Source of the DNA: Microbispora sp. H13382
GTDB lineage: Bacteria; Actinomycetota; Actinomycetes; Streptosporangiales; Streptosporangiaceae
Reading direction: 5' to 3'
Length of the DNA stretch: 64,000 bases
NCBI RefSeq assembly: GCF_014161445.1
Contig: NZ_JABBXA010000020.1
Span: 1-64,000, forward strand
Position 1 is the stretch's first letter, and each line of letters starts with the position of its first letter. The notes below the pieces were generated by a model. That model made no database searches and was not told the DNA's origin. It worked only from the letters and a program-made list of their open reading frames with translations. The translations under genes and the position numbers were made by a program. Positions 1 through 64,000 of this stretch are shown piece by piece.

Positions 1-1840
<1,840 letters not shown>

Positions 1841-2261
1841 CAGATGTCCTTCCGAGGGCTCGCGGACTGACTACACGCACGCCAGACGACCAGGACTAAG
1901 AGTTACTCAGAGAGACGGTCGTCAAAGGGCAGCGCAAAGGGGCAGTGTAGCCGATCGGCATACACCTGTCCACTCCGCTATCGCTCTGCGCTCCACGTTG
2001 GTGGCAGCATCACCCGTCAGCGCCGAAACGTCAAGCCCGAGAGCCGACAATTCGCCTAACCGACGGGCGTCACGCTGGGTTTTTCCCGCCCTTGGGACCG
2101 AGCGAGCGCCGGGACCCAGTCCCTACCCGGGACCGGAGACGGGTAACGCTCAGTCACACGAACGGGCCAACGCTGACCATGGGTCGACGCCGCCATGCCC
2201 CTGGATACCCAGCCATAGCCCTGGCCTAAACGTCTTCTTTGCTAACAATTTAGCCACGGGC
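1841..2261 (-). other. rpoB upstream region, no gene
   Basis: About 420 bases between rpoB and the stop of the next gene. I see no credible coding sequence; open frames here lack ribosome-binding sites and homology. It holds the rpoB promoter at 1944-1972 and therefore an untranslated leader of roughly 95 bases, plus distal sequence that may carry further promoters or the terminator of the upstream pair, which I could not identify. Confidence 0.6.
1944..1972 (-). promoter_or_regulatory. Putative sigma-A-type promoter of rpoB
   Basis: Read on the minus strand there is TGGACA (1972-1967), a 17-base spacer, and TACACT (1949-1944). Both hexamers and the spacing fit the housekeeping (HrdB/SigA) consensus of actinomycetes. 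It lies about 104 bases upstream of the rpoB start codon. Confidence 0.65.
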
Positions 2262-2768
2262 TCAGGGGACGGGCGTGTCACCCAGGAGCGTGGACAGCCG
2301 GGAGGCCCGCCAGCCGTCGCCCTGTGTCACCATGACCAGGCGCGCTCTCCCCTGGCTGACCTGCTGCTTCGGCTCCTCTTGGCCCGGTCCTGAGCGCGTC
2401 GTGACCATGTTCACGAACAGCAGCACCCGGACCTCTTCCGGCGTCGCCGACTCCACGCCGGCGGCCGCCACGACGGCGTGCTGGACCGTCCGCCGCTCGC
2501 GCGCCCGCGGGCCGAGTGTCTCCGCGAGCGTCCGGTAGTGCTCCGCCAGCTGCCCGGTGGCGTGCGCGCCCGCCCTCAGCATGTCCCGGTCGATCGTACG
2601 GTAGTCGTACGACAGCATGTCGGGCGCGTAGGATCGGGCGGCCGCCAGGGCCTCCCGAGAGGCCGTCTCGGCGGTCTGGAGGCGGCGCAGGTCGAGCAGC
2701 AGCCACACGGCGGCGACGGCCAGCCCGGCCGCGAGGAGGGCCGTCAGCGACACCAGGATGCGCCTCAC
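2262..2768 (-). CDS. Mce-associated-like membrane protein (second of a pair)
   Basis: A 168-residue protein with one N-terminal membrane helix (roughly residues 4-25) followed by an extracytoplasmic alpha+beta domain ending in a conserved Trp-Arg segment. The architecture (short inside tail, one helix, a helix with an SYD-type motif, then a small beta domain) is that of Mce-associated/NTF2-like membrane proteins, whose biochemical role is unknown. The start is a GTG whose last two bases overlap the TGA of the preceding gene (GTGA), which implies translational coupling. No mce operon is nearby, so a role in lipid import is not supported by context. Confidence 0.75.
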   Translation of the reverse strand: MRRILVSLTALLAAGLAVAAVWLLLDLRRLQTAETASREALAAARSYAPDMLSYDYRTIDRDMLRAGAHATGQLAEHYRTLAETLGPRARERRTVQHAVVAAAGVESATPEEVRVLLFVNMVTTRSGPGQEEPKQQVSQGRARLVMVTQGDGWRASRLSTLLGDTPVP

Positions 2769-3253
2769 TGCACCAGCTCCGCGCGGGAGACCAGCCACAG
2801 GCCCGAGGCGTTCGTGACGTCCATGCGCCAGCGGAAGAAGCGCTCCTCGGGCGGGGCCTTCCTGCCGTCCTCCCAGTGGATCACCGCGTCGCCGACGATC
2901 AGCACCTGCGCCGTACGCCGGCCGTCGTCGAGGGAGGCGAGCGCGGAGGCCCGCAGGACCCCCGTCTGGACGGCCTTGTTCTTCAGCGTGGCATCCCTCA
3001 GCGCCGCCTGCCCGGCGGCGTACCGTGCCCGCTCGGGGCCCGTGGAGGTGGCCAGCGCGCGCTTGATGTCGTCGTCGATGCGGCGGTGGTCGATGGACAT
3101 GAGACTCACGGCGTGCGCCGCGGCGGCCCTCACGGCCATCTCGCGGTCCTGTTCCGCCGCCAGGGCCTCCGTACGGGCCCGGACCAGGCGCAGAACCGCC
3201 AGGGCCGACACGGCCACCAGGAGAACGAGCCCGACGGTCAGCGCGCGCCGCAT
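2765..3253 (-). CDS. Mce-associated-like membrane protein (first of a pair)
   Basis: A 162-residue protein with a signal-anchor helix (about residues 5-24) and an outside domain. It is a diverged paralogue of the gene immediately downstream: both have a helix after the anchor, a short Ser-x-Asp-x-Arg-x-Ile-Asp segment, and a C-terminal beta portion with a Trp. The two genes overlap by four bases and form a two-gene unit between the rplJL terminator and rpoB. Function is unknown; naming rests on architecture, not on a recognised catalytic motif. Confidence 0.75.
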   Translation of the reverse strand: MRRALTVGLVLLVAVSALAVLRLVRARTEALAAEQDREMAVRAAAAHAVSLMSIDHRRIDDDIKRALATSTGPERARYAAGQAALRDATLKNKAVQTGVLRASALASLDDGRRTAQVLIVGDAVIHWEDGRKAPPEERFFRWRMDVTNASGLWLVSRAELVQ

Positions 3254-3380
3254 CCCCGCACCTCCTGAGCACCGGTGGTCTCGGCCCGATCATGTCGCGC
3301 GGAGCCTACGTCCGCACGATAGATCAACGGGTCCGACCTGCTCATAAGGGTCTGGATCGCACGCGACTTCCGGACACGCG

Positions 3381-3422
3381 AAAGGGGCGGTCCCATCCGG
3401 CACCTGGATGGACCCGCCCCTT
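3381..3422 (-). terminator. Terminator after rplL
   Basis: A GC-rich hairpin (AAGGGGCGG arm at one side, complementary CCGCCCCTT arm on the other, short loop around 3400) lies about 25 bases past the rplL stop. It lacks a clear U-run, as is usual in actinomycetes. Confidence 0.7.
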
Positions 3423-3447
3423 CGGTGAAGCGTGTTGCGAGACCGTC

Positions 3448-3843
3448 TTACTTGACGGTGACGGTCGCGCCGGCGCCCTCGAGGGCAGCCTTCGCCTTCT
3501 CGGCCTGCTCCTTGTTGACCTTGCCGTCGAAGACCGGCTTCGGAGCGCCGTCCACGAGGTCCTTGGCCTCCTTGAGGCCCAGGCTCGTCAGGGCGCGGAT
3601 CTCCTTGATGACCTGGATCTTCTTGTCGCCGGCGGCCTCGAGGATGACGTCGAACTCGTCCTGCTCCTCGGCCTCCTCGGCAGCGCCACCGGCGCCACCG
3701 GCGGCCGGGGCGGCGGCCACGGCGACCGGAGCGGCGGCCTTGACGTCGAAGGTCTCCTCGAAGACCTTCACGAACTCGGACAGCTCAAGGAGGGTCATCT
3801 CCTTGAAGGACTCGAGCAGCTCGTCGGTGCTGAGCTTCGCCAT
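3448..3843 (-). CDS. rplL: 50S ribosomal protein L7/L12
   Basis: 131 residues, full length for L7/L12. The N-terminal dimerisation domain ([20 protein letters not shown]), an Ala/Pro/Gly-rich hinge (about residues 35-60) and the C-terminal domain with the factor-binding helix ([19 protein letters not shown]) are all present. L7/L12 forms the ribosomal stalk that recruits translation GTPases. It follows rplJ in the same orientation with a 77-base gap and is closed by a hairpin terminator, so rplJ-rplL form one transcription unit. Confidence 0.97.
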
Positions 3844-3920
3844 GATGTGTTCCTCCAGTGGGTCTAGCTAAAAGTGAAAAGGGACCGCGGTGCGCGCTTC
3901 CCCCCGTCCGCTACGCGGAC

Positions 3921-4445
3921 CTACTCGCCGGCCTCTTCGCGCTTGGCGCGCAGAGCCTCGGCCAGTCGAGCCATGGTGGTGGGCAGCGCGGCGAAGGTGG
4001 CGGCAGCCTGGGACTGCTTGGCCTTCAGCGCACCGGCCAGCTTCGCGAGGAGCACCTCACGGGACTCAAGGTCGGCAAGCTTCGTGATCTCGTCGGGGGT
4101 CATCGACTTGCCGTCGACGACGCCGCCCTTGATCACCAGGAGGGGATTGGCCTTGGCGAAGTCACGCAGACCCTTGGCCGCCTCCACGACGTCGCCCTTG
4201 ACGAACGCGATGGCGGTCGGGCCCTGGAACAGGTCGTCCAGGGCGGTGATCCCGGCGTTGTTGGCCGCGATCTTGGTGAGCGTGTTCTTCGCCACGGCGA
4301 ACTTCGCATTCCCACCGAGAGAAACGCGCAGCTGCTTGAGCTGAGCGACGGTGAGACCGCGGTATTCGGTCAGAACGGCGGCGCTGGATCCCTCGAACTC
4401 ACTCTTGAGCTCGGCGATCGCGACGCTCTTCTCCGCCTTCGCCAT
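3921..4445 (-). CDS. rplJ: 50S ribosomal protein L10
   Basis: 174 residues starting [18 protein letters not shown]10 anchors the L7/L12 dimers to the ribosome and, with L12, represses its own operon by binding the mRNA leader. Typical segments are visible ([39 protein letters not shown]). The frame stays open upstream to 4553, but the start at 4445 is preferred because of the strong GGAAGGAG site just before it and because the longer form would read through the leader hairpin. Confidence 0.96.
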
Positions 4446-4482
4446 GGGCCTCCTTCCAGATGTGCCGCCGGCGAAGGCCCTC

Positions 4483-4520
4483 GGAAAACAGACAAGCCCC
4501 GGCGCAGGCGCACGGGGCTT
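4483..4520 (-). terminator. Putative attenuator in the rplJ leader
   Basis: On the minus strand AAGCCCC (4520-4514) pairs with GGGGCTT (4500-4494) across a 13-base loop and is followed by GTCTGTTTTCC, a real U-rich tail that is uncommon in this genome. It lies between the L10 leader and the rplJ ribosome-binding site, where a conditional terminator could couple L10 levels to transcription. Confidence 0.6.
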
Positions 4521-4529
4521 GGACGGACG

Positions 4530-4637
4530 TCGAACGTCCTCAAGCGTCTCCACACCTACGCGGGCCGTCCACTCAACGTGGATCCTTCGGTACCGGGCTG
4601 TACGCCCGGCGACGACCGGCGGTCTTCGGCAGGAGAC
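4530..4637 (-). promoter_or_regulatory. Ribosomal L10 leader RNA (autoregulatory)
   Basis: The minus-strand sequence contains CCGAAGACCGCCGG near the 5' end and GGCCCGCGTAGGTG near the 3' end, the conserved blocks of the L10 leader family, with a GC hairpin (GCCGGGC/GCCCGG) between. Established role: binding of the L10-(L12) complex represses rplJL expression. Exact boundaries are approximate. Confidence 0.75.
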
Positions 4638-4667
4638 AGACTACGTTGTCAACCGTCTGGACGCCAA
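4638..4667 (-). promoter_or_regulatory. Putative rplJL promoter
   Basis: On the minus strand TTGGCG (4667-4662), an 18-base spacer and TAGTCT (4643-4638). It places transcription start just ahead of the L10 leader and overlaps the intergenic edge of the lipoprotein gene. A perfect TTGACA at 4652-4647 lies in the spacer but has no good -10 at standard distance. Confidence 0.5.
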
Positions 4668-4668
4668 A

Positions 4669-5523
4669 TCAGCCGCCGAGGCCGGACGGCTGCTGCAGCG
4701 TCTGCGGCAGTTCGCCCACCTGGTCGGCGGCCGGCGCCTCGATCGAGACCGGCTCGTTGAACGACTTGAACATCGCGGTGGCCTTGAACGTGCCGGCGTC
4801 CGGCTTGCCGCCGCTCAGCTCGACCTTGCGAGGCAGGCCCTGGGCGTCGATCCACGCGTCGAACCTGACGTCCTTGGCGCTCGCGAGCTCGCCCTGCAGG
4901 CGCCCGCGCTGCTCCTCGGGAAGCTGCTTGACCGCCTCGTCGACCGGGAACGTGCCCGAGTAGTGGGTCGTGTCCACCCCGCCGACCTGCTCGCTGCCGA
5001 CGGACTTCACGTCCTTGGACGCCGTCAGCAGGGCGGCGCTCGTCTTCAGGTCGAACTGCTGGGCCTGGCCGAGGAACTGGTCGACGTTCACACCGGCCTG
5101 CGAGCCGAGCTGCTTCAGGTCGAGCCTGATCCACGGCTTGGTGGCGCCCACCAGGGTCTTGAGCATGTCGAGCTTCACGTACGCCACGTCGCCCTGGAGG
5201 ATCACCCGCACGCCGCCGGGCACGTTCTGCCCGTTGAACGACACCTGGCTGAGGTTGATGTCGGAGGCGATCTGCGGGGTCTTCTGGTAGAGCATCGTCC
5301 CCTGGACGACCCCACCCTGACCGCCCTTGGCGTCGGTCACGTTGACTACGAGGTCCGCGGCATAGGTGTTGACCTCGTCGGCCTTCTGCGCGGTCTGCTG
5401 GATGACCTCGGCCGCCGAGAGCTGCGCGTTCTGGAGAGACGGAGTCGCGGTCGTCCCGCATCCCGCGACCGTGATCGCGGCCACCGCCCCGGCGGCCACC
5501 AGTAGTCGTCGCATTGTGTCCAT
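4669..5523 (-). CDS. Secreted lipoprotein, LppX/LprAFG-like fold
   Basis: 284 residues with a lipoprotein signal peptide: positively charged start (MDTMRR), hydrophobic core and lipobox TVAGC with the lipidated Cys at residue 22. The mature part has the alternating beta-strand pattern of the LolA/LppX-like lipoproteins (repeated DVAYVKLD, WIRLDLKQLG, FDAWIDAQGLPRKVEL segments), a family in mycobacteria linked to carrying acyl lipids across the cell wall. Substrate is unknown. It may start at Met4 instead. The gene sits immediately upstream of the rplJL promoter and is transcribed in the same direction. Confidence 0.8.
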   Translation of the reverse strand: MDTMRRLLVAAGAVAAITVAGCGTTATPSLQNAQLSAAEVIQQTAQKADEVNTYAADLVVNVTDAKGGQGGVVQGTMLYQKTPQIASDINLSQVSFNGQNVPGGVRVILQGDVAYVKLDMLKTLVGATKPWIRLDLKQLGSQAGVNVDQFLGQAQQFDLKTSAALLTASKDVKSVGSEQVGGVDTTHYSGTFPVDEAVKQLPEEQRGRLQGELASAKDVRFDAWIDAQGLPRKVELSGGKPDAGTFKATAMFKSFNEPVSIEAPAADQVGELPQTLQQPSGLGG

Positions 5524-5636
5524 CCCTTCGGTTTCCCCCTTTACCTGCCCTTGACCCTATGCGCCTAACGCGCCGGGCGCGTCGCTCCGGACGAACCACC
5601 ATGAGCCCTACACAATCCCTGCACAAACACGGTAGT

Positions 5637-5668
5637 TTGCGGCTAGATAGTTAGCATCCGTACTATCT
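5637..5668 (+). promoter_or_regulatory. Promoter and inverted repeat upstream of the amidohydrolase
   Basis: TTGCGG (5637-5642), 18-base spacer, TACTAT (5661-5666) form a plausible promoter. A perfect 7-base inverted repeat, AGATAGT (5645-5651) and ACTATCT (5662-5668), covers the spacer and the -10, a layout expected of a repressor operator. The MarR gene at the far end of the amidohydrolase is the obvious candidate regulator. Confidence 0.55.
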
Positions 5669-5691
5669 GACATCGAACGAGGAGAACAGGC

Positions 5692-6900
5692 ATGCGTACC
5701 CTGATTCGGGACGTGCGCGTCTTCGACGGCGAACGGACGATCCCCCGGGCGAACGTGCTCGTCGAGGACGACCTCATCGCCGAGTACGACGGACGACGGG
5801 TGGACGCCGAGATCGACGGAACGGGCAGGACGGTCCTCCCCGGCCTGATCGACGCGCACACCCACGTCTCCGACGGCATGCTCGCCCAGGCGCTGGCCTT
5901 CGGGGTGACGACAGAGCTCGACATGTTCTGCCTGCCGTCCAACCTCGCCAGGCAGCGGAGGCTCGCCGCCGAGCGGGACGACGTGGCCGACCTGCGCAGT
6001 GCCGGCGTCCTGGCCACCGCACCGAACGGCCACCCCAGCCAGATCATGGCCGCGGAGGCCGCGGCCGTCGCTCACCTCGGCGACGCCGTGGGCGCCTTCG
6101 ACACGATCGCCGACGCCGGGCAGGCGAAGGCGTTCGTCGAGGCCCGGCTGGCGGAGGGCATCGACTATCTGAAAATCGTCGTGGACGACGGCTCAGCGGC
6201 GGGGCTCGACCTGCCGGTCCTCGGCCCGGATGTCGTCGCCGCGCTCGTCGAGGCCGGGCACGCTGCGGGCCTGGCGACCATCGCCCACGTGGCGACCGTG
6301 CGAGACGCCACTGTCGCGATCGAGGCGGGAGTCGACGGCCTGGCGCACGTCGTCCACGATGCCCCGCCCGGTGATCCCGCCGTCGAGATGCTGGCGGCGC
6401 GGGCCGCCGCCCGCGGAGTGTTCGTGGTCAGCACGCTGAGCTACATCGAGGCGATCACCGGCGGGACGGGCGGGGCGGAACTCGTCCGGGACGAGCGGGT
6501 CGCGTCGCGGCTGCCCGACCACGCGCGGGCGGCCGTCCGCGACGACGCCGGCGCCGTACCCGTGCACCCCCAGGGCATGGTGAACGCCGCGCACGCGGCC
6601 TTGGCCCTGCACCGCGCGGGCGTGCCCCTGCTGGCAGGCACGGACGCGAACTTCTTCGCCCCGCTGCACGGCGCGAGCATGCATCGCGAACTGCCGCTCC
6701 TCACCGAGGCCGGCCTCACCCCCGAGGAGGCGCTCGCGGCGGCCACCAGCGTCCCCGCCCGGCACTTCGGGCTCCACGACCGGGGGCGGATCGCGCCGGG
6801 CATGCGCGCGGACCTGCTGCTGGTGGACGGCGACCCGACCCGCGACATCACCGCCACCCGTGCCATCGCGGGTGTCTGGCGCCGCGGCGTACGCCGATGA
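5692..6900 (+). CDS. Amidohydrolase family metal-dependent hydrolase
   Basis: 402 residues, complete TIM-barrel amidohydrolase of the imidazolonepropionase/prolidase-like group. Visible: the N-terminal composite beta-sandwich (VRVFDGERTI), the metal motif DAHTHV after LPGLI, a Lys in DYLKIVVDD likely to be carboxylated or structural, His residues at IAHVATV and GLAHVVHD, and the catalytic Asp in LLAGTDANF. The C-terminus (GRIAPGMRADLLLVDGDP) is the family signature. Physiological substrate cannot be told from sequence. An ATG with AGGAGAA ahead of it sets the start. It converges on a MarR gene, 13 bases apart. Confidence 0.88.
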   Translation: MRTLIRDVRVFDGERTIPRANVLVEDDLIAEYDGRRVDAEIDGTGRTVLPGLIDAHTHVSDGMLAQALAFGVTTELDMFCLPSNLARQRRLAAERDDVADLRSAGVLATAPNGHPSQIMAAEAAAVAHLGDAVGAFDTIADAGQAKAFVEARLAEGIDYLKIVVDDGSAAGLDLPVLGPDVVAALVEAGHAAGLATIAHVATVRDATVAIEAGVDGLAHVVHDAPPGDPAVEMLAARAAARGVFVVSTLSYIEAITGGTGGAELVRDERVASRLPDHARAAVRDDAGAVPVHPQGMVNAAHAALALHRAGVPLLAGTDANFFAPLHGASMHRELPLLTEAGLTPEEALAAATSVPARHFGLHDRGRIAPGMRADLLLVDGDPTRDITATRAIAGVWRRGVRR

Positions 6901-6913
6901 GCCGGCGAGCATG

Positions 6914-7411
6914 TCAGGCCAGCGACGTGAGCAGGTCGCGCAGCAACCGGTCGAGCGTGGCGGCGTCCCGCGGCGGCAGCCCCGACGCGAGCCGGGCGAG
7001 GTTCGCCGCGTGGTCGGTGAGGGTCGCGTCGATCACCTCGCGCCCCTTCTCCGACAACGTGATCTTGAAGCTGCGCCGGTCGGCCGGGTCGAGACTGCGC
7101 TCGACCAGCCCGGCGGCCTCCAGCCGGTCGAGCCGGCTCGTCATGCCGGCGCGCGACATCATCACCGTGTCCGACAACTCGGACGGAATCAGCGTGTACG
7201 GCGGGCCGGAACGGCGCAGCGCGGCCAGCACGTCGAAGTCCCCCGGGCGCAGGCCGTGCCGGTCGAGAACCTCCTCGACCCTTCCCTCGATCACCCGGGT
7301 CACCTGGGCGAGACGACCGAAGATCCCCATGGCCGACAGATCCAGGTCGGGCCGCTCGCGCCGCCACTGGTCGAGGATGTGATCGACGGAATCCCTGCGC
7401 TCTACGGTCAC
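6914..7411 (-). CDS. MarR family transcriptional regulator
   Basis: 165 residues with the winged-helix core of MarR repressors: helix-turn-helix around ELSDTVMMSRAGMTSRLDRLEAAG and the wing RSLDPADRRSFKITLSEKG. N- and C-terminal helices would form the dimer. It is convergent with the amidohydrolase and could control it through the inverted repeat at 5645-5668; this link is inference from position. No obvious copy of that repeat lies in its own upstream region. Confidence 0.9.
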   Translation of the reverse strand: MTVERRDSVDHILDQWRRERPDLDLSAMGIFGRLAQVTRVIEGRVEEVLDRHGLRPGDFDVLAALRRSGPPYTLIPSELSDTVMMSRAGMTSRLDRLEAAGLVERSLDPADRRSFKITLSEKGREVIDATLTDHAANLARLASGLPPRDAATLDRLLRDLLTSLA

Positions 7412-7480
7412 GCGCCGAGTTTATTCGCCGTCTGATTATCGGAAGACGCACGAAAGCTCGTGATCTGCCCAAGACGCGCG

Positions 7481-7511
7481 GAAGCCCCCGCCCGGTGAGG
7501 GCGGGGGCTTC
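7481..7511 (-). terminator. Terminator after rplA
   Basis: A perfect 13-base-pair hairpin (GAAGCCCCCGCCC, 5-base loop, GGGCGGGGGCTTC) lies 28 bases beyond the rplA stop and ahead of the MarR start, separating the two units. Confidence 0.85.
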
Positions 7512-7538
7512 CGTCGTCGTGCGGTCCGGAGCGACGGC

Positions 7539-8252
7539 TCAGGCGTCGATCTCGGCGGTCATCGCCCGCGTCACGTTGGGGTCGACCGGGATGCCCGGGC
7601 CCATGGACGTGGTGAAGGTGACCTTCTTGAGGTAACGGCCCTTGGCCGCCGACGGCTTGAGACGCAGGACCTCGTCCAGCGCCGCGGCGTAGTTCTCCAC
7701 GAGCTGACGGTCGTCGAAGGACGCCTTGCCGATGATGAAGTGCAGGTTCGCGTGCCGGTCGACCCGGAACTCGATCTTTCCGCCCTTGATGTCGGTGACG
7801 GCCTTGGCCACGTCGGGCGTGACGGTGCCGGTCTTCGGGTTCGGCATGAGGCCGCGGGGGCCGAGCACGCGGCCCAGGCGACCGACCTTGCCCATCAGGT
7901 CCGGAGTGGCGACGACCGCGTCGAAGTCGAGACGGCCCTTGGACACCTCGTCGATCAGCTCGTCGGAGCCGACGATGTCGGCGCCCGCCGCGCGGGCCTC
8001 CTCGGCACGGTCACCGGTCGCGAAGACCAGGACCCGGGCGGTCTTGCCGGTGCCGTGCGGGAGGTTGACGGTGCCGCGGACCATCTGGTCGGCCTTGCGG
8101 GGGTCGACACCCAGCCGCAGGGCGACCTCGACGGTCGCGTCGAACTTCGTGGTCGCGGTCTTCTTGGCCAGCCGTACGCCGTCGAGCGGGTTGTACAGGG
8201 CCGCGCGGTCGACCTCGGCCGCCGCGTTCTTCCAGTTCTTGCTGCGCTTCAC
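7539..8252 (-). CDS. rplA: 50S ribosomal protein L1
   Basis: 237 residues, full length for L1, the protein of the mobile L1 stalk at the ribosomal E site and often a translational autoregulator of the rplKA operon. Signature segments are present: [35 protein letters not shown] and [15 protein letters not shown]. Downstream of rplK in the same direction with a 115-base gap, and ended by a strong hairpin. Confidence 0.97.
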
Positions 8253-8367
8253 TTCATGCTCCTCATGGAGATCGTGGTCCGGGCCTGCGCTTCGGCCCTC
8301 CCACAGCGTTGGATTGCCGCGCCTCCGGCGCGGCGCCTCGGGCGCTTACGAGCCCTCGCGGAGATCG

Positions 8368-8799
8368 TCAGTCGGCGATCGTGATGCCCATGGAACGGGC
8401 GGTGCCGGCGATGATCTTCTCGGCGGCCTCGACGTCGTTGGCGTTGAGGTCCTGCAGCTTGGTCTCGGCGATCTGGCGAAGCTGCTCGCGGGTCAGCTTG
8501 CCCACCTTGTCCTTGTGCGGGTTCGCGCTGCCCTTCTGCAGACCGGCGGCCTTCTTGATCAGCTCGGGCGCCGGCGGCGTCTTCGTGATGAAGGTGAAGC
8601 TGCGGTCTTCGAAGATGGTGATCTCGACGGGGATGATGTTGCCCCGCTGGGCCTCCGTCGCCGCGTTGTACTGCTTGACGAAGTCCATGATGTTGACGCC
8701 GTGCGGACCGAGCGCGGTACCGACCGGCGGCGCGGGGGTGGCCTGTCCAGCGGGAAGCTGGACCTTCACCAGGGCCGCGACTTTCTTCTTTGGAGGCAT
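8368..8799 (-). CDS. rplK: 50S ribosomal protein L11
   Basis: 143 residues. The N-terminal domain ([28 protein letters not shown]) carries the Pro-rich region bound by thiostrepton-type antibiotics, and the C-terminal rRNA-binding domain ends with the usual [11 protein letters not shown]11 forms the base of the GTPase-associated centre and is needed for RelA activation. Follows nusG, precedes rplA. Confidence 0.97.
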
Positions 8800-8893
8800 T
8801 TGTCCTTCTCCGGGTCCTTTGTCCTACAAAAGCCTCACAGGCACGCCGAAGCAGGGCGTGCGTGAGGACGGCTATCGAGTCTACGCGAGACGG

Positions 8894-9667
8894 TCAGATC
8901 TTCGAGACCTGGTTGAACGACAGCTCAACCGGGGTCTCTCGACCGAAGATCGAGACGAGGACCTTGAGCTTCTGCGACTCGGCGCTGATCTCGCTGACCG
9001 TGGCCGGCAGCGTGGCGAACGGCCCGTCCATGACCGTGACGGACTCGCCGACCTCGAAGTCGACGGTCGCGGTGGTCGTCTTGGTCGTGGCCTTCTTGAC
9101 TTCCTCGGAAGGCTCCGGCGCGAGCAGCTTGGCGACCTCGTCGAGGTTCAGCGGGCTCGGCTTGTTGGACAAGCCGACGAAGCCGGTCACACCGGGCGTG
9201 TTGCGCACCGCGGCCCAGGACTCGTCGGTCAGGTCCATCCGGACCAGGACGTAACCAGGAAGCACGCGCTCCTTGATCGGAGTCTTCTTGCCGCCCTTGA
9301 ACTCCGTGATCGTGTGGGTCGGCACCTCGACCTGGAAGATGAAGTCCTCCATGTTGAGGGACCCGATGCGGCTCTCGATGTTCTGCTTCACCCGGTTCTC
9401 GTAACCGGCGTACGAGTGGATGACGTACCACTCGCCGAACTGACCGCGAAGCTGGCGCTTGAACTCCTCGACCGGGTCGACATCCGGGAGGACGTCACCG
9501 TCCTCGTCGACCTGCGGGGCGGCCTCAGCCGCGTCTTCGCCGCCGTCACCACCGTCTGAGTCGGCGACCGTGGTCTCCTCGGCCTCTGCTACGGCCTCGT
9601 CCTGCTCGGTGCCCCACTCGTCATCCTCGTCATGGGAGCGGTCGGCCGGCATCGGGGACTCGGACAC
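8894..9667 (-). CDS. nusG: Transcription termination/antitermination factor NusG
   Basis: 257 residues. The NGN domain ([21 protein letters not shown], then [12 protein letters not shown] and [10 protein letters not shown]) and the C-terminal KOW domain ([24 protein letters not shown]) are intact. An acidic N-terminal extension of about 80 residues is typical of actinomycete NusG. The start is a GTG at 9667 with GAAGGAAG upstream; the frame is open further 5' but runs into secE. NusG binds RNA polymerase and couples it to Rho and ribosomes. Located between secE and rplK as in most bacteria. Confidence 0.96.
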
Positions 9668-9722
9668 GGGACTCTTCCTTCTTCGCTTGGTGTCTTGACG
9701 CGCTGCGACGTCTCGGGCGGGA

Positions 9723-9989
9723 TCAGGATCCGCCGAAGAGCCAGAGCACACCCTTACCCAGCAGCGTATCGATCCCGAACACGAGCCCAACCATGATCAC
9801 GACGAAGACCAGGACAACTACCGTGTAAGAGATCAGCTCAGTGCGCCTGGGCCAGATGACCTTGCGCAGCTCGGCGACGACCTGCCGATAGAAAAGAGCG
9901 GGCGAGGTGCGCTTTGCCTTCTTCTCACTGGTCGGCTTGCCTGGCTTGCCAGCGGTCTCGCCGCGGGTATCGATCGCCACAGTCCTCAC
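9723..9989 (-). CDS. secE: Preprotein translocase subunit SecE
   Basis: 88 residues with one C-terminal membrane helix (about residues 52-75) preceded by the amphipathic segment [20 protein letters not shown] that defines SecE. It clamps SecY in the translocon. A GTG three codons further in (9980) sits better behind an AGGTGAGG sequence and may be the real start, giving 85 residues. secE-nusG spacing is 55 bases, consistent with co-transcription. Confidence 0.95.
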
Positions 9990-10055
9990 CTGATCCGTCG
10001 TGTCCGTCGCAGTTGCGGCGCGCTTTCACGCCATTGTTGCGCGGACCGCACTCCG

Positions 10056-10128
10056 CAGGGCACGAGGGACTCGAACCCCCAACCGCCGGTTTTGGAGACC
10101 GGTGCGCTACCAATTGCGCTAGTGCCCT
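10056..10128 (-). tRNA. trnW: tRNA-Trp (anticodon CCA)
   Basis: The minus strand folds into a standard cloverleaf: acceptor AGGGCAC/GTGCCCT, D-loop with AATTGGTAG, anticodon loop TCTCCAAAA containing CCA, and T-loop GGTTCGAGTC. 73 bases to the discriminator G; CCA is not encoded. Trp tRNA ahead of secE-nusG is a common actinobacterial arrangement. Confidence 0.97.
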
Positions 10129-10363
10129 AAGCCGTGCACCACGATACCCGAGAAACGCGGAGAAGCGTCCGTCCCGTCGTTCACGTGGCCCACTAGTCGG
10201 TGAAGTGTACGCGGGATTCACCAGTCCGTCGAACCACGTGGTCGCCGCGCCGCCCGGAGAGGCGGCCCGAGTGCCGTTCGTGCGGTTCAAACCTACCGCG
10301 AGAACCCGTCCGCATCCTGGATATGGAGACGAAACCGCGTGGCGCGTCTGGAACGATGGAGCC

Positions 10364-11569
10364 ATGACCCGACCTCGCATCTCCGCGCGTATTTCCGCGA
10401 TCTCCGAGTCCGCGACTCTGGCCGTGGACGCCAAGGCCAAGGCGATGAAGGCGGCCGGTCGCCCGGTCATCGGCTTCGGCGCCGGCGAGCCCGACTTCCC
10501 CACGCCCGGCTACATCGTCGAGGCGGCCGTCGAGGCGTGCCGGAACCCCAGGTTCCACAAGTACACCCCGGCCGGGGGCCTGCCCGAGCTCAAGCAGGCG
10601 ATCGCGGAAAAGACGCTGCGCGACAGCGGGTTCCAGGTCGAGGCCGCCCAGGTCCTGGTGACGAACGGCGGCAAGCAGGCGGTCTACGAGGCCTTCGCCA
10701 CGCTGCTCGACCCGGGTGACGAGGTCCTGGTCGTGGCGCCGTACTGGACGACGTACCCGGAGGCGATCAAGCTCGCCGGCGGCGTCCAGGTCGACGTGGT
10801 CACCGACGAGACGACCGGTTATCTGGCCTCGGTCGAGCAGCTGGAGGAGAAGCTGACCGACCGCACCAAGGTGCTGCTGTTCGTCTCGCCGTCGAACCCC
10901 ACGGGGGCCGTCTACACCCCCGCCCAGGTCGAGGAGATCGGCCGCTGGGCGCTCGACAAGGGCCTGTGGGTCGTCACCGACGAGATCTACGAGCACCTGG
11001 TCTACGGCGAGGCGAAGTTCTCCAGCATCGCCACCGCCGTGCCCGAGCTGCGCGACCGGGTCGTCGTGCTGAACGGCGTGGCCAAGACGTACGCGATGAC
11101 CGGCTGGCGGGTGGGCTGGCTGATCGGCCCCGCCGACGTGGTCAAGGCGGCGACGAACCTGCAGTCCCACGCCACCTCGAACGTCTCCAACGTCGCCCAG
11201 GCCGCCGCGCTCGCCGCCGTCTCCGGCGACCTGTCCGCCGTCGCCGAGATGCGGGCGGCCTTCGACCGGCGCCGCCAGACCATGGTCCGGATGCTCAACG
11301 AGATCCCCGGCGTGGTCTGCCCCGAGCCGTTCGGCGCGTTCTACGCGTACCCGTCGGTGAAGGCGCTGCTGGGCAAGGAGCTTCGCGGCAGGCGCCCGCA
11401 GACCTCGGCCGAGCTGGCCGAGCTGATCCTGGAGGAGGCCGAGGTCGCGCTGGTGCCCGGCGAGGCGTTCGGCACTCCGGGCTACTTCCGCCTGTCGTAC
11501 GCGCTGGGCGACGACGACCTGGTCGAGGGCGTCAGCCGGGTGACCAAGCTCCTGGCCGAGGCGCACTGA
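10364..11569 (+). CDS. aspC: Pyridoxal-phosphate aspartate aminotransferase (class I/II)
   Basis: 401 residues, class I aminotransferase of the AspC/AatA Ib subgroup that moves the amino group of aspartate to 2-oxoglutarate. Visible: substrate-loop [10 protein letters not shown], cofactor segment [10 protein letters not shown], and the PLP-binding Lys in [16 protein letters not shown], plus the C-terminal [12 protein letters not shown]. The frame is open upstream but the ATG at 10364, with GATGGAG before it, matches the family N-terminus ([20 protein letters not shown]). Monocistronic, followed by a hairpin. Confidence 0.93.
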
Positions 11570-11636
11570 AACCGAAGCGCTGAGCGACCGAAGCGCATCG
11601 CGGCGAACAGGCGCGCCGGCGTCACGAACCAGGCAC

Positions 11637-11673
11637 GGAGGCCCGGTCCCCCACCACGCGGGGCCGGGCCTCC
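11637..11673. terminator. Hairpin between aminotransferase and DUF4143 ATPase
   Basis: Ten-base-pair inverted repeat GGAGGCCCGG (11637-11646) and CCGGGCCTCC (11664-11673), in the convergent gap between the two genes, so it may serve both strands. Confidence 0.65.
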
Positions 11674-11733
11674 GCCACGCCTGTGACCAGCCGAAACACG
11701 GCCAACGCCCGGCTCTCCCGCGCTGTGCGGGTC

Positions 11734-12975
11734 TCAGGACCACAGGACGCAGATGGGGGCGGCGACGATCCTCTCGTCCATCTCGTGGACGCGCGGGCCG
11801 GTGTGCAGGACGACACCGGCCACGAATCGGTCGCCCAGCTCGTCCCGCAGCCACCGCAGGTGCTTCGCGTCGTCGTGGCGTGGGGTGGCCGCCGCCTTGA
11901 CCTCGATGCCGATCACTCTCCCCATACCGAGCTCCAGGACGATGTCGACCTCGTGCCGTCCCTGGTCCTGACGCAGGTGGTAGATGCGGGGCCGGCTGTC
12001 GCACACCGGCACCTCCACGCGTAGCTGCTGGACCACGAAGGTGTCCAGCAACCGGCCGAGCAGATCGCCGTCGCGGATGAGCGCATGCCCGTCCACCCGC
12101 AGCAGGGCCGCGACCAGGGCCGGGTCGACGAGATACCGCTTGGGCCCGCGAATCAGCCGCTTCAGCCGGTTGCTGAACCAGGCGGGAACCTTGTCGGCGA
12201 TGAGGAGATCACGCAGGAGACGCTCGTACGCCTCTCCCGTGCGGGCGTTGACGGCCGCCGCGTCGTAAAGCGTCTTGTCCGTGACCACACCCGCGGTGTT
12301 GAGGGCCAGCGCCTCCAGATAGGCCCGAAGGCGGACGGGGTCGCGCCGTCCGTCCAGGGTCTCGATGTCCCGCGTGAGGGTCTGCTCGATGTAGCTGTCC
12401 AGCCATCGCAGCCGGACCGGAGCGGGCATCCGCTGAGCCTCGGGAAAGCCGCTGCGCAACGCCAGGTCGACGTAGCCGGCCAGGTCGGGCGGCTGCGCCG
12501 GCGCGGCGAGTTCCCCGATCCGGCCCTGAGCGAGCAGGTCGGCGAACGGAGGCCTCTCGGTGCTGCCCGCGAGCTCCTTGACCGCCAGCCCCATCATGTC
12601 GATGCGGACGACCCGCCCAGTCCCGGGCCAGGTCCGGCCACCGAAGTCCGACCAGACGGAGCCGGTGAGGATGAAGCGACCTGGCCGGTGATCGTCGTCC
12701 ACCGCTCGTTTGACCGCTCCGAGCACCTCGGGAACGACCTGCCACTCATCCAGCAGGACGGGCTCCTTGAGCCCGCGCAGGGCCACGTCCGGATCTGCGA
12801 GGAAGGCGGCGTTCTCACTGTCCCGATCGAGCCGCACCACCGTTTCGGCGTGTCGTTGCGCCGTGGTGGTCTTCCCGGTGGCCCGCGGACCGACCAACAT
12901 GATCGCCGGCAGGGTCCCGAAGACACCGTCGATGATCGGATCCACGAGTCGCGGGATGTAGGAATCACGGCCCAT
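11734..12975 (-). CDS. AAA-type ATPase with C-terminal DUF4143 domain
   Basis: 413 residues. N-terminal P-loop domain with Walker A GPRATGKTT (about residues 29-37), Walker B PVLLDEWQ and sensor FILTGS. The C-terminal half matches DUF4143 proteins, including the nuclease-like strand VDIVLELGMGRVIGIEVKAAAT with the D-x-E-x-K order typical of the PD-(D/E)XK fold. The biological role of these widespread, often laterally spread proteins is not established; toxin-antitoxin or defence functions have been suggested for relatives. It is monocistronic and convergent with the aminotransferase. Its upstream side carries short direct repeats, see 13009-13046. Confidence 0.85.
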   Translation of the reverse strand: MGRDSYIPRLVDPIIDGVFGTLPAIMLVGPRATGKTTTAQRHAETVVRLDRDSENAAFLADPDVALRGLKEPVLLDEWQVVPEVLGAVKRAVDDDHRPGRFILTGSVWSDFGGRTWPGTGRVVRIDMMGLAVKELAGSTERPPFADLLAQGRIGELAAPAQPPDLAGYVDLALRSGFPEAQRMPAPVRLRWLDSYIEQTLTRDIETLDGRRDPVRLRAYLEALALNTAGVVTDKTLYDAAAVNARTGEAYERLLRDLLIADKVPAWFSNRLKRLIRGPKRYLVDPALVAALLRVDGHALIRDGDLLGRLLDTFVVQQLRVEVPVCDSRPRIYHLRQDQGRHEVDIVLELGMGRVIGIEVKAAATPRHDDAKHLRWLRDELGDRFVAGVVLHTGPRVHEMDERIVAAPICVLWS

Positions 12976-13008
12976 CCGGGCACACTACCAATCTCACCCA
13001 GCCGCGAG

Positions 13009-13046
13009 TACAAAGATGACCCAGCTGGCACTACAAAGATGACCCA
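13009..13046. repeat. Two direct 15-base repeats upstream of the DUF4143 ATPase
   Basis: TACAAAGATGACCCA occurs exactly at 13009-13023 and 13032-13046, and a degenerate third copy (CTACCAATCTCACCC) lies at about 12985-12999, giving a 23-24 base period just outside the ATPase start. This could be an iterated operator or the left-over end of a transposon with repeated transposase sites. Confidence 0.7.
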
Positions 13047-13094
13047 CCGCCTACCGGCCCCGGCCAGGGCGTGGAGGCGGTGGGACCGGCGGGG

Positions 13095-14099
13095 TCACTT
13101 GGCGAGGGCGACCTCTGCGGCGATCTTCTTGAGCTCCCTGTCGGCCGCGGCGCCGCCGAGCTTGGCCACGTAGTCGGGGCTCATCATGACCTCGACCCCG
13201 ACTCCGGGCGCGAGGGTCCACGCGATCGTCCGGGTGCCCCCGTCGTTGACCTGGTCGCCGCCCTCCGACAGGCTGACCAGGTACGCCTTCCTCCCGCCGG
13301 CCTCGACCGGCTTCGCGCCCTGGGCGGCGAAGCCCTGGAGCCGCTTCGCGAACTGTTTGGCGGCATCCTTCCGGTAGACGACCATCTGGACGCTGTACAT
13401 GCCGGGTTCCAGCCCCGGCTCCACCCAGCTGGTGGTGTAGCTCCGCGTGCCGAACCCGTCTTTCCCGGACCACTTGCCCCATTCGAGCCCCTCGGGCAGG
13501 TAGCCGACGTGCACACCGCCGAGCGTCCGGCCGTCGCCGAGGTCGCCGAGGTCCTGGGGCATCCCCGGGCTCTCCGTACCCGCCGTGGTGTCGGGGGTCG
13601 GCGCGGCCGTCGCGGCGACGATCAGCGTGACCGCCGCCCCGGGGGGAGCGCTCGTTCCGGGAGCCGGCGTCTGGCCGACGACCGTCCCCGCAGGATCCCT
13701 GTCGCTGACGACCTTCGTGACCCGCACCGTGTAGCCGGCCTCCTTCAGGACGGCGCCGCCCTCCTCGACGCTCTTGCCGACCATGTCAGGGACGAGGTTC
13801 GCCGGCACGGCGACCGTGTCACCCGAGCCTGTCGCGGACGCGGACGCGACCGGCGCCCCCTGGCCGGCGGCGCCGGTCCCCTGGCCGCCGCCCACGGCCG
13901 GGGCGGTGCCCGGCCCGCCGGTCAGCACCACGGGCACGGTCACCGCGACCGCCGCGGTGAGCAGGGCCGCTCCCGTCGTACGAAACCTCACCACGTGCCG
14001 CCGGTTGCGCCGCCGGACGGCCTGGCCCAGCGACGGCGGCGCCTGCACGCCGGCGACCTGAGCGGCCATGGCGTCTCTCAGCGCCTCTTCGACGTTCAT
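13095..14099 (-). CDS. Membrane-anchored PASTA-domain protein, probable anti-sigma partner
   Basis: 334 residues. A short cytoplasmic part (about residues 1-40, MNVEEALRDAMAAQ...), one membrane helix (about 41-60), an Ala/Gly/Ser-rich linker, one PASTA domain (about 100-165: VPDMVGKSVEEGG ... GTVVGQTPAPGT ... VTLIVA) and a C-terminal globular domain. PASTA domains bind peptidoglycan fragments or beta-lactams in PknB-type kinases. The ATG overlaps the sigma-factor stop (ATGA), so the two are coupled; the natural reading is that this is the cognate sensor/anti-sigma factor, although no ASD or zinc (HxxxCxxC) motif is visible in its short inner segment. Confidence 0.8.
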   Translation of the reverse strand: MNVEEALRDAMAAQVAGVQAPPSLGQAVRRRNRRHVVRFRTTGAALLTAAVAVTVPVVLTGGPGTAPAVGGGQGTGAAGQGAPVASASATGSGDTVAVPANLVPDMVGKSVEEGGAVLKEAGYTVRVTKVVSDRDPAGTVVGQTPAPGTSAPPGAAVTLIVAATAAPTPDTTAGTESPGMPQDLGDLGDGRTLGGVHVGYLPEGLEWGKWSGKDGFGTRSYTTSWVEPGLEPGMYSVQMVVYRKDAAKQFAKRLQGFAAQGAKPVEAGGRKAYLVSLSEGGDQVNDGGTRTIAWTLAPGVGVEVMMSPDYVAKLGGAAADRELKKIAAEVALAK

Positions 14100-14596
14100 G
14101 CGGACGCTCCTTCCAGGTTTTCCATGCGTGCGCGCACACGTGCCAGGCCGCGGGCGGCCTGGCTCTTGACGGTGCCGACCGAGCAGCCGAGCAGCGCCGC
14201 GGTCTCGGCCTCCGAGAGGTCCTCCCAGTAGCGGAGGACCAGTACGGCCCGCATCCGGGCCGGCAGCTTCCTGAGCTCGGTCACGAGCACGTCCCGCAGC
14301 CCGAGGTCGGGCGACTCCACGGGCGTCTCCGGCGGCTGGGCGAAGGTGATCTCCTGGAGCACCCTGCGCCGCCTGGCCCTGCTGATCGCGCCGTTCACCA
14401 CGACCCGGCGCGCGTACGCCTCGGGGTTGTCGTGCCGGATGCGCGGCCAGTGCCGATAGACCTTCTCCAGCGCGCTCTGGACCATGTCCTCGGCGTCGGT
14501 CGCCGAGGCGCCGCAGACCAGGATCGCGGTGCGCAGAAGAGCGGTGCTGCGCGCGGCCAGGAACTCGTCGAAGGCCGCCTCGTCTTCTTCGGTCAT
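14096..14596 (-). CDS. RNA polymerase sigma factor, SigE-like ECF group
   Basis: 166 residues. Region 2 (LRTAILVCGASATDAEDMVQSALEKVYRHW, quoted by its ends) and region 4 (LPARMRAVLVLRYWEDLSEAE ... LLGCSVGTVKSQAARGLARVR) are intact; there is no region 3, as in ECF sigma factors. The start at 14596 has AAAGGGGAG ahead of it. The stop overlaps the downstream PASTA protein, which probably controls it. Divergent from the adenosine-deaminase-family gene. Confidence 0.9.
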   Translation of the reverse strand: MTEEDEAAFDEFLAARSTALLRTAILVCGASATDAEDMVQSALEKVYRHWPRIRHDNPEAYARRVVVNGAISRARRRRVLQEITFAQPPETPVESPDLGLRDVLVTELRKLPARMRAVLVLRYWEDLSEAETAALLGCSVGTVKSQAARGLARVRARMENLEGASA

Positions 14597-14652
14597 GAGC
14601 TCCCCTTTCGCCCCTCCCCAACGCGCCAACCCGCCGACGGGTTGTCAACGGG

Positions 14653-15690
14653 ATGCGGCAACATATGGAGATGGCACGTCCACTCGACACGCTCCCCAAA
14701 GCACATCTGCACCTGCACTTCACCGGCTCGATGCGGCATTCGACACTGATCGAGCTCGCCCGGGAGCAGGGCGTCCATCTCCCCGACGCGCTGGTGGAGG
14801 ACTGGCCGCCGAAACTGCGGGCGACCGACGAACGCGGCTGGTTCCGGTTCCAGCGGTTGTACGACATCGCGCGGTCGGTGCTGCGCCGGCCTGAGGACGT
14901 CTACCGGCTGCTGCGTGAGGCCGCCGAGGACGAGGCCCGGGAGGGGTCGCGCTGGCTGGAGATCCAGGTCGACCCGTCCGGGTACGCCCAGCGTTTCGGC
15001 GGGCTGACCGAGACCCTCGAACTCGTCCTCGACGCGGCCGAGAAGGCCGCCAGGCAGGCCGGGATCGGCATGGCGGTGATCGTGGCCGCCAACCGCACCC
15101 GCCACATGCTCGACGCCAGGACGCTGGCCCGCCTGGCGGCGCGGTACGAGGGCAGGGGCGTGGTCGGTTTCGGCCTGTCCAACGACGAGCGGCGCGGCCG
15201 GGCCAGGGACTTCGAGCACGCCTTCCGGATCGCCAGGCGCGCCGGGCTGCTCGCGGTGCCGCACGGCGGCGAGCTGCTGGGCGCGGCGAGCGTCGCCGAG
15301 TGCCTCGACGACCTGGGCGCCGACCGGATCGGGCACGGGGTGCGCGCGGCCGAGTCGCCCCGCCTGATGGAGCGGCTGGCCGACCGGCAGATCACCTGCG
15401 AGGTGTGCCCGCTGTCCAACGTCGGTCTCGGGGTGGCGGAGCGGCCCGAGGACGTGCCGCTGCGGCGGCTGTTCGAGGCCGGGGTGCCGATCGCCCTCGG
15501 CGCCGACGACCCGCTGCTGTTCGGCGCCCGGCTGCTGCCGCAGTACGAGCTCGCCAGGGAGGTGTACGGCTTCACCGACGCCGAGGTCGCCGAGCTCGCC
15601 CGGCAGTCGATCCGGTCGTCCAGGGCGCCCGACGCGGTCAAGAAGGAGTTGCTGAGCGGGATCGACGGCTGGCTCGCCTCCCCCGAGTGA
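14653..15690 (+). CDS. Adenosine deaminase family protein
   Basis: 345 residues, zinc-dependent TIM-barrel deaminase. Metal and catalytic motifs are present: HLHLHFTGS near the N-terminus (HxH), VPHGGEL (His, Glu), RIGHGV (His) and GADDP (two Asp near the C-terminal third). The usual HLHLDGS is changed to HLHFTGS, and HAGE to HGGE; in true adenosine deaminase the Asp of LDGS contacts the ribose, so the substrate may be different. Alternative starts lie at 14665 and 14671. The gene sits between two ECF sigma/anti-sigma modules. Confidence 0.85.
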   Translation: MRQHMEMARPLDTLPKAHLHLHFTGSMRHSTLIELAREQGVHLPDALVEDWPPKLRATDERGWFRFQRLYDIARSVLRRPEDVYRLLREAAEDEAREGSRWLEIQVDPSGYAQRFGGLTETLELVLDAAEKAARQAGIGMAVIVAANRTRHMLDARTLARLAARYEGRGVVGFGLSNDERRGRARDFEHAFRIARRAGLLAVPHGGELLGAASVAECLDDLGADRIGHGVRAAESPRLMERLADRQITCEVCPLSNVGLGVAERPEDVPLRRLFEAGVPIALGADDPLLFGARLLPQYELAREVYGFTDAEVAELARQSIRSSRAPDAVKKELLSGIDGWLASPE

Positions 15691-15699
15691 TTCTCCGGA

Positions 15700-16446
15700 T
15701 CATCGGGCCGAGGAGGCGATCCGTACGGCCTCGGCGCGGTCCGGTCCCTCCAGCCGCATGCCGACCAGCCTGTGCTGCCAGATGAGCGTCGGCCCGGCCA
15801 CCCGCTCCTCATGCGGGCCGCCGCCGCCGGACGGCACGTACGACACGCCGTGGGGCTGCTGGATCCACCATCCGCGGACGGCGTCCACCTGCTCGGGAAA
15901 CGGCTCGCCGAGTTCCTTGCGCCAGACGACGCTCAGCGTCCCGTCGAACTCGTCGAGCCGGACACCCGGCCACAGCAGCGTCACCACCCGGCCGCCGTCG
16001 GCGAGCCGCACGTCGGCAGGATCGCCGAGCGCGGACGGCACGGCGAGGGGGAATCGCGCGGTCCTCCGCGCCTCCTCCAGCGTCACCCGGCGCTCGCCGG
16101 GCAGCGGGCTCGGCACTCCCGTGGGCAGCGGCCCGGCGCCGCCGACGTGGACCTCCACGCCCGCGAAGCGCAGCACCGACACCACCGCGGCCCGGCCCTG
16201 CGGGGTGGCCCCGAGCAGCACGGCCATCAGGACCGCCACCGACGCCGCCGCCACGCGCGGCGACGGCCGCCAACCGGCCCGCCGCCGATCCGGGCGCCGC
16301 GCCCGCTCGTCCTCGGCGCCCTCGTCCTCCAGCCGGGCACGCACGGCACGGGCCACGTCGGCGGGGGGCGGCGCGGGCGCGGCCAGGTCGGCGCCGAGAG
16401 CCCGCAGGCGCGCCTCGAGCGACTCGGGCCGGTCGTCATCGCTCAC
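15700..16446 (-). CDS. Probable anti-sigma factor (single-pass membrane protein)
   Basis: 248 residues with an Ala/Arg-rich inner segment (1-60), one membrane helix around residues 65-82 (VAAASVAVLMAVLLG) and an outside domain containing FAGVEVHVGG and a WWIQQPHGV segment. It overlaps the end of the upstream ECF sigma gene by 11 bases, so it is translationally coupled and most likely its regulator. No zinc-anti-sigma motif is present, so the naming rests on position and topology. Confidence 0.7.
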   Translation of the reverse strand: MSDDDRPESLEARLRALGADLAAPAPPPADVARAVRARLEDEGAEDERARRPDRRRAGWRPSPRVAAASVAVLMAVLLGATPQGRAAVVSVLRFAGVEVHVGGAGPLPTGVPSPLPGERRVTLEEARRTARFPLAVPSALGDPADVRLADGGRVVTLLWPGVRLDEFDGTLSVVWRKELGEPFPEQVDAVRGWWIQQPHGVSYVPSGGGGPHEERVAGPTLIWQHRLVGMRLEGPDRAEAVRIASSAR

Positions 16447-16972
16447 GGCCCACCTCCTCCCGCAGGCGCCGCAGGGCCCGGAACGTCCGCGACTTCACCG
16501 TGCCGAGCCGTACGCCGAGGACCTCGGCCGTCTCCGCCTCGGACAACTGCAGGAAATACCGGCAGACCACGGCTTCGCGTTCCCCGTGGGGCAGCGCGCG
16601 TACGGCCTCCAGCAGGCGGGACCTGCCGTCGGCGTCCACGGCCGCGCTCTGCGGGTCCTCCGGTCCGTACGGCTCCCGCTCGCGGCCCAGCCGTACGGCG
16701 AGGTCGGAGCGGCGGCCACGCGACCGGGTGAGGTCGTGGGTCTCGTTGGCCACGATGCGCAGCAGCCAGGGGCGGAAGGACGAGCCCCGGCGGAAGCCCT
16801 TCAGGTGGCGGAAGGCCTTGACGAACGCCTCCTGGACGACGTCCTCCGCCTCGTCGGCCGCGCCCAGCAGGCTCGCCGTACGGTGGGCGACCGCGCTGTA
16901 CCGGGCGACCAGCACCTCGTAGGCGTCAAGGTCACCGGCCAGGGCACGGGTCACTGCCTCGTCGTCGTCCAT
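16436..16972 (-). CDS. ECF-type RNA polymerase sigma factor
   Basis: 178 residues. Region 2 (LVARYSAVAHRTASLLGAADEAEDVVQEAFVKAF by its ends; key DEAEDVVQEAF) and region 4 (LPHGEREAVVCRYFLQLSEAE, VLGVRLGTVKSRTFRALRRLR) are complete. Transcribed with the downstream membrane protein. No promoter consensus for self-regulation could be assigned with confidence. Confidence 0.92.
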   Translation of the reverse strand: MDDDEAVTRALAGDLDAYEVLVARYSAVAHRTASLLGAADEAEDVVQEAFVKAFRHLKGFRRGSSFRPWLLRIVANETHDLTRSRGRRSDLAVRLGREREPYGPEDPQSAAVDADGRSRLLEAVRALPHGEREAVVCRYFLQLSEAETAEVLGVRLGTVKSRTFRALRRLREEVGRER

Positions 16973-17146
16973 CTGAGGGGGAATCGGGGGCGTATCGGCG
17001 GACGGAGGTGAAGCCTACGAGCAGCCGGGCATTCCGTCCACAACGCCGTCGGTGGCCCGCGAGCGGCCCCTCCGGCGAAGCGGGCACCCGCCGATGGGGT
17101 GGGCACTACACTTTCCAAGTCCGTCAGCGTGTAGATCGAGGATCTT

Positions 17147-17878
17147 ATGTCTGGGTATGACCGAGTAGTCCAGCCGGCGGCCGGAGACGAGGCTCTGGAG
17201 AACCACCTCGGCGGCGACGAGGCCAAGAACTACCGGCAGTACGAGTTCGACATGGTCGCGCCGCACGTGGGGCGGTCGCTGCTGGAGATCGGCTCGGGTC
17301 TCGGGCACTTCGCCGAGCAGTTCCTGCCGCGCCTGGACAGGCTCGTGGTGAGCGACTTCGATCCCTACTGCGTCGAGCAACTGCGCAAGAGGTTCGCGGA
17401 CCGCGACGATGTGTCGGTGCTCCAGTTCGGCCTGCCGACCGACATCCCCCTGGCCGAGCCGGTCGACACCGTCGTGATGATGAACGTCCTGGAGCACATC
17501 GAGGAGGACGCCGAGGCGCTGCGGTCGCTGGCCAGGGTGACCGCCCCCGGCGGCCGGATCGTCATCTGGGTGCCCGGCTACATGCAGCTTTACGGGGACT
17601 TCGACCGCAAGGTGGGGCACGTCACCCGCTACACCCCCGCCACGCTGCGCAGGACGGTCACCGCCGCCGGTCTCGACGTCCAGGTGCTCAAGCCGATCAA
17701 CTTCCTGGGCGGAATCGCCTGGTGGGCGGCCGTGCGGCGGGGCGGCGTGGGCTACCCCGACCCCCGGCTCGTGAAGATCTACGACCGGACCGTCGTGCCG
17801 ATGACCCGGCTCATCGAGCGGTTCGTCCGCCCGCCGTTCGGCCAGACCGTCTTCTGCGTCGCCAGGGTCCCCAAGTAG
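17147..17878 (+). CDS. Class I SAM-dependent methyltransferase
   Basis: 243 residues. The SAM-binding motif I LLEIGSGLGHFAEQF (about residues 45-59), the acidic strand VVSDFDPYC, and motif VDTVVMMNVLEHIEED are typical of the UbiE/Coq5-like or Methyltransf_11/12 fold. The N-terminal NYRQYEFDMVAPHVG is often seen in glycan- or lipid-modifying methyltransferases. Acceptor unknown. The gene ends inside a small tandem repeat whose units each contain a stop codon. Confidence 0.88.
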   Translation: MSGYDRVVQPAAGDEALENHLGGDEAKNYRQYEFDMVAPHVGRSLLEIGSGLGHFAEQFLPRLDRLVVSDFDPYCVEQLRKRFADRDDVSVLQFGLPTDIPLAEPVDTVVMMNVLEHIEEDAEALRSLARVTAPGGRIVIWVPGYMQLYGDFDRKVGHVTRYTPATLRRTVTAAGLDVQVLKPINFLGGIAWWAAVRRGGVGYPDPRLVKIYDRTVVPMTRLIERFVRPPFGQTVFCVARVPK

Positions 17879-17924
17879 CAGGGTCCCCAAGTAGCAGCGC
17901 GCAGGTAGCAGGGCGCCCAGGTAA
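17863..17924 (+). repeat. Tandem repeat spanning the methyltransferase stop codon
   Basis: Two perfect 16-base units CAGGGTCCCCAAGTAG (17863-17878 and 17879-17894) are followed by two degenerate units ending in AGGTAG and AGGTAA. The TAG of the first unit is the methyltransferase stop. Confidence 0.85.
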
Positions 17925-17998
17925 CCGTCCTCACGGACCACGGCGCCGCGGATCCGAATTGTGCGACAAATGCCTCCTGCCTGCACAATGGGTCCCGC

Positions 17999-18697
17999 AT
18001 GAGTGAAACCAGGATCCTCGTCGTCGAGGACGAGCCGAACATCCGGGACATCGTGGAAGTCGCCCTCCGATTCCACGGCTTCCGGGTGACGGCCGTGGGC
18101 ACGGGGGCCGCGGCGCTCGGCGAGGTCATGAAGGACCAGCCCGACCTCGTCGTCCTCGACGTCATGCTCCCCGACATCGACGGCTTCGAGGTGTGCCGGC
18201 GGATCCGGGCCGGCGGCGTGCATCCTCCTGTGATCTTCCTCACCGCCCGCGACGCGGTCGCCGACACCGTACGCGGGCTGACCCTCGGTGGCGACGACTA
18301 CGTCACCAAGCCCTTCTCGGTCGAGGCGCTGGTCGCGCGGATCCGCGCCGTGCTGCGCCGTACGAGCGTGCCGGAGGCGGCCGAGCGGGCGCACGGGCCG
18401 ATCCTCCGGGTCGCGGACCTGGAGCTCGACGAGGCGCGCTGGGAGGTGCGGCGCGGCGGCGTTCCGGTGGATCTGTCGCCGACCGAGTTCCGCCTGCTGG
18501 CCTTCCTGATGGCGAACGCCGGCCTGGTGCTCACCAAGCGGCGCCTGCTCGAGGAGGTCTGGGGCTACGGCGGCAGTTCCCAGGTGCTGGAGACCTATAT
18601 CTCCTACCTGCGCCGCAAGCTCGACCCGCTCGGTCCGCCGCTGATCCACACCCAGCGCGGCATCGGATACGCGCTGCGCCCGCCGCAGGACATGTGA
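17999..18697 (+). CDS. OmpR/PhoB-type response regulator
   Basis: 232 residues. Receiver domain with the acidic pair E10/D11, phospho-acceptor D54 (VVLDVMLP), T82 and K104 (YVTKPFS). The winged-helix DNA-binding domain spans about residues 130-228 (LSPTEFRLLAFLMANAG, then SYLRRKLDP and RGIGYALR). Eight bases upstream of the histidine kinase gene and in the same direction, so it is the cognate partner. Closest in pattern to the TcrA/TrcR-MprA type of actinomycete regulators; the signal is unknown. Confidence 0.95.
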   Translation: MSETRILVVEDEPNIRDIVEVALRFHGFRVTAVGTGAAALGEVMKDQPDLVVLDVMLPDIDGFEVCRRIRAGGVHPPVIFLTARDAVADTVRGLTLGGDDYVTKPFSVEALVARIRAVLRRTSVPEAAERAHGPILRVADLELDEARWEVRRGGVPVDLSPTEFRLLAFLMANAGLVLTKRRLLEEVWGYGGSSQVLETYISYLRRKLDPLGPPLIHTQRGIGYALRPPQDM

Positions 18698-18704
18698 CGG
18701 ACCC

Positions 18705-20093
18705 GTGATGTCGCTCAGGACGCGCCTGCTCGCCGGGCTGCTCGGGGTGAGCGCGGTCCTGCTCGTCGTGCTCTCCGTCGTCAGCGTCGTCGTCCTGCGC
18801 GGGCACCTGCGTACGCGCCTGGAGGGGCAGGTGGTGGCGGCGACCGTCACCGCCGCACGCCGGGTGGTCGTGGGGGACCCGCTCGCGCAGGCGCTGACCG
18901 GCTCCACCTACGCCGTCGCCGCCTACGACCTCACCGACGGCCGGGCCCATCTGGTGAGCGGCGACGCCGCCGACGCCGCGGCCGTGCCCGACCTGGCCGA
19001 GAGGCTCGGCGAGGACAACCTGCTGGCGTACGCGGCGCAGGGCCGCACCTTCGACCTCGACCCGAGTGGCGGCCACGACCTGATCGCGGCCGTGGCGATG
19101 TCGCCGAGCGGTCTGCGGCTGGTGGTCGTCGCGGTGCCTCTGGACGCGGTCGACGATCCGGTGCGCCACCTTCTGATCAGCGAACTGGCGACCGGCGGGG
19201 CGCTGATCCTGCTGCTGGCTGCAGGCGGCCGGCTGCTGATCGCCGGCGGCCTGGCGCCCCTCGGCAAGATGGCGCGGACCGCGCATCTCGTGGCCGAGCG
19301 AGGCGACCTGTCGGCCCGGATGCCGGAGGGTCCTTCCGAGGTCGGCAGGCTCGGCGCGGCGATCAACCTCATGCTCGACCGGATCGCCGGCGCCTTCCGC
19401 GACCGCCAGGCGTCGGAGGACCGCGTGCGCCGGTTCGCCGCCGACGCCTCCCACGAGCTGCGCACTCCGCTGTCGACCATCTCGGGCTACGCGGAGCTCA
19501 ACCGGGCCGGGGCGATCCCGCCCGAGGACCTGCCCAAGATCATGGGACGGATCGAGGCCGAGGCCGACCGCATGGGCCGTCTGGTGGGCGAGATGCTGGA
19601 GCTCGCGCGGCTCGACCGCGGCGCCGCCCTCGCGTTGAGCGAGACCGACCTCGCCGAGATGGCCCGCGAGGTGGCCGCCGACTCGGCCGCCCTCGATCCC
19701 GCGTATCCCGTGACGGTGGAGGCCCCGATCTCCCTGGTCGCGATCGTGGACGAGGCCAGGGTCCGCCAGGTGCTCGTCAACCTGCTCGGCAACGTGCGGG
19801 CGCACACCCCCGAGGGCACGAAGGCCACCGTACGGCTGACGCGCGTCCGGGACTCGGTGACGATCGAGGTGCGCGACACCGGCCCGGGTATGAGCCCGGA
19901 GCAGGCGGAACGCGCCTTCGACCGGTTCCAGCGGGGGGAGGATCACCTGTCCGGCGGTGCGGGGCTCGGCCTGTCGATCGTGAAGGCCATCGTGGAGGCG
20001 CACGGCGGGCGGTGCCGGATCGACTCCTCTCCCGGCGGGGGCACCTCCGTACACATCGGGCTTCCGGCGGTGCAAGAGGCTACTGGCGGGTAG
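18705..20093 (+). CDS. Sensor histidine kinase
   Basis: 462 residues. Two membrane helices (about 9-32 and 165-185) flank an extracytoplasmic sensor domain of about 130 residues, then HAMP (LVAERGDLSARMPEG), the HisKA box FAADASHELRTPLSTISGY with the phospho-His near residue 250, and an HATPase domain with N-box VLVNLLGNVRAHT, G1 DTGPGMSPEQ and G2 GGAGLGLSIVKAI. The first codon is GTG followed directly by ATG (18708); either may be used. Paired with the response regulator upstream. Confidence 0.94.
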   Translation: MMSLRTRLLAGLLGVSAVLLVVLSVVSVVVLRGHLRTRLEGQVVAATVTAARRVVVGDPLAQALTGSTYAVAAYDLTDGRAHLVSGDAADAAAVPDLAERLGEDNLLAYAAQGRTFDLDPSGGHDLIAAVAMSPSGLRLVVVAVPLDAVDDPVRHLLISELATGGALILLLAAGGRLLIAGGLAPLGKMARTAHLVAERGDLSARMPEGPSEVGRLGAAINLMLDRIAGAFRDRQASEDRVRRFAADASHELRTPLSTISGYAELNRAGAIPPEDLPKIMGRIEAEADRMGRLVGEMLELARLDRGAALALSETDLAEMAREVAADSAALDPAYPVTVEAPISLVAIVDEARVRQVLVNLLGNVRAHTPEGTKATVRLTRVRDSVTIEVRDTGPGMSPEQAERAFDRFQRGEDHLSGGAGLGLSIVKAIVEAHGGRCRIDSSPGGGTSVHIGLPAVQEATGG

Positions 20094-20133
20094 GTAACGA
20101 GTACAGCTCGTTTCACCGCCGAGGAGGTCGAGG

Positions 20134-22011
20134 ATGACGACCGATTACGCCAAGGCCAGGGAGGTGGCCGAGCAGGCGCGCGAGACGGAATGGACCCGCC
20201 CGAGCTTCGGCAGGCAGCTCTTCCTCGGGAACTTCCGGCTGGACCTCGTGCATCCCGCACCCCGCCTGACCGAAGAGGAGATCAAGAAGGGGGACGACTT
20301 CCTGCGCGCCCTGCGGGCGTTCCTGCAGGAGAAGGTCGACCCCGCGCTCATCGAGCGCACCGCCGTGATTCCCGACGAAGTGATCAAGGGCCTGGCGGCG
20401 ATCGGCGCGTTCGGCATGACCATCGAGGAGGAGTACGGCGGGCTGGGTCTGAGCCACCTGTACTACTGCCGTGCGCTGGAACTCGTGACGTCCTGCTCCC
20501 CCGCGCTCAGCGCGCTGCTGTCGGCCCACCAGTCCATCGGGGTTCCGCAGCCGCTGCGGCTGTTCGGCACCCCCGAGCAGAAGCGCCGGTTCCTGCCCCG
20601 CTGCGCCCGCGGCGAGATCTCGGCGTTCCTGCTCACCGAGCCGGACGTCGGGTCCGACCCCGCCCGGCTGTCGACGATCGCCGTGCGCGACGGCGACGCG
20701 TACGTCATCAACGGCGTCAAGCTGTGGACGACCAACGGCGTGGTGGCCGATCTGCTGGTCGTGATGGCCAGGACCGGAGCCAAGATCTCGGCCTTCGTGG
20801 TCGAGGCCGACTCTCCCGGCATCACCGTCGAGCAGCGCAACCAGTTCATGGGACTGCGCGGGATCGAGAACGGCGTCACCCGCTTCCACCAGGTGCGCGT
20901 GCCGGTGGAGAACCTGATCGGCCGCGAGGGCCAGGGCTTGAAGATCGCCTTGACCACGCTCAACACCGGACGTCTCTCACTGCCCGCCACCTGCGTCGGC
21001 GCGGCGAAGTGGGCGACGAAGATCGCCCGCGAGTGGGGGCGCGAGCGGGTCCAGTGGGGCCGGCCGGTCGGTCAGCACGAGGCGGTGGCCCGCAAGGTCG
21101 CCTTCATCGCCGCCACCACGTACGCGCTGGAGTCGGTGGTGGACCTCGCCGGCCGGATGGCCGACGACGAGCGCAACGACATCCGCATCGAGGCCGCGCT
21201 GGCCAAGCTGTACGGCTCGGAGATGGCCTGGCGGCTGATGGACGAGCTCGTGCAGATGAGAGGCGGGCGCGGTTACGAGACCGCCGAGTCGCTGCACGCC
21301 CGCGGGGAGCGCGGCGTGCCGGTCGAGCAGATGCTGCGGGACATGCGGATCAACCGCATCTTCGAGGGCTCGACCGAGATCATGCACCTGCTCATCGCCC
21401 GCGAGGCGGTGGACGCGCACCTGTCGGTCGCGGGCGAGCTCGTCGATCCGAAGGCCGGCCTGCGGGCCAAGGGGCGGGCGGCCACCCGGGCCGGCGCCTT
21501 CTACGCCAGGTGGCTGCCGAGCCTGGTGACCGGGCCCGGCCAGGTGCCCACGTCGTACGCCGAGTTCGGCCCGCTGGCCCAGCACCTGCGGTACGTCGAG
21601 CGGACCAGCCGCAAGCTCGCCAGGTCGACGTTCTACGGCATGTCCCGCTGGCAGGCGCGGCTGGAGCACAAGCAGGGGTTCCTGTCGCGGATCGTCGACA
21701 TCGGCGCCGAACTGTTCGCCATCACCGCGGTCTGCGTGCGCGCCCAGGAGGAGTCGGCCGAGTTCGGGCGCAAGCCGTACGAACTCGCGGACACCTTCTG
21801 CCACCAGGCCAGGCAGCGGGCCGAGGCGCTGTTCGACCGGCTGTGGGACAACACCGACGCCCGCGACGTACGGCTGGCCCGCCGGGTGCTCGACGGGCGG
21901 TACGAGTTCCTGGAGGAGGGCATCGTCGACCCGTCGATGGAGGGCCCGTGGATCGCCGCGCAGCGCACCGGACCGTCGATGTTCGAGGACGTCCACCGGC
22001 GCATCGGCTGA
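20134..22011 (+). CDS. Acyl-CoA dehydrogenase family protein (long, 625 residues)
   Basis: 625 residues, longer than the usual 380-400 because of a C-terminal extension of about 200 residues, as in very-long-chain or FadE-type dehydrogenases. Core motifs are present: FLLTEPDVGSDPARL, LWTTNGVVADLLVVMA, and in the C-terminal helical domain MRGGRGYETAESL and INRIFEGSTEIMHLLIAREA. The enzyme would oxidise an acyl-CoA at C2-C3 with FAD. A GAGGAGG sequence precedes the ATG at 20134. It stands alone, ended by a strong hairpin; no operator palindrome was seen upstream. Confidence 0.92.
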   Translation: MTTDYAKAREVAEQARETEWTRPSFGRQLFLGNFRLDLVHPAPRLTEEEIKKGDDFLRALRAFLQEKVDPALIERTAVIPDEVIKGLAAIGAFGMTIEEEYGGLGLSHLYYCRALELVTSCSPALSALLSAHQSIGVPQPLRLFGTPEQKRRFLPRCARGEISAFLLTEPDVGSDPARLSTIAVRDGDAYVINGVKLWTTNGVVADLLVVMARTGAKISAFVVEADSPGITVEQRNQFMGLRGIENGVTRFHQVRVPVENLIGREGQGLKIALTTLNTGRLSLPATCVGAAKWATKIAREWGRERVQWGRPVGQHEAVARKVAFIAATTYALESVVDLAGRMADDERNDIRIEAALAKLYGSEMAWRLMDELVQMRGGRGYETAESLHARGERGVPVEQMLRDMRINRIFEGSTEIMHLLIAREAVDAHLSVAGELVDPKAGLRAKGRAATRAGAFYARWLPSLVTGPGQVPTSYAEFGPLAQHLRYVERTSRKLARSTFYGMSRWQARLEHKQGFLSRIVDIGAELFAITAVCVRAQEESAEFGRKPYELADTFCHQARQRAEALFDRLWDNTDARDVRLARRVLDGRYEFLEEGIVDPSMEGPWIAAQRTGPSMFEDVHRRIG

Positions 22012-22020
22012 CGGAAACGG

Positions 22021-22057
22021 CACGGCCCCGCCCCCGGCATGCGGGGGCGGGGCCGTG
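22021..22057. terminator. Bidirectional terminator hairpin
   Basis: Perfect 15-base-pair arms (22021-22035 and 22043-22057) with a 7-base loop lie between the convergent acyl-CoA dehydrogenase and the small secreted peptide gene. Confidence 0.88.
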
Positions 22058-22070
22058 GTGCGAGGTGGGA

Positions 22071-22229
22071 TCAGACGTCGTAGCAGTACATCCAGCCGTA
22101 GCCCGAGATGTAGCAGCGGTACCAGCCCTCGGGAGCCTTCGCGTGGGCCGGGGCGGACAGAACACCGAAGGTGGTGACGGCGACGGCGGTGGTGGCGAGG
22201 ACGGCCGCGGCGCGCTTGAGCGACTTCAC
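22071..22229 (-). CDS. Small secreted aromatic/Cys peptide
   Basis: 52 codons from a GTG at 22229, preceded by AGGAG. A clear Sec signal peptide (VKSLKRAAAVLATTAVAVTT by its start) ends with APAHA, leaving a mature peptide of about 22 residues, KAPEGWYRCYISGYGWMYCY plus DV. It has two Cys, two Trp and five Tyr, enough for one disulfide and a compact aromatic hairpin. No family is recognised. The longer frame reaching 22286 is rejected because the AGGAG site fixes the GTG. Confidence 0.7.
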   Translation of the reverse strand: MKSLKRAAAVLATTAVAVTTFGVLSAPAHAKAPEGWYRCYISGYGWMYCYDV

Positions 22230-22519
22230 TGGGATCTCCTGTGCGGGGAACGTTTCTTTGACGTGTTCGAGTACACAGGAACCCACTTGGCGGGATCTGG
22301 TGGGCGACTTGGAGGCTACTTGCGCGGTTCAGAGGCGGGAAAACCCTTTGTCCCGCGATGCGGGGGCTTGTTACTGTCACCCGCATGTGGATTCTCTACG
22401 GCGACCGCTGATCAGCCTCTGAGCCGCTGATCCGCTCAGCTTTCCGGCCCTGTCCATCCGACGCGGCAGCTGAGTGACGGCACCTGGTGCCGCGTTCCCG
22501 ACGTACAAGGAGATCCCGT

Positions 22520-22669
22520 ATGCGTACCCGCGCGTCCAGCAAGGGCGGCAAGCAGCAGAACCCGCGCACGCCGCAGCCCCAGCGTTCCTTCCCGCCGCCG
22601 CCGCGTCAGATCCCGGCCCCGCCCATGCGGCCGGTACGGCAGCCGCGGCGGCTGCCGCGGGCCAAGTAG
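22520..22669 (+). CDS. Small basic proline-rich protein (49 residues)
   Basis: 49 residues starting MRTRASSKGGKQQN behind an AAGGAGATCCCGT ribosome-binding region, which is among the strongest in the window. Composition is about 22% Arg/Lys and 25% Pro, with PPPP and repeated PR/RP; likely disordered and nucleic-acid or ribosome associated, but no function is known. A hairpin terminator follows 19 bases after the stop, which supports it as a real gene. It diverges from the secreted peptide gene. Confidence 0.6.
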   Translation: MRTRASSKGGKQQNPRTPQPQRSFPPPPRQIPAPPMRPVRQPRRLPRAK

Positions 22670-22687
22670 CCCCGTCAGGACAGAGAA

Positions 22688-22718
22688 AGGGCACCCCGGC
22701 GCTCGACCGGGGTGCCCT
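22688..22718. terminator. Terminator between small basic protein and thiolase
   Basis: 12-base-pair hairpin AGGGCACCCCGG / CCGGGGTGCCCT with a 7-base loop, preceded by AAA and followed by TCGTCG, in the convergent gap; it can serve both genes. Confidence 0.85.
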
Positions 22719-22730
22719 TCGTCGTGAGCG

Positions 22731-23876
22731 TCAGAGGCGCTCGATGATCGTGACGTTGGCCTGGCCGCCGCCCTCGCACATCGTCTGCAGGCCGTACCGC
22801 CCACCGGTGCGCTCGAGCTCGTGCAGCAGCTTGGTCATGAGGATCGCGCCGGTGCCGCCCAGCGGGTGCCCCAGCGCGATCGCGCCGCCGTTGGGGTTGG
22901 TGCGGGCCGGGTCGGCCCCGATCTCCTTGAGCCAGGCCAGGGGGACCGGGGCGAACGCCTCGTTGATCTCGATGACGTCGATGTCCTCGATCGTGAGCCC
23001 GGCCTTGGCCAGCGCCTTGCGGGTGGCCGGGATCGGCGCCGTCAGCATGTAGACGGGGTCGTCGCCGACCAGCGTCAGCGTGACGATCCGGGCGCGCGGG
23101 GTCAGGCCGTGGTCACGCACCGCCTGCTCCGAGGCGATGAGCAGCGCGCCGGAGCCGTCGGAGATCTGCGAGGAGGTGGCCGCGGTGATCCGGCCGCCCT
23201 CACGCAGGGTCTTGAGCTCGGCCATCTTCTCGAGCGTGGTGTCGGGCCGCGGGCCCTCGTCGTCGCTCACGCCGTTGACGGGGGCGATCTGCTCCTTGAA
23301 GTGGCCGTTGGCGATCGCCTTCGCGGCCCGCTGGTGGCTCTCGTAGGCGAAGACCTCCAGGTCCTGCCGAGTGAAGCCCCACTTCTCACACATCAGCTCC
23401 GCGCCGCGGAACTGGGAGATCTCCTGCTTGCCGTACCGCTCGACCCACTTGTCGCCGAACGGGAACGGCATGCCCTTCTCCAGCGCCGCCGTGATGCTCG
23501 ATCCCATCGGGACGATGGACATCGACTCGACACCGGCCGCCACGACGAGGTCCTGCGTGCCCGACAGCACTCCCTGCGCGGCGAAGTGGATCGCCTGCTG
23601 CGACGAGCCGCACTGCCGGTCGATGGTGACTCCGGCCACGGTCTCCGGAAGGCCCGCACTGAGCCACGCGTTGCGCGCGATGTCCATGGACTGCGGGCCG
23701 AACTGCATCACGCAGCCCATGATCACGTCGTCCACGGCGGCGGGGTCGACGCCGGTGCGCTCCACGAGCGCGGAGAGAGTGTGGGCGGCCAGGTCGACCG
23801 GGTGGACCGTGGAGAGCCCGCCCTTCTTCTTGCCGACCGGCGAGCGGACCGCCCCGACGATGTACGCCTCTGCCAC
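22731..23876 (-). CDS. fadA: Acetyl-CoA C-acyltransferase (thiolase)
   Basis: 381 residues, complete thiolase. The nucleophilic Cys is in TIDRQCGSSQQAIHFAA (about residue 89), the second site His in NPNGGAIALGHPLG, and the C-terminal catalytic Cys in GLQTMCEGGGQANVTI. It would cleave 3-ketoacyl-CoA in beta-oxidation or run the reverse condensation. Substrate range is unknown. Monocistronic, with an inverted repeat 16-34 bases ahead of the start that probably serves as operator. Confidence 0.93.
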   Translation of the reverse strand: MAEAYIVGAVRSPVGKKKGGLSTVHPVDLAAHTLSALVERTGVDPAAVDDVIMGCVMQFGPQSMDIARNAWLSAGLPETVAGVTIDRQCGSSQQAIHFAAQGVLSGTQDLVVAAGVESMSIVPMGSSITAALEKGMPFPFGDKWVERYGKQEISQFRGAELMCEKWGFTRQDLEVFAYESHQRAAKAIANGHFKEQIAPVNGVSDDEGPRPDTTLEKMAELKTLREGGRITAATSSQISDGSGALLIASEQAVRDHGLTPRARIVTLTLVGDDPVYMLTAPIPATRKALAKAGLTIEDIDVIEINEAFAPVPLAWLKEIGADPARTNPNGGAIALGHPLGGTGAILMTKLLHELERTGGRYGLQTMCEGGGQANVTIIERL

Positions 23877-23891
23877 AGTGCCTCCATAAGA

Positions 23892-23910
23892 AACCGAGCA
23901 TTGTTCGGTT
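23892..23910 (-). promoter_or_regulatory. Inverted repeat (putative TetR-type operator) of the thiolase
   Basis: AACCGA (23892-23897), 7 bases, TCGGTT (23905-23910): a perfect 6-base-pair palindrome immediately upstream of the thiolase start. Size and spacing fit TetR-family fatty-acid regulators. No regulator gene is adjacent. Confidence 0.5.
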
Positions 23911-23990
23911 AGTGAGAGGTTACATCAGAACTTTCGTCGGGGCGGGCGTCGGTACGGGCGCGGCTTATGGGCAGGGCTGATAGGCAGGGC

Positions 23991-24941
23991 TCAGGCGTAT
24001 CGTCCGGGTAGCACGTCGGCGGGCTCGCTGAGCTGGAATCCCCGGCTGTCGGCCGCGATCCCCCGGAGCCCGTTCGCGAGCGTCACCGCGACGGCCGCCC
24101 GCCCGACCAGATCCGCCCGCGCCTCGTCCTCACGCGTCGTTCCTCCGTCCACGGCGCCCTCGGCGTGGGTGTCCTCGGCGTGGGCGTCCTCAACGTGGGC
24201 GTCCTCAACGTGGGCGTCCGCATCGCCCGCCGTCTCCGCCGCGATCTCCACGCTTCCGGAGTCCTCGGCCTTCGTCTCCCCCGTACGGTCGACCGGCGAG
24301 ACCCGCGCGACGGCGATCTCCGTCAGGTACGGCCAGCGAGTGCGGGCGACGGGCGGGATGCGGTGCCCCTGCTCGACGGTGAGGACGAGCGCGTCGCCCG
24401 CGTAGACGTCGGCCACCCTGCCGCCGCGGACGGGGACGTGGACGACGCCGTCGACGAGTTCCCCCTCGGGCCACCGCTCGGCGTCCACGGCCTCGACGAG
24501 GCCCAGCAGCCCGCCCAGAACCGGCAGGATCTCCTCGGGCTCCGGCACGGCCGGCAGGAAGACCAGCGGGTCTCCGCCGTCCTCCGCGGGATCGAGCGGT
24601 TCGCCCTGGCAGAGCGACCAGCCGCCCAGGCGGTACGCGATTCCCTCGGCCAGGCTCTTGTCGAAGAAGTCGACGGGCAACGGGCCCTCGGCGGCGACCC
24701 GGCAGGCCCAGAGCCTGTCCTCGTCGGGCACGCCGAGCTTGGCGAGGATGTCTCCGGTCAGCTCGATGGGCGGCTGGACGCGCGATCCGCCCGCGATGAT
24801 GTCGTCGCCGTCGGTCGTCGCCTCGGGATCGGCGAGTTGCGCGACGGCCAGCAGTGTCTTCTGGTCCGGCCGAGCGGGCAGCAGCGCAGTTGGTCCCGTA
24901 CGCAGCCGGCCGGGGAGCAGGACTTTCGAGAACCAGCCCAC
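23991..24941 (-). CDS. Uncharacterised 316-residue protein with acidic His repeats
   Basis: Not recognised. No signal peptide or membrane segment is visible. The N-terminal 210 residues look globular (LTGDILAKLGVPDEDRLWACRVAAEGPLPVDFF, given by its ends) and are followed by an acidic low-complexity stretch with four EDAHV/EDAHA-like pentapeptides (about residues 240-262) and a C-terminal domain of about 45 residues. His-rich acidic repeats sometimes bind divalent metals; here that is only a possibility. It lies downstream of sortase gene 25021-25929 with a gap of about 80 bases. Confidence 0.65.
   Translation of the reverse strand: MGWFSKVLLPGRLRTGPTALLPARPDQKTLLAVAQLADPEATTDGDDIIAGGSRVQPPIELTGDILAKLGVPDEDRLWACRVAAEGPLPVDFFDKSLAEGIAYRLGGWSLCQGEPLDPAEDGGDPLVFLPAVPEPEEILPVLGGLLGLVEAVDAERWPEGELVDGVVHVPVRGGRVADVYAGDALVLTVEQGHRIPPVARTRWPYLTEIAVARVSPVDRTGETKAEDSGSVEIAAETAGDADAHVEDAHVEDAHAEDTHAEGAVDGGTTREDEARADLVGRAAVAVTLANGLRGIAADSRGFQLSEPADVLPGRYA
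24161..24220. repeat. Four 15-base tandem repeats inside the 316-residue protein gene
   Basis: Units with the core CGTGGGCGTCC start at 24161, 24176, 24191 and 24206 and differ at a few bases; on the minus strand they encode the EDAHV-type pentapeptides. In frame, so copy-number change would keep the gene open. Confidence 0.85.
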
Positions 24942-25020
24942 AGGCCCTCCTCATGATCGGTCGAAGAGACCATAGCCCCGACGGCCGCCGATCACGAGCC
25001 CTTCCGGCGAGGTGCCCGAT

Positions 25021-25929
25021 TCAGGACCTCGACTTCGCGAGACGCGTGCCGGTCATCGTGGCGTAGACGATGACGTTGTCGAAGTAGTGGCCGGTCGAAT
25101 GGTTGTACTTGCCACCGCAGGTGATCAGTCGCAGCTCGGCGTTGTCGGCGTGGCCGTACACCCGGTTGGTGGGGAACGTCTGCTTGTTCGCCTGCTCGAT
25201 GCCGCCCACGGTGAAGATGGCCACGGTTCCGTCGAGGCGGTACACCTCGATCTTGTCGCCGTACGCCAGTTCGGGCACGCGGCCGAAGACGGCGCTGCGC
25301 GTGGTCGTGTCCTTGTGGCCGAGCATGACGGCCGGGCCCGCCTCCCCCGCTGTCGGGCCGCCGCGATACCAGCCGACCAGGTTCGGGTCGCTGATCGGGG
25401 GCGTCTGGATCGCCCCGCTGCGGTCGAGACCGAGCGACTTGATCGGCGCGTTGACACCGATCTTGGGAATGACCAGGCGCTTGGGCGTGGACGGCTGCAT
25501 CGCCGGAGCCGCCGGGATGCCCGGCACCGGCGGCGGCGCGTCGGCGACCGCCTGCGTCAGCGGTTGCCCGCCGCCCGGCCCCACAGAGGGGGCGAGCCCG
25601 TTCTGCGGAGCCGCGAGCTTCAGCGTCTGACGGGTCGGCGCGGCGTACTCGTCGGGGTTGTTCACCATGATCACGACACCCACGATCACGACGACCAGGC
25701 CCACGACGGCCGCCGTGATCAGCAACCGCCGGATGGCCTGCGCGCCGTCGCCGGGAGGCTTGTCCTCCGGCGGCGGGGGCGCCGGCTGCGCGGGCTGCAC
25801 CTGGGGCAGCATGACCGGCTGGAAGACCGGCTGGCCGTAAACCGGCTGCGGGTAGCCCTGCCCGTCCGGCCCGGGAGGCATGCCGTACGGCTGGCCCGGC
25901 GGGTACTGTCCAGGAGGCGGGGTGGTCAT
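25021..25929 (-). CDS. Class F sortase (first of two)
   Basis: 302 residues: a Pro/Gly-rich cytoplasmic head (about 1-75), one membrane helix (about 88-110), a linker and a sortase domain (about 150-302) beginning VIPKIGVNAPI, with the catalytic His in VMLGHKDT and Cys in LRLITCGG. Sortases join secreted proteins to the cell envelope by transpeptidation. After the Cys, the usual place for the catalytic Arg reads NHSTGHYFDN without an Arg. The gene lies 9 bases after the substrate gene 25939-26859 in the same direction, so the pair is probably co-transcribed. Confidence 0.9.
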   Translation of the reverse strand: MTTPPPGQYPPGQPYGMPPGPDGQGYPQPVYGQPVFQPVMLPQVQPAQPAPPPPEDKPPGDGAQAIRRLLITAAVVGLVVVIVGVVIMVNNPDEYAAPTRQTLKLAAPQNGLAPSVGPGGGQPLTQAVADAPPPVPGIPAAPAMQPSTPKRLVIPKIGVNAPIKSLGLDRSGAIQTPPISDPNLVGWYRGGPTAGEAGPAVMLGHKDTTTRSAVFGRVPELAYGDKIEVYRLDGTVAIFTVGGIEQANKQTFPTNRVYGHADNAELRLITCGGKYNHSTGHYFDNVIVYATMTGTRLAKSRS

Positions 25930-25938
25930 GGGCTCGTC

Positions 25939-26859
25939 CTAGTGCCGCACCGGTCGGCGCCGGGTCCTGAGCACGAGGCCGCCGCCCGCCGCCGCCAGCA
26001 TCAGCGCGGTGCCGGTGAGGACGAAGAGACGGGCGTCGGGGCCCGCGTCGCCGCCGCCGCCGGTGGCCGCGCCACCCCCGGGCGTGTTCTCGATCTGGAC
26101 GGACTTCGTCTTCGTCTTGGACGGCGTGGGCGACGCGAAGACCGTCTCGTACACCGTCCGGGTGCCGCGCGGCGAGGGCGAGGCGCTCGCGGACGGGCTG
26201 GCGCTGGGGCTCGCACTCGGGCTCGCGCTGGGGGACGCCGAGGGGCTCGCCACCGCGATGGTCGCCGCCGCGGGCATCGTGTTGGCGCCCGTCGTCGCGA
26301 TGACGCAGTTGTAGAGCGTGGTGGGCGTCGTGGTGGTCGTGCCCGTGCCGGCGGGCGCGATCATATTGATCTTGAAGTCCTTCGCGGTCAGCACGACGGA
26401 GGTGGCCCCGGCCGACGGCGTGACGGTCAGCGTGGCCGTCGGAAGCGGCGGCATGGTCCCCGCGGCCTCGACGGCCGAGGTCAGGGCCGCGCCCGTGGGC
26501 GAGGGCGTGGACACGCCCGCGTTCATGCCGGCCGGCAGCGCCGACGCCGACACGCTCGGGTGCAACTGGATCGACGCGCCGCTCGCGATCTCCACCGGCA
26601 CGGGGAACGCCGAACCGGTGAGCGGCTGGATGTTCAGGGTCGCGGTGTACTGGGTGCCGGTTCCCGTCGAGGTGAGCGACACGGTGAAGTCGTGTGTGAC
26701 GGGCGTGCCGCCGGTGGTCGACGGAGTGCAGGTGTACGTCACGGTCTTCGTGTCGGCTCGCGCGCCGAGCGCGGTCAGGCCCAGGAGAAGGCCCGCGCTG
26801 ACCACTCCGGCCGCGGCGGCCCTCCCGGCGACACGGCCGCGCGCCTTTGACTTCAGCAC
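25939..26859 (-). CDS. Secreted sortase substrate with Ser/Pro stalk
   Basis: 306 residues. N-terminal signal peptide (to about residue 35), a beta-rich domain beginning VTYTCTP and ending in a second Cys (LYNCVIA), a SPSASP repeat stalk (about 203-230), then the C-terminal anchor: NTPGGGAATGGGG, a hydrophobic segment (LFVLTGTALMLAAAGGGLVL) and an RTRRR tail. The layout is that of an LPxTG protein but with a GGAATG-type motif. It lies directly upstream of sortase 25021-25929. The first domain resembles the others in the locus and possibly the actinobacterial DUF6801 type. Confidence 0.85.
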   Translation of the reverse strand: MLKSKARGRVAGRAAAAGVVSAGLLLGLTALGARADTKTVTYTCTPSTTGGTPVTHDFTVSLTSTGTGTQYTATLNIQPLTGSAFPVPVEIASGASIQLHPSVSASALPAGMNAGVSTPSPTGAALTSAVEAAGTMPPLPTATLTVTPSAGATSVVLTAKDFKINMIAPAGTGTTTTTPTTLYNCVIATTGANTMPAAATIAVASPSASPSASPSASPSASPSASASPSPRGTRTVYETVFASPTPSKTKTKSVQIENTPGGGAATGGGGDAGPDARLFVLTGTALMLAAAGGGLVLRTRRRPVRH

Positions 26860-27014
26860 TGACTTCTCTCCACTTCGATGCTCGCAGTCAACAGGCGTAC
26901 CAGCATGCCATCATACGGTCACGGTCAGGTAGAGATCTTACGGACAAAAACCCCAAGACGCCTCCAATTGCCTCTCCATTCTCCCGTTCGGACCATGTCC
27001 GCGTCAGGCGGACG

Positions 27015-28265
27015 CTAATGCCTGCCGTACGAACCGGGGTTCGGGCCGAAGCGTCGCAGCAGCAGCCCTCCGGCCGCGGCGGCGGCCATCAGCGCCACAC
27101 CGGTGAGCACCACGAGCCGGGCGTCGGGGCCCGCGTCGCCGCCCGCGCCGGTCTGCGCGCCGCCCAGCGGCGTCGTCCTGACCTGCTTCGTCGTCGTACG
27201 GGAGACCGTCGCGGTGACGGTGGCCGTCGCAGTGGTGGTCGTCCTGGCCGTCGCCGTGGTGGTGGCCGTCGCAGTGGTGGTCGCCGTGGTGGTCGCCGTG
27301 GCGGCGGCCGGGGACGTCGTCGTCCGGTCGGGAGTGGGCGAGGCGTTCGTGCCGCCGTCGTCGGAGGGCGTCGTGCCCGGCTGATCGGATGAAGAGGCGG
27401 AGACCACGAACGCGAGCGACGCGCGGGTCGCGGGGGCCGGCAGCGTGCACGTGTAGAGCGCCTCACCGGCGCCGGTGGTGCTCCCCGCCGGCAGCAACCT
27501 CAGCGTGAAGTCCCCGGCCGCGACTCCCACCGTGCCCTCCGCCGTCGGGGTCAGCGTGACGAGCAGTTCGGGGATCGGCGACAGCGTGGCCGACGGCGCG
27601 AGGGACGTCTGCACGGCCGTGGACGCAGACGGGCTCAGCGTGATGGCCGAGGGCAACGGCGTCGCACTCGGAGACGGCGTCGCACTCGGAGACGGCGTCG
27701 CACTCGGAGACGGCGTCGCACTCGGAGACGGCGTCACGGAGGTGTCGGCCGCCGCCTGGAACTGCGCGTCGCCGCCGGACTCCGCGCCCCCGGGAGAAGG
27801 CGAGGGAGAAGGAGTAGGCGAGGCGGAGGGCGAGATGGAGGGCGACGGCGTGGCCGAAGGGGAGGGGCTGGGGGTCGGTGATTCGCCGGAAGCGCCGGAC
27901 TCGCTCACCACGGGAGCGCCGGTCGCCTCCATCAGACCTTCGGCGACCACGACGTCATTGGCCGCGATGCCCGTCGCGGGCGCCACCAGCGCGCTCTGTC
28001 CGTCCGACGGCGAGGCGGGGGCGATCCGCCAGGTCACGACCGCCGTGCTGTTCACCACCGGGTCGGCCGGCGCGACCAGGGCCACGCTCACGGGGTAGGT
28101 CGCGGGGGCGCCGCCCACGGGAGTGCAGGAATACAGCACGGTCGTGGGTTCGCTCGCCGCTAGCGCTGGCCACGTCATCAGGGCCAGCGCGGCCGTCACT
28201 CCCGCCGCCGACCGGGCCGCGATGCGACGCCGGCCACTCCTGCGCCGGGCACTGGGGTCGGGCAC
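27015..28265 (-). CDS. Secreted sortase substrate with Thr/Ser/Pro stalk
   Basis: 416 residues. Signal peptide (about 1-37), a beta domain starting TVLYSCTP, an SPTPSPSPSATPSPS-type stalk with four exact copies of an 18-base unit, a second beta domain with LYTCTLP, a Thr-rich stretch (about 325-375), and a C-terminal anchor TTPLGGAQTGAGG, hydrophobic helix and Arg tail. It is a diverged, larger paralogue of the neighbouring substrate (25939-26859), sharing GGDAGPDARL next to the anchor. A 155-base gap separates the two. Confidence 0.85.
   Translation of the reverse strand: MPDPSARRRSGRRRIAARSAAGVTAALALMTWPALAASEPTTVLYSCTPVGGAPATYPVSVALVAPADPVVNSTAVVTWRIAPASPSDGQSALVAPATGIAANDVVVAEGLMEATGAPVVSESGASGESPTPSPSPSATPSPSISPSASPTPSPSPSPGGAESGGDAQFQAAADTSVTPSPSATPSPSATPSPSATPSPSATPLPSAITLSPSASTAVQTSLAPSATLSPIPELLVTLTPTAEGTVGVAAGDFTLRLLPAGSTTGAGEALYTCTLPAPATRASLAFVVSASSSDQPGTTPSDDGGTNASPTPDRTTTSPAAATATTTATTTATATTTATARTTTTATATVTATVSRTTTKQVRTTPLGGAQTGAGGDAGPDARLVVLTGVALMAAAAAGGLLLRRFGPNPGSYGRH
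27658..27729. repeat. Four perfect 18-base tandem repeats (Ser-Pro stalk)
   Basis: GGCGTCGCACTCGGAGAC occurs four times without a single mismatch from 27658 to 27729, with a partial fifth unit. On the minus strand it encodes SPSATP-type hexapeptides. Perfect identity suggests recent expansion or slippage. Confidence 0.92.
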
Positions 28266-28391
28266 GACGTCTCTCCTGCCACCACAGTCGCGTACACGTG
28301 GCCAACAGTGTCCCAGTGGTTGACCATCGACATAACCGGCAGCTGCTTTATGTCAGGAAATTCTCAGGGAATGTTCATCGCCCTCCCACGG

Positions 28392-28423
28392 TCGCCCCGG
28401 GCCGTGAACCCGGCCCGGGGCGA
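28392..28423. terminator. Hairpin between the two sortase-locus units
   Basis: Perfect 12-base-pair inverted repeat TCGCCCCGGGCC (28392-28403) and GGCCCGGGGCGA (28412-28423), placed 87 bases beyond the stop of sortase 28510-29406 and before the next substrate gene, so it most likely ends the sortase transcript. Confidence 0.7.
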
Positions 28424-28509
28424 TCGTACGGCGCAGGCCGCACGGTCCGCCCGCACGCGAGGCGCGGGAGGGCGAAGAGGTGGCCGGCGTGAGCCGACCA
28501 CCTCGCGGA

Positions 28510-29406
28510 TCACTTGCCCTTGGTCTCCGTCAGCGTCGCGTAGACGATGATGTTGTCCGTGTAGTGGTGCTGCTTGGCGTTGTAGACCCCGCCGCAGGTG
28601 ATCAGCCGCAGCGATGACGAGATCGTGTTGCCGTAGACCCGCTTGGTCGGGAACGTCGACTTGCTGACCTGCTCGATCCCGTCCACCGTGAAGATCGCCA
28701 TCTTGCCGTCCGCACGCATGACGGCGATCTTGTTGCCGCGCTTGAGCTCGCGCAGGCGGCTGAAGACGGCGGCGCCCTTGCGGGTGTTCACGTGCCCGAG
28801 GATGATCGCCGGGCCCTGGTCGCCGGGGGCCGGCCCGAGGCGGTACCAGCCGGTGAGGTTCGGCTTGCTCAGCGGAGGCGTCTGGATGACGCCGGACTTG
28901 TCCACACCCACCGAGCCGACGGTGGCCTTCACGCCGATCGCCGGGATGCTGATCTTGAGCGGCCTGCCGGTGACCTTCTTGGTCGTCGTCGTCTTCGTGG
29001 CGGTCGACGACGAGGACGACAGCGGCGTCGAGGACGACGACGCCGCGCTCGTGAAGGTCAGCGGGGCGATCGGCTTGATCGCGGGAAGCGGCGGCGGCGC
29101 GGCCGGGTCCGCCGCCGTCAGCGGCACGCCCGGCCCGCCCGGGCCCACGGTCGGCGGCAGCAAGGCCACACTGCCCGCGTCCTGGACGTGCACCTGCCCC
29201 GGGATTGGCCCGCTCTCCTGCGGATCCGAGGGGCTGAGCGCGACGAGCACGCCGGCCATCACGGCCGCGATGCCGCCGAACGACCCGGCCACGAGCAGGG
29301 TCGCGAGGACCGGCTGGGGCAGCGGCTTACGCGTCTTCTTGGCGTCGCCCGCCGTCCCGTCCGGGACGGGAGCGGAACCGCCGTCGGGTGTCCCGTTCAT
29401 CGTCAT
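28510..29406 (-). CDS. Class F sortase (second of two)
   Basis: 298 residues: cytoplasmic head, one membrane helix (about residues 34-56), Ser/Thr-rich linker (about 110-145) and a sortase domain (about 147-298) with ISIPAIGVKATVGSVGVDKS, catalytic His in ILGHVNT and Cys in LRLITCGG. There is no Arg at all after the catalytic Cys (NAKQHHYTDN, then the tail), so the standard catalytic triad is incomplete by sequence. It starts 5 bases after the stop of substrate gene 29412-30872 and is surely co-transcribed with it. Confidence 0.9.
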   Translation of the reverse strand: MTMNGTPDGGSAPVPDGTAGDAKKTRKPLPQPVLATLLVAGSFGGIAAVMAGVLVALSPSDPQESGPIPGQVHVQDAGSVALLPPTVGPGGPGVPLTAADPAAPPPLPAIKPIAPLTFTSAASSSSTPLSSSSSTATKTTTTKKVTGRPLKISIPAIGVKATVGSVGVDKSGVIQTPPLSKPNLTGWYRLGPAPGDQGPAIILGHVNTRKGAAVFSRLRELKRGNKIAVMRADGKMAIFTVDGIEQVSKSTFPTKRVYGNTISSSLRLITCGGVYNAKQHHYTDNIIVYATLTETKGK

Positions 29407-29411
29407 CCTCC

Positions 29412-30872
29412 TCAGCTCCGCTCGCCCGCGTGTGCCGCCCTGCGCCGGAGCATCGCCACGCCGCTGAGCATGCCGATCACCAGCAGCGCACCGCCCGAGC
29501 CGATCAGCAGCACTCCCGAGGCGGCCATCCGCTCCGGCGCCTCACCGGTCTGCGCGCCGCCCTGCGGCGTGACCGCCACCTGGGCCACGGTCGGCGTCGC
29601 GGTCAGCGTCACCGTCCTCGTCGCCGTCGGCGACGGACTGCCCTGCGGGAGTACCGCCACGACATAGTTCTGCGTCGCCGACAGGTTCGGGCTCCTGCTC
29701 GCCGAGGGCGACGGAGACGGAGACGGCGACTGACCGCCCGGCGTCGCCGAAGCCGACGGGCTGCCCGAGGCGCTCGGCGAGCCACTCGGCGACGCGCTTC
29801 CCGAAGGGCTGGCCGAGGTGTCCGGAGACGTGTCGGGCGAACTGTCCGGCGACGGGCTGCTGCCCGCCCCGCCACCGATCGTCACCTGGACGGCGACCGG
29901 TGCGCTGATGAGCGTGCACTCGGCGCGGTACTGCGGCGGCGGACCGGGCAGCTCACCGGTGATCACGCGGAACGCGTCGAGCAGCGTCCGCTTGTCCTCG
30001 ACATTCTTGATGGTGATCGTGTGCTGCTTGTACTCGAGTCCGGTGAAGCTCCACAGCGTCTGGCCGCCGACGTTCGAGTCGTTCACCAGCGTGCCGTCGT
30101 CGTTCTTGGAGGGATCCACCCGCGGCGGGGTCGAGAGCTGGTTGTCGACCCAGATCTCCACCGGTCCGCCGCGCCGGTCCTTCTGCGCGACGTACTCGAT
30201 GCCGGTGCCGGTGAAGGTGAGCTCCGCCCACGCGCCGGCCTTGTTCGTCTGGTGGAAGTCCAGGTGGTAGTCGTTGTCCCCGCTCGGCCGGTCGTTGACG
30301 TCCACCCAGTCGCCGGCGCTGTAGTTGATCTTCGGCTCGACCTGGTCGTCATTGACCATGACCTCGGAGGCGGGCGGCCGGAAGTCCACGTAGAGCTTGC
30401 CCGGCTTGACCGTGACCGTGCCGGCCCTCGTGGTGTACGCGAAGTCCGAGATGGTGGACGGCAGATTGAGGGGAGTCCCCTTCTTCATCGGCCCGGCCTG
30501 GTCGACGTTCCCCACCGGCTGGAGCTGTCCCTGCCAGCCGTCGCTGAGGTTGACCTCACCGGTCACATAGATCCGGCCGCCGTTGGGCAGCAGGGTGGGC
30601 GCCCCGAAACGCGTCGCGTCCCTGTAGGCCAGATTCCAGGCGACGTTGAGGGGATCACCGACTTTCAGCGTCGTGGGAACGGTGAGGTTCGTCCGGAGGT
30701 AGACGGTCCCGGAGCCCGACGAGGCGATCCCCTGAGTGCAGGCGTAGTCGACGACGAGGTCGGCGGTATTGGCCTGTGCCGTTACCGATGGCACGACGAT
30801 CGCCGCCGTACCGGCCAGGCCGAGGGCCAGGGCAGCCATGGTCCTAGGGAGACCAACTCTCCACCGTTTCAC
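29412..30872 (-). CDS. Large secreted sortase substrate with carbohydrate-binding-like domain
   Basis: 486 residues. Signal peptide (about 1-33, ending SVTAQA), a YACT-type beta domain (about 38-190), a jelly-roll domain (about 205-310: WAELTFTGTGIEYVAQK, PVEIWVDNQL, KQHTITIKN) resembling carbohydrate-binding or discoidin-like modules, a SPSGSPSASGSPS stalk (about 345-395) and a C-terminal anchor TPQGGAQTGEAP, hydrophobic helix and LRRR tail. It is the first gene of a substrate-sortase pair. A glycan ligand is likely but not proven. Confidence 0.85.
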   Translation of the reverse strand: MKRWRVGLPRTMAALALGLAGTAAIVVPSVTAQANTADLVVDYACTQGIASSGSGTVYLRTNLTVPTTLKVGDPLNVAWNLAYRDATRFGAPTLLPNGGRIYVTGEVNLSDGWQGQLQPVGNVDQAGPMKKGTPLNLPSTISDFAYTTRAGTVTVKPGKLYVDFRPPASEVMVNDDQVEPKINYSAGDWVDVNDRPSGDNDYHLDFHQTNKAGAWAELTFTGTGIEYVAQKDRRGGPVEIWVDNQLSTPPRVDPSKNDDGTLVNDSNVGGQTLWSFTGLEYKQHTITIKNVEDKRTLLDAFRVITGELPGPPPQYRAECTLISAPVAVQVTIGGGAGSSPSPDSSPDTSPDTSASPSGSASPSGSPSASGSPSASATPGGQSPSPSPSPSASRSPNLSATQNYVVAVLPQGSPSPTATRTVTLTATPTVAQVAVTPQGGAQTGEAPERMAASGVLLIGSGGALLVIGMLSGVAMLRRRAAHAGERS

Positions 30873-31020
30873 CGCATACTCCGATCACAGGTCCGTCCGT
30901 GCGGGCCTATAGCAAACCGAAGGTAGATCTTAGGGGGTACGGAAGTGGTCAAAGGGGTCGTTATCGCGATGGTTTCGGAGTTGTGACCAGCCGTACAAGA
31001 AGGCGCCGATGACCCGAGGA

Positions 31021-31043
31021 GCACCAGAATCGTATTCTGGTGC
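31021..31043 (+). promoter_or_regulatory. Perfect palindrome upstream of acyl-CoA dehydrogenase
   Basis: GCACCAGAAT (31021-31030), CGT, ATTCTGGTGC (31034-31043): ten perfect base pairs with a three-base centre, ending 33 bases before the start codon. No U-run follows, so an operator is more likely than a terminator. Confidence 0.65.
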
Positions 31044-31076
31044 CGCCAACAGACCCTGAGCCGGAAGGCGTACCCG

Positions 31077-32222
31077 ATGCGGCGAGACCTCTTCGACGAG
31101 GAGCACGACCTCTTCCGCGAGACCGTCCGTGAGTTCATGGCCCGCGAGGTCGTCCCCCACCACGCGCAGTGGGAGAAGGACGGCATCGTCCCCCGCGAGG
31201 TGTGGAAGAAGGCGGGCGAGCTGGGCATGTTCGGCTTCTCCGTCCCCGAGGAGTACGGCGGCTCGGGGATCACCGACTTCCGCTACAACGTCGTGATCGT
31301 CGAGGAGGTCATCCGTGTCGGCGCCAGCGGCCTCGGATTCGGCCTGCACAACGACATCATGGCGCCGTACATGGTCGACCTGACCGACGACGAGCAGAAG
31401 CAGCGCTGGCTGCCCGGCTTCGCGTCCGGCGAGCTGATCACGGCCATCGGCATGACCGAGCCGGGAGCCGGCAGCGACCTGCAGGGCATCCGCACCACCG
31501 CCGTCCGCGAGGGCGACCACTACGTGGTGAACGGGCAGAAGACCTTCATCACCAACGGCATCAACTCCGACCTCGTCGTGGTCGTGACCAAGACCGACCC
31601 CTCGGCGGGGGCGCGCGGCACCTCGCTGCTGGTGGTGGAGCGCGGTATGGAGGGCTTCACCCGCGGCCGGAACCTGGAGAAGGTCGGCATGCACGCGCAG
31701 GACACCGCCGAGCTGTTCTTCGAGAACGTCCGGGTGCCGGTGGCCAACCTCCTGGGCGGCGAGGAGGGCCAGGGCTTCTTCCAGCTCATGAACAACCTGC
31801 CGCAGGAGCGGCTGTCGATCGCGGTGGCGGCCGTGGCCGCCGCGGAGACGGTGCTGGAGCAGACGATCGAGTACTGCCGCAACCGCACGGCCTTCGGCCG
31901 GAGCATCGGCAAGTTCCAGAACACCCGGTTCCTGCTGGCCGAACTGGCCACCGAGGTGGAGATCGCCCGCCACTACGTGGACAAGTGCGTGCGCGCGCTC
32001 AACGCCAGGGAGCTGACGGCGGTGGACGCGGCCAAGGCCAAGTGGTGGACGACGGAGCTGCAGAACAAGGTCGTCGACCGGTGCGTCCAGCTCCACGGCG
32101 GTTACGGCTACATGCTGGAGTATCCGGTCGCCAAGGCCTGGCTCGACAGCCGCGTGCAGACGATCTACGGCGGCACCACCGAGATCATGAAGGAGATCAT
32201 CGGGCGGTCCTTCGGCTTCTGA
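31077..32222 (+). CDS. Acyl-CoA dehydrogenase
   Basis: 381 residues, standard length. Motifs: GMFGFSVPEEYGGSG, AIGMTEPGAGSDLQGI (flavin binding), FITNGINSDLVVVVTKTD, and the C-terminal QLHGGYGYMLEYPVAKAW with YGGTTEIMKEIIGR, where the catalytic Glu of the short/medium-chain type lies. It oxidises an acyl-CoA with FAD and passes electrons to ETF. Regulated probably through the palindrome at 31021-31043. It stands alone on the plus strand. Confidence 0.93.
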   Translation: MRRDLFDEEHDLFRETVREFMAREVVPHHAQWEKDGIVPREVWKKAGELGMFGFSVPEEYGGSGITDFRYNVVIVEEVIRVGASGLGFGLHNDIMAPYMVDLTDDEQKQRWLPGFASGELITAIGMTEPGAGSDLQGIRTTAVREGDHYVVNGQKTFITNGINSDLVVVVTKTDPSAGARGTSLLVVERGMEGFTRGRNLEKVGMHAQDTAELFFENVRVPVANLLGGEEGQGFFQLMNNLPQERLSIAVAAVAAAETVLEQTIEYCRNRTAFGRSIGKFQNTRFLLAELATEVEIARHYVDKCVRALNARELTAVDAAKAKWWTTELQNKVVDRCVQLHGGYGYMLEYPVAKAWLDSRVQTIYGGTTEIMKEIIGRSFGF

Positions 32223-32229
32223 CCCCGCC

Positions 32230-32391
32230 TCAGCCGCGCTGCTGCCCCCAGATCAGCAGCATGGCCACCACGAACACGACCATCACGCCCCCGTAGGCCA
32301 CCGGGCTCAGCCGGAAGAACCGGCGCACCTTGTTCAGCAGCCACGCGAACAGGAGCGCCAGGAAGACCAGAAGGATGAGTCCGGTGTCCAC
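32230..32391 (-). CDS. Small two-helix membrane protein
   Basis: 53 codons from a GTG at 32391: two hydrophobic segments (GLILLVFLALLFAWLL and VMVVFVVAMLLIW) joined by a basic loop (NKVRRFFRLS). No family recognised. The same frame is open far upstream, but the upstream part overlaps the hydrolase gene on the same strand in another frame and looks non-coding. The ribosome-binding site is weak, so the gene is tentative. Confidence 0.45.
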   Translation of the reverse strand: MDTGLILLVFLALLFAWLLNKVRRFFRLSPVAYGGVMVVFVVAMLLIWGQQRG

Positions 32392-32459
32392 ACTGATCAG
32401 TATGCGTGGGTTTCCCCGCGGCCGCGTGCCGGTCAGCACAAGCGGCACCGGAAGACGAC

Positions 32460-33236
32460 TCAGCGGGGATCGCCGCAGCGTTCGAGGATCACCCGGGCGA
32501 CCAGTTCCGGGTCGTCGCTCATCGGCAGGTGGCCGCAGCCCCGCAGCAGCAGCGCCCGCTGCCCCGCCCACCGCGCCGCCCGCACGGCCTGGCGGCGCGG
32601 CAGCAGCCGGTCGCGCTCGCCCCAGGCGATCGTGACCGGCACCTTGGGCGGCGCGGGTGGCGCGACCCACGCCAGCGAGTCCAGCGTCTCCTCGAATCCC
32701 GCGCAGTCGCGCAGTGCCTCGGCCGCCGCACGCACGGCCGCACCCGACAGCCGCCCGGGACGGGCCACGAGCAGGCCCATGGCCAGCGCCTTGCCCTCGT
32801 CCGTGCCGGCCACGAGCGCGGGCAGCCCGTCCGCCCGGACCGCCAGCCGCAGCAGGCGCAGCACCGCCCGCGCGTACGCGTACTCGGGCCGGGACCAGAA
32901 CCCGGCGGGAGACAGCGCGACGGCCGTGCGGACGTCGGCGCTGGACGCCAGGTCGAGCGCGATGTAGCCGCCCAGCGAGTTGCCCGCGACGTGCGGCCGG
33001 CTCAGGCCGAGCCGGGTCCAGAACTCGCGCACCGCCCGCCCCAGCGTCTCCACGTTGTACGGCGTGCCGTACGGCAGCGGCGGGGAGTCGCCGAAGCCGG
33101 GCAGGTCCACCGTGATGACGTCGTGCTGCTCGGCGAGCAGGTCGAGGACCGGCAGCCAGCCGTGCCTGTGGTGGCCGATGCCGTGGAGGAGGACCAGCGG
33201 CGGCCCGCTGCCGCGGCGGTCGTGGGCGAGCTCCAT
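32460..33236 (-). CDS. Alpha/beta-fold hydrolase
   Basis: 258 residues. Oxyanion motif LLHGIGHHRHGW, nucleophile elbow GNSLGG (Ser near residue 97), acid Asp in AWGERDRLLP and catalytic His in GCGHLPMSDDPE. Typical of small-molecule esterases, lactonases or C-C hydrolases; the substrate cannot be told. It is divergent from the membrane protein at 33391. Confidence 0.9.
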   Translation of the reverse strand: MELAHDRRGSGPPLVLLHGIGHHRHGWLPVLDLLAEQHDVITVDLPGFGDSPPLPYGTPYNVETLGRAVREFWTRLGLSRPHVAGNSLGGYIALDLASSADVRTAVALSPAGFWSRPEYAYARAVLRLLRLAVRADGLPALVAGTDEGKALAMGLLVARPGRLSGAAVRAAAEALRDCAGFEETLDSLAWVAPPAPPKVPVTIAWGERDRLLPRRQAVRAARWAGQRALLLRGCGHLPMSDDPELVARVILERCGDPR

Positions 33237-33390
33237 ACCGACGAGTCAAGCACCACGCACGGCCGGAAAGAAGCGCCGGAGCCCACGACGCGCATCCGCT
33301 GTCCCGTCCGGGCGGACCCGGTGCGTGGTCGTCGTCTCGGACTGCAATCATGTTCCGGCACAACGATCACAGGCGGGACGCACAGACACG

Positions 33391-34281
33391 ATGACCATCA
33401 CCAAGCCGGAGGAAGACACCGGCCACGCCGACCTGCCGGAGCCGGATGGGAAAGCCGGCGTCGTCGATCTGCTGGAACGCAGCGGATCGGTCGTGGTGCC
33501 GATCGCCATCGCCCTCTACGCGCTGCTCTATCTCGGCATCCAGCAGGTCTACGGCATCTTCGACATCAGCCCGGAGCAGGCGGGCATCGACCAGGCCACG
33601 ATGTTCGGCCGCCTGGTGGGGACGCTGGTCCTGCTCATCATCGGCGGCGCACTGCTCGCGGGTGTCGTCGTGGCGGCCCTCTGGCTGCTCGACAAGGCCA
33701 CCCTCGGCCGTCTGTTCCGCCTGGCCCAGGCCGTACGCGTGCGCCCGTGGGCCGCCGCGACCGCCGGCGCGCTGTGGTGTGGGGCGAGCTACTGGGGCTT
33801 CCTCGGCTACCTCGGGCTGGGCGAGGGCGCGTCGCTGGCCGGCATCGTGATCACCTCGGTGGTGATCGGCGCCCTGGCCTTCCTCGTGCCGTTCCGGCTG
33901 CTGCGGCGGCGGCCGACCGGCCGCGCGGGCATGAAGATCGTGGTGGCGGCGTTCACCGGCATCGGGCTGGGCTTCGCGCTGATGGGACAGATGGAGAGCG
34001 ACGCGCTCGCCGTCGCCGAGAAGGGCAGGCCCGCCAGCCTGCTCCTGTCCATGGTGGGCTTCCAGGACCAGTGGGTGGTGCTCAACGACCGCGAAAGCGG
34101 CAAGGTGCTGCGCGGCGGTGTGCAGGTGCTGCTGCTCGGCGAACGCGAGGGCGCGTACGCGTTGTACGACTGCGCGCACCAGGAGACCTTCCGCATCTCC
34201 ATGGAGGCGACCGTGCTGCGGCAGGTGACGCTCGAACCCGAACGCCCGGCCGGATACAGCTGCATGAAGCAGAAGAACTGA
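33391..34281 (+). CDS. Uncharacterised polytopic membrane protein
   Basis: 296 residues from an ATG at 33391. About five membrane helices are visible (for example VVPIAIALYALLYLGI, LVGTLVLLIIGGALLAGVVV, AGIVITSVVIGALAFLVPF), then a soluble C-terminal domain of about 90 residues (VGFQDQWVVLNDRESGKVL, CAHQETFRISMEATVLRQV by key parts). No known family is recognised. An upstream in-frame extension to 32980 is antisense to the hydrolase and rejected. Closed by a strong hairpin. Confidence 0.75.
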   Translation: MTITKPEEDTGHADLPEPDGKAGVVDLLERSGSVVVPIAIALYALLYLGIQQVYGIFDISPEQAGIDQATMFGRLVGTLVLLIIGGALLAGVVVAALWLLDKATLGRLFRLAQAVRVRPWAAATAGALWCGASYWGFLGYLGLGEGASLAGIVITSVVIGALAFLVPFRLLRRRPTGRAGMKIVVAAFTGIGLGFALMGQMESDALAVAEKGRPASLLLSMVGFQDQWVVLNDRESGKVLRGGVQVLLLGEREGAYALYDCAHQETFRISMEATVLRQVTLEPERPAGYSCMKQKN

Positions 34282-34283
34282 CC

Positions 34284-34315
34284 GTGACGCGCCCCCCGCG
34301 CCGGGGGCGCGTCAC
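34284..34315. terminator. Terminator between membrane protein and RsbU-type phosphatase
   Basis: GTGACGCGCCCC paired with GGGGCGCGTCAC around a short loop, three bases after the membrane-protein stop and three before the convergent phosphatase stop; it probably serves both. Confidence 0.85.
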
Positions 34316-34318
34316 GAC

Positions 34319-36544
34319 CTAACGACCGCCGATGGGGATCTCGAACCAGACGGCCTTGCCCTCGCGGGTCGGGCGGGAGCCCCAGCGTCGTGCCAGCTGG
34401 TCGACGAGGTAGAGGCCGCGGCCGCCCTCGTCGTTCTCCCCCGCGCTGCGGATGCGGGGCAGGCGAAGGTCCTGGTCGAAGACCTCGACCCAGACCGACT
34501 CCGCGCCCCTGCGCAGCCGCAGGGTGAACTCCTTGTCGCCCGCGATCTCCTCTTCGAAGCCCGGCACGTCCCACGACTCGTCGAACGGCAGCGGCGGCCC
34601 GTCGAGCACCAGCTCGCGGCGCGGCACGCTGGCGCTTGCGGCGTGCAGGACCACGTTGGTCACGACCTCGGAGACGAGCAGGCAGGCCAGCTCCGCGCGT
34701 TCCTCGGGCACCTGCCATACGGCGAAGGCCTCGGACGCCATGCGCCGCGCCTCGCTCACCATGATCGGCTGGGCCGGGAACGTCCGCTCCTGGGACTGCA
34801 GCTCCGTGCCGGCCGCGCGGACGACGAGGATGGCCATGTCGTCGTCGATCTCGCCGGGGACGGCCACCGTGGCCAGGTCGGCGATACGCTCGACGGACTC
34901 CCCCGACGCCTTGGCCAGCTTCTCGCACAGGATGCCCAGCGCCTCGTCGTCGTCGGGCGCACTCGAGGCGGAGTCGCGCGGCGGCCTGCGGTCGACCAGG
35001 CCGTCGGTGTAGAGGAGCAGGGTCGCGCCGGGGGGCAGGACCTTCGTCTCCTCCTTGTAGACCAGGTCGGCGTGCACGCCCTTGGCCCGCACCCCAAGGG
35101 GCTGGCCGACCTCGTTGATCTCCAGGTCCTCGACCTCGCCGTCCACCATCAGCAGCGGCGGCGCGTGCCCGGCGTTGGCGAACGACAGCTGCCTCGACCA
35201 CGCGTCGTACACCATGTATTGGCAGGTGACGATCGGCGGGTTGGTGATGTCGGCGCCGAAGTCGTCGTGCTCCGGCGCGGCCACCACCCGGGTCCACTCG
35301 TCCAGTCGGGCGAGGATGTCGGCCGGCGGCTTGTCGTCCTGTGCGAAGGCCCGCAACGCGGCCCTGAGCTGGCCCATGACCGCCGCCGCCTTGGCCCCCC
35401 GGCCCTCGACGTCGCCGATCACGATGCCGACGCGACCGGCCGACAGCGGGATCACGTCGTACCAGTCGCCGCCCACCTGGGTCTGGATGCCCTGGCCATG
35501 CGAGGCGAGCGGGGCGGCCGGGTAGTAGCGGACGGCGATCTCCAGGCCGTCCAGCGTGGGCAACTGGCGCGGGAGCAGGTGCTTCTGGAACGACTCCGCG
35601 GTGTGCCGCTCCTCTTCGAACAGCAGCGCGTTGTCGACGGCGAGCGCGACGCGGGTGGCGATGGCGCCGACGAAGTCGCGGTCGAAGGTGTCGTAGTGGG
35701 GCGAGCGCCGGTTCGTGAGGTTCGACATGCCGAGGTACATCAGGCCGAGCGTCTCGCCGCGCACGCACAGCGGGGCGACGATGGCCGAGGTCATCCCGAT
35801 CTCACCGCACAGCCGGGCCGCGCCCTCGCTCGTCGCCGGGTAGCTGACCTGGGAGAAGTCCTCGATCAGGATCGTCTCCTGGCGGCGCAGCGCGCTCTCG
35901 GCGTAGTGCCCCAGCGGGTACCTGATCTCCGCGCCCACCGGCCGCCAGGTGTCCGGCGGCGGCGTCCAGCCGTTCACGTGGGTGGAGACCTTGCGCACCA
36001 GGCGGTCGCCCTCGACCAGTTCGATGAAGCAGTGGTCGGCGAACTGCGGGACGAGCATCTCGGCGACCCGGTCGAGCGTCTCCTCGACGTACAGGGAGCC
36101 GGCGAGCCGCTCGCCGATCCGCTCCAGCAGGCCGAAGCGGTCCTTCTCACGCTCGTTGCTGCGCATCGCCTCGCGCGCGGTGATCACGATGCCGCTCACC
36201 GAGCCGGAGGGGTGCCGCAGCGGCACCGCCTGCGCGCGCACGTAGATCATCGTGCCGTCGCCGCGGGCCACGTCGAACGTGCCCTCCCACACGTTGCCGC
36301 GCAGCACGTGCTTGGCCAGTTCGGCCGCGAGCGGATGGTCCTTCTCCGTGATCCCGAGGGTGAGCAGCGACTCCTTGCCCGGAGACGCGCCCACGCGGCC
36401 GAACAGCTGCTCGGCGAAGGGATTCCAGTACAGGACGTTGCTGAAGCGGTCGGTCACGACCACGGCCATCTCCGCGTGGTCGAGAACGGATCCGGCGGAA
36501 AGGTGGTCGTCGGCGTCCTGTGACAGATCTCCCCATCGCCTCAT
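34319..36544 (-). CDS. Multidomain PP2C (RsbU-type) phosphatase with PAS, GAF and HATPase domains
   Basis: 741 residues from an ATG at 36544 with AAGGGA upstream. Domains in order: PAS (about 25-130, AVVVTDRFSNVLYWNPFAE), GAF (about 145-310), SpoIIE/PP2C (about 330-565, with GGDWYDVIPLSAGRVGIVIGDVEGRG carrying the metal Asp residues, quoted by its ends, and LLLYTDGLVDRR) and a C-terminal HATPase_c domain of the RsbW type (about 590-735, with EVVTNVVLHA and DEGGRGLYLVDQLA). Such proteins act on STAS anti-anti-sigma factors in stress or development signalling; the STAS gene at 47970 is a candidate partner but is distant. Confidence 0.9.
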   Translation of the reverse strand: MRRWGDLSQDADDHLSAGSVLDHAEMAVVVTDRFSNVLYWNPFAEQLFGRVGASPGKESLLTLGITEKDHPLAAELAKHVLRGNVWEGTFDVARGDGTMIYVRAQAVPLRHPSGSVSGIVITAREAMRSNEREKDRFGLLERIGERLAGSLYVEETLDRVAEMLVPQFADHCFIELVEGDRLVRKVSTHVNGWTPPPDTWRPVGAEIRYPLGHYAESALRRQETILIEDFSQVSYPATSEGAARLCGEIGMTSAIVAPLCVRGETLGLMYLGMSNLTNRRSPHYDTFDRDFVGAIATRVALAVDNALLFEEERHTAESFQKHLLPRQLPTLDGLEIAVRYYPAAPLASHGQGIQTQVGGDWYDVIPLSAGRVGIVIGDVEGRGAKAAAVMGQLRAALRAFAQDDKPPADILARLDEWTRVVAAPEHDDFGADITNPPIVTCQYMVYDAWSRQLSFANAGHAPPLLMVDGEVEDLEINEVGQPLGVRAKGVHADLVYKEETKVLPPGATLLLYTDGLVDRRPPRDSASSAPDDDEALGILCEKLAKASGESVERIADLATVAVPGEIDDDMAILVVRAAGTELQSQERTFPAQPIMVSEARRMASEAFAVWQVPEERAELACLLVSEVVTNVVLHAASASVPRRELVLDGPPLPFDESWDVPGFEEEIAGDKEFTLRLRRGAESVWVEVFDQDLRLPRIRSAGENDEGGRGLYLVDQLARRWGSRPTREGKAVWFEIPIGGR

Positions 36545-36664
36545 GCCACGACCGTCCCTTGACGAGGTGGGTTCGCTATGCCGGGCACGGGCGCTCCTGC
36601 GAAGGCTGGGTCGCGAGAAATGAAAGGACTCCCTAGGGGATTCAACCAGGCACAACTCATTCCG

Positions 36665-37369
36665 TCATCGTCTGGTGACAAAAACGTGTGAGGCGACGTC
36701 CCTCGGAAGATCCGCGGTCGTGGTCCCCACCTCACCATCAGCTGTCACCGTTACACCGTTGTCGCTCGCCGCGAGCGTCACCTCGCGTCCGGGTTGTATC
36801 CCAACTTGCTTGAGTTTAAGCATCAGGGCCGGGTCGCTTTGCACTTGTTCGCTGATTCGGCGCACTACAACGGGCACGGGGGCCGGTCCCGCGAGGGTCA
36901 CCATGGGTGACACCATCTCATCTCCGGTCGAACCGGGCTGCGGCACCCCCAGCTCGTCGAGACCCGGAATCGGGTTGCCGTGCGGGCATACCCGAGGGTT
37001 CTTCAGAAGGTTCACGAGCCGGGTCTCCACCGACTCCGACATGACGTGCTCCCACCGGCACGCCTCGATGTGGACCTCTTCCCACGGCATGCCGATCACC
37101 TGGGTCAGCAGGCACTCGGCGAGGCGGTGCTTGCGCATGACGCGGATGGCCAGCGTGCGCCCCAGTTCGGTCATGCTGAGGTGCCTGTCCCCCTCAACCT
37201 TCACCAGCCCGTCGCGCTCCATGCGCGCCACCGTCTGGCTGACAGTCGGGCCACTCTGCTGCAGGCGCTCGGCGATGCGCGCGCGGAGCGGCACGATGCC
37301 TTCCTCTTCGAGCTCGAAGATCGTCCGGAGATACATCTCCGTCGTGTCGATCAGGCCGTGTGCGGTCAA
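36665..37369 (-). CDS. ideR: Iron-dependent repressor, DtxR/IdeR family
   Basis: 234 residues, full length. The N-terminal winged helix (LIDTTEMYLRTIFELEEEG, SGPTVSQTVARMERDGLV) matches IdeR/DmdR closely, and the metal-site residues are seen in the dimerisation domain (RKHRLAECLL, EEVHIEACRWEHVMSE with Cys, Glu and His). A C-terminal SH3-like domain (about residues 145-234) is present. With Fe(II) it would repress siderophore and iron-uptake genes. Monocistronic and divergent from udgX. Confidence 0.95.
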   Translation of the reverse strand: MTAHGLIDTTEMYLRTIFELEEEGIVPLRARIAERLQQSGPTVSQTVARMERDGLVKVEGDRHLSMTELGRTLAIRVMRKHRLAECLLTQVIGMPWEEVHIEACRWEHVMSESVETRLVNLLKNPRVCPHGNPIPGLDELGVPQPGSTGDEMVSPMVTLAGPAPVPVVVRRISEQVQSDPALMLKLKQVGIQPGREVTLAASDNGVTVTADGEVGTTTADLPRDVASHVFVTRR

Positions 37370-37447
37370 GGCTCCTCCAGTCCTTGTTAATCGATGCTAC
37401 GACCTCCCCCGCGTTCGCAGCCGACCCTATTGGGGAAGCGACCCAGG

Positions 37448-38059
37448 ATGGGAAACATCGGGGCGCAGCGATTCCTTCCGGGCGAGATCAGCCTGCCCGC
37501 TCTCAGGGAGGCCGCGCGCCACTGCGAGGGCTGTGATCTCTACCGTGCCGCCACCCAGACGGTTTTCGGCGAGGGCGTTCCCGCTGCGCGTTTCATGCTG
37601 GTCGGCGAGCAGCCGGGCGACCAGGAGGACCGTGAGGGCGTGCCGTTCGTCGGGCCCGCGGGGCGCCTGCTCGACAAGGCGCTCGAGGAGGCCGGCATCG
37701 AGCGCGAGGCGGTGTACGTGACCAACGCGGTCAAGCACTTCAAGTACGAGCCGCGCGGCAAACGCCGGATCCACCAGAAGCCCACGGTGGGAGAGATCAA
37801 CGCCTGCCGGCCCTGGCTGGAGGCCGAGATGAGCCTGGTGGACCCGGAGGTGACCGTGGTGCTGGGAGCCACCGCCGCCCGTGCCCTGCTGGGCCCGGAC
37901 TTCCGCGTCACCAGGCATCGGGGAGAGCCGGTCCCCCGGCGCGAGGGGGCCTACTACGTGGCGACGATCCACCCCTCGGCGATCCTGCGCTCGCCCGACC
38001 GGGACGAGGCCTACTCCGGCTTCCTCACCGATCTCAAGGTCGCGGCCGGGCTGCTCTGA
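37448..38059 (+). CDS. udgX: UdgX-type uracil-DNA glycosylase (uracil cross-linking)
   Basis: 203 residues from the ATG at 37448. The family-4-like core is complete: LVGEQPGDQED (motif A), YVTNAVKHFKYEP, and ATIHPSAILR. The UdgX-specific R-loop GKRRIHQKP is present with its His at residue 109, the residue that in Mycobacterium smegmatis UdgX forms a covalent bond to the abasic sugar after uracil removal. CEGC and one further Cys (INAC) are candidates for the iron-sulfur cluster; a fourth Cys is not visible. An open frame reaching 37394 exists but lacks a better start. Confidence 0.92.
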   Translation: MGNIGAQRFLPGEISLPALREAARHCEGCDLYRAATQTVFGEGVPAARFMLVGEQPGDQEDREGVPFVGPAGRLLDKALEEAGIEREAVYVTNAVKHFKYEPRGKRRIHQKPTVGEINACRPWLEAEMSLVDPEVTVVLGATAARALLGPDFRVTRHRGEPVPRREGAYYVATIHPSAILRSPDRDEAYSGFLTDLKVAAGLL

Positions 38060-38076
38060 TCGGCCGGGGCGGGACC

Positions 38077-38748
38077 TCAGGGGGCGAGGCGCTCCAGCGT
38101 CCAGGCCGCGCCGGTCCGCCGGTAGCGGAGCCGGTCGTGCATGCGGTCGGTCTGGCCCTGCCAGAACTCGACCTCCGCGGGCGCCACCCGGAAGCCGCCC
38201 CAGAAGTCCGGCAGCGGCGGGTCCTGCGGCCAGCGGGCGGCCAGCTCCCGGAACCTGGCGTCGAGTTGCTCCCTCGACTCCACGACCGCCGACTGGCGGG
38301 AGGCCCACGCGCCGATGCGGGAGCCGTACGGGCGAGAGTGGAAGTAGGCGGCGCTGTCCTCGCGCGGGAGCCGTACGACGGGGCCCTCCACGCGGACCTG
38401 CCGCCTGATGGGATGCCACGGGAACAGCAGGCAGGCACGCGGGTTCTCACCGAGGTCGCGGCCCTTGCGAGACTCGTAGTTGGTGAAGAAGACGAAACCG
38501 CGCTCGTCGAACCCCTTGAGGAGGACGGTGCGGGCAGAGGGACGGCCACCGGCGGAGCTGGTGGCGACGACCATGGCGTTCGGTTCCGGCAGGCCCGCGG
38601 CGACGGCGTCCGCGAACCACAGCGCGAACTGCGTCACCGGGTCGGCGGCCATGCCGGACTCGATCAGGGGCTCACCTTCGTAACTGTGCCGGAGCCCGGG
38701 GAGGTGCGATGCGCTGTCCACGGAAAGGTATTCTCGCGTGTTCGGCAT
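38077..38748 (-). CDS. pdxH: Pyridoxamine 5'-phosphate oxidase
   Basis: 223 residues. Signature FMN/PLP segments: ARTVLLKGFDERGFVFFTNYESRKG, quoted by its ends, ACLLFPWHPIRRQVRVEG, SRPYGSRIGAWASRQS and the C-terminal VEFWQGQTDRMHDRLRYRR. It oxidises pyridoxamine or pyridoxine phosphate to PLP, the cofactor used by the aminotransferases encoded nearby (10364, 40229). Convergent with udgX. Confidence 0.95.
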   Translation of the reverse strand: MPNTREYLSVDSASHLPGLRHSYEGEPLIESGMAADPVTQFALWFADAVAAGLPEPNAMVVATSSAGGRPSARTVLLKGFDERGFVFFTNYESRKGRDLGENPRACLLFPWHPIRRQVRVEGPVVRLPREDSAAYFHSRPYGSRIGAWASRQSAVVESREQLDARFRELAARWPQDPPLPDFWGGFRVAPAEVEFWQGQTDRMHDRLRYRRTGAAWTLERLAP

Positions 38749-38891
38749 ACGTCTCGAGCGGTGGCCCCCACCAGGGAGAACCCCGTTCGGTAGGGCCGGG
38801 GGCGCGACAGTCGGGCGCTGAGGGTTAAATTGACCCGCCGGTATCTCGACATCAAGGCTCTGGACTTCACAAGAGAGGGAGGCGGCCGAGA

Positions 38892-41341
<2,450 letters not shown>

Positions 41342-41351
41342 CGTTTCACAG

Positions 41352-41374
41352 GCGGCCGCCTCTCCGGCGGCCGC
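41352..41374 (+). terminator. Terminator after serC
   Basis: GCGGCCGCC, 5-base loop, GGCGGCCGC, 11 bases past the serC stop. Confidence 0.75.
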
Positions 41375-41490
41375 ACGTTCTCGCCGACGGTCCCCGGGCC
41401 GTCGGCTTTTCGTTTTTCCGGTCCTGTAACGGTGTGCGGCGCTCCGTCCAAGCAGGGATGTGTTCTGTCACACGACCGAGGGGGGCGCCG

Positions 41491-42057
41491 GTGCGCCGTG
41501 AAAAGACGGGTCCGGCGGGCTTCGCCCGTGATCCCGACGCATTCGAAGCCTTCTACCGGCGGCATGTCGACGCCGTGACGCGGTTCCTGTCCAGGCGGGT
41601 GGACGATCCGCACGCCGTCGCCGATCTGACGGCGGAGGTGTTCCTCGCCGTGCTGGACTCCGCGCACACCTACCGTCCGGACAGGGGCAGCGAGATCGCC
41701 TGGCTGTACGGCGTGGCGCGCAACACGGTGCTGGCACAGCGCCGCCGTGCGGCGCGGGAGTTACGCGCCACCAGCAGGATCGCCGGCCGCCGTCTGCTCG
41801 ACGCCGACGACATCGCCCGCCTGGAGGAACGCGTCGACGCCGAATCGCCGGCCCGCCTGGCGCTGGAGGCGATGGCCGATCTGCCGGACGGCGACCGCGC
41901 GCTGCTGGAACTCGTGGCCGTGGACGGGCTCAGTCCCGCCGAGGCCGCCGCCGCGCTCGGCATCAGGCAGGGCACCGCCCGGGTCAGGCTGCACCGCGCC
42001 CGGCGGCAGGTCCAGCGCTTCCCCGGAGTCATGGAACTGATCGGAGGAACGAAGTGA
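41491..42057 (+). CDS. ECF-type RNA polymerase sigma factor
   Basis: 188 residues from a GTG at 41491 behind GAGGGGGG. Region 2 (AFEAFYRRHVDAVTRFLSRRVDD, by its ends, and VADLTAEVFLAV) and region 4 (LPDGDRALLELVAVDGLSPAE, ALGIRQGTARVRLHRARRQV by parts) are present. The downstream gene starts with a GTG overlapping its TGA (GTGA) and is presumably the anti-sigma partner. Confidence 0.9.
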   Translation: MRREKTGPAGFARDPDAFEAFYRRHVDAVTRFLSRRVDDPHAVADLTAEVFLAVLDSAHTYRPDRGSEIAWLYGVARNTVLAQRRRAARELRATSRIAGRRLLDADDIARLEERVDAESPARLALEAMADLPDGDRALLELVAVDGLSPAEAAAALGIRQGTARVRLHRARRQVQRFPGVMELIGGTK

Positions 42058-42746
42058 ACCACACTTTCGAGGACAGGCTCCTCGCCGAACTCAAGGCGGA
42101 GATCGTGGCCCGGGAGGCACGGACGCACGCGCCGGCCGTGCGCCGGTTCGCCCGGCCCCGGTTCGCCCGGCCCCGGTTCCTGGCCGGCGCCGCGATCGCC
42201 GCCGCCGCCGCGGCCGTCGCCGTGCCGCTCGTGGTTGGCCAGCAGACCCCGGCGTACGCGCTGACGAAGAACCCGGACGGATCGATCAACCTCAAGATCA
42301 ACGAGTTCAGGGACCCGGACCAGGTCGAGCGGGACCTGGCGAAGATGGGCGTTCCCGCCGACATCACCTATCTGCCGCTGGGCAAGAAATGCGCCGACGG
42401 GCGGGCCCCGTTCGTGGCGGGCGACGACGCCTCTTTCACGAAGGAGGAGATGGAGAGCGACGATCCGGCGGTACGGGCGCGCGTCCGCCGGGTGATGGAG
42501 AACCTGGCGTCGAGCAAGGCGATCCGGCCGGAAAACGGCATCACCATCCACCCCGATTTCATCGGGCCGGGGCGGATCGTAATGATCGAGATCAACGAGA
42601 ACCCGCTGCAACGGAACGCCAGGCGTCCCGGAGTCGCCTGGCAGTTCTCCGGCCGGCTGACCGACGGGCCCGTGAAGCCCTGCCGGGTCGTCGACGACCC
42701 CACGGCGTTCGAGGTCGGGACCGCCACCCCGCCTCCGGGCTCCTGA
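42054..42746 (+). CDS. Putative anti-sigma/secreted-domain membrane protein
   Basis: 230 residues. Short inner segment (about 1-40) containing an exact duplicated RFARP pair, one membrane helix (about 42-62, Ala-rich), and an outside domain that starts YALTKNPDGSINLKINEF and includes a Cys pair (KKCADG, KPCRVV). Overlap with the sigma gene and topology suggest a regulatory partner; no zinc-binding anti-sigma motif is present. The YAL-KNPDGS-I motif is common in actinomycete proteins of this kind, whose function is not known. Confidence 0.7.
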   Translation: MNHTFEDRLLAELKAEIVAREARTHAPAVRRFARPRFARPRFLAGAAIAAAAAAVAVPLVVGQQTPAYALTKNPDGSINLKINEFRDPDQVERDLAKMGVPADITYLPLGKKCADGRAPFVAGDDASFTKEEMESDDPAVRARVRRVMENLASSKAIRPENGITIHPDFIGPGRIVMIEINENPLQRNARRPGVAWQFSGRLTDGPVKPCRVVDDPTAFEVGTATPPPGS

Positions 42747-42758
42747 GCCGTTCGCGGG

Positions 42759-43412
42759 TCAGGTCGTCACGGTCTTGCGGCGGCGCAGCAGCCAGGCGGC
42801 GATCACGCCGCCGATGAGGCCGAACAGGTGGCCCTGCCAGGAGACGCCCGGCTGGGTGGGCAGGGCGCCCCACAGGATCGAGTAGTAGAGCACGGCGACC
42901 ACGACGCCGAGGACGATGTCGAGGGCCCGGCGGTCGAACAGCCCCCGGGCCACGACGTAGCCGAAATATCCGAAGACGAGGCCGCTCGCGCCGATCGTCA
43001 GCGTGTCCGGCGGGCTGGTGAACCACACGCCCAGCCCGCTGACCAGGATGATGACCAGGCTCGCCGCGAGGAACCTGCCGATCCCCCGGATGGCGGCCAG
43101 GAACCCCAGGATGAGCAGCGGCAGCGAGTTCGCCATCAGGTGCCCGAACCCGGCGTGCAGGAACGGTGCGAACAGGATCCCGGGCAGGCCGTCCGGCTCA
43201 TGGGCGACGATGCCGTACCTGTCGAGCCGTCCGTTCTCCACGTAGTCCACGATCTCGATGGCCCACATCACCGAGACGAGCACGATCATCAGAATCGCGC
43301 TGCCGAGGGCGCCGGTGAGCAGCGCGGACGTCCGCTCCCGCATCGACCTGCCCACCGGGGGCAGCCCGGGCCCGGAATCACTCATGGCTTCACCGTACGC
43401 AGTCCCGCTCAC
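42759..43412 (-). CDS. Rhomboid family intramembrane serine protease
   Basis: 217 residues with about six membrane helices. Catalytic Ser in TIGASGLVFGYFG, catalytic His in SWQGHLFGLIGG, and the conserved HAGFGHLMANSLPLLIL (His/Asn of the oxyanion region). It would cut transmembrane substrates within the bilayer. Translation may begin at Met10 (43385). Divergent from the TetR gene. Confidence 0.92.
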   Translation of the reverse strand: MSGTAYGEAMSDSGPGLPPVGRSMRERTSALLTGALGSAILMIVLVSVMWAIEIVDYVENGRLDRYGIVAHEPDGLPGILFAPFLHAGFGHLMANSLPLLILGFLAAIRGIGRFLAASLVIILVSGLGVWFTSPPDTLTIGASGLVFGYFGYVVARGLFDRRALDIVLGVVVAVLYYSILWGALPTQPGVSWQGHLFGLIGGVIAAWLLRRRKTVTT

Positions 43413-43479
43413 GAACGAGCGGACTGCCCGGATACGCGGGGATCATGCCGACGGGTTGCCGAGAGGGGCGAACGGACTG

Positions 43480-43504
43480 TATTAATAAATGAACAGGCAT
43501 TTAT
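43480..43504 (+). promoter_or_regulatory. Promoter and operator of the TetR-SDR operon
   Basis: A perfect 7-base inverted repeat ATAAATG (43485-43491) / CATTTAT (43498-43504) with a 6-base spacer overlaps a putative -10 TATTAA (43480-43485), itself 18 bases after TTGCCG. It is a conspicuous AT-rich island and lies just before the TetR start, the usual place for an autoregulatory operator. Confidence 0.7.
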
Positions 43505-43520
43505 AAAAGAGGAGGGGCCG

Positions 43521-44123
43521 GTGGCGGGACGCCCGCGAGGAGTGGAGGATTCGGTGATTCTGCGCGCGGCCGCCGAGGTGATCGGCCGGGTGGGTCCCGC
43601 GGGGCTGACCCTCGCCGCCGTCGCCGACGAGGTGGGGCTCGTCCCCGGCACTCTCGTGCAGCGGTTCGGGTCCAAGCGCGGTCTGCTGGTGGCGCTGGCG
43701 AGGCAGTCGGCGCATGAGGCCGAGGCGCACCACGAGCGGCTGCGGCAGGGGCGTCCCTCCCCGTTGGAGGCGCTGCTGGCGCTGGCCGAGGAGTCGATGG
43801 CTCTCATGGACACGCCGGAGCGTTTCGCCAACCACCTGGCGTTCCTCTGCATGGACCTCACCGATCCGCAACTGCACGAGCATGCCCTGGCCATGCACGA
43901 GGCGCAGCGAAGGGCGATCCTGGCCCTGCTGGACGAGGCGGTGGCCGAGGGAGAGCTCCGCGCCGGCGCCGACACCGCCGCGTTGGCCGAGTCCGTCCAA
44001 TCGCTGATCGCCGGCACCGGTCTGACGTGGGCCCTCGACCGGCGGGGCACGCTGCCGGAGCGGCTCCGGCGGGCGGTGACCGCGCTCCTTTCGCCCCACA
44101 TCCCTTCCAAGGAGACGTCATGA
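43521..44123 (+). CDS. TetR family transcriptional regulator
   Basis: 200 residues from a GTG at 43521 preceded by AGAGGAGGGG. The HTH spans about residues 12-56 (ILRAAAEVIGRVGPAGLTLAAVADEV, by its ends, LVPGTLVQRFGSKRGLLVAL). The ligand domain shows no informative motif. It overlaps the SDR gene by four bases (ATGA), so both form an operon under the upstream palindrome. An upstream in-frame extension is antisense to the rhomboid gene and discarded. Confidence 0.92.
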   Translation: MAGRPRGVEDSVILRAAAEVIGRVGPAGLTLAAVADEVGLVPGTLVQRFGSKRGLLVALARQSAHEAEAHHERLRQGRPSPLEALLALAEESMALMDTPERFANHLAFLCMDLTDPQLHEHALAMHEAQRRAILALLDEAVAEGELRAGADTAALAESVQSLIAGTGLTWALDRRGTLPERLRRAVTALLSPHIPSKETS

Positions 44124-45028
44124 ACGACAGCCGGCCGCTCGCCGGGAAGGTCGCCCTCGTCGCGGGAGGCACGAGGGGCGGCGGGCGCGGCATCGCCGTC
44201 GAACTCGGGGCCGCAGGCGCGACGGTCTACGTCACCGGCCGCAGCAGCGCGGCCGGCCGTTCCGACCTGGACCGTCCCGAGACCATCGAGGAGAGCGCCG
44301 CCCGCGTCACCGCGGCCGGCGGCACCGGCATCGCCGTACGCACCGACCACAGCGACCCCGGGGAGGTCCGCGCCCTGGTCGAGCGGATCGCCACCGAGCA
44401 GGACGGGCGGCTCGACGTCCTGGTCAACTCCGTGTGGGGCGGCGACGCGCTGACCGACTGGGCGCATCCCCTGTGGGAGCAGGACCTCGACTCCGGCCTG
44501 CGGCTGCTGCGCCGGGCGGTGGAGACGCACATCGTCACCAGCCGGTTCGCGCTTCCGCTGATGGTCGCCCGCCGGAGCGGACTGGTCGTGGAGGTCACCG
44601 ACGGCAACACCGCCAGGTATCGCGGCTCGTTCTTCTACGACGTCGCCAAGTCCACCGTGATCCGTCTCGCCGTCGCCCAGGCGGCGGAGCTGAAGCCGTA
44701 CGGCGTGGCGGCCGTCGCCGTCACCCCGGGTTTCCTGCGGTCGGAGGCGATGCTGGAGCACTTCGGCGTGACCGAGGACAACTGGCGGGACGCGGTGGCG
44801 AAGGACCCGCACTTCGCCCACTCGGAGACGCCGGCCTACCTGGGCCGGGCGGTGGCCGCCCTGGCCGCCGACCCCGGCGTGATGGCCAAGACCGGACGCG
44901 CCCTGGCCACCTGGGGGCTGTACGAGGAGTACGGCTTCACCGACGCGGACGGCACCCAACCGGACTTCGCCGCGCACTGGGCGAACGTCCTGGAGGAGGA
45001 GTACGGCCCCCTCGGCGACCCGCTCTGA
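44120..45028 (+). CDS. Short-chain dehydrogenase/reductase
   Basis: 302 residues from an ATG at 44120 with AAGGAG upstream. Cofactor motif is a variant, AGGTRGGGRGIAVEL, with an extra Gly; the Arg after it and TGRSS suggest NADP(H). Active-site YDVAK is present (FFYDVAKS), the Ser position is Thr/Asp-rich (VEVTDGN). Substrate unknown; co-regulated with the TetR gene, hence probably a detoxification or catabolic reductase. Confidence 0.88.
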   Translation: MNDSRPLAGKVALVAGGTRGGGRGIAVELGAAGATVYVTGRSSAAGRSDLDRPETIEESAARVTAAGGTGIAVRTDHSDPGEVRALVERIATEQDGRLDVLVNSVWGGDALTDWAHPLWEQDLDSGLRLLRRAVETHIVTSRFALPLMVARRSGLVVEVTDGNTARYRGSFFYDVAKSTVIRLAVAQAAELKPYGVAAVAVTPGFLRSEAMLEHFGVTEDNWRDAVAKDPHFAHSETPAYLGRAVAALAADPGVMAKTGRALATWGLYEEYGFTDADGTQPDFAAHWANVLEEEYGPLGDPL

Positions 45029-45106
45029 CGCCTCGCTCGCGCCCGCGGGAGGCGAGAGCGAGGCCGCCGAGCACCTCGTGACGGGCGCAGCCGTCCGCCG
45101 GCCTTG

Positions 45107-46093
45107 TCAGAGCCTCGGCGTGGCGGTCGGATTGGCGGACGGCGTAACGCTCGGCGTGGCGGTCGGATTGGCGGACGGCGTAACGCTCGGCGTGGCGGTC
45201 GGATTCGTGGACGGCGTAACGCTCGGCGTGGCGGTCGGATTCGTGGACGGCGTAACGCTCGGTGTGGCGGTCGGATTGGTGGACGGATTGGTGGACGGCC
45301 AGGCGACGACCTCGGGCACGCTGGTCGCCATCAGCCTGCCCTCGGCGCTGACCCGGATGATGCCGCCGTCAGTGAGGGCGTGGCACGTGAGAACCACCGG
45401 ACCGGGCGCGTTCAGCTTCGCGGTGACGAAGTAGGCGATCGTGAGGGTCGATCCCGGCCCACCGTTACCGGCCTGCTGCGGCCTCGCGGACGTGACGCCC
45501 GTGGGCGTACTGACGTCACACTCGACGACGAAGCCCGTGGGAGTCGTCTGGAGGTCGTATGCGCTGACGCCGATCTGGATGGCGTAGTTTCCCGCGGGCA
45601 CCTGCGGGATTCGTACGAGTTCTTGCAGCGTCCCGTCGCCGTAGAGGTGATTGCCGGAGGCGATGTAGGTCTGCCCGTACGCGGCGCCCGGCTCGCCCTT
45701 GTCCCCCTTGGGGCCCTGGGGTCCGGTCTGGCCCTGGGGCCCTTGCGGACCGGTCTCTCCCTTGGCCCCCTGGGGTCCGGTCCGCCCGATGGGGCCCTGA
45801 GGTCCGGCCGGTCCGACGGGGCCCTGAGGTCCGGCGGTGTTCCAGGAGACGGTCCGGTACTCGACGGGACACGTGCCGGCGGAGACCGGCGCGGCGACCT
45901 GCGCGTCCGCAGTACGGCCCTGGACCGACTCCTCCAGCGCCTGGGGCATCCGCATGACGCCGTCGGGGCCCACGCAGGCCACGATGGACGATGTCGTCGC
46001 CGTCGTAGCCACGGCGATTCCCCCGCCGCCCACGAGCAGCCCCGCCGCCGCCCCCACCGCCAGCCAGGCACTACGGCCAGTTCGCACCCTCAT
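45107..46093 (-). CDS. Secreted collagen-like repeat protein
   Basis: 328 residues from Met at 46093 (a longer form from 46132 is possible). Signal peptide or anchor ([18 protein letters not shown]), a Cys-containing stretch, then about 17 uninterrupted Gly-x-y triplets ([20 protein letters not shown] and onward to KGEPGAAYG), a beta-rich globular domain (about 150-255, with two Cys), and a C-terminal Thr/Pro stalk of 12-residue repeats ([11 protein letters not shown]). Collagen-like segments form triple helices in other bacteria, so a trimer is likely. No sorting signal or membrane anchor is seen at the C-terminus. Confidence 0.82.
45114..45293. repeat. Five 36-base tandem repeats in the collagen-like gene
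   Basis: Units begin at 45114, 45150, 45186, 45222 and 45258 and differ by only a few bases (GCG/GTG and GC/TC changes); the last is truncated and followed by a 12-base duplication. They encode the [12 protein letters not shown] repeat. Always in frame. Confidence 0.92.
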
Positions 46094-46264
46094 CACCGTT
46101 CCCTCAAGTTTGTGATCTTCCCGGGGGAACATAGATGAGCGGGACGGGAGGGCACGTCATCATCACGGCGGATAAGCCGTCCGCCATCCGGGTTAGGACG
46201 CGTCCCAGCCGGACAGAGACATTGTTCCGAGTCGGCACGGCGACGCTTACGACGCCCGGACACG

Positions 46265-46297
46265 ACTTGGGGCGCCCCTGCGCGGAGCGCCCCAAGT
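46265..46297 (-). terminator. Terminator of the crotonase unit, with duplicated arm
   Basis: Perfect 11-base-pair hairpin ACTTGGGGCGC (46265-46275) / GCGCCCCAAGT (46287-46297). Its right arm and loop (CTGCGCGGAGCGCCCC) are repeated once more 25 bases on, at 46303-46318. Confidence 0.75.
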
Positions 46298-46343
46298 AGG
46301 CACTGCGCGGAGCGCCCCGAGTGGTGACTTGGCGGGCCGGGGG

Positions 46344-47141
46344 CTACTCGCCCTTCCAGACGGGAGCGCGCTTCTCGGCGAAGGCCGCGGCGCCCTCCAT
46401 CGCGTCCTTCGAGACGAAGACCGGGCTCACGATCTCGCCCTGCTTGCGGAACATCTCGTCGAGCGACCAGTCGGCCGACTCGACGATGACCCGCTTGGTC
46501 GCGGCGAGCGCCAGCGGCGCGTTCGCGGCGATCGTGCGGGCCAGTTCGAGCGCGCCGTTGAGCGCCTCGCCCGGATACGTGATGCGGTTGACCAGCCCCA
46601 GCTCGTACAGCCGGGCCGCCGGGTAGTGGTCGCCGGTGAGGGCGATCTCCATGGCGATGTGGTACGGGATGCGGCGCGGCAGCCGCATGATCCCGCCCGC
46701 CCCGGCCACCAGCCCTCGCTTGGGCTCCGGCAGGCCGAACTTCGCCTCCTCGGACGCGACGATGATGTCGCAGGACAGCGCCAGCTCGAAGCCGCCGGCC
46801 AGCGCGTACCCCTCGACCGCGGCGAGGATCGGCTTCCTCGGCGGCGCCTCGGTGATGCCGCCGAAGCCCCGGCCCTCGACCACCGGCATGTCGCCGGTGA
46901 GGAAGCCCTTCAGGTCCATACCGGCCGAGAACGTGCCGCCGGCCCCGGTGAGGACGATCGCGGACACGTCGGGGCTTTCGTCCAGTTCGTCCAGGGCGGC
47001 CGCGATTCCGCGCGCCACAGCGCCGTTCACGGCGTTCCTGGCCCTGGGCCGGTTGATGGTGACGACGGCCACGCCGCCGTCGACGATCTCTACGAGTACC
47101 TCGTCCGGCTCAGCGGCCGGCCCGGAGTTGACCTCGGACAC
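46344..47141 (-). CDS. Enoyl-CoA hydratase/isomerase (crotonase family)
   Basis: 265 residues. Crotonase fold: oxyanion-hole strands VLTGAGGTFSAGMDLKGF and AAVEGYALAGGFELALSCD, and LPEPKRGLVAGAGG, where the second catalytic Glu is expected. Annotated in related genomes as enoyl-CoA hydratase; isomerase or hydrolase activity is possible. Transcribed after the SDR gene with a 15-base gap, so the two may act on the same acyl-CoA. Confidence 0.9.
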   Translation of the reverse strand: MSEVNSGPAAEPDEVLVEIVDGGVAVVTINRPRARNAVNGAVARGIAAALDELDESPDVSAIVLTGAGGTFSAGMDLKGFLTGDMPVVEGRGFGGITEAPPRKPILAAVEGYALAGGFELALSCDIIVASEEAKFGLPEPKRGLVAGAGGIMRLPRRIPYHIAMEIALTGDHYPAARLYELGLVNRITYPGEALNGALELARTIAANAPLALAATKRVIVESADWSLDEMFRKQGEIVSPVFVSKDAMEGAAAFAEKRAPVWKGE

Positions 47142-47156
47142 CTGACCTCACTCGGC

Positions 47157-47936
47157 TTACTTGGGCTGGAAGCGGATGCCGCCGTCGAAACGGATGACCT
47201 CGCCGTTCATGTAGTCGTTCTCGATCAGCGCGCGGACCAGGTGGCCGAACTCGGAGGCCTTGCCGAGCCGCTTCGGGAACGCCACCGGCCCGATGAGCTT
47301 GGCCTTGAACTCCTCGGCGTTCTTGTCCCCGATCTTCCCGTAGATCGGGGTGTCGATGATGCCCGGCGCGATGGTCAGCACGCGGACGCCGACGGCCGCG
47401 AGGTCGCGGGCCGCGGGCAGGGTCATGCCGATGATGCCGCCCTTCGACGCCGAGTACGCCACCTGGCCCGTCTGGCCCTCGATGCCGGCGACCGACGCGG
47501 TGTTGATGACGACGCCGCGGGCGCCGTCCTCGTCAACCGGCTCGGTCTGGGCCATGGCCGCGGCGCCGATGCGCATGAGGTTGAAGGTGCCGATCAGGTT
47601 GACGTCGATCACCTTGCGGTAGGACGCCAGGTCGTGCGGGGAGCCGTCCCGGCCGACGGTGCGCTGCGCCCAGCCGATGCCGGCGCTGCTGATCACGGCG
47701 CGCAACGGCTTGCCGGTGGCGACCGCCGCCTCGACCGCGGCCTGCACCGACGCCTCGTCGGACACGTCGGTGTGGGCGAACACACCGCCGAGCTCGTCGG
47801 CCAGCGCCTTGCCGCGCTCCGCGTTGAGGTCGGCCACGACCACGGTCGCGCCGACGCGGGCCAACTCGCGGGCCGAGGCCTCGCCGAGGCCGCTCGCACC
47901 GCCCGAGATGATTGCTGCTGCTCCGTTCAGATCCAT
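47157..47936 (-). CDS. 3-hydroxyacyl-CoA dehydrogenase-type SDR
   Basis: 259 residues. IISGGASGLGEASARELA is the NAD-binding motif and VVADLNAERG (Asp) shows NAD preference; the active site reads TASVAGIEGQTGQVAYSASKGGI with Ser, Tyr and Lys. The pattern is that of HSD10/2-methyl-3-hydroxybutyryl-CoA dehydrogenases. Next to the crotonase gene, consistent with successive hydration and oxidation steps. Confidence 0.9.
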   Translation of the reverse strand: MDLNGAAAIISGGASGLGEASARELARVGATVVVADLNAERGKALADELGGVFAHTDVSDEASVQAAVEAAVATGKPLRAVISSAGIGWAQRTVGRDGSPHDLASYRKVIDVNLIGTFNLMRIGAAAMAQTEPVDEDGARGVVINTASVAGIEGQTGQVAYSASKGGIIGMTLPAARDLAAVGVRVLTIAPGIIDTPIYGKIGDKNAEEFKAKLIGPVAFPKRLGKASEFGHLVRALIENDYMNGEVIRFDGGIRFQPK

Positions 47937-47969
47937 AGCCGGACCTTAACGCGCGAACCGAATGAAGTT

Positions 47970-48314
47970 CTACTCGGGGTGCTGCAAAATCGCGGTATCG
48001 ACGTCGGGGTAGACCTTGATCCGCCGGTCCAGGCCGGTCGTGCGCAGGATGCGGGCCACCGGCGGCTGCGGCGAGGCGAGAGACACCGTGCCGCCCTCGC
48101 TGGTGGCCAGCCGCCATGCCTCGATGAGCACGCTCAGCCCGCTGGAATCCATGAACGACAGCTCGCCGAGATCGAGCACGAGTGTCGGGCCGTCGTCGCG
48201 TATGGCGTCGCGGATCTCGTCACGCAGGAACGGAGCCGTGAACAGGTCGAGCTCCCCCTCCACAGCCACCACGACGGCATTGGAGAGCGATTGGCGCGCG
48301 AGCCGCAGCTTCAT
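47970..48314 (-). CDS. STAS-domain anti-anti-sigma factor
   Basis: 114 residues, a complete STAS domain. The phospho-Ser region LVLDLGELSFMDSSGLSVLI is intact. These proteins bind RsbW-type kinases in the unphosphorylated state and release a sigma factor. It stands near the SDR gene with its own ribosome-binding site (GAGGTCC) and no neighbouring kinase or sigma gene, so its partner is elsewhere. Confidence 0.9.
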   Translation of the reverse strand: MKLRLARQSLSNAVVVAVEGELDLFTAPFLRDEIRDAIRDDGPTLVLDLGELSFMDSSGLSVLIEAWRLATSEGGTVSLASPQPPVARILRTTGLDRRIKVYPDVDTAILQHPE

Positions 48315-48354
48315 CGTCGGGACCTCCTCAGCTCCGGCCCACTTTACTTATCCA

Positions 48355-49149
48355 TCACCCCGGCTGAGCAGGGACGGCGAACCCGTAAGGGAGTTCGAGC
48401 CGGTGCGCCGTGAGCAACCGCTCGTCGGAGAGCAGGACATTCGTCGCTCCATCGGCGGCGATCACCCCCTCGGACATGACGAGCGAACGCTCACATAGTT
48501 CCAGCGCGTACGGCAGGTCGTGGGTGACCATCAGCACGGTCACGTCCAGGCTCTTGAGGATCTCGGCCAGCTCGCGGCGGGACGCGGGGTCGAGGTTGGA
48601 CGACGGCTCGTCGAGAACGAGGATCTCCGGTTCCATCGCCAGCACGGTGGCCACGGCCACCCGGCGGCGCTGGCCGAAGGACAGGTGGTGGGGCGGCCTG
48701 TCGATCGCGTCCAGCATGCCGACCCGCTCCAGCGCGTCCCGCACGCGGCGGTCGAGTGCCGCGCCGCGCAGCCCGAGGTTGGCAGGGCCGAACGCGACGT
48801 CCTCCCGCACGGTCGGCATGAAGAGCTGGTCGTCCGGATCCTGGAACACCAGCCCGACCCGGCGGCGGATCTCCCGCAGGGTGTCCGCACGCACCGGAAG
48901 CCCGGCCACCTCCACTGTCCCGTGCCCCGGCGTGAGGATGCCGTTGAGGTGCATGACGAGCGTCGTCTTGCCCGCGCCGTTCGGGCCGAGCAGGGCGACC
49001 CGCTCTCCCCGCTCGATCGTCAGGTCCACGCCGTACAACGCCTGTGTCCCGTCGGGATAGGCGTACGCGAGCCTGCTCACCGTGAGAGAAGGGCTGCCGG
49101 AGGTCACGTCGTGCTCCACGCCAGTAGGGCCGTCGCCGCGGCGAGACAC
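48355..49149 (-). CDS. nikO: ATPase component of ECF nickel/cobalt transporter
   Basis: 264 residues. Walker A LLGPNGAGKTTLV, Q-loop VFQDPDDQLF, signature HHLSFGQRRRVAVA, Walker B ILVLDEPSS and H-loop VTHDLPYAL. Energises the uptake of a divalent metal. It overlaps the 3' end of the T-component gene and belongs to the nik operon 51062 to 48355. Nickel rather than cobalt is favoured by the Nur-like site upstream of the operon. Confidence 0.92.
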   Translation of the reverse strand: MSRRGDGPTGVEHDVTSGSPSLTVSRLAYAYPDGTQALYGVDLTIERGERVALLGPNGAGKTTLVMHLNGILTPGHGTVEVAGLPVRADTLREIRRRVGLVFQDPDDQLFMPTVREDVAFGPANLGLRGAALDRRVRDALERVGMLDAIDRPPHHLSFGQRRRVAVATVLAMEPEILVLDEPSSNLDPASRRELAEILKSLDVTVLMVTHDLPYALELCERSLVMSEGVIAADGATNVLLSDERLLTAHRLELPYGFAVPAQPG

Positions 49150-49868
49150 GGAAGCATGCCCGCCATCGCCCAGTCTCGCCCAGTTGCCGATATATCCCTA
49201 ATCGTCGGCATCTCGCCCGTGTATCCCCGGCTCAGCATGGCGAGATGGACCCGCTCCCCTCGCTCGTACGAGCGGATGAACAGGGCGCCCGCCGACTTCG
49301 CCAGCACGGGGGCCTGCCTGAGGTCCCGCGCGACGAACCCCCGCGACTCCCTGGCGATCCGCATGCGCCGCATCTGGTCGAGGATCACGTCGAGGTAGCG
49401 CAGCATGAACGTCGCGATCTGCACGAGCAGCCGGGGCAGCCGCAGCCGTTCGGCGCCGAGCAGCATCATCCGGGGCTCGGTCGTGGCCGCAAGCAGGATC
49501 GAGGCGACCACGCCCAGCGTTGCCTTGGCCAGGATGTTCCAGGCGGCCCACAGTCCCGGGGCGCTCAGCGACAGACCGAGCACCTGGACCCGCTCGCCCG
49601 TGCCGATCACCGGAATCGCCAGCGCGAACAGCACGAACGGCACCTCGATGACCATGCGCCGGGCGATCACGCCGGCCGGCACCCGGGCGGCTGCCGCGAC
49701 GGCGGCCAGCAGCAGCGCGTCGACGGCGAACGCCCAGAAGCGCTCACGGGGGGTGGCGACCACGAATACCGCGAACGCGACGACCGCCGCCAGCTTGCAC
49801 TGGGGCGGCAGCCGGTGGACGGGCGTGTCGGCGGGCCGGTAGATCGGGTGATGGTGCCCGGCGCTCAC
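49104..49868 (-). CDS. nikQ: Transmembrane (T) component of ECF nickel/cobalt transporter
   Basis: 254 residues with about five membrane helices and the two short cytoplasmic Ala-Arg-Gly motifs of CbiQ/NikQ proteins (MRRMRIARESRG and LSRGYTGEMP). It couples the ATPase to the substrate-binding unit. Lies 144 bases downstream of nikMN and overlaps nikO by 46 bases. Confidence 0.92.
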   Translation of the reverse strand: MSAGHHHPIYRPADTPVHRLPPQCKLAAVVAFAVFVVATPRERFWAFAVDALLLAAVAAAARVPAGVIARRMVIEVPFVLFALAIPVIGTGERVQVLGLSLSAPGLWAAWNILAKATLGVVASILLAATTEPRMMLLGAERLRLPRLLVQIATFMLRYLDVILDQMRRMRIARESRGFVARDLRQAPVLAKSAGALFIRSYERGERVHLAMLSRGYTGEMPTIRDISATGRDWAMAGMLPCLAAATALLAWSTT

Positions 49869-50012
49869 TTCGCACTCACAGAGCCATCATCGCCGACCCA
49901 CGCCGCCCGTGCCCGCCCAGGGCGGGCACGGGCGCTCACGGGCGGCTCATCGGGCTCGCCGGGGGTGCCGAGCTCGGCGCTCACGCGGCGTCCTCACCCG
50001 GGCGCCGGGCGC

Positions 50013-51062
50013 TCACTGCGCGTTCGCGGGAGTCATCCCGTCGGTCAGACGCCGACGCCGGCGGATGACGTAGAACACGCCGCCCCCGGCCGCGACCGTC
50101 AGTGCGACGCCCGCCACCCCGGCCAGGCCGCCGGACAGCCGCTGGTCCTCCACGCCCTTGACGGCGTAGTCGGCCAGCGGACCGTTCTCCACAGCGTGCG
50201 GCTTCTCCTGCGCGCTCAGGCCCTTGTCGGCCGCCACCTTCTCCAGCCCGTCAGGGTCGCCGGAGGCGTAGAACGAGAAGACACCGGCCAGCAGCACGGC
50301 CACGAGCGCACCGCCCACCAGCACAGGACGCAGGCCGATCCCGGCCGGGGGAGCCTCCGGGGCCGCCTGGCCCACCTGGACCTCCCCCTCGGCGGTCCGC
50401 AGCGTCAGCGCCCTGGCCATTCCGCGCGCGCCGTACACGAGGTCGGGGCGGACGGCCAGCACGCTGCTCACGGTGAGCGCGGTGATGAAGCCCTCGCCGA
50501 GCCCGATGAGCAGGTGCACGCCGCCCATCGCGGCGGCCACCGAGCCCAGCTCGATCGGCGCGGTGCCGCCGAGCCAGAACAGGACCGTGAACACGAGCGC
50601 CGCCGCCGGGACGGAGACCAGCGCCGCCACGAACGACGCGGCCACCAGCGTCGCCCGCCCGCGCGGCGCGCCCCGGGTGATCAGCCGGAACACCACCCAG
50701 CCGACGACCGCGGTCACGATCGCCATCAGCGTGATGTTGACGCCCAGCGCGGTCAGCCCGCCGTCGGCGAAGAAGAACGCCTGCACGAGCAGCACGACCG
50801 CGACGCACAACACGGCGGTGTACGGCCCGACGAGTATCGCCGCCAGCGCCCCGCCGAGCAGGTGGCCGCTGGTGCCCGCCGCGACGGGGAAGTTGAGCAT
50901 CTGCGCCGCGAAGACGAACGCGGCCACCAGACCCGCCATGGGGGCGGTGCGGTCGTCGAGCTCCCGTTTGGCGCCCCGCAGGCACACGGCCACCCCGGCG
51001 GCCGCGAAGACCCCGGCGCCGACGGACACGGGGACGTCAAAGAACCCATCGGGCACGTGCAC
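50013..51062 (-). CDS. nikMN: Substrate-specific component of ECF nickel/cobalt transporter, M fused to N-like (PDGLE) domain
   Basis: 349 residues. MHVPDGFFDVPV at the start is the CbiM/NikM metal-site motif (the free N-terminus and the His take part in metal binding), followed by about seven helices (SGHLLGGALAAILVGPYT, VHLLIGLGEGFITAL). The C-terminal 120 residues form a separate membrane anchor and a PDGLE-like outside domain (DPDGLEKVAADKG), which replaces a stand-alone NikN. First gene of the operon, under a Nur-box-like site. Confidence 0.93.
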   Translation of the reverse strand: MHVPDGFFDVPVSVGAGVFAAAGVAVCLRGAKRELDDRTAPMAGLVAAFVFAAQMLNFPVAAGTSGHLLGGALAAILVGPYTAVLCVAVVLLVQAFFFADGGLTALGVNITLMAIVTAVVGWVVFRLITRGAPRGRATLVAASFVAALVSVPAAALVFTVLFWLGGTAPIELGSVAAAMGGVHLLIGLGEGFITALTVSSVLAVRPDLVYGARGMARALTLRTAEGEVQVGQAAPEAPPAGIGLRPVLVGGALVAVLLAGVFSFYASGDPDGLEKVAADKGLSAQEKPHAVENGPLADYAVKGVEDQRLSGGLAGVAGVALTVAAGGGVFYVIRRRRRLTDGMTPANAQ

Positions 51063-51098
51063 GGCTATAACCCCTTCGAAACGGGCGAATCCCCTCCC

Positions 51099-51137
51099 AC
51101 TTTAGGGCACCGAGTTGTAGTTGCAAATGATTCGCAA
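51099..51137 (-). promoter_or_regulatory. Promoter and Nur-box-like site of the nik operon
   Basis: TTGCAA-ATGAT-TCGCAA at 51121-51137 fits the Streptomyces Nur box (tTGCaa-N5-ttGCAA) with one changed base. On the minus strand TTGCAA (51126-51121) could be the -35 of a promoter with TAAAGT (51104-51099) at a 16-base spacer, so the box would sit on the -35. Nur is the nickel-sensing Fur-family repressor of nickel uptake. Confidence 0.65.
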
Positions 51138-52985
51138 TTAGCCATGCCGCAGGGCCCTGACCATCCGTCTGGCCACCGTAAGCGGGGTGGCCACGCGCAC
51201 CGACACGCTGAGCCGCCGGTTGACCGCCGTGGCGTACGGCCGGACCGTCCATTGCGCGGGGACCCACCGCAACGGACCCCGCGGGTCCCGGGACGCCGTG
51301 TCCCATGGCAGCGGGCCGCGCCACCACCGCAGCGGCCGGTCGAGCGTGTCCGCGTCGGCGACCTTGACCGGAAAACGCACCGAAGGGCCGCCGAGGTCGA
51401 GTTCGAGGTAGGCGTCCCACGTGCCGGGCGGCAGGCCGGCCGTCTCGGCCGTGAACTCCCCCGGCCCGGACGCCACGGCCCTCTCGCGGTGCTCCCGCCC
51501 CGTCGTCCGCTCGCGCCAGATCAGGTGACGTACGGCCCCGGCGGCGGCCTCGTCGCCCACCCTCGCCCGGCCCTCGACCCGCAGCCGCCTGCCCCGCCAC
51601 CACGCCCGCGTCAGCCGTACGGCCGCGGGGACCCGTACGACGTGCCCCCCGACGTCGAGACCGAGGTGGCCTTGGGACCGGGTCAGGAAGGGCACCGCGA
51701 CGACCCCGCCGACCAGGTGGGCGGCGGGAACGCCGGCTTTGTCGTCCCGGCGTGAGCCGAGCCGGGCCAGCCTGCGCGCGCCCTCGCACTCGACGGCGAC
51801 GTGGACGTCCCACACTCCCGTCGGCAGTGCGGCCGCGTCGACCACGGCCGTGAAGGATCCGGCTCCGCCGCGGGTCACGCGGGGCACGCGCTCCGCACGC
51901 GTCAGGCGTTCGCGCAGCACCAGGCCCACGGTGGTGTCCGGCGGGGATATATCCAGACCGGCGAGGGCGGCCCACCCTTCGATCACCAGGTGGTCGCCCC
52001 GCCACTCGACGCCGGTCAGCCGGTGCCGCAGCGGCGCGGCCTCGACGCGCGCGAGCCGTACGAGCCGGTCGGGATCGTCGAGCGCGGCGACGCGGGCGGC
52101 GTCCACGCCGTCGAGATGGGCGCGTACCCCCGGCGTCAGCCACTGCCCGCAGATGTCGGCGACCTCGACGGCGATCTTCTCGCGATGGGCCTCGCACGCG
52201 GCCAGGAACGGCGCCCCGAGCTGGGCGAGCACGTCACGGCGCAGGTGCCGCAGGAGCAGGCGGTCGCGCAGCGCGCCGGGCGGCACGTGCCGCGCCATGA
52301 CCTCGATGGGCGTGCGGACCACGCGCAGCCAGCCGAGCGGATCGCGCGCGGACGCCTCGTTCCCGCCCTCGGCGTGGTAGCAGTCCCGGTCCGCGACCAC
52401 GGAGATCACCCGGGCATGGCAGTACGCGTGGACGGCGAAGGTCATGTCCTCGCCACGCCGGTGCGTCTCGTCGAAGCGGATGGCGTGCCGATCGAGAAAG
52501 TCCCGGCGGAAGAGCTTGAAGCAGGACAAATCATCGTAGACGGCGATTAAGGAGGCCTTGTCGGCGCTGTCCCGCAGCCCCTGACGCGCACCGGCGATCC
52601 TCCCCACGACGACGTCGGCGCCGGTCCGGTCGGCCGTGGCGACCAGGCGGGCCAGCGCGTCGGAGGCGAGGTGGTCCCCGGCGTCGCAGAAGAAGACGTA
52701 CCGCCCGGCCGCCCGTTCGAGTCCGCGGTTGCGGGCGCCTCCGGGCGTGCCGGGCTGGGCGTCCCGCATCACGGTGATCAGGCGGGGATGGTGCGCGGCG
52801 TAGAGGTCGAGGAGTGCCGGGGTCCCGTCCCGTGAGCCGCCGTCGACCACGATGATCTCTTTGGCGACCCGCTGCACGAGCAGCGAGGTGAGGCAACGGT
52901 CGAGTGACGCCCGGCGGTTGTACGCCGGGACGACGACGCTGACGTCGATCCCCCGATCGGCGCGTTGGCCACTCCCCGTATCCAT
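51138..52985 (-). CDS. Family 2 glycosyltransferase with long C-terminal beta region
   Basis: 615 residues. GT-A domain in the first 230 residues: VSVVVPAYNRRASLDRCL, EIIVVDGGSRDGT, NRGLERAAGRYVFFCDAGDH (DxD-like CDAGD) and the acceptor Asp in RRGEDMTFA. The last 300 residues contain two repeated beta-sandwich-like segments (VAVPFLTRSQGHLGLDVGGH and the like) that are often attached to teichoic-acid or wall-polymer glycosyltransferases in actinomycetes. The donor and acceptor are unknown. It ends one base from the Nur box. Confidence 0.88.
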   Translation of the reverse strand: MDTGSGQRADRGIDVSVVVPAYNRRASLDRCLTSLLVQRVAKEIIVVDGGSRDGTPALLDLYAAHHPRLITVMRDAQPGTPGGARNRGLERAAGRYVFFCDAGDHLASDALARLVATADRTGADVVVGRIAGARQGLRDSADKASLIAVYDDLSCFKLFRRDFLDRHAIRFDETHRRGEDMTFAVHAYCHARVISVVADRDCYHAEGGNEASARDPLGWLRVVRTPIEVMARHVPPGALRDRLLLRHLRRDVLAQLGAPFLAACEAHREKIAVEVADICGQWLTPGVRAHLDGVDAARVAALDDPDRLVRLARVEAAPLRHRLTGVEWRGDHLVIEGWAALAGLDISPPDTTVGLVLRERLTRAERVPRVTRGGAGSFTAVVDAAALPTGVWDVHVAVECEGARRLARLGSRRDDKAGVPAAHLVGGVVAVPFLTRSQGHLGLDVGGHVVRVPAAVRLTRAWWRGRRLRVEGRARVGDEAAAGAVRHLIWRERTTGREHRERAVASGPGEFTAETAGLPPGTWDAYLELDLGGPSVRFPVKVADADTLDRPLRWWRGPLPWDTASRDPRGPLRWVPAQWTVRPYATAVNRRLSVSVRVATPLTVARRMVRALRHG

Positions 52986-53197
52986 CGCGCTTCATTATGT
53001 GCCGACGACCCGCGCGAACCCCGCCTGCGCCGCGCCGGGCGCGTCACATCGCATCCGGTCCGCGTCACGCCGGCGTCCTCCGCGTACGGCTCCCGCGACC
53101 GGGCGGCCGCCTCGTCGGCGGTCCAGACTCGCGCCTCACGCGGCCGGGGCCCGCGGCGGCCCTCTGAGTGGCGATTCCGGCACGCGAGGCGGCAGAC

Positions 53198-53207
53198 TGA
53201 GCGCTCA
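53198..53207 (+). promoter_or_regulatory. CebR-like operator palindrome
   Basis: TGAGCGCTCA, a perfect 10-base palindrome 26 bases before the start of the GH1-LacI fusion. Its core GAGCGCTC equals the centre of the CebR site TGGGAGCGCTCCCA, so autoregulation by the LacI half is expected. Confidence 0.65.
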
Positions 53208-53232
53208 CCGAGTCACCGGGGGTTTCGCGTAG

Positions 53233-55587
53233 ATGCGCACCGCGTTGTTCCCAGAGGGTTTCGTCTGGGGAGTGTCCACGTCCGCGTTCCAGATCGAGGG
53301 CGCCACCGACCGCGACGGCCGGGGCCCCTCGATCTGGGACGCCTTCGCGGGCGGGGGATACGGCGACCCGGCCTGCGACCACTACCTGCGCCACGCCGAG
53401 GACGTCCGGCTGATGCAGGACCTGGGCATCGCCGCCTACCGGTTCTCCGTCAGCTGGCCACGCGTGCTGCCCGAGGGGCACGGCCGCGTCAACGGCCCGG
53501 GGCTCGACTTCTACGACAGGCTCGTGGACGAGCTGCTGGAGGCGGGCATCGCGCCGTACGCCACGTTGTACCACTGGGACCTGCCGCGGGCGCTGCAGGA
53601 CGCCGGGGGGTGGACCTCACGCGACACCGCCGGCCACTTCGCCGACTACGCCCGTGTCGTGTACGACAGGATCGGCGACCGGGTGGACACCTGGTTCACC
53701 TTCAACGAGCCGTGGGTGGCCGCCTTCCTCGGCCACGCCTCAGGGGTGCACGCCCCGGGCCTGCGGTCGGCGGCCGACGCCTTCGTGGGCGCCCACCACA
53801 TGCTTCTCGCGCACGGGCTGAGCCTGGAGGCGCTGCGCGCGGGGGGCGCCGCCAGAGCCGGCATCGTGCTGAACCTCTCCCCCGTCCTCACTCCCGCTCA
53901 GCTCGGGGACATGTCCACCGACGTCCCCGCGGAGGACGCCGAGGCGGCGGCGAGGATCGACACCCTGCACAACCGGCAGTTCCTGGAGCCGGTGCTGCGA
54001 GGCCGCTACCCCGCCGAGCTGCTCCCTTTGGTCGAGAGGACCGCCGGGCTCGGCCACATCCGCGACGGGGACCTCGACCTCATCGGACGGCCCGTCGACC
54101 TGCTGGGGGTCAACTACTACACGCCCATCACGGTGCAGGCCCAGCCCAGCGCCGCGGCCGACCCGGCCTTCCCGGGCAGCGAGGGCGTTCTGTTCAGCAG
54201 TGTGCCCACGGCCGTCACCGCGATGGGCTGGCCCATCATGCCGAACGGCCTGTCCCTGGTCCTGCGGCGCCTGTCCGAGGACTACCCCGAGACCGAGCTG
54301 ATGATCACGGAGAACGGCGCCGACTTCGAGGACGTCGTGACCGGCGACGGCATCCACGACGTCGACCGGATCAGCTTCGTCGAGGAGCACCTGCGGGCCC
54401 TGCGGACCTCGATCGACGAGGGCGCCCGGGTCCGCGGCTATCTGCTGTGGTCGCTGCTCGACTGCGTCGAATGGGCGGACGGCTACCGGCGCAAGTTCGG
54501 CATCGTCCACGTCGACTTCACCACGCAGCGGCGGCTGCTCAAGGACAGCGCGCTGTGGTATCGCGACGTCATCAAGCGCAACGGGCTCGGCGCGGAGCGG
54601 CCGAAGCGGCCCACGCTCGAGACCGTCGCCGCTCGCGCGGGCGTCTCCAGGGCCACGGTCTCGCGGGTCGTGAACGGGGACGCGCGGGTCAGCCCCGAGG
54701 TGCGCGCCGCGGTGCTGCGCGCCGTGCAGGAGCTGGGCTACGTGCCCAACGCCGCCGCCAGGAGCCTCGTCACCCGGCGGACCGACTCCGTCGCGCTCGT
54801 CCTGTCGGTCCCCCGGCACGGCGGCGAGGCGCTCACCTCCGCCGTCGTCCAGTACGTCACCAGCGTCCTCGAAGGAGCCGGCAAGCAGATCACCCTCATG
54901 CTCGCCGACACGGCCGAAAGCCATCGGCGCATCATCCGGCACGTCGAGGCGCGGCAGGTCGACGGGGTCGTGCTCGTCCCTCCGGACGGCCCGGACACGC
55001 TCACCGAGCGGCTCGCCCGCACCGGGGTGCCGGTCGTGCTGCTCGGCAAGCCCGTGATCGCCTCCCTCGTGCCGCACGTGGACGTGGACAACGCCGGCGG
55101 CGCGAAGGCGGCCACCCGGCACCTCCTCGACCGGGGCCGCCGCCGCATCGGCGTGATCTGCGGCCCCATGGACCTCGTCGCCGTACAGGACCGCCTCAAC
55201 GGGCACCTGGCCACGCTCCACGAAGACGGACTGCGGCCGGCGATCGCGCTCGCCGGCCTGGACGGCGCGTCGGGCGCCGCCGCGGCCCGCGAGCTCCTGT
55301 CCGGTGACCAGGACCTCGACGCGGTGTTCGCCACCTCGGACGAGCTGGCGATCGGCGCCATGGAGGCGGCGCGCGAGAGGGGACTGCGGGTGCCGGAGGA
55401 TCTGGCGGTCGTCGGCTTCGGCGACATCCACGCCGCCTCCTGCACGACCCCGCCGCTCACCACCGTCCGGGTGCCCGCCGCGGACCAGGCCCTGGCCCTG
55501 GCGCGGCTGCTCCTGTCCCGCCTCGACGGTCGTCACACCAGCCCCGTCGTCCTCCCCACGCGCCTGGTGGTCCGCGCTACGACGTGA
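53233..55587 (+). CDS. GH1 beta-glucosidase fused in frame to a LacI-family repressor
   Basis: 784 residues in one frame. Residues 1-449 are a whole GH1 beta-glucosidase: acid/base Glu159 in TFNEP, nucleophile Glu360 in MITENGAD, aglycone-site NEP and WSLLDCVEWADGY all present. After an eight-residue link (450-457) comes a complete LacI/GalR regulator: HTH at about 458-505 (KRPTLETVAARAGVSRATVS), hinge, and a periplasmic-binding-type sensor domain (about 515-784) with VPEDLAVVGFGDI. No ATG or GTG in frame precedes the HTH, so separate translation of the regulator is unlikely unless a rare start is used. In related actinomycetes these are two genes (for example bglC and cebR). A sequencing error that removed a stop cannot be excluded. 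Confidence 0.88.
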   Translation: MRTALFPEGFVWGVSTSAFQIEGATDRDGRGPSIWDAFAGGGYGDPACDHYLRHAEDVRLMQDLGIAAYRFSVSWPRVLPEGHGRVNGPGLDFYDRLVDELLEAGIAPYATLYHWDLPRALQDAGGWTSRDTAGHFADYARVVYDRIGDRVDTWFTFNEPWVAAFLGHASGVHAPGLRSAADAFVGAHHMLLAHGLSLEALRAGGAARAGIVLNLSPVLTPAQLGDMSTDVPAEDAEAAARIDTLHNRQFLEPVLRGRYPAELLPLVERTAGLGHIRDGDLDLIGRPVDLLGVNYYTPITVQAQPSAAADPAFPGSEGVLFSSVPTAVTAMGWPIMPNGLSLVLRRLSEDYPETELMITENGADFEDVVTGDGIHDVDRISFVEEHLRALRTSIDEGARVRGYLLWSLLDCVEWADGYRRKFGIVHVDFTTQRRLLKDSALWYRDVIKRNGLGAERPKRPTLETVAARAGVSRATVSRVVNGDARVSPEVRAAVLRAVQELGYVPNAAARSLVTRRTDSVALVLSVPRHGGEALTSAVVQYVTSVLEGAGKQITLMLADTAESHRRIIRHVEARQVDGVVLVPPDGPDTLTERLARTGVPVVLLGKPVIASLVPHVDVDNAGGAKAATRHLLDRGRRRIGVICGPMDLVAVQDRLNGHLATLHEDGLRPAIALAGLDGASGAAAARELLSGDQDLDAVFATSDELAIGAMEAARERGLRVPEDLAVVGFGDIHAASCTTPPLTTVRVPAADQALALARLLLSRLDGRHTSPVVLPTRLVVRATT

Positions 55588-55614
55588 CCCTCGCGACCCT
55601 CGGGGGCGGAGGAT

Positions 55615-56304
55615 CTACCAGGGGATCGCGCCCTCCGCCGAGCTGAACGTGCCGGTGGGGCCGCCGGACGGCAGGGTCGCCATCCGCACGGCCACCGCCG
55701 CGCCCTCGGCCGCCGTACGGGTGCCGGTGTGGCCGGTCAGGTCGGTGGCGCAGTGACCGGGGTCCACCGCGTTGACGAGGATGCCCGAGCCGGCCAGCTC
55801 GTTCGCGTAGAGCACGGTGAGCGCGTTGAGCGCGCTCTTCGCCGAGTTGTAGGCCAGCATCGCCCACCCCACGTTGAAGTCGTCCTTCGCCTGGGTGAGG
55901 GTGAGGGAGGCCAGCCGGGTGGTCATGTTGACGACCCTGGCCTCGCCGGCCGCCCGCAGCAGCGGGATCATCGCGCGGGTGACGGTGACGACCCCGAACA
56001 CGCCCACCTCGTAGGTGGCGCGCATGTGGTCCGCCGTCGCGTCCGCCGGGCTGACGCCGTAGTCGCCGCAGATCGCGGCGTTGTTGACCAGCACGTCGAG
56101 CCGCCCGAACTCCTCTCCGACGAGCTTGGCCGCGTTCCCGACCATCGCGTCGTCAGTGACGTCGAGCAGCACGGGACGGGTGCCTTCGGGGGCGTGGCTC
56201 TCGTCGCGCACCCCGGCGAACACCGTCATGCCCTGCCCGGCGAGCTGCCGCGCGATCTCCCTGCCGATTCCGCGTCCCGATCCCGTGACCAGTGCGACTT
56301 TCAT
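55615..56304 (-). CDS. Short-chain dehydrogenase/reductase
   Basis: 229 residues. TGSGRGIGREIARQL cofactor motif, NNAAI, and YNSAKSALNAL with catalytic Tyr and Lys; the Ser position lies in MTTRLASLT. Probably NADPH-dependent (Arg/Asp pattern VRDESH is not decisive). Substrate unknown. Convergent with the GH1-LacI gene, 27 bases apart. Confidence 0.88.
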   Translation of the reverse strand: MKVALVTGSGRGIGREIARQLAGQGMTVFAGVRDESHAPEGTRPVLLDVTDDAMVGNAAKLVGEEFGRLDVLVNNAAICGDYGVSPADATADHMRATYEVGVFGVVTVTRAMIPLLRAAGEARVVNMTTRLASLTLTQAKDDFNVGWAMLAYNSAKSALNALTVLYANELAGSGILVNAVDPGHCATDLTGHTGTRTAAEGAAVAVRMATLPSGGPTGTFSSAEGAIPW

Positions 56305-56590
56305 CTGACTGTCCTCCTTCTGCGTCCAGGTCGCACAGTCTCGGAGTGGTCACTTGGAGCCGTCTGAGAGGTCACTTGGACGGGTGGCGGGCGCCGAGGG
56401 GCCCGGCCGCCTCCGCCATGGTCTCCGGGCGGGGGCCGGCGATCCCGGGGATCGGTGTCCCGGGGCCGGCGCGGCGTCGCGATGAACCGCACACGGCGAT
56501 CGGTTCCCTCCCGCAGGCCTGCCATCGATCTTTCGCGGCGTACGGCATAGGTTGTCTGGTGTCGTCCCCCGGGTGTGAAGGCAGGTCGTT

Positions 56591-56812
56591 GTGACTCAGG
56601 AGCTCAGCCACGAGCGGTTCGAGGCCCTCAAGCGCGAATTCGACGCGATCGACGGCGACGGCGACGGCTTCATCACCGAGGCCGAGCTGCTGTCGCACTT
56701 CCCCGGCCTGCCGCCGGAGGCGATCGGCGCGCTCGACCGGGACGCCGACGTGGACGCCGACGGCCGGTTCTCGCTCGAGGAGTTCGTCCGCCTGGCCGGC
56801 GCCCGCGACTGA
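56591..56812 (+). CDS. Small EF-hand calcium-binding protein
   Basis: 73 residues with two EF-hand loops: DGDGDGFITEAE and DADVDADGRFSLEE, both with Asp/Asn and Glu at the calcium-coordinating positions, flanked by helices. The protein is soluble and resembles calerythrin/CabD-like actinomycete calcium sensors. The start GTG at 56591 has AAGGCAGG upstream. Target unknown. Confidence 0.88.
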   Translation: MTQELSHERFEALKREFDAIDGDGDGFITEAELLSHFPGLPPEAIGALDRDADVDADGRFSLEEFVRLAGARD

Positions 56813-56846
56813 CGCGCCGCCACCCGGCACCCGACAAAAGTGCGCC

Positions 56847-56881
56847 TCACGCAAATTTACGCCTCAAGCATCTTTGCGTGA
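56847..56881 (+). promoter_or_regulatory. Inverted repeat upstream of the second TetR gene
   Basis: TCACGCAA (56847-56854) and TTGCGTGA (56874-56881) are perfect complements across 19 bases, and a second, partial palindrome TTGCGTGACGCGCAA overlaps the right arm (56874-56888). The repeats end 8-15 bases before the TetR start, as expected for autoregulation. Confidence 0.65.
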
Positions 56882-56896
56882 CGCGCAAGTAGCTGT

Positions 56897-57532
56897 ATGG
56901 TGGTCCATGTGAGCGGGGAAGGCGAGCGTCCGGGACTGCGCGAGCGCAAGAAACAGGAGACGCGCACCGCGCTGAGCTGGGCGGCGATCCGGCTCACAGT
57001 GGAGCGTGGGCTGGAGAACGTACGCGTGGAGGACATCGCGGCGGCGGCGGGCGTCGCGCCGCGAACCTTCAACAACTACTTCTCCAGCAAGGGCGAGGCG
57101 ATCGCCGCCAGACACCTCGACCGCGCCCGGCTGATCGCGCAGGAGCTGCGCCGCCGCCCGGCGTCGGAGCCCCTGTGGGAGGCCATCAAGGCCTCCGTGC
57201 TGACCCAGCTCGCCTTGGGTGAGAGCTACGGCACCGGGCAGCCGGACCAGCAGTGGCAGACCGGCATCCGGCTCATGATCAGTGAGCCCTCGCTGCAGGG
57301 CGAGATGCTCAAGGCCGACGCCATCGCCGAGGACGAACTGGCCGGGGCCATCGCCGAACGGACCGGCACCGACGTCGCCCGCGACCTCTACCCGCGCCTG
57401 GTGGCGGGCGCGGCCGGGGCCGCGATCAGGGTGGCGATGGACCACTACCTGCGATCCGATCCTCCGGTTCCCATCCGGCCGCTCATCGAGGACGCCCTCG
57501 GCCGGCTCGCCGCCGGACTGCCCGAGCCCTGA
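56897..57532 (+). CDS. TetR family transcriptional regulator
   Basis: 211 residues, or about six fewer if a later GTG is used. HTH at about residues 18-62 (KKQETRTALSWAAIRLTVERG, by its ends, and VAPRTFNNYFSSKGEAIAA). The C-terminal domain resembles those of TetR proteins with an MftR-like C-terminus found in actinomycetes. Next to a flavin monooxygenase in the same direction; it probably controls that gene and itself through the palindromes. Confidence 0.92.
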   Translation: MVVHVSGEGERPGLRERKKQETRTALSWAAIRLTVERGLENVRVEDIAAAAGVAPRTFNNYFSSKGEAIAARHLDRARLIAQELRRRPASEPLWEAIKASVLTQLALGESYGTGQPDQQWQTGIRLMISEPSLQGEMLKADAIAEDELAGAIAERTGTDVARDLYPRLVAGAAGAAIRVAMDHYLRSDPPVPIRPLIEDALGRLAAGLPEP

Positions 57533-57774
57533 CAGACGGACATCCCCTCGGGGGAGCCCGACGACTCGTCGTGTGACGTGCCGCGCCGGCACGCCGCGCG
57601 GCCTCGCACACCCTGACGCCGTCGCCACGGCAGCCCGGCGCCGGCCCTTTCACTCGCCATGCCGAGAATCCGGCCTGCCGCGAGTCCGCCACATCGAGGG
57701 TTCGGCGTGCCGCGAGTTCACCCTGCCATCTCTCATTCGCAAGTGCCCTGCTCGAACCGCCAAGGAGGAGCACC

Positions 57775-59313
57775 ATGACCGAAGACGTCGTGATCGCCGG
57801 AGCCGGACCGAACGGGCTGATGCTCGCCTGCGAGCTGAGGCTCGCCGGAGTGCGGCCGATCGTGCTGGAACGCCTGCGCGGGCGTACCGAGGAGAACCGG
57901 GCCAACGGACTGGTGGGCCAGGTCGTCCGCGCCCTCGACCGCCGCGGCCTGTACGAACGCCTGAGCGGCAGCGCCGAGCCGCCCCGGCCGAGCCCGGCCT
58001 TCGTGTTCGGCGCCATGCCCCTCGACCTGAGCCGGCTCGACGACAACCCGATGTACGGCCTGCCGGTGCCGCAGCGGCGAATCGAGCAGGCGCTGGAGGA
58101 GCGCGCGCGCGAACTCGGCGTGGAGATCCGCCGGGGTCACGAGCTGACCGGGCTCTCCCAGGATGCCGACGGCGTCACCACGGAGATCGCCGGGCCGGAG
58201 GGCGGCTATCGCCTGCGCACCCGCTACCTCGTGGGCGCGGACGGCGGGCACAGCGTCACCCGCAAGCTGTGCGGCATCGGCTTTCCGGGAGTGACCAGGG
58301 ACGACTCCGTCTCGCGCGGCGCGCATGTCACCGTGCCCGCCGAGCTGATCGATCCCGTCACCGGCGGGCTGAACGTGCCCGGCTACGGACCGATCCCCCC
58401 GTTCATGCACCACCGCACCGACGACGGTCTGTTCGTGTACGCGCCGTTCCCCACGGGGACGCTCGTCAACACCACCGAGTGGCACCAGGACGGCGGCGAC
58501 CAGCCGATGAGCCTGGACGAGCTACGCCAGAGCATCCGCCGCGTGCTCGGCGCCGACCTGCCGTTCGGCCCGCCCGAGGGCGAGGGCCCGCACCAGCTGC
58601 GCCGTCTGACCGGCGGAAACACCCGCCTGGCCGAACGCTTCCGGGACAACAGGGTGCTGCTGCTGGGCGACGCCGCGCACGTGCACAGCGCGATCGGCGG
58701 CCCCGGCCTCAACCTGGGCCTCCAGGACGCGATCAACCTGGGCTGGAAGCTCGCCGCCGAGATCCACGGCTGGGCTCCGCCCGGCCTGCTCGACAGCTAC
58801 GAGACCGAGCGGCGCCGGGCCGCGGAACGCGTCGTCATGCACACGCAGGCGCAGTCCGCGCTGATCGCTCCCGGGCCGGAGGTGACCGCGCTGCGCGCCC
58901 TGTTCGGCGAGCTGCTGCGCGACGAGCGCACCGTCAAGCACATCGCGGACATGATGTCCGGCGCCGACATCAGGTATGACCTCGACGGGACCCACCCCCT
59001 CATCGGGCGCCCCGCCCCCGACCTCGTACTGGAGACGGAGACCGGCTCCGTACGGCTCGCCGAGCTGACCAGGACCGCCCGGCCGCTGCTCCTCGACCTG
59101 ACGCCCGGCGCCGCGCTGGCCGGGGCACTTCACGGCCGGCACGACCGCGTGGACCTCGTCACCGCGAAGCCGAGCCGGGAAGGCCTCCCCACCGCGCTGC
59201 TGCTGCGCCCGGACTGCTACGTGGCCTGGGCGTCCGACTCCCCCAACCCGGATGTGAAGGAGCTCGACACCCTGCGTGCGGCGCTGGCCTCCGCCTTCGG
59301 CCCGGCCCGCTGA
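57775..59313 (+). CDS. FAD-dependent aromatic monooxygenase
   Basis: 512 residues of the class A (PheA/TetX/RdmE) flavoprotein hydroxylases: GAGPNGLMLACELRLAG (FAD-binding), the DG motif VGADGGHSVTRKLCGI, the GD motif LLLGDAAHVHSAIGGPGLNLG, and a thioredoxin-like C-terminal domain (about residues 400-512). Hydroxylates aromatic compounds such as polyketides, or inactivates antibiotics such as rifampicin or tetracycline. An AAGGAGGAG sequence precedes the ATG. TetR control is inferred. Confidence 0.92.
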   Translation: MTEDVVIAGAGPNGLMLACELRLAGVRPIVLERLRGRTEENRANGLVGQVVRALDRRGLYERLSGSAEPPRPSPAFVFGAMPLDLSRLDDNPMYGLPVPQRRIEQALEERARELGVEIRRGHELTGLSQDADGVTTEIAGPEGGYRLRTRYLVGADGGHSVTRKLCGIGFPGVTRDDSVSRGAHVTVPAELIDPVTGGLNVPGYGPIPPFMHHRTDDGLFVYAPFPTGTLVNTTEWHQDGGDQPMSLDELRQSIRRVLGADLPFGPPEGEGPHQLRRLTGGNTRLAERFRDNRVLLLGDAAHVHSAIGGPGLNLGLQDAINLGWKLAAEIHGWAPPGLLDSYETERRRAAERVVMHTQAQSALIAPGPEVTALRALFGELLRDERTVKHIADMMSGADIRYDLDGTHPLIGRPAPDLVLETETGSVRLAELTRTARPLLLDLTPGAALAGALHGRHDRVDLVTAKPSREGLPTALLLRPDCYVAWASDSPNPDVKELDTLRAALASAFGPAR

Positions 59314-59319
59314 GCGAGG

Positions 59320-60567
59320 TCAGCCGGCGGCGCCGGACAGCTCGGGGTTCTGCCGGCGGATGGGCGTGAAGAACGCGGCGACCGCGATCAGCAGGCAGGC
59401 CACCCCGGCCAGCAGGCACACCACCGCGACGCCGTGGTGCTGCGCGCCCCAGGTCAGCACGGCCGCCCCCGCGGGGCCCAGCGAGAAGTGGATCGTCCAG
59501 AAGGCGGCGGTGACCCTGCCCAGCAGGTGGTCGGGCGTGACCTGCTGGCGCAGCGACATCGAGCAGATCCCGGCCACGCTGACACAGGCGAGATAGACGG
59601 CGGCCGTCGCCGCGGCCGCCGGGACCCGGGTGGACAGGCCGAGTCCCGCGACGGCGAGCCCGGCGAGCGAGATCGCCCCGATCCATGACGCGCCGAACCC
59701 CAGCCTCCTGCGTACGAAACCGACGAGGAGCGAACCGGCGACGGTGCCCAGCGCGCCGATCGCGAGCACCGCTCCCACCGCGCCGTCGGCCTGGCCGAGG
59801 TCGTGCTTGAGGTGGTAGATCAGCACGTCGGTCAGCCCGAGGGTCAGGAAGATGAAGAACGACAGCAGGACGGTCAGAGCGCGCAGCACCGGCTGCCGCC
59901 ACAGGAAGCGCGCTCCGGCGAGCAGTTCGCGCCAGGACCCGCGCTCCTCGTCCGGCGCGGACGACGGCTGCCGCCTGAGCCGGATCGACAGGACGCCCAG
60001 CGCGGAGACCCCGAAGCTGGCCGCGTTGATCGCGATCGCGGCCGTGGGGCCGAACCAGCCCGCGACCACCCCGGCCAGCAGCGGGCCACCGATCCCCGCC
60101 GCGGCGGCGGTGGCGCCGAGCCGCCCGTTGGCCTCGGTGATCTGGTCCGCGTCGACCAGCCCCCGCACCGCCGTGACGTACGCGACCTGGAAGACCATGC
60201 CGATCGCCTCGCAGAGCGGCAGAACCACGTAGAGCAGCCAGATCTTCGGCCCGAAGGCCCAGGCGACCGGGACGATCCCGTACAGCGCCATCCTCGCCAC
60301 GTCGCACCAGATCAGCAGGCGCCTGCGGTCGAGCCGGTCGACCAGGACCCCGGCGAAGACCCCCGCCGCCACCGAGGCGGCGCTCGCCAGGCCCGTCAGC
60401 AGGCCCATCTGCGCGACCGACCCGGTCACGTGCAGCACGAGCAGCGGGACGGCGATCAGGGCGAACGAGTCCCCCGCGACCGACAGCGTCTGGGATCCCC
60501 AGAAGACGGCGAAGTTCCGGTCACGCCACAGTTGTGATCCTTTGCCCACCCCGCCATGCTGCCGCAC
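59320..60567 (-). CDS. MFS transporter (enterobactin-exporter-like family)
   Basis: 415 residues with about 12 hydrophobic segments; MFS signature VDRLDRRRLLIWCDVARMALYG between helices 2 and 3 (by its ends), and GVLADRLDRRR-type motif. The pattern is that of the DHA3/EntS exporters of small molecules. Convergent with the flavin monooxygenase, so a drug- or metabolite-export role in the same cluster is possible but not shown. Confidence 0.9.
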   Translation of the reverse strand: MRQHGGVGKGSQLWRDRNFAVFWGSQTLSVAGDSFALIAVPLLVLHVTGSVAQMGLLTGLASAASVAAGVFAGVLVDRLDRRRLLIWCDVARMALYGIVPVAWAFGPKIWLLYVVLPLCEAIGMVFQVAYVTAVRGLVDADQITEANGRLGATAAAAGIGGPLLAGVVAGWFGPTAAIAINAASFGVSALGVLSIRLRRQPSSAPDEERGSWRELLAGARFLWRQPVLRALTVLLSFFIFLTLGLTDVLIYHLKHDLGQADGAVGAVLAIGALGTVAGSLLVGFVRRRLGFGASWIGAISLAGLAVAGLGLSTRVPAAAATAAVYLACVSVAGICSMSLRQQVTPDHLLGRVTAAFWTIHFSLGPAGAAVLTWGAQHHGVAVVCLLAGVACLLIAVAAFFTPIRRQNPELSGAAG

Positions 60568-60624
60568 CGGCGTGTGGAGGGCGCCCGGGGCGTTCGGGGC
60601 ATGACGGTGAACCGGTTCGGGCCG

Positions 60625-61053
60625 TCAGTGGTCTTCCGCACCGGGCGGGGCCGCCTGGCGTTCGAGCACCACGACCGGGATGGTGCGGGCCGTACGAGCC
60701 TGGTAGTCGGCGTACCCGGGCGCCGCGCGGACGACGTGTTCGAACAGCCGCTCGCGCCGTGCGCCCTCGGCCGGCACGGCGACGGCGTCGAACACCTCCT
60801 CGCCCACCTCGACCCGTACGGCCGGGTGCGCCAGCAGATTGTGATACCAGGCGGGGTGGCGGGGCGCGCCGCCCGCGGACGCGACGACGAGCAGGGAGCC
60901 GCCGTCGCGGACGTAGCCGAGGGGAACGGTGTGCTCCCGTCCCGACCTCGCGCCGACCGTGGTGAGCAGGAGCAGGTCGCCGCCCTCGAAGGGGCCGCCG
61001 ACCTTCCCTCCGTTGGCGCGGAACTCGTCGATGACGGACTGGTTGAATGACAC
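60625..61053 (-). CDS. Deazaflavin (F420)-dependent nitroreductase family protein
   Basis: 142 residues from a GTG at 61053 (GGAG ahead). Split-barrel flavin/F420 domain: VIDEFRANGGKVGGPF, TTVGARSGREHTVPLGYV and PAWYHNLLAHPAVRVEVGEE, matching the Ddn/FGD-like deazaflavin reductases common in actinomycetes. Uses F420H2, substrate unknown; about 57 bases upstream of the MFS gene in the same orientation. Confidence 0.9.
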   Translation of the reverse strand: MSFNQSVIDEFRANGGKVGGPFEGGDLLLLTTVGARSGREHTVPLGYVRDGGSLLVVASAGGAPRHPAWYHNLLAHPAVRVEVGEEVFDAVAVPAEGARRERLFEHVVRAAPGYADYQARTARTIPVVVLERQAAPPGAEDH

Positions 61054-61414
61054 GCGGAAACTCCAAGAACGATGAGGATTGCGGGCCTGCGAGAGGTTGC
61101 GCAGGCGAAGTGCGGTGCCGCCACGCCGCTCCGGAACCGGACGGCCGAGCGGGAACGGCACGGCAAGGGCGCGATACGCGGAAGCGCTCGCCACGGGGAT
61201 ACGATCACCCGGCGGTGCGGCGTCAGGCGGGAGATGCGGAGTGGGTACTCACGGCGTCGGTCCCTTCACGAAGGTGCGGCCCGGCCACCGATCGGACCAT
61301 CGCCGCCTCCCTGGGACGGCGTTCACATGATCGGCGCCACGCGGCACGCCGATCATTAGAGCCGGGCTGGTCCGCACCTGTCAATGCCGGTACACACGCC
61401 GAGGAGAGGGCCGC
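61054..61414. other. Intergenic region without recognised gene
   Basis: About 360 bases between the divergent deazaflavin reductase and GNAT genes. It contains both promoters by position, but no clean -10/-35 pair, no tRNA and no repeat stood out. Short open frames here lack ribosome-binding sites and natural codon usage. Confidence 0.5.
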
Positions 61415-61951
61415 ATGGCGGACCAGGACACCACGATCCGGCTCGTCCGGGTGGACGACGCCGACGTCGTCGCGGCGCATCGCGCCCGCGACAGGCATGC
61501 GTACGCCGCCTGGGAACCGGCCCAGCCGGACGAGTTCTACACGGCGGCCGGGCAGCGCCGGCGCATCGAGACGCTGCTCGACGAGCACGACCGGGGCGAG
61601 CGCTGGCCGGCGGTCATCCTCGCGGGCGACGAGGTCGTCGGCCAGGTGACCGTGAGCACGATCCTGCGCGGCCCCTTTCGCAAGGGCTTCCTGGGCTACT
61701 GGGTCGCCTCGGCCTTCGACGGCCGCGGGCACGCGACCCGGGCGGTGGGCCTGATACTCACCGTGATGGCCGAGGAGCTCGGGCTGCGCCGCGCCGAGGC
61801 GCACACGCGCATGGACAACCTGGCCTCGCAGCGGGTGCTGCGTGCCAACGGCTTCCACCCCTGGGGCATCGCCCACTCCCACATCTTCCTGGACGGCGCA
61901 TGGCATGACGAGGTGTTCTGGGAGCGCCTGCTGGACGACGTTTCGTCTTGA
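61415..61951 (+). CDS. GNAT family N-acetyltransferase (RimJ-like)
   Basis: 178 residues. GNAT core with the acetyl-CoA-binding region VASAFDGRGHATRAVGLIL (motif A), the preceding beta-bulge GPFRKGFLGYW, and the C-terminal LGLRRAEAHTRMDNLASQRV, NGFHPWG. Pattern is that of RimJ/RimL-type enzymes which acetylate protein N-termini or small amines. GAGGAGAGG precedes the ATG. Confidence 0.9.
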   Translation: MADQDTTIRLVRVDDADVVAAHRARDRHAYAAWEPAQPDEFYTAAGQRRRIETLLDEHDRGERWPAVILAGDEVVGQVTVSTILRGPFRKGFLGYWVASAFDGRGHATRAVGLILTVMAEELGLRRAEAHTRMDNLASQRVLRANGFHPWGIAHSHIFLDGAWHDEVFWERLLDDVSS

Positions 61952-62002
61952 CCATCGCCTGGTACACCAGTTGAACATTCCCGGCGCGTCGCGTGCCGCT
62001 CC

Positions 62003-63904
62003 ATGACCATGACGTCGAAACTCACCCTCCGTAACCGTCTCGCGGAGGAGGAGTTCGTGGTCACAATCGACCGTCGGGGATTCGCCAAACTGGCCGGGCT
62101 GGGCGCGGTGGGATCGGTCATGAGTCCGGCCCTGGGCGCGGCCCCCGCCTCGGCGGCGCGCGCGCCGTACGCGGGAGAACGCTGGCAGGCCTGTCTTCGG
62201 GTGGCGCGCGACCACCTGCTCGTCGACAAGGACGGCGACGACCTCAAGCACCGCTACCTGAAGGTGCTCATCGACGAGGGCCTGCCCAGGACCCGTACGC
62301 CCAAGAGGGTGCTGATCGTGGGGGCGGGCATCTCCGGCCTCGTGGCCGCCACGCTGCTGAAGCGGGCCGGGCACCACGTCACCGTCATCGAGGCCAACGG
62401 CAACAGGATCGGCGGCCGGATCAAGACCTTCCGGACGGGGTTCCAGGACCGGCGGCAGTACGCCGAGGCGGGGGCGATGCGCATCCCCGACTTCCACCCG
62501 CTGACGCTGGCGCTCATCGACAAGCTCGGCATCACGCGCAGGCCCTTCTACAACGTCGACGTGCCGCCCGGCGCGCAGCCCCGCGGACCGGTGCCGCCGG
62601 TCGTCTACACCTCCTACCAGGGGCGGGAGTGGCGTTCCGGCCCGCCCAAGGGGACCTTCACCGCCCCCGCGCGGATGAACCACACCCTCATCCACGTCAA
62701 CGGCCTCACCCAGCGGCGCGACGAGTACGCCAAGGACCCTCGCCGGATCAACGCCTCGTTCGGCCTCAGGGACGGCCGCACCGCGGCCCAGATCCTCGAC
62801 GCGGCACTGGACCCGGCGAGGGACTACTACTCCGTGCGGAGGGGTGACAAGCGGATCGACAAGCCGCTGCCGGATCTGATCGACGGCTGGGCCCGGCTGC
62901 TGCACGACTTCGACGGCTACTCGATGTACGCCTACCTGAAGGAGCACGCGAAGCTGAGCGACGAGGCGATCGACGCCATCGGCACGCTGGAGAACCTCAC
63001 CTCCCGGCTGCCGCTGTCGTTCATGCACACGTTCCTCACCCGCAGCCTCGTCAACCCGGACGCGACCTACTGGGAGATGGCCGGCGGTAGCAGGGAACTG
63101 CCGTACGCGCTGGAGCCGGGCCTGCGCGAGGAGATCCGGATGGACCGCAGGGCCGTACGGATCGAGACCTCGCGTCGTGGCGTCCGCATCTCGACGGTCA
63201 GCGAGGCGGGCAGCACCGAGTCGGAGTTCACGCGGCAGACTCCGCGGGAGACGTTCGAGGGCGACGTGGCGATCATCACGGTCCCGTTCTCCGCGCTGCG
63301 CCACGTCGAGATCGCGCCGGCCATGTCCTACGCCAAGCGCCGGTCGATCATGGAGCTGCACTACGACTCCGCCACGAAGGTGCTGCTGGAGTTCCGCAGG
63401 CGCTGGTGGGAGTTCACCGAGGAGGACTGGAAGCGTGAGCTCGGCTCCCGTTACCGGCCCGGGCGGGCGGCGCACGTGACGGGCGGCGGCTCGGTCTGCG
63501 ACAACGCCAACCGGTTCATCTACTTCCCCTCGCACCCCGTGCCCGGCAGCGAGGGCGGCGTCGTGCTGGCCAGCTACTCGTGGGCCGACGACGCGACCCG
63601 GTGGGACTCGATGGACGACGAGGAGCGGTACGGCTACGCGCTGCGCGGGCTCCAGGAGGTGCACGGAGACCGCGTCGCGGAGTTCTACACCGGCCGGGGC
63701 CAGACCCAGAGCTGGATGCGCAACCGCTACGCCTTCGGCGAGGCCGCGGTCTTCACGCCCGGTCAGATGACCGAGATCCACCCCGCCATCGCCGTCCCCG
63801 AGGGCCCGCTGCACTTCGCCGGGGAGCACACCTCGCTCAAGCACTCCTGGATCGAGGGCGCGCTGGAATCGGCCGTACGCGTGGCCCTGGAGGTCAACGG
63901 CTGA
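62003..63904 (+). CDS. Exported flavin amine oxidase (L-amino-acid oxidase type)
   Basis: 633 residues. N-terminal twin-arginine motif [15 protein letters not shown] suggests Tat export. Rossmann FAD motif [22 protein letters not shown] (by its ends), [10 protein letters not shown] and the C-terminal [20 protein letters not shown] that is diagnostic for the monoamine oxidase/LAAO family. It would oxidise an amine or amino acid, producing hydrogen peroxide and ammonia. The true start may be a later GTG near 62057, closer to the Tat motif. Ended by a hairpin at the window's edge. Confidence 0.92.
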
Positions 63905-63912
63905 CTCGTGCT

Positions 63913-63945
63913 CCCGCGGGGTCCTCGTGCCCGGGACCCCGCGGG
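63913..63945 (+). terminator. Terminator of the amine oxidase gene
   Basis: Perfect 12-base-pair hairpin CCCGCGGGGTCC / GGACCCCGCGGG with a 9-base loop, 9 bases past the stop, followed by TTCACC. Confidence 0.85.
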
Positions 63946-64000
63946 TTCACCGGTCGGTGACGGAACGTCCGGGAAAAGGCCGGTTGCCCGGCACGCGCCC

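Follow-up and report, generated by a model that had tools for sequence, protein, structure and literature searches.

Are a beta-glucosidase and a transcriptional repressor really made as one protein, how would such a protein have arisen, and are both of its parts still in use? These questions were raised by one gene in the window (the whole 64,000-nt stretch of soil-actinobacterium DNA that was analysed), in which a single frame encoded a complete GH1 beta-glucosidase and then a complete LacI/GalR regulator (Table 1). A TAG stood immediately 5' of the ATG, so that 53233 was the earliest possible start of the frame. The one-piece reading of the frame in the first-pass annotation was confirmed by ORF, Pfam and NCBIfam analyses; the eight residues that it had counted between the domains were nine between the Pfam domains.

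Table 1. Positions in the window of the fused gene, its parts and a candidate operator.
Feature	Position	Strand	Basis and remarks
Fused gene, GH1 beta-glucosidase + LacI/GalR regulator	53233..55587	+	784 codons + stop; ORF, Pfam, NCBIfam
GH1 domain, residues 4-451, catalytic E159/E360	53242..54585	+	Pfam PF00232, conservation
Linker, residues 452-460, place of lost stop/start codons	54586..54612	+	Junction comparison, no usual start codon
LacI helix-turn-helix (HTH), residues 461-506, recognition helix about 472-480	54613..54750	+	Pfam PF00356, conservation
Hinge region, residues 507-516	54751..54780	+	Alignment; model confidence low at 505-516
Ligand-binding core, residues 517-784; altered pocket positions 583, 585, 676, 702, 730	54781..55584	+	Pfam PF13377
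Palindrome TGAGCGCTCA, candidate own operator, 26-35 nt before ATG	53198..53207	.	Sole copy in window

Pfam returned Glyco_hydro_1 (496 bits), the LacI HTH (58 bits) and, at residues 629-784, Peripla_BP_3 (112.4 bits), and the GH1 half scored above the cut-off of the NCBIfam equivalog BGL TIGR03356 (536.6 vs 478.5 bits). The first half was predicted to be a GH1 beta-glucosidase by family profile and both catalytic glutamates, and the second a LacI/GalR regulator by HTH, hinge and periplasmic-binding-like core, the HTH being internal here, after GH1. With enzyme and DNA-binding domain in a single conserved chain, the product was classified from its sequence as a putative bifunctional enzyme-regulator. 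The HTH helices and the core were in place in the AlphaFold model (32 fused sequences; mean pLDDT 78.9, pTM 0.60), and confidence was low around the hinge. The 50 Foldseek matches listed were all GH1 enzymes, and the LacI half was thus without fold confirmation. A glycosyltransferase family 2 gene with a TarS-type linker domain lay divergent from the fusion gene (window 51138-52985, minus strand).

The frame was open across the junction in 83 of 341 genomes of the family Streptosporangiaceae, own genome included, under 11 genus codes (49 of the genomes under g4), and was open over nearly its whole length in 79 of the 83 and only partly in G200, G219, G034 and G247. Within the window's genus, the open junction recurred in 9 of 15 genomes. 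Named carriers, among the matches listed and within a related-locus set made of the best 80 of more, included Microbispora, Microtetraspora, Nonomuraea, Sphaerisporangium and Thermocatellispora. Outside the family, no open frame over both halves was found among the matches listed, either at the level of the order (345 genomes, limit of E 1e-210) or in 396 genomes sampled evenly from the phylum (limits of E 1e-180 and 1e-128; at most two candidates scored per genome). GH1 and LacI were split by stops in two proteobacterial plasmid loci (L155 and L156, the two examined; there were 78 further non-Nonomuraea plasmid records). A description of a GH1-LacI fusion was not found in literature titles and abstract starts, a coverage that excludes most subscription papers.

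The family-wide recurrence of the open junction ruled out chance or a read error. That a stop codon was removed by an error of sequencing or assembly, a source of the fusion refuted by this recurrence, is also opposed by open junctions in 46 named loci of separate assemblies, and its probability is negligible.

Enzyme and regulator were separate genes in relatives, both by junction comparison and by family search, in line with the first-pass annotation, and stood in the same order as in the fused gene. Four unfused loci (L030, L031, L075 and L076) had a single in-frame TGA and then the regulator ATG at the exact 25-codon spacing of the fused genes, so that loss of a stop and a start codon explains the fusion without insertion. 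The remaining unfused pairs had differing spacings and were frequently out of frame. The fused junctions printed spanned 25 codons throughout, except for 23 in L073; a few fused loci without a match to the search pattern were not printed. In two trees, both made by a quick method, one with 85 rows (53 fused) and one with 88 rows (51 fused, five outgroup rows), fused rows made up one side of a single branch (SH-aLRT 100 in each), and they nested among unfused rows in the tree with the outgroup. An old, real enzyme-repressor fusion, best explained by one origin, is the conclusion to which these sequence comparisons lead.

An internal start in the same frame might still yield a separate regulator, as from neighbouring genes. 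In-frame ATG, GTG or TTG codons occurred at residues 446-463 in 12 of 52 fused genes, and unusual start codons are possible. Against this, the places of the starts differed among the 12, and none was present in the other 40, the gene in the window included, in line with the first reading that no usual start precedes the HTH; the linker was also under purifying selection (dN/dS 0.16). An internal start is accordingly very unlikely, and plain neighbouring genes were rejected on the junction comparison, the recurrence in the family and the start-codon survey.

The unfused pair was usually present in the same genome as the fusion. The own genome kept it at G000:C44 (L126), behind permease and solute-binding-protein genes and with 60% identity over residues 5-783. 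When 25 genomes with the fusion were tested, the unfused regulator was found as well in 23, sharing 77-100% identity with the own copy; the two without it were G172 and G216. In this pair (G000:C44, Actinomadura, Sphaerimonospora and others), domains and their order were those of the fusion, and the fusion's recognition-helix residues were common to nearly all rows; it differed from the fusion in being two proteins, encoded beside transporter genes at the end of an ABC-transporter operon. An ORF named TnpB-like by reading lay between the permease and the unfused GH1 gene (L126:4275-5417, plus strand). A second GH1 gene and a LacI gene occurred side by side on opposite strands at G000:C2:96926-99296, with GAGAGCGCTCTC just before the LacI gene.

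Both halves of the fusion look selected and used, as judged from alignment. The catalytic residues E159 and E360, noted at the outset, did not vary in any of the 52 fused or the 38 unfused relatives aligned, and Q20, H114, W115, N158, E413 and W414 were likewise invariant in all 52 fused rows (identical sequences counted once; L073 dropped by the length filter). Residues R473, T475, S477 and R478 of the recognition helix were invariant in the same rows, with residue 474 being either A (45 rows) or S (7 rows). Thirteen close fused genes, compared in 78 pairs (73 in the case of the linker), gave a median dN/dS of 0.26 for GH1, 0.19 for HTH plus hinge and 0.24 for the ligand domain, with the value for the linker given above.

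These values bear on the reading in which the LacI half is a passenger that only dimerises or stabilises GH1 and has lost DNA binding. The operators are only candidates, and seven early-branching fused proteins had a looser ligand domain (0.29 of columns conserved at 95%), both of which would suit it. The invariant recognition helix argues against it, as does a mean pairwise identity in HTH plus hinge of 0.881 in late-branching fused proteins vs 0.879 in unfused regulators, and loss of DNA binding is judged improbable. In the 44 late-branching fused proteins, 0.45 of ligand-domain columns were conserved at 95%, vs 0.48 in free regulators, the early/late split having been read off the tree by the analyst. 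The late fused ligand domain was thus about as constrained as that of free regulators, which suggests that it was remodelled rather than left to decay.

The pocket itself differed between fused and unfused proteins. All 32 unfused regulators (six more distant rows, present in the first alignment of 38, being excluded from pocket and conservation counts) had S583, H585, F676 and D730; in the 52 fused rows, S583 was kept in 2 and H585 in none, F676 was seen once (one gap), and residue 730 was D in 25, G in 26 and a gap in one. At position 702, unfused rows had N (26 rows) or S (6 rows), and no fused row had N. Of the 268 positions of the ligand domain, 19 were conserved in unfused proteins and lost in fused ones; the corresponding figures were 5 of 452 for GH1 and 3 of 64 for the stretch of linker, HTH and hinge. 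The altered positions presumably correspond to the LacI inducer contacts W220, N246 and D274. D619 and R654 were each retained in 51 of 52 fused rows, the latter with one gap.

A cellobiose-type (BglC/CebR) repressor, in which the attached glucosidase destroys its own inducer as a built-in feedback, draws on some of the same evidence. The GH1 site and the HTH were intact, D619 and R654 were kept, and the nearest solved regulator by sequence was the LacI-family entry 5ysz (E 3.7e-68), which we take to be T. fusca CelR. Pocket residues constant in unfused regulators were nevertheless lost in fused ones, and at positions 583, 585 and 730, where CelR and the unfused regulators share S, H and D, the fused protein of the window had P, D and G. 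The DNA sites opposed it further. The operons of the closest unfused pairs carried GAGAGCGCTCTC, not the CelR box TGGGAGCGCTCCCA (PMC3377646), and their setting was one of beta-1,3-glucan, so that the tie to the cellobiose systems BglC/CebR-CelR made in the first-pass annotation was not supported as it stood. A scan of the 400 nt upstream of 60 fused loci found no CelR-type box, each locus having at least 3 mismatches of 14; classical CelR/CebR autoregulation was rejected on this basis, and the cellobiose-type feedback as a whole is unlikely. The idea in the first-pass annotation that the glucosidase could consume the inducer at the operator is weakened by the lost pocket residues and by the missing box. 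In the own genome, 26 CelR-type boxes (up to one mismatch) were counted vs 5 in the reversed control, probably the mark of a separate cellulose-type regulon.

Of 22 unfused loci, 19 carried the site GAGAGCGCTCTC, and the other three were more distant ones. As an exact 12-mer it occurred 10 times in the own genome vs once for the reversed control. Neighbours of five of these sites were a GH3 gene, a GH64 beta-1,3-glucanase gene, another LacI gene, a solute-binding-protein gene that diverges from a CBM6-bearing GH81 gene, and a gene sharing 79% identity with the GH16 glucanase of Nonomuraea, so that several beta-1,3-glucanase genes were preceded by the site. Of the remaining five sites, four lay next to an unscanned ORF, a 648-aa Pfam-less protein, an F5/8-type-C protein and a kinase, and one lay inside an ORF. 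Most, not all, of the recognisable neighbours therefore fit beta-1,3-glucan use, and the sites point to these actinomycetes having a regulon for beta-1,3-glucan.

A GH16 endo-1,3-beta-glucanase gene with CBM6 adjoined the fusion in 25 of 46 named fused loci (Nonomuraea), with neighbours called by a home-made codon-bias rule that misses genes; the glucanase of L055 matched 7eo3 (E 1.4e-155). Exact GAGAGCGCTCTC was present in 25 of the 25 GH16-bearing loci, with two sites in 20, and all 45 sites lay within 150 nt of the called start of the GH16 gene (0.004 expected per locus). It was not found in the flanks of the other 21 of the 46, nor in the window with up to one mismatch allowed. The two genomes without the unfused regulator, G172 and G216, kept the fusion; the former had no site and the latter a single one that fell within an ORF. 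The GH16 sites may for that reason serve the unfused regulator alone. In the Nonomuraea-type locus L055 (3285-5992), the fusion gene was divergent from genes for an AsnC-type regulator, a 269-aa Pfam-less protein and a class III aminotransferase, whose clusters recurred in 20, 32 and 30 fused loci, respectively.

For the window itself, TGAGCGCTCA is the candidate operator: its one copy compared with 0.06 expected, and 6 of 100 shuffles had one. Among 60 fused loci, with repeat copies from one genome counted separately, 14 had it, none of them from Nonomuraea. A further upstream element, GACTGRGCGC, resembled the -10 part of a promoter. The search for it was anchored on GACT, which gave the element in 38 loci and left a further 15 without a usable match, and its conservation was thus partly built in.

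The reading preferred here, considered moderately probable, is that a duplicated GH1 and LacI gene pair was fused by loss of a stop and a start codon and kept both functions, with the product repressing beta-1,3-glucan genes through a regulator with an altered pocket. The ancestral pair would have been a GH1 gene followed immediately by a LacI gene, the two closing a sugar ABC-transporter operon as they do in relatives. A second copy would have arisen in a common ancestor of some Streptosporangiaceae and, as junctions and trees support, would have lost the in-frame stop between the genes together with the regulator start codon. As conservation shows, the resulting single protein has kept both the glucosidase site and the LacI reading head. 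We infer that, most likely, its dimer continues to bind a GC-centred palindrome and represses genes for beta-1,3-glucan use, the neighbouring GH16 glucanase gene in Nonomuraea being the best candidate target. The effector pocket changed along with the fusion, and the fused regulator probably answers to a small molecule other than that of the unfused regulator; alternatively, the glucosidase may have taken over part of the sensing. In a stronger form, which is possible at low probability, the protein would be an enzyme-gated LacI repressor, with occupancy of the GH1 site by beta-1,3-gluco-oligosaccharides controlling DNA binding via the short linker and with the LacI pocket repurposed.

Compared with known systems, the fusion resembles CelR/CebR with BglC of Thermobifida and Streptomyces in that a GH1 beta-glucosidase gene lies near a gene for a LacI-family regulator, and differs from them in that those are separate genes in a setting of cellulose rather than beta-1,3-glucan. 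PutA, BirA and NadR, like the fusion, carry an enzyme and a specific DNA-binding part in one chain; to our knowledge, a glycoside hydrolase attached to a LacI/GalR regulator is found in none of the three. Compared with these three, any coupling of catalysis to repression in the fusion is a putative one. Across much of a bacterial family, an enzyme and a regulator from the same pathway occur in a fixed 1:1 ratio within a single chain, and the unfused pair, usually kept in the same genome, is an internal control. It can be tested here whether signalling is altered when metabolism is fused to transcription, and how the sensor of a repressor evolves with an enzyme attached; the fusion is a naturally occurring case in which to ask whether metabolism can be coupled directly to gene control.
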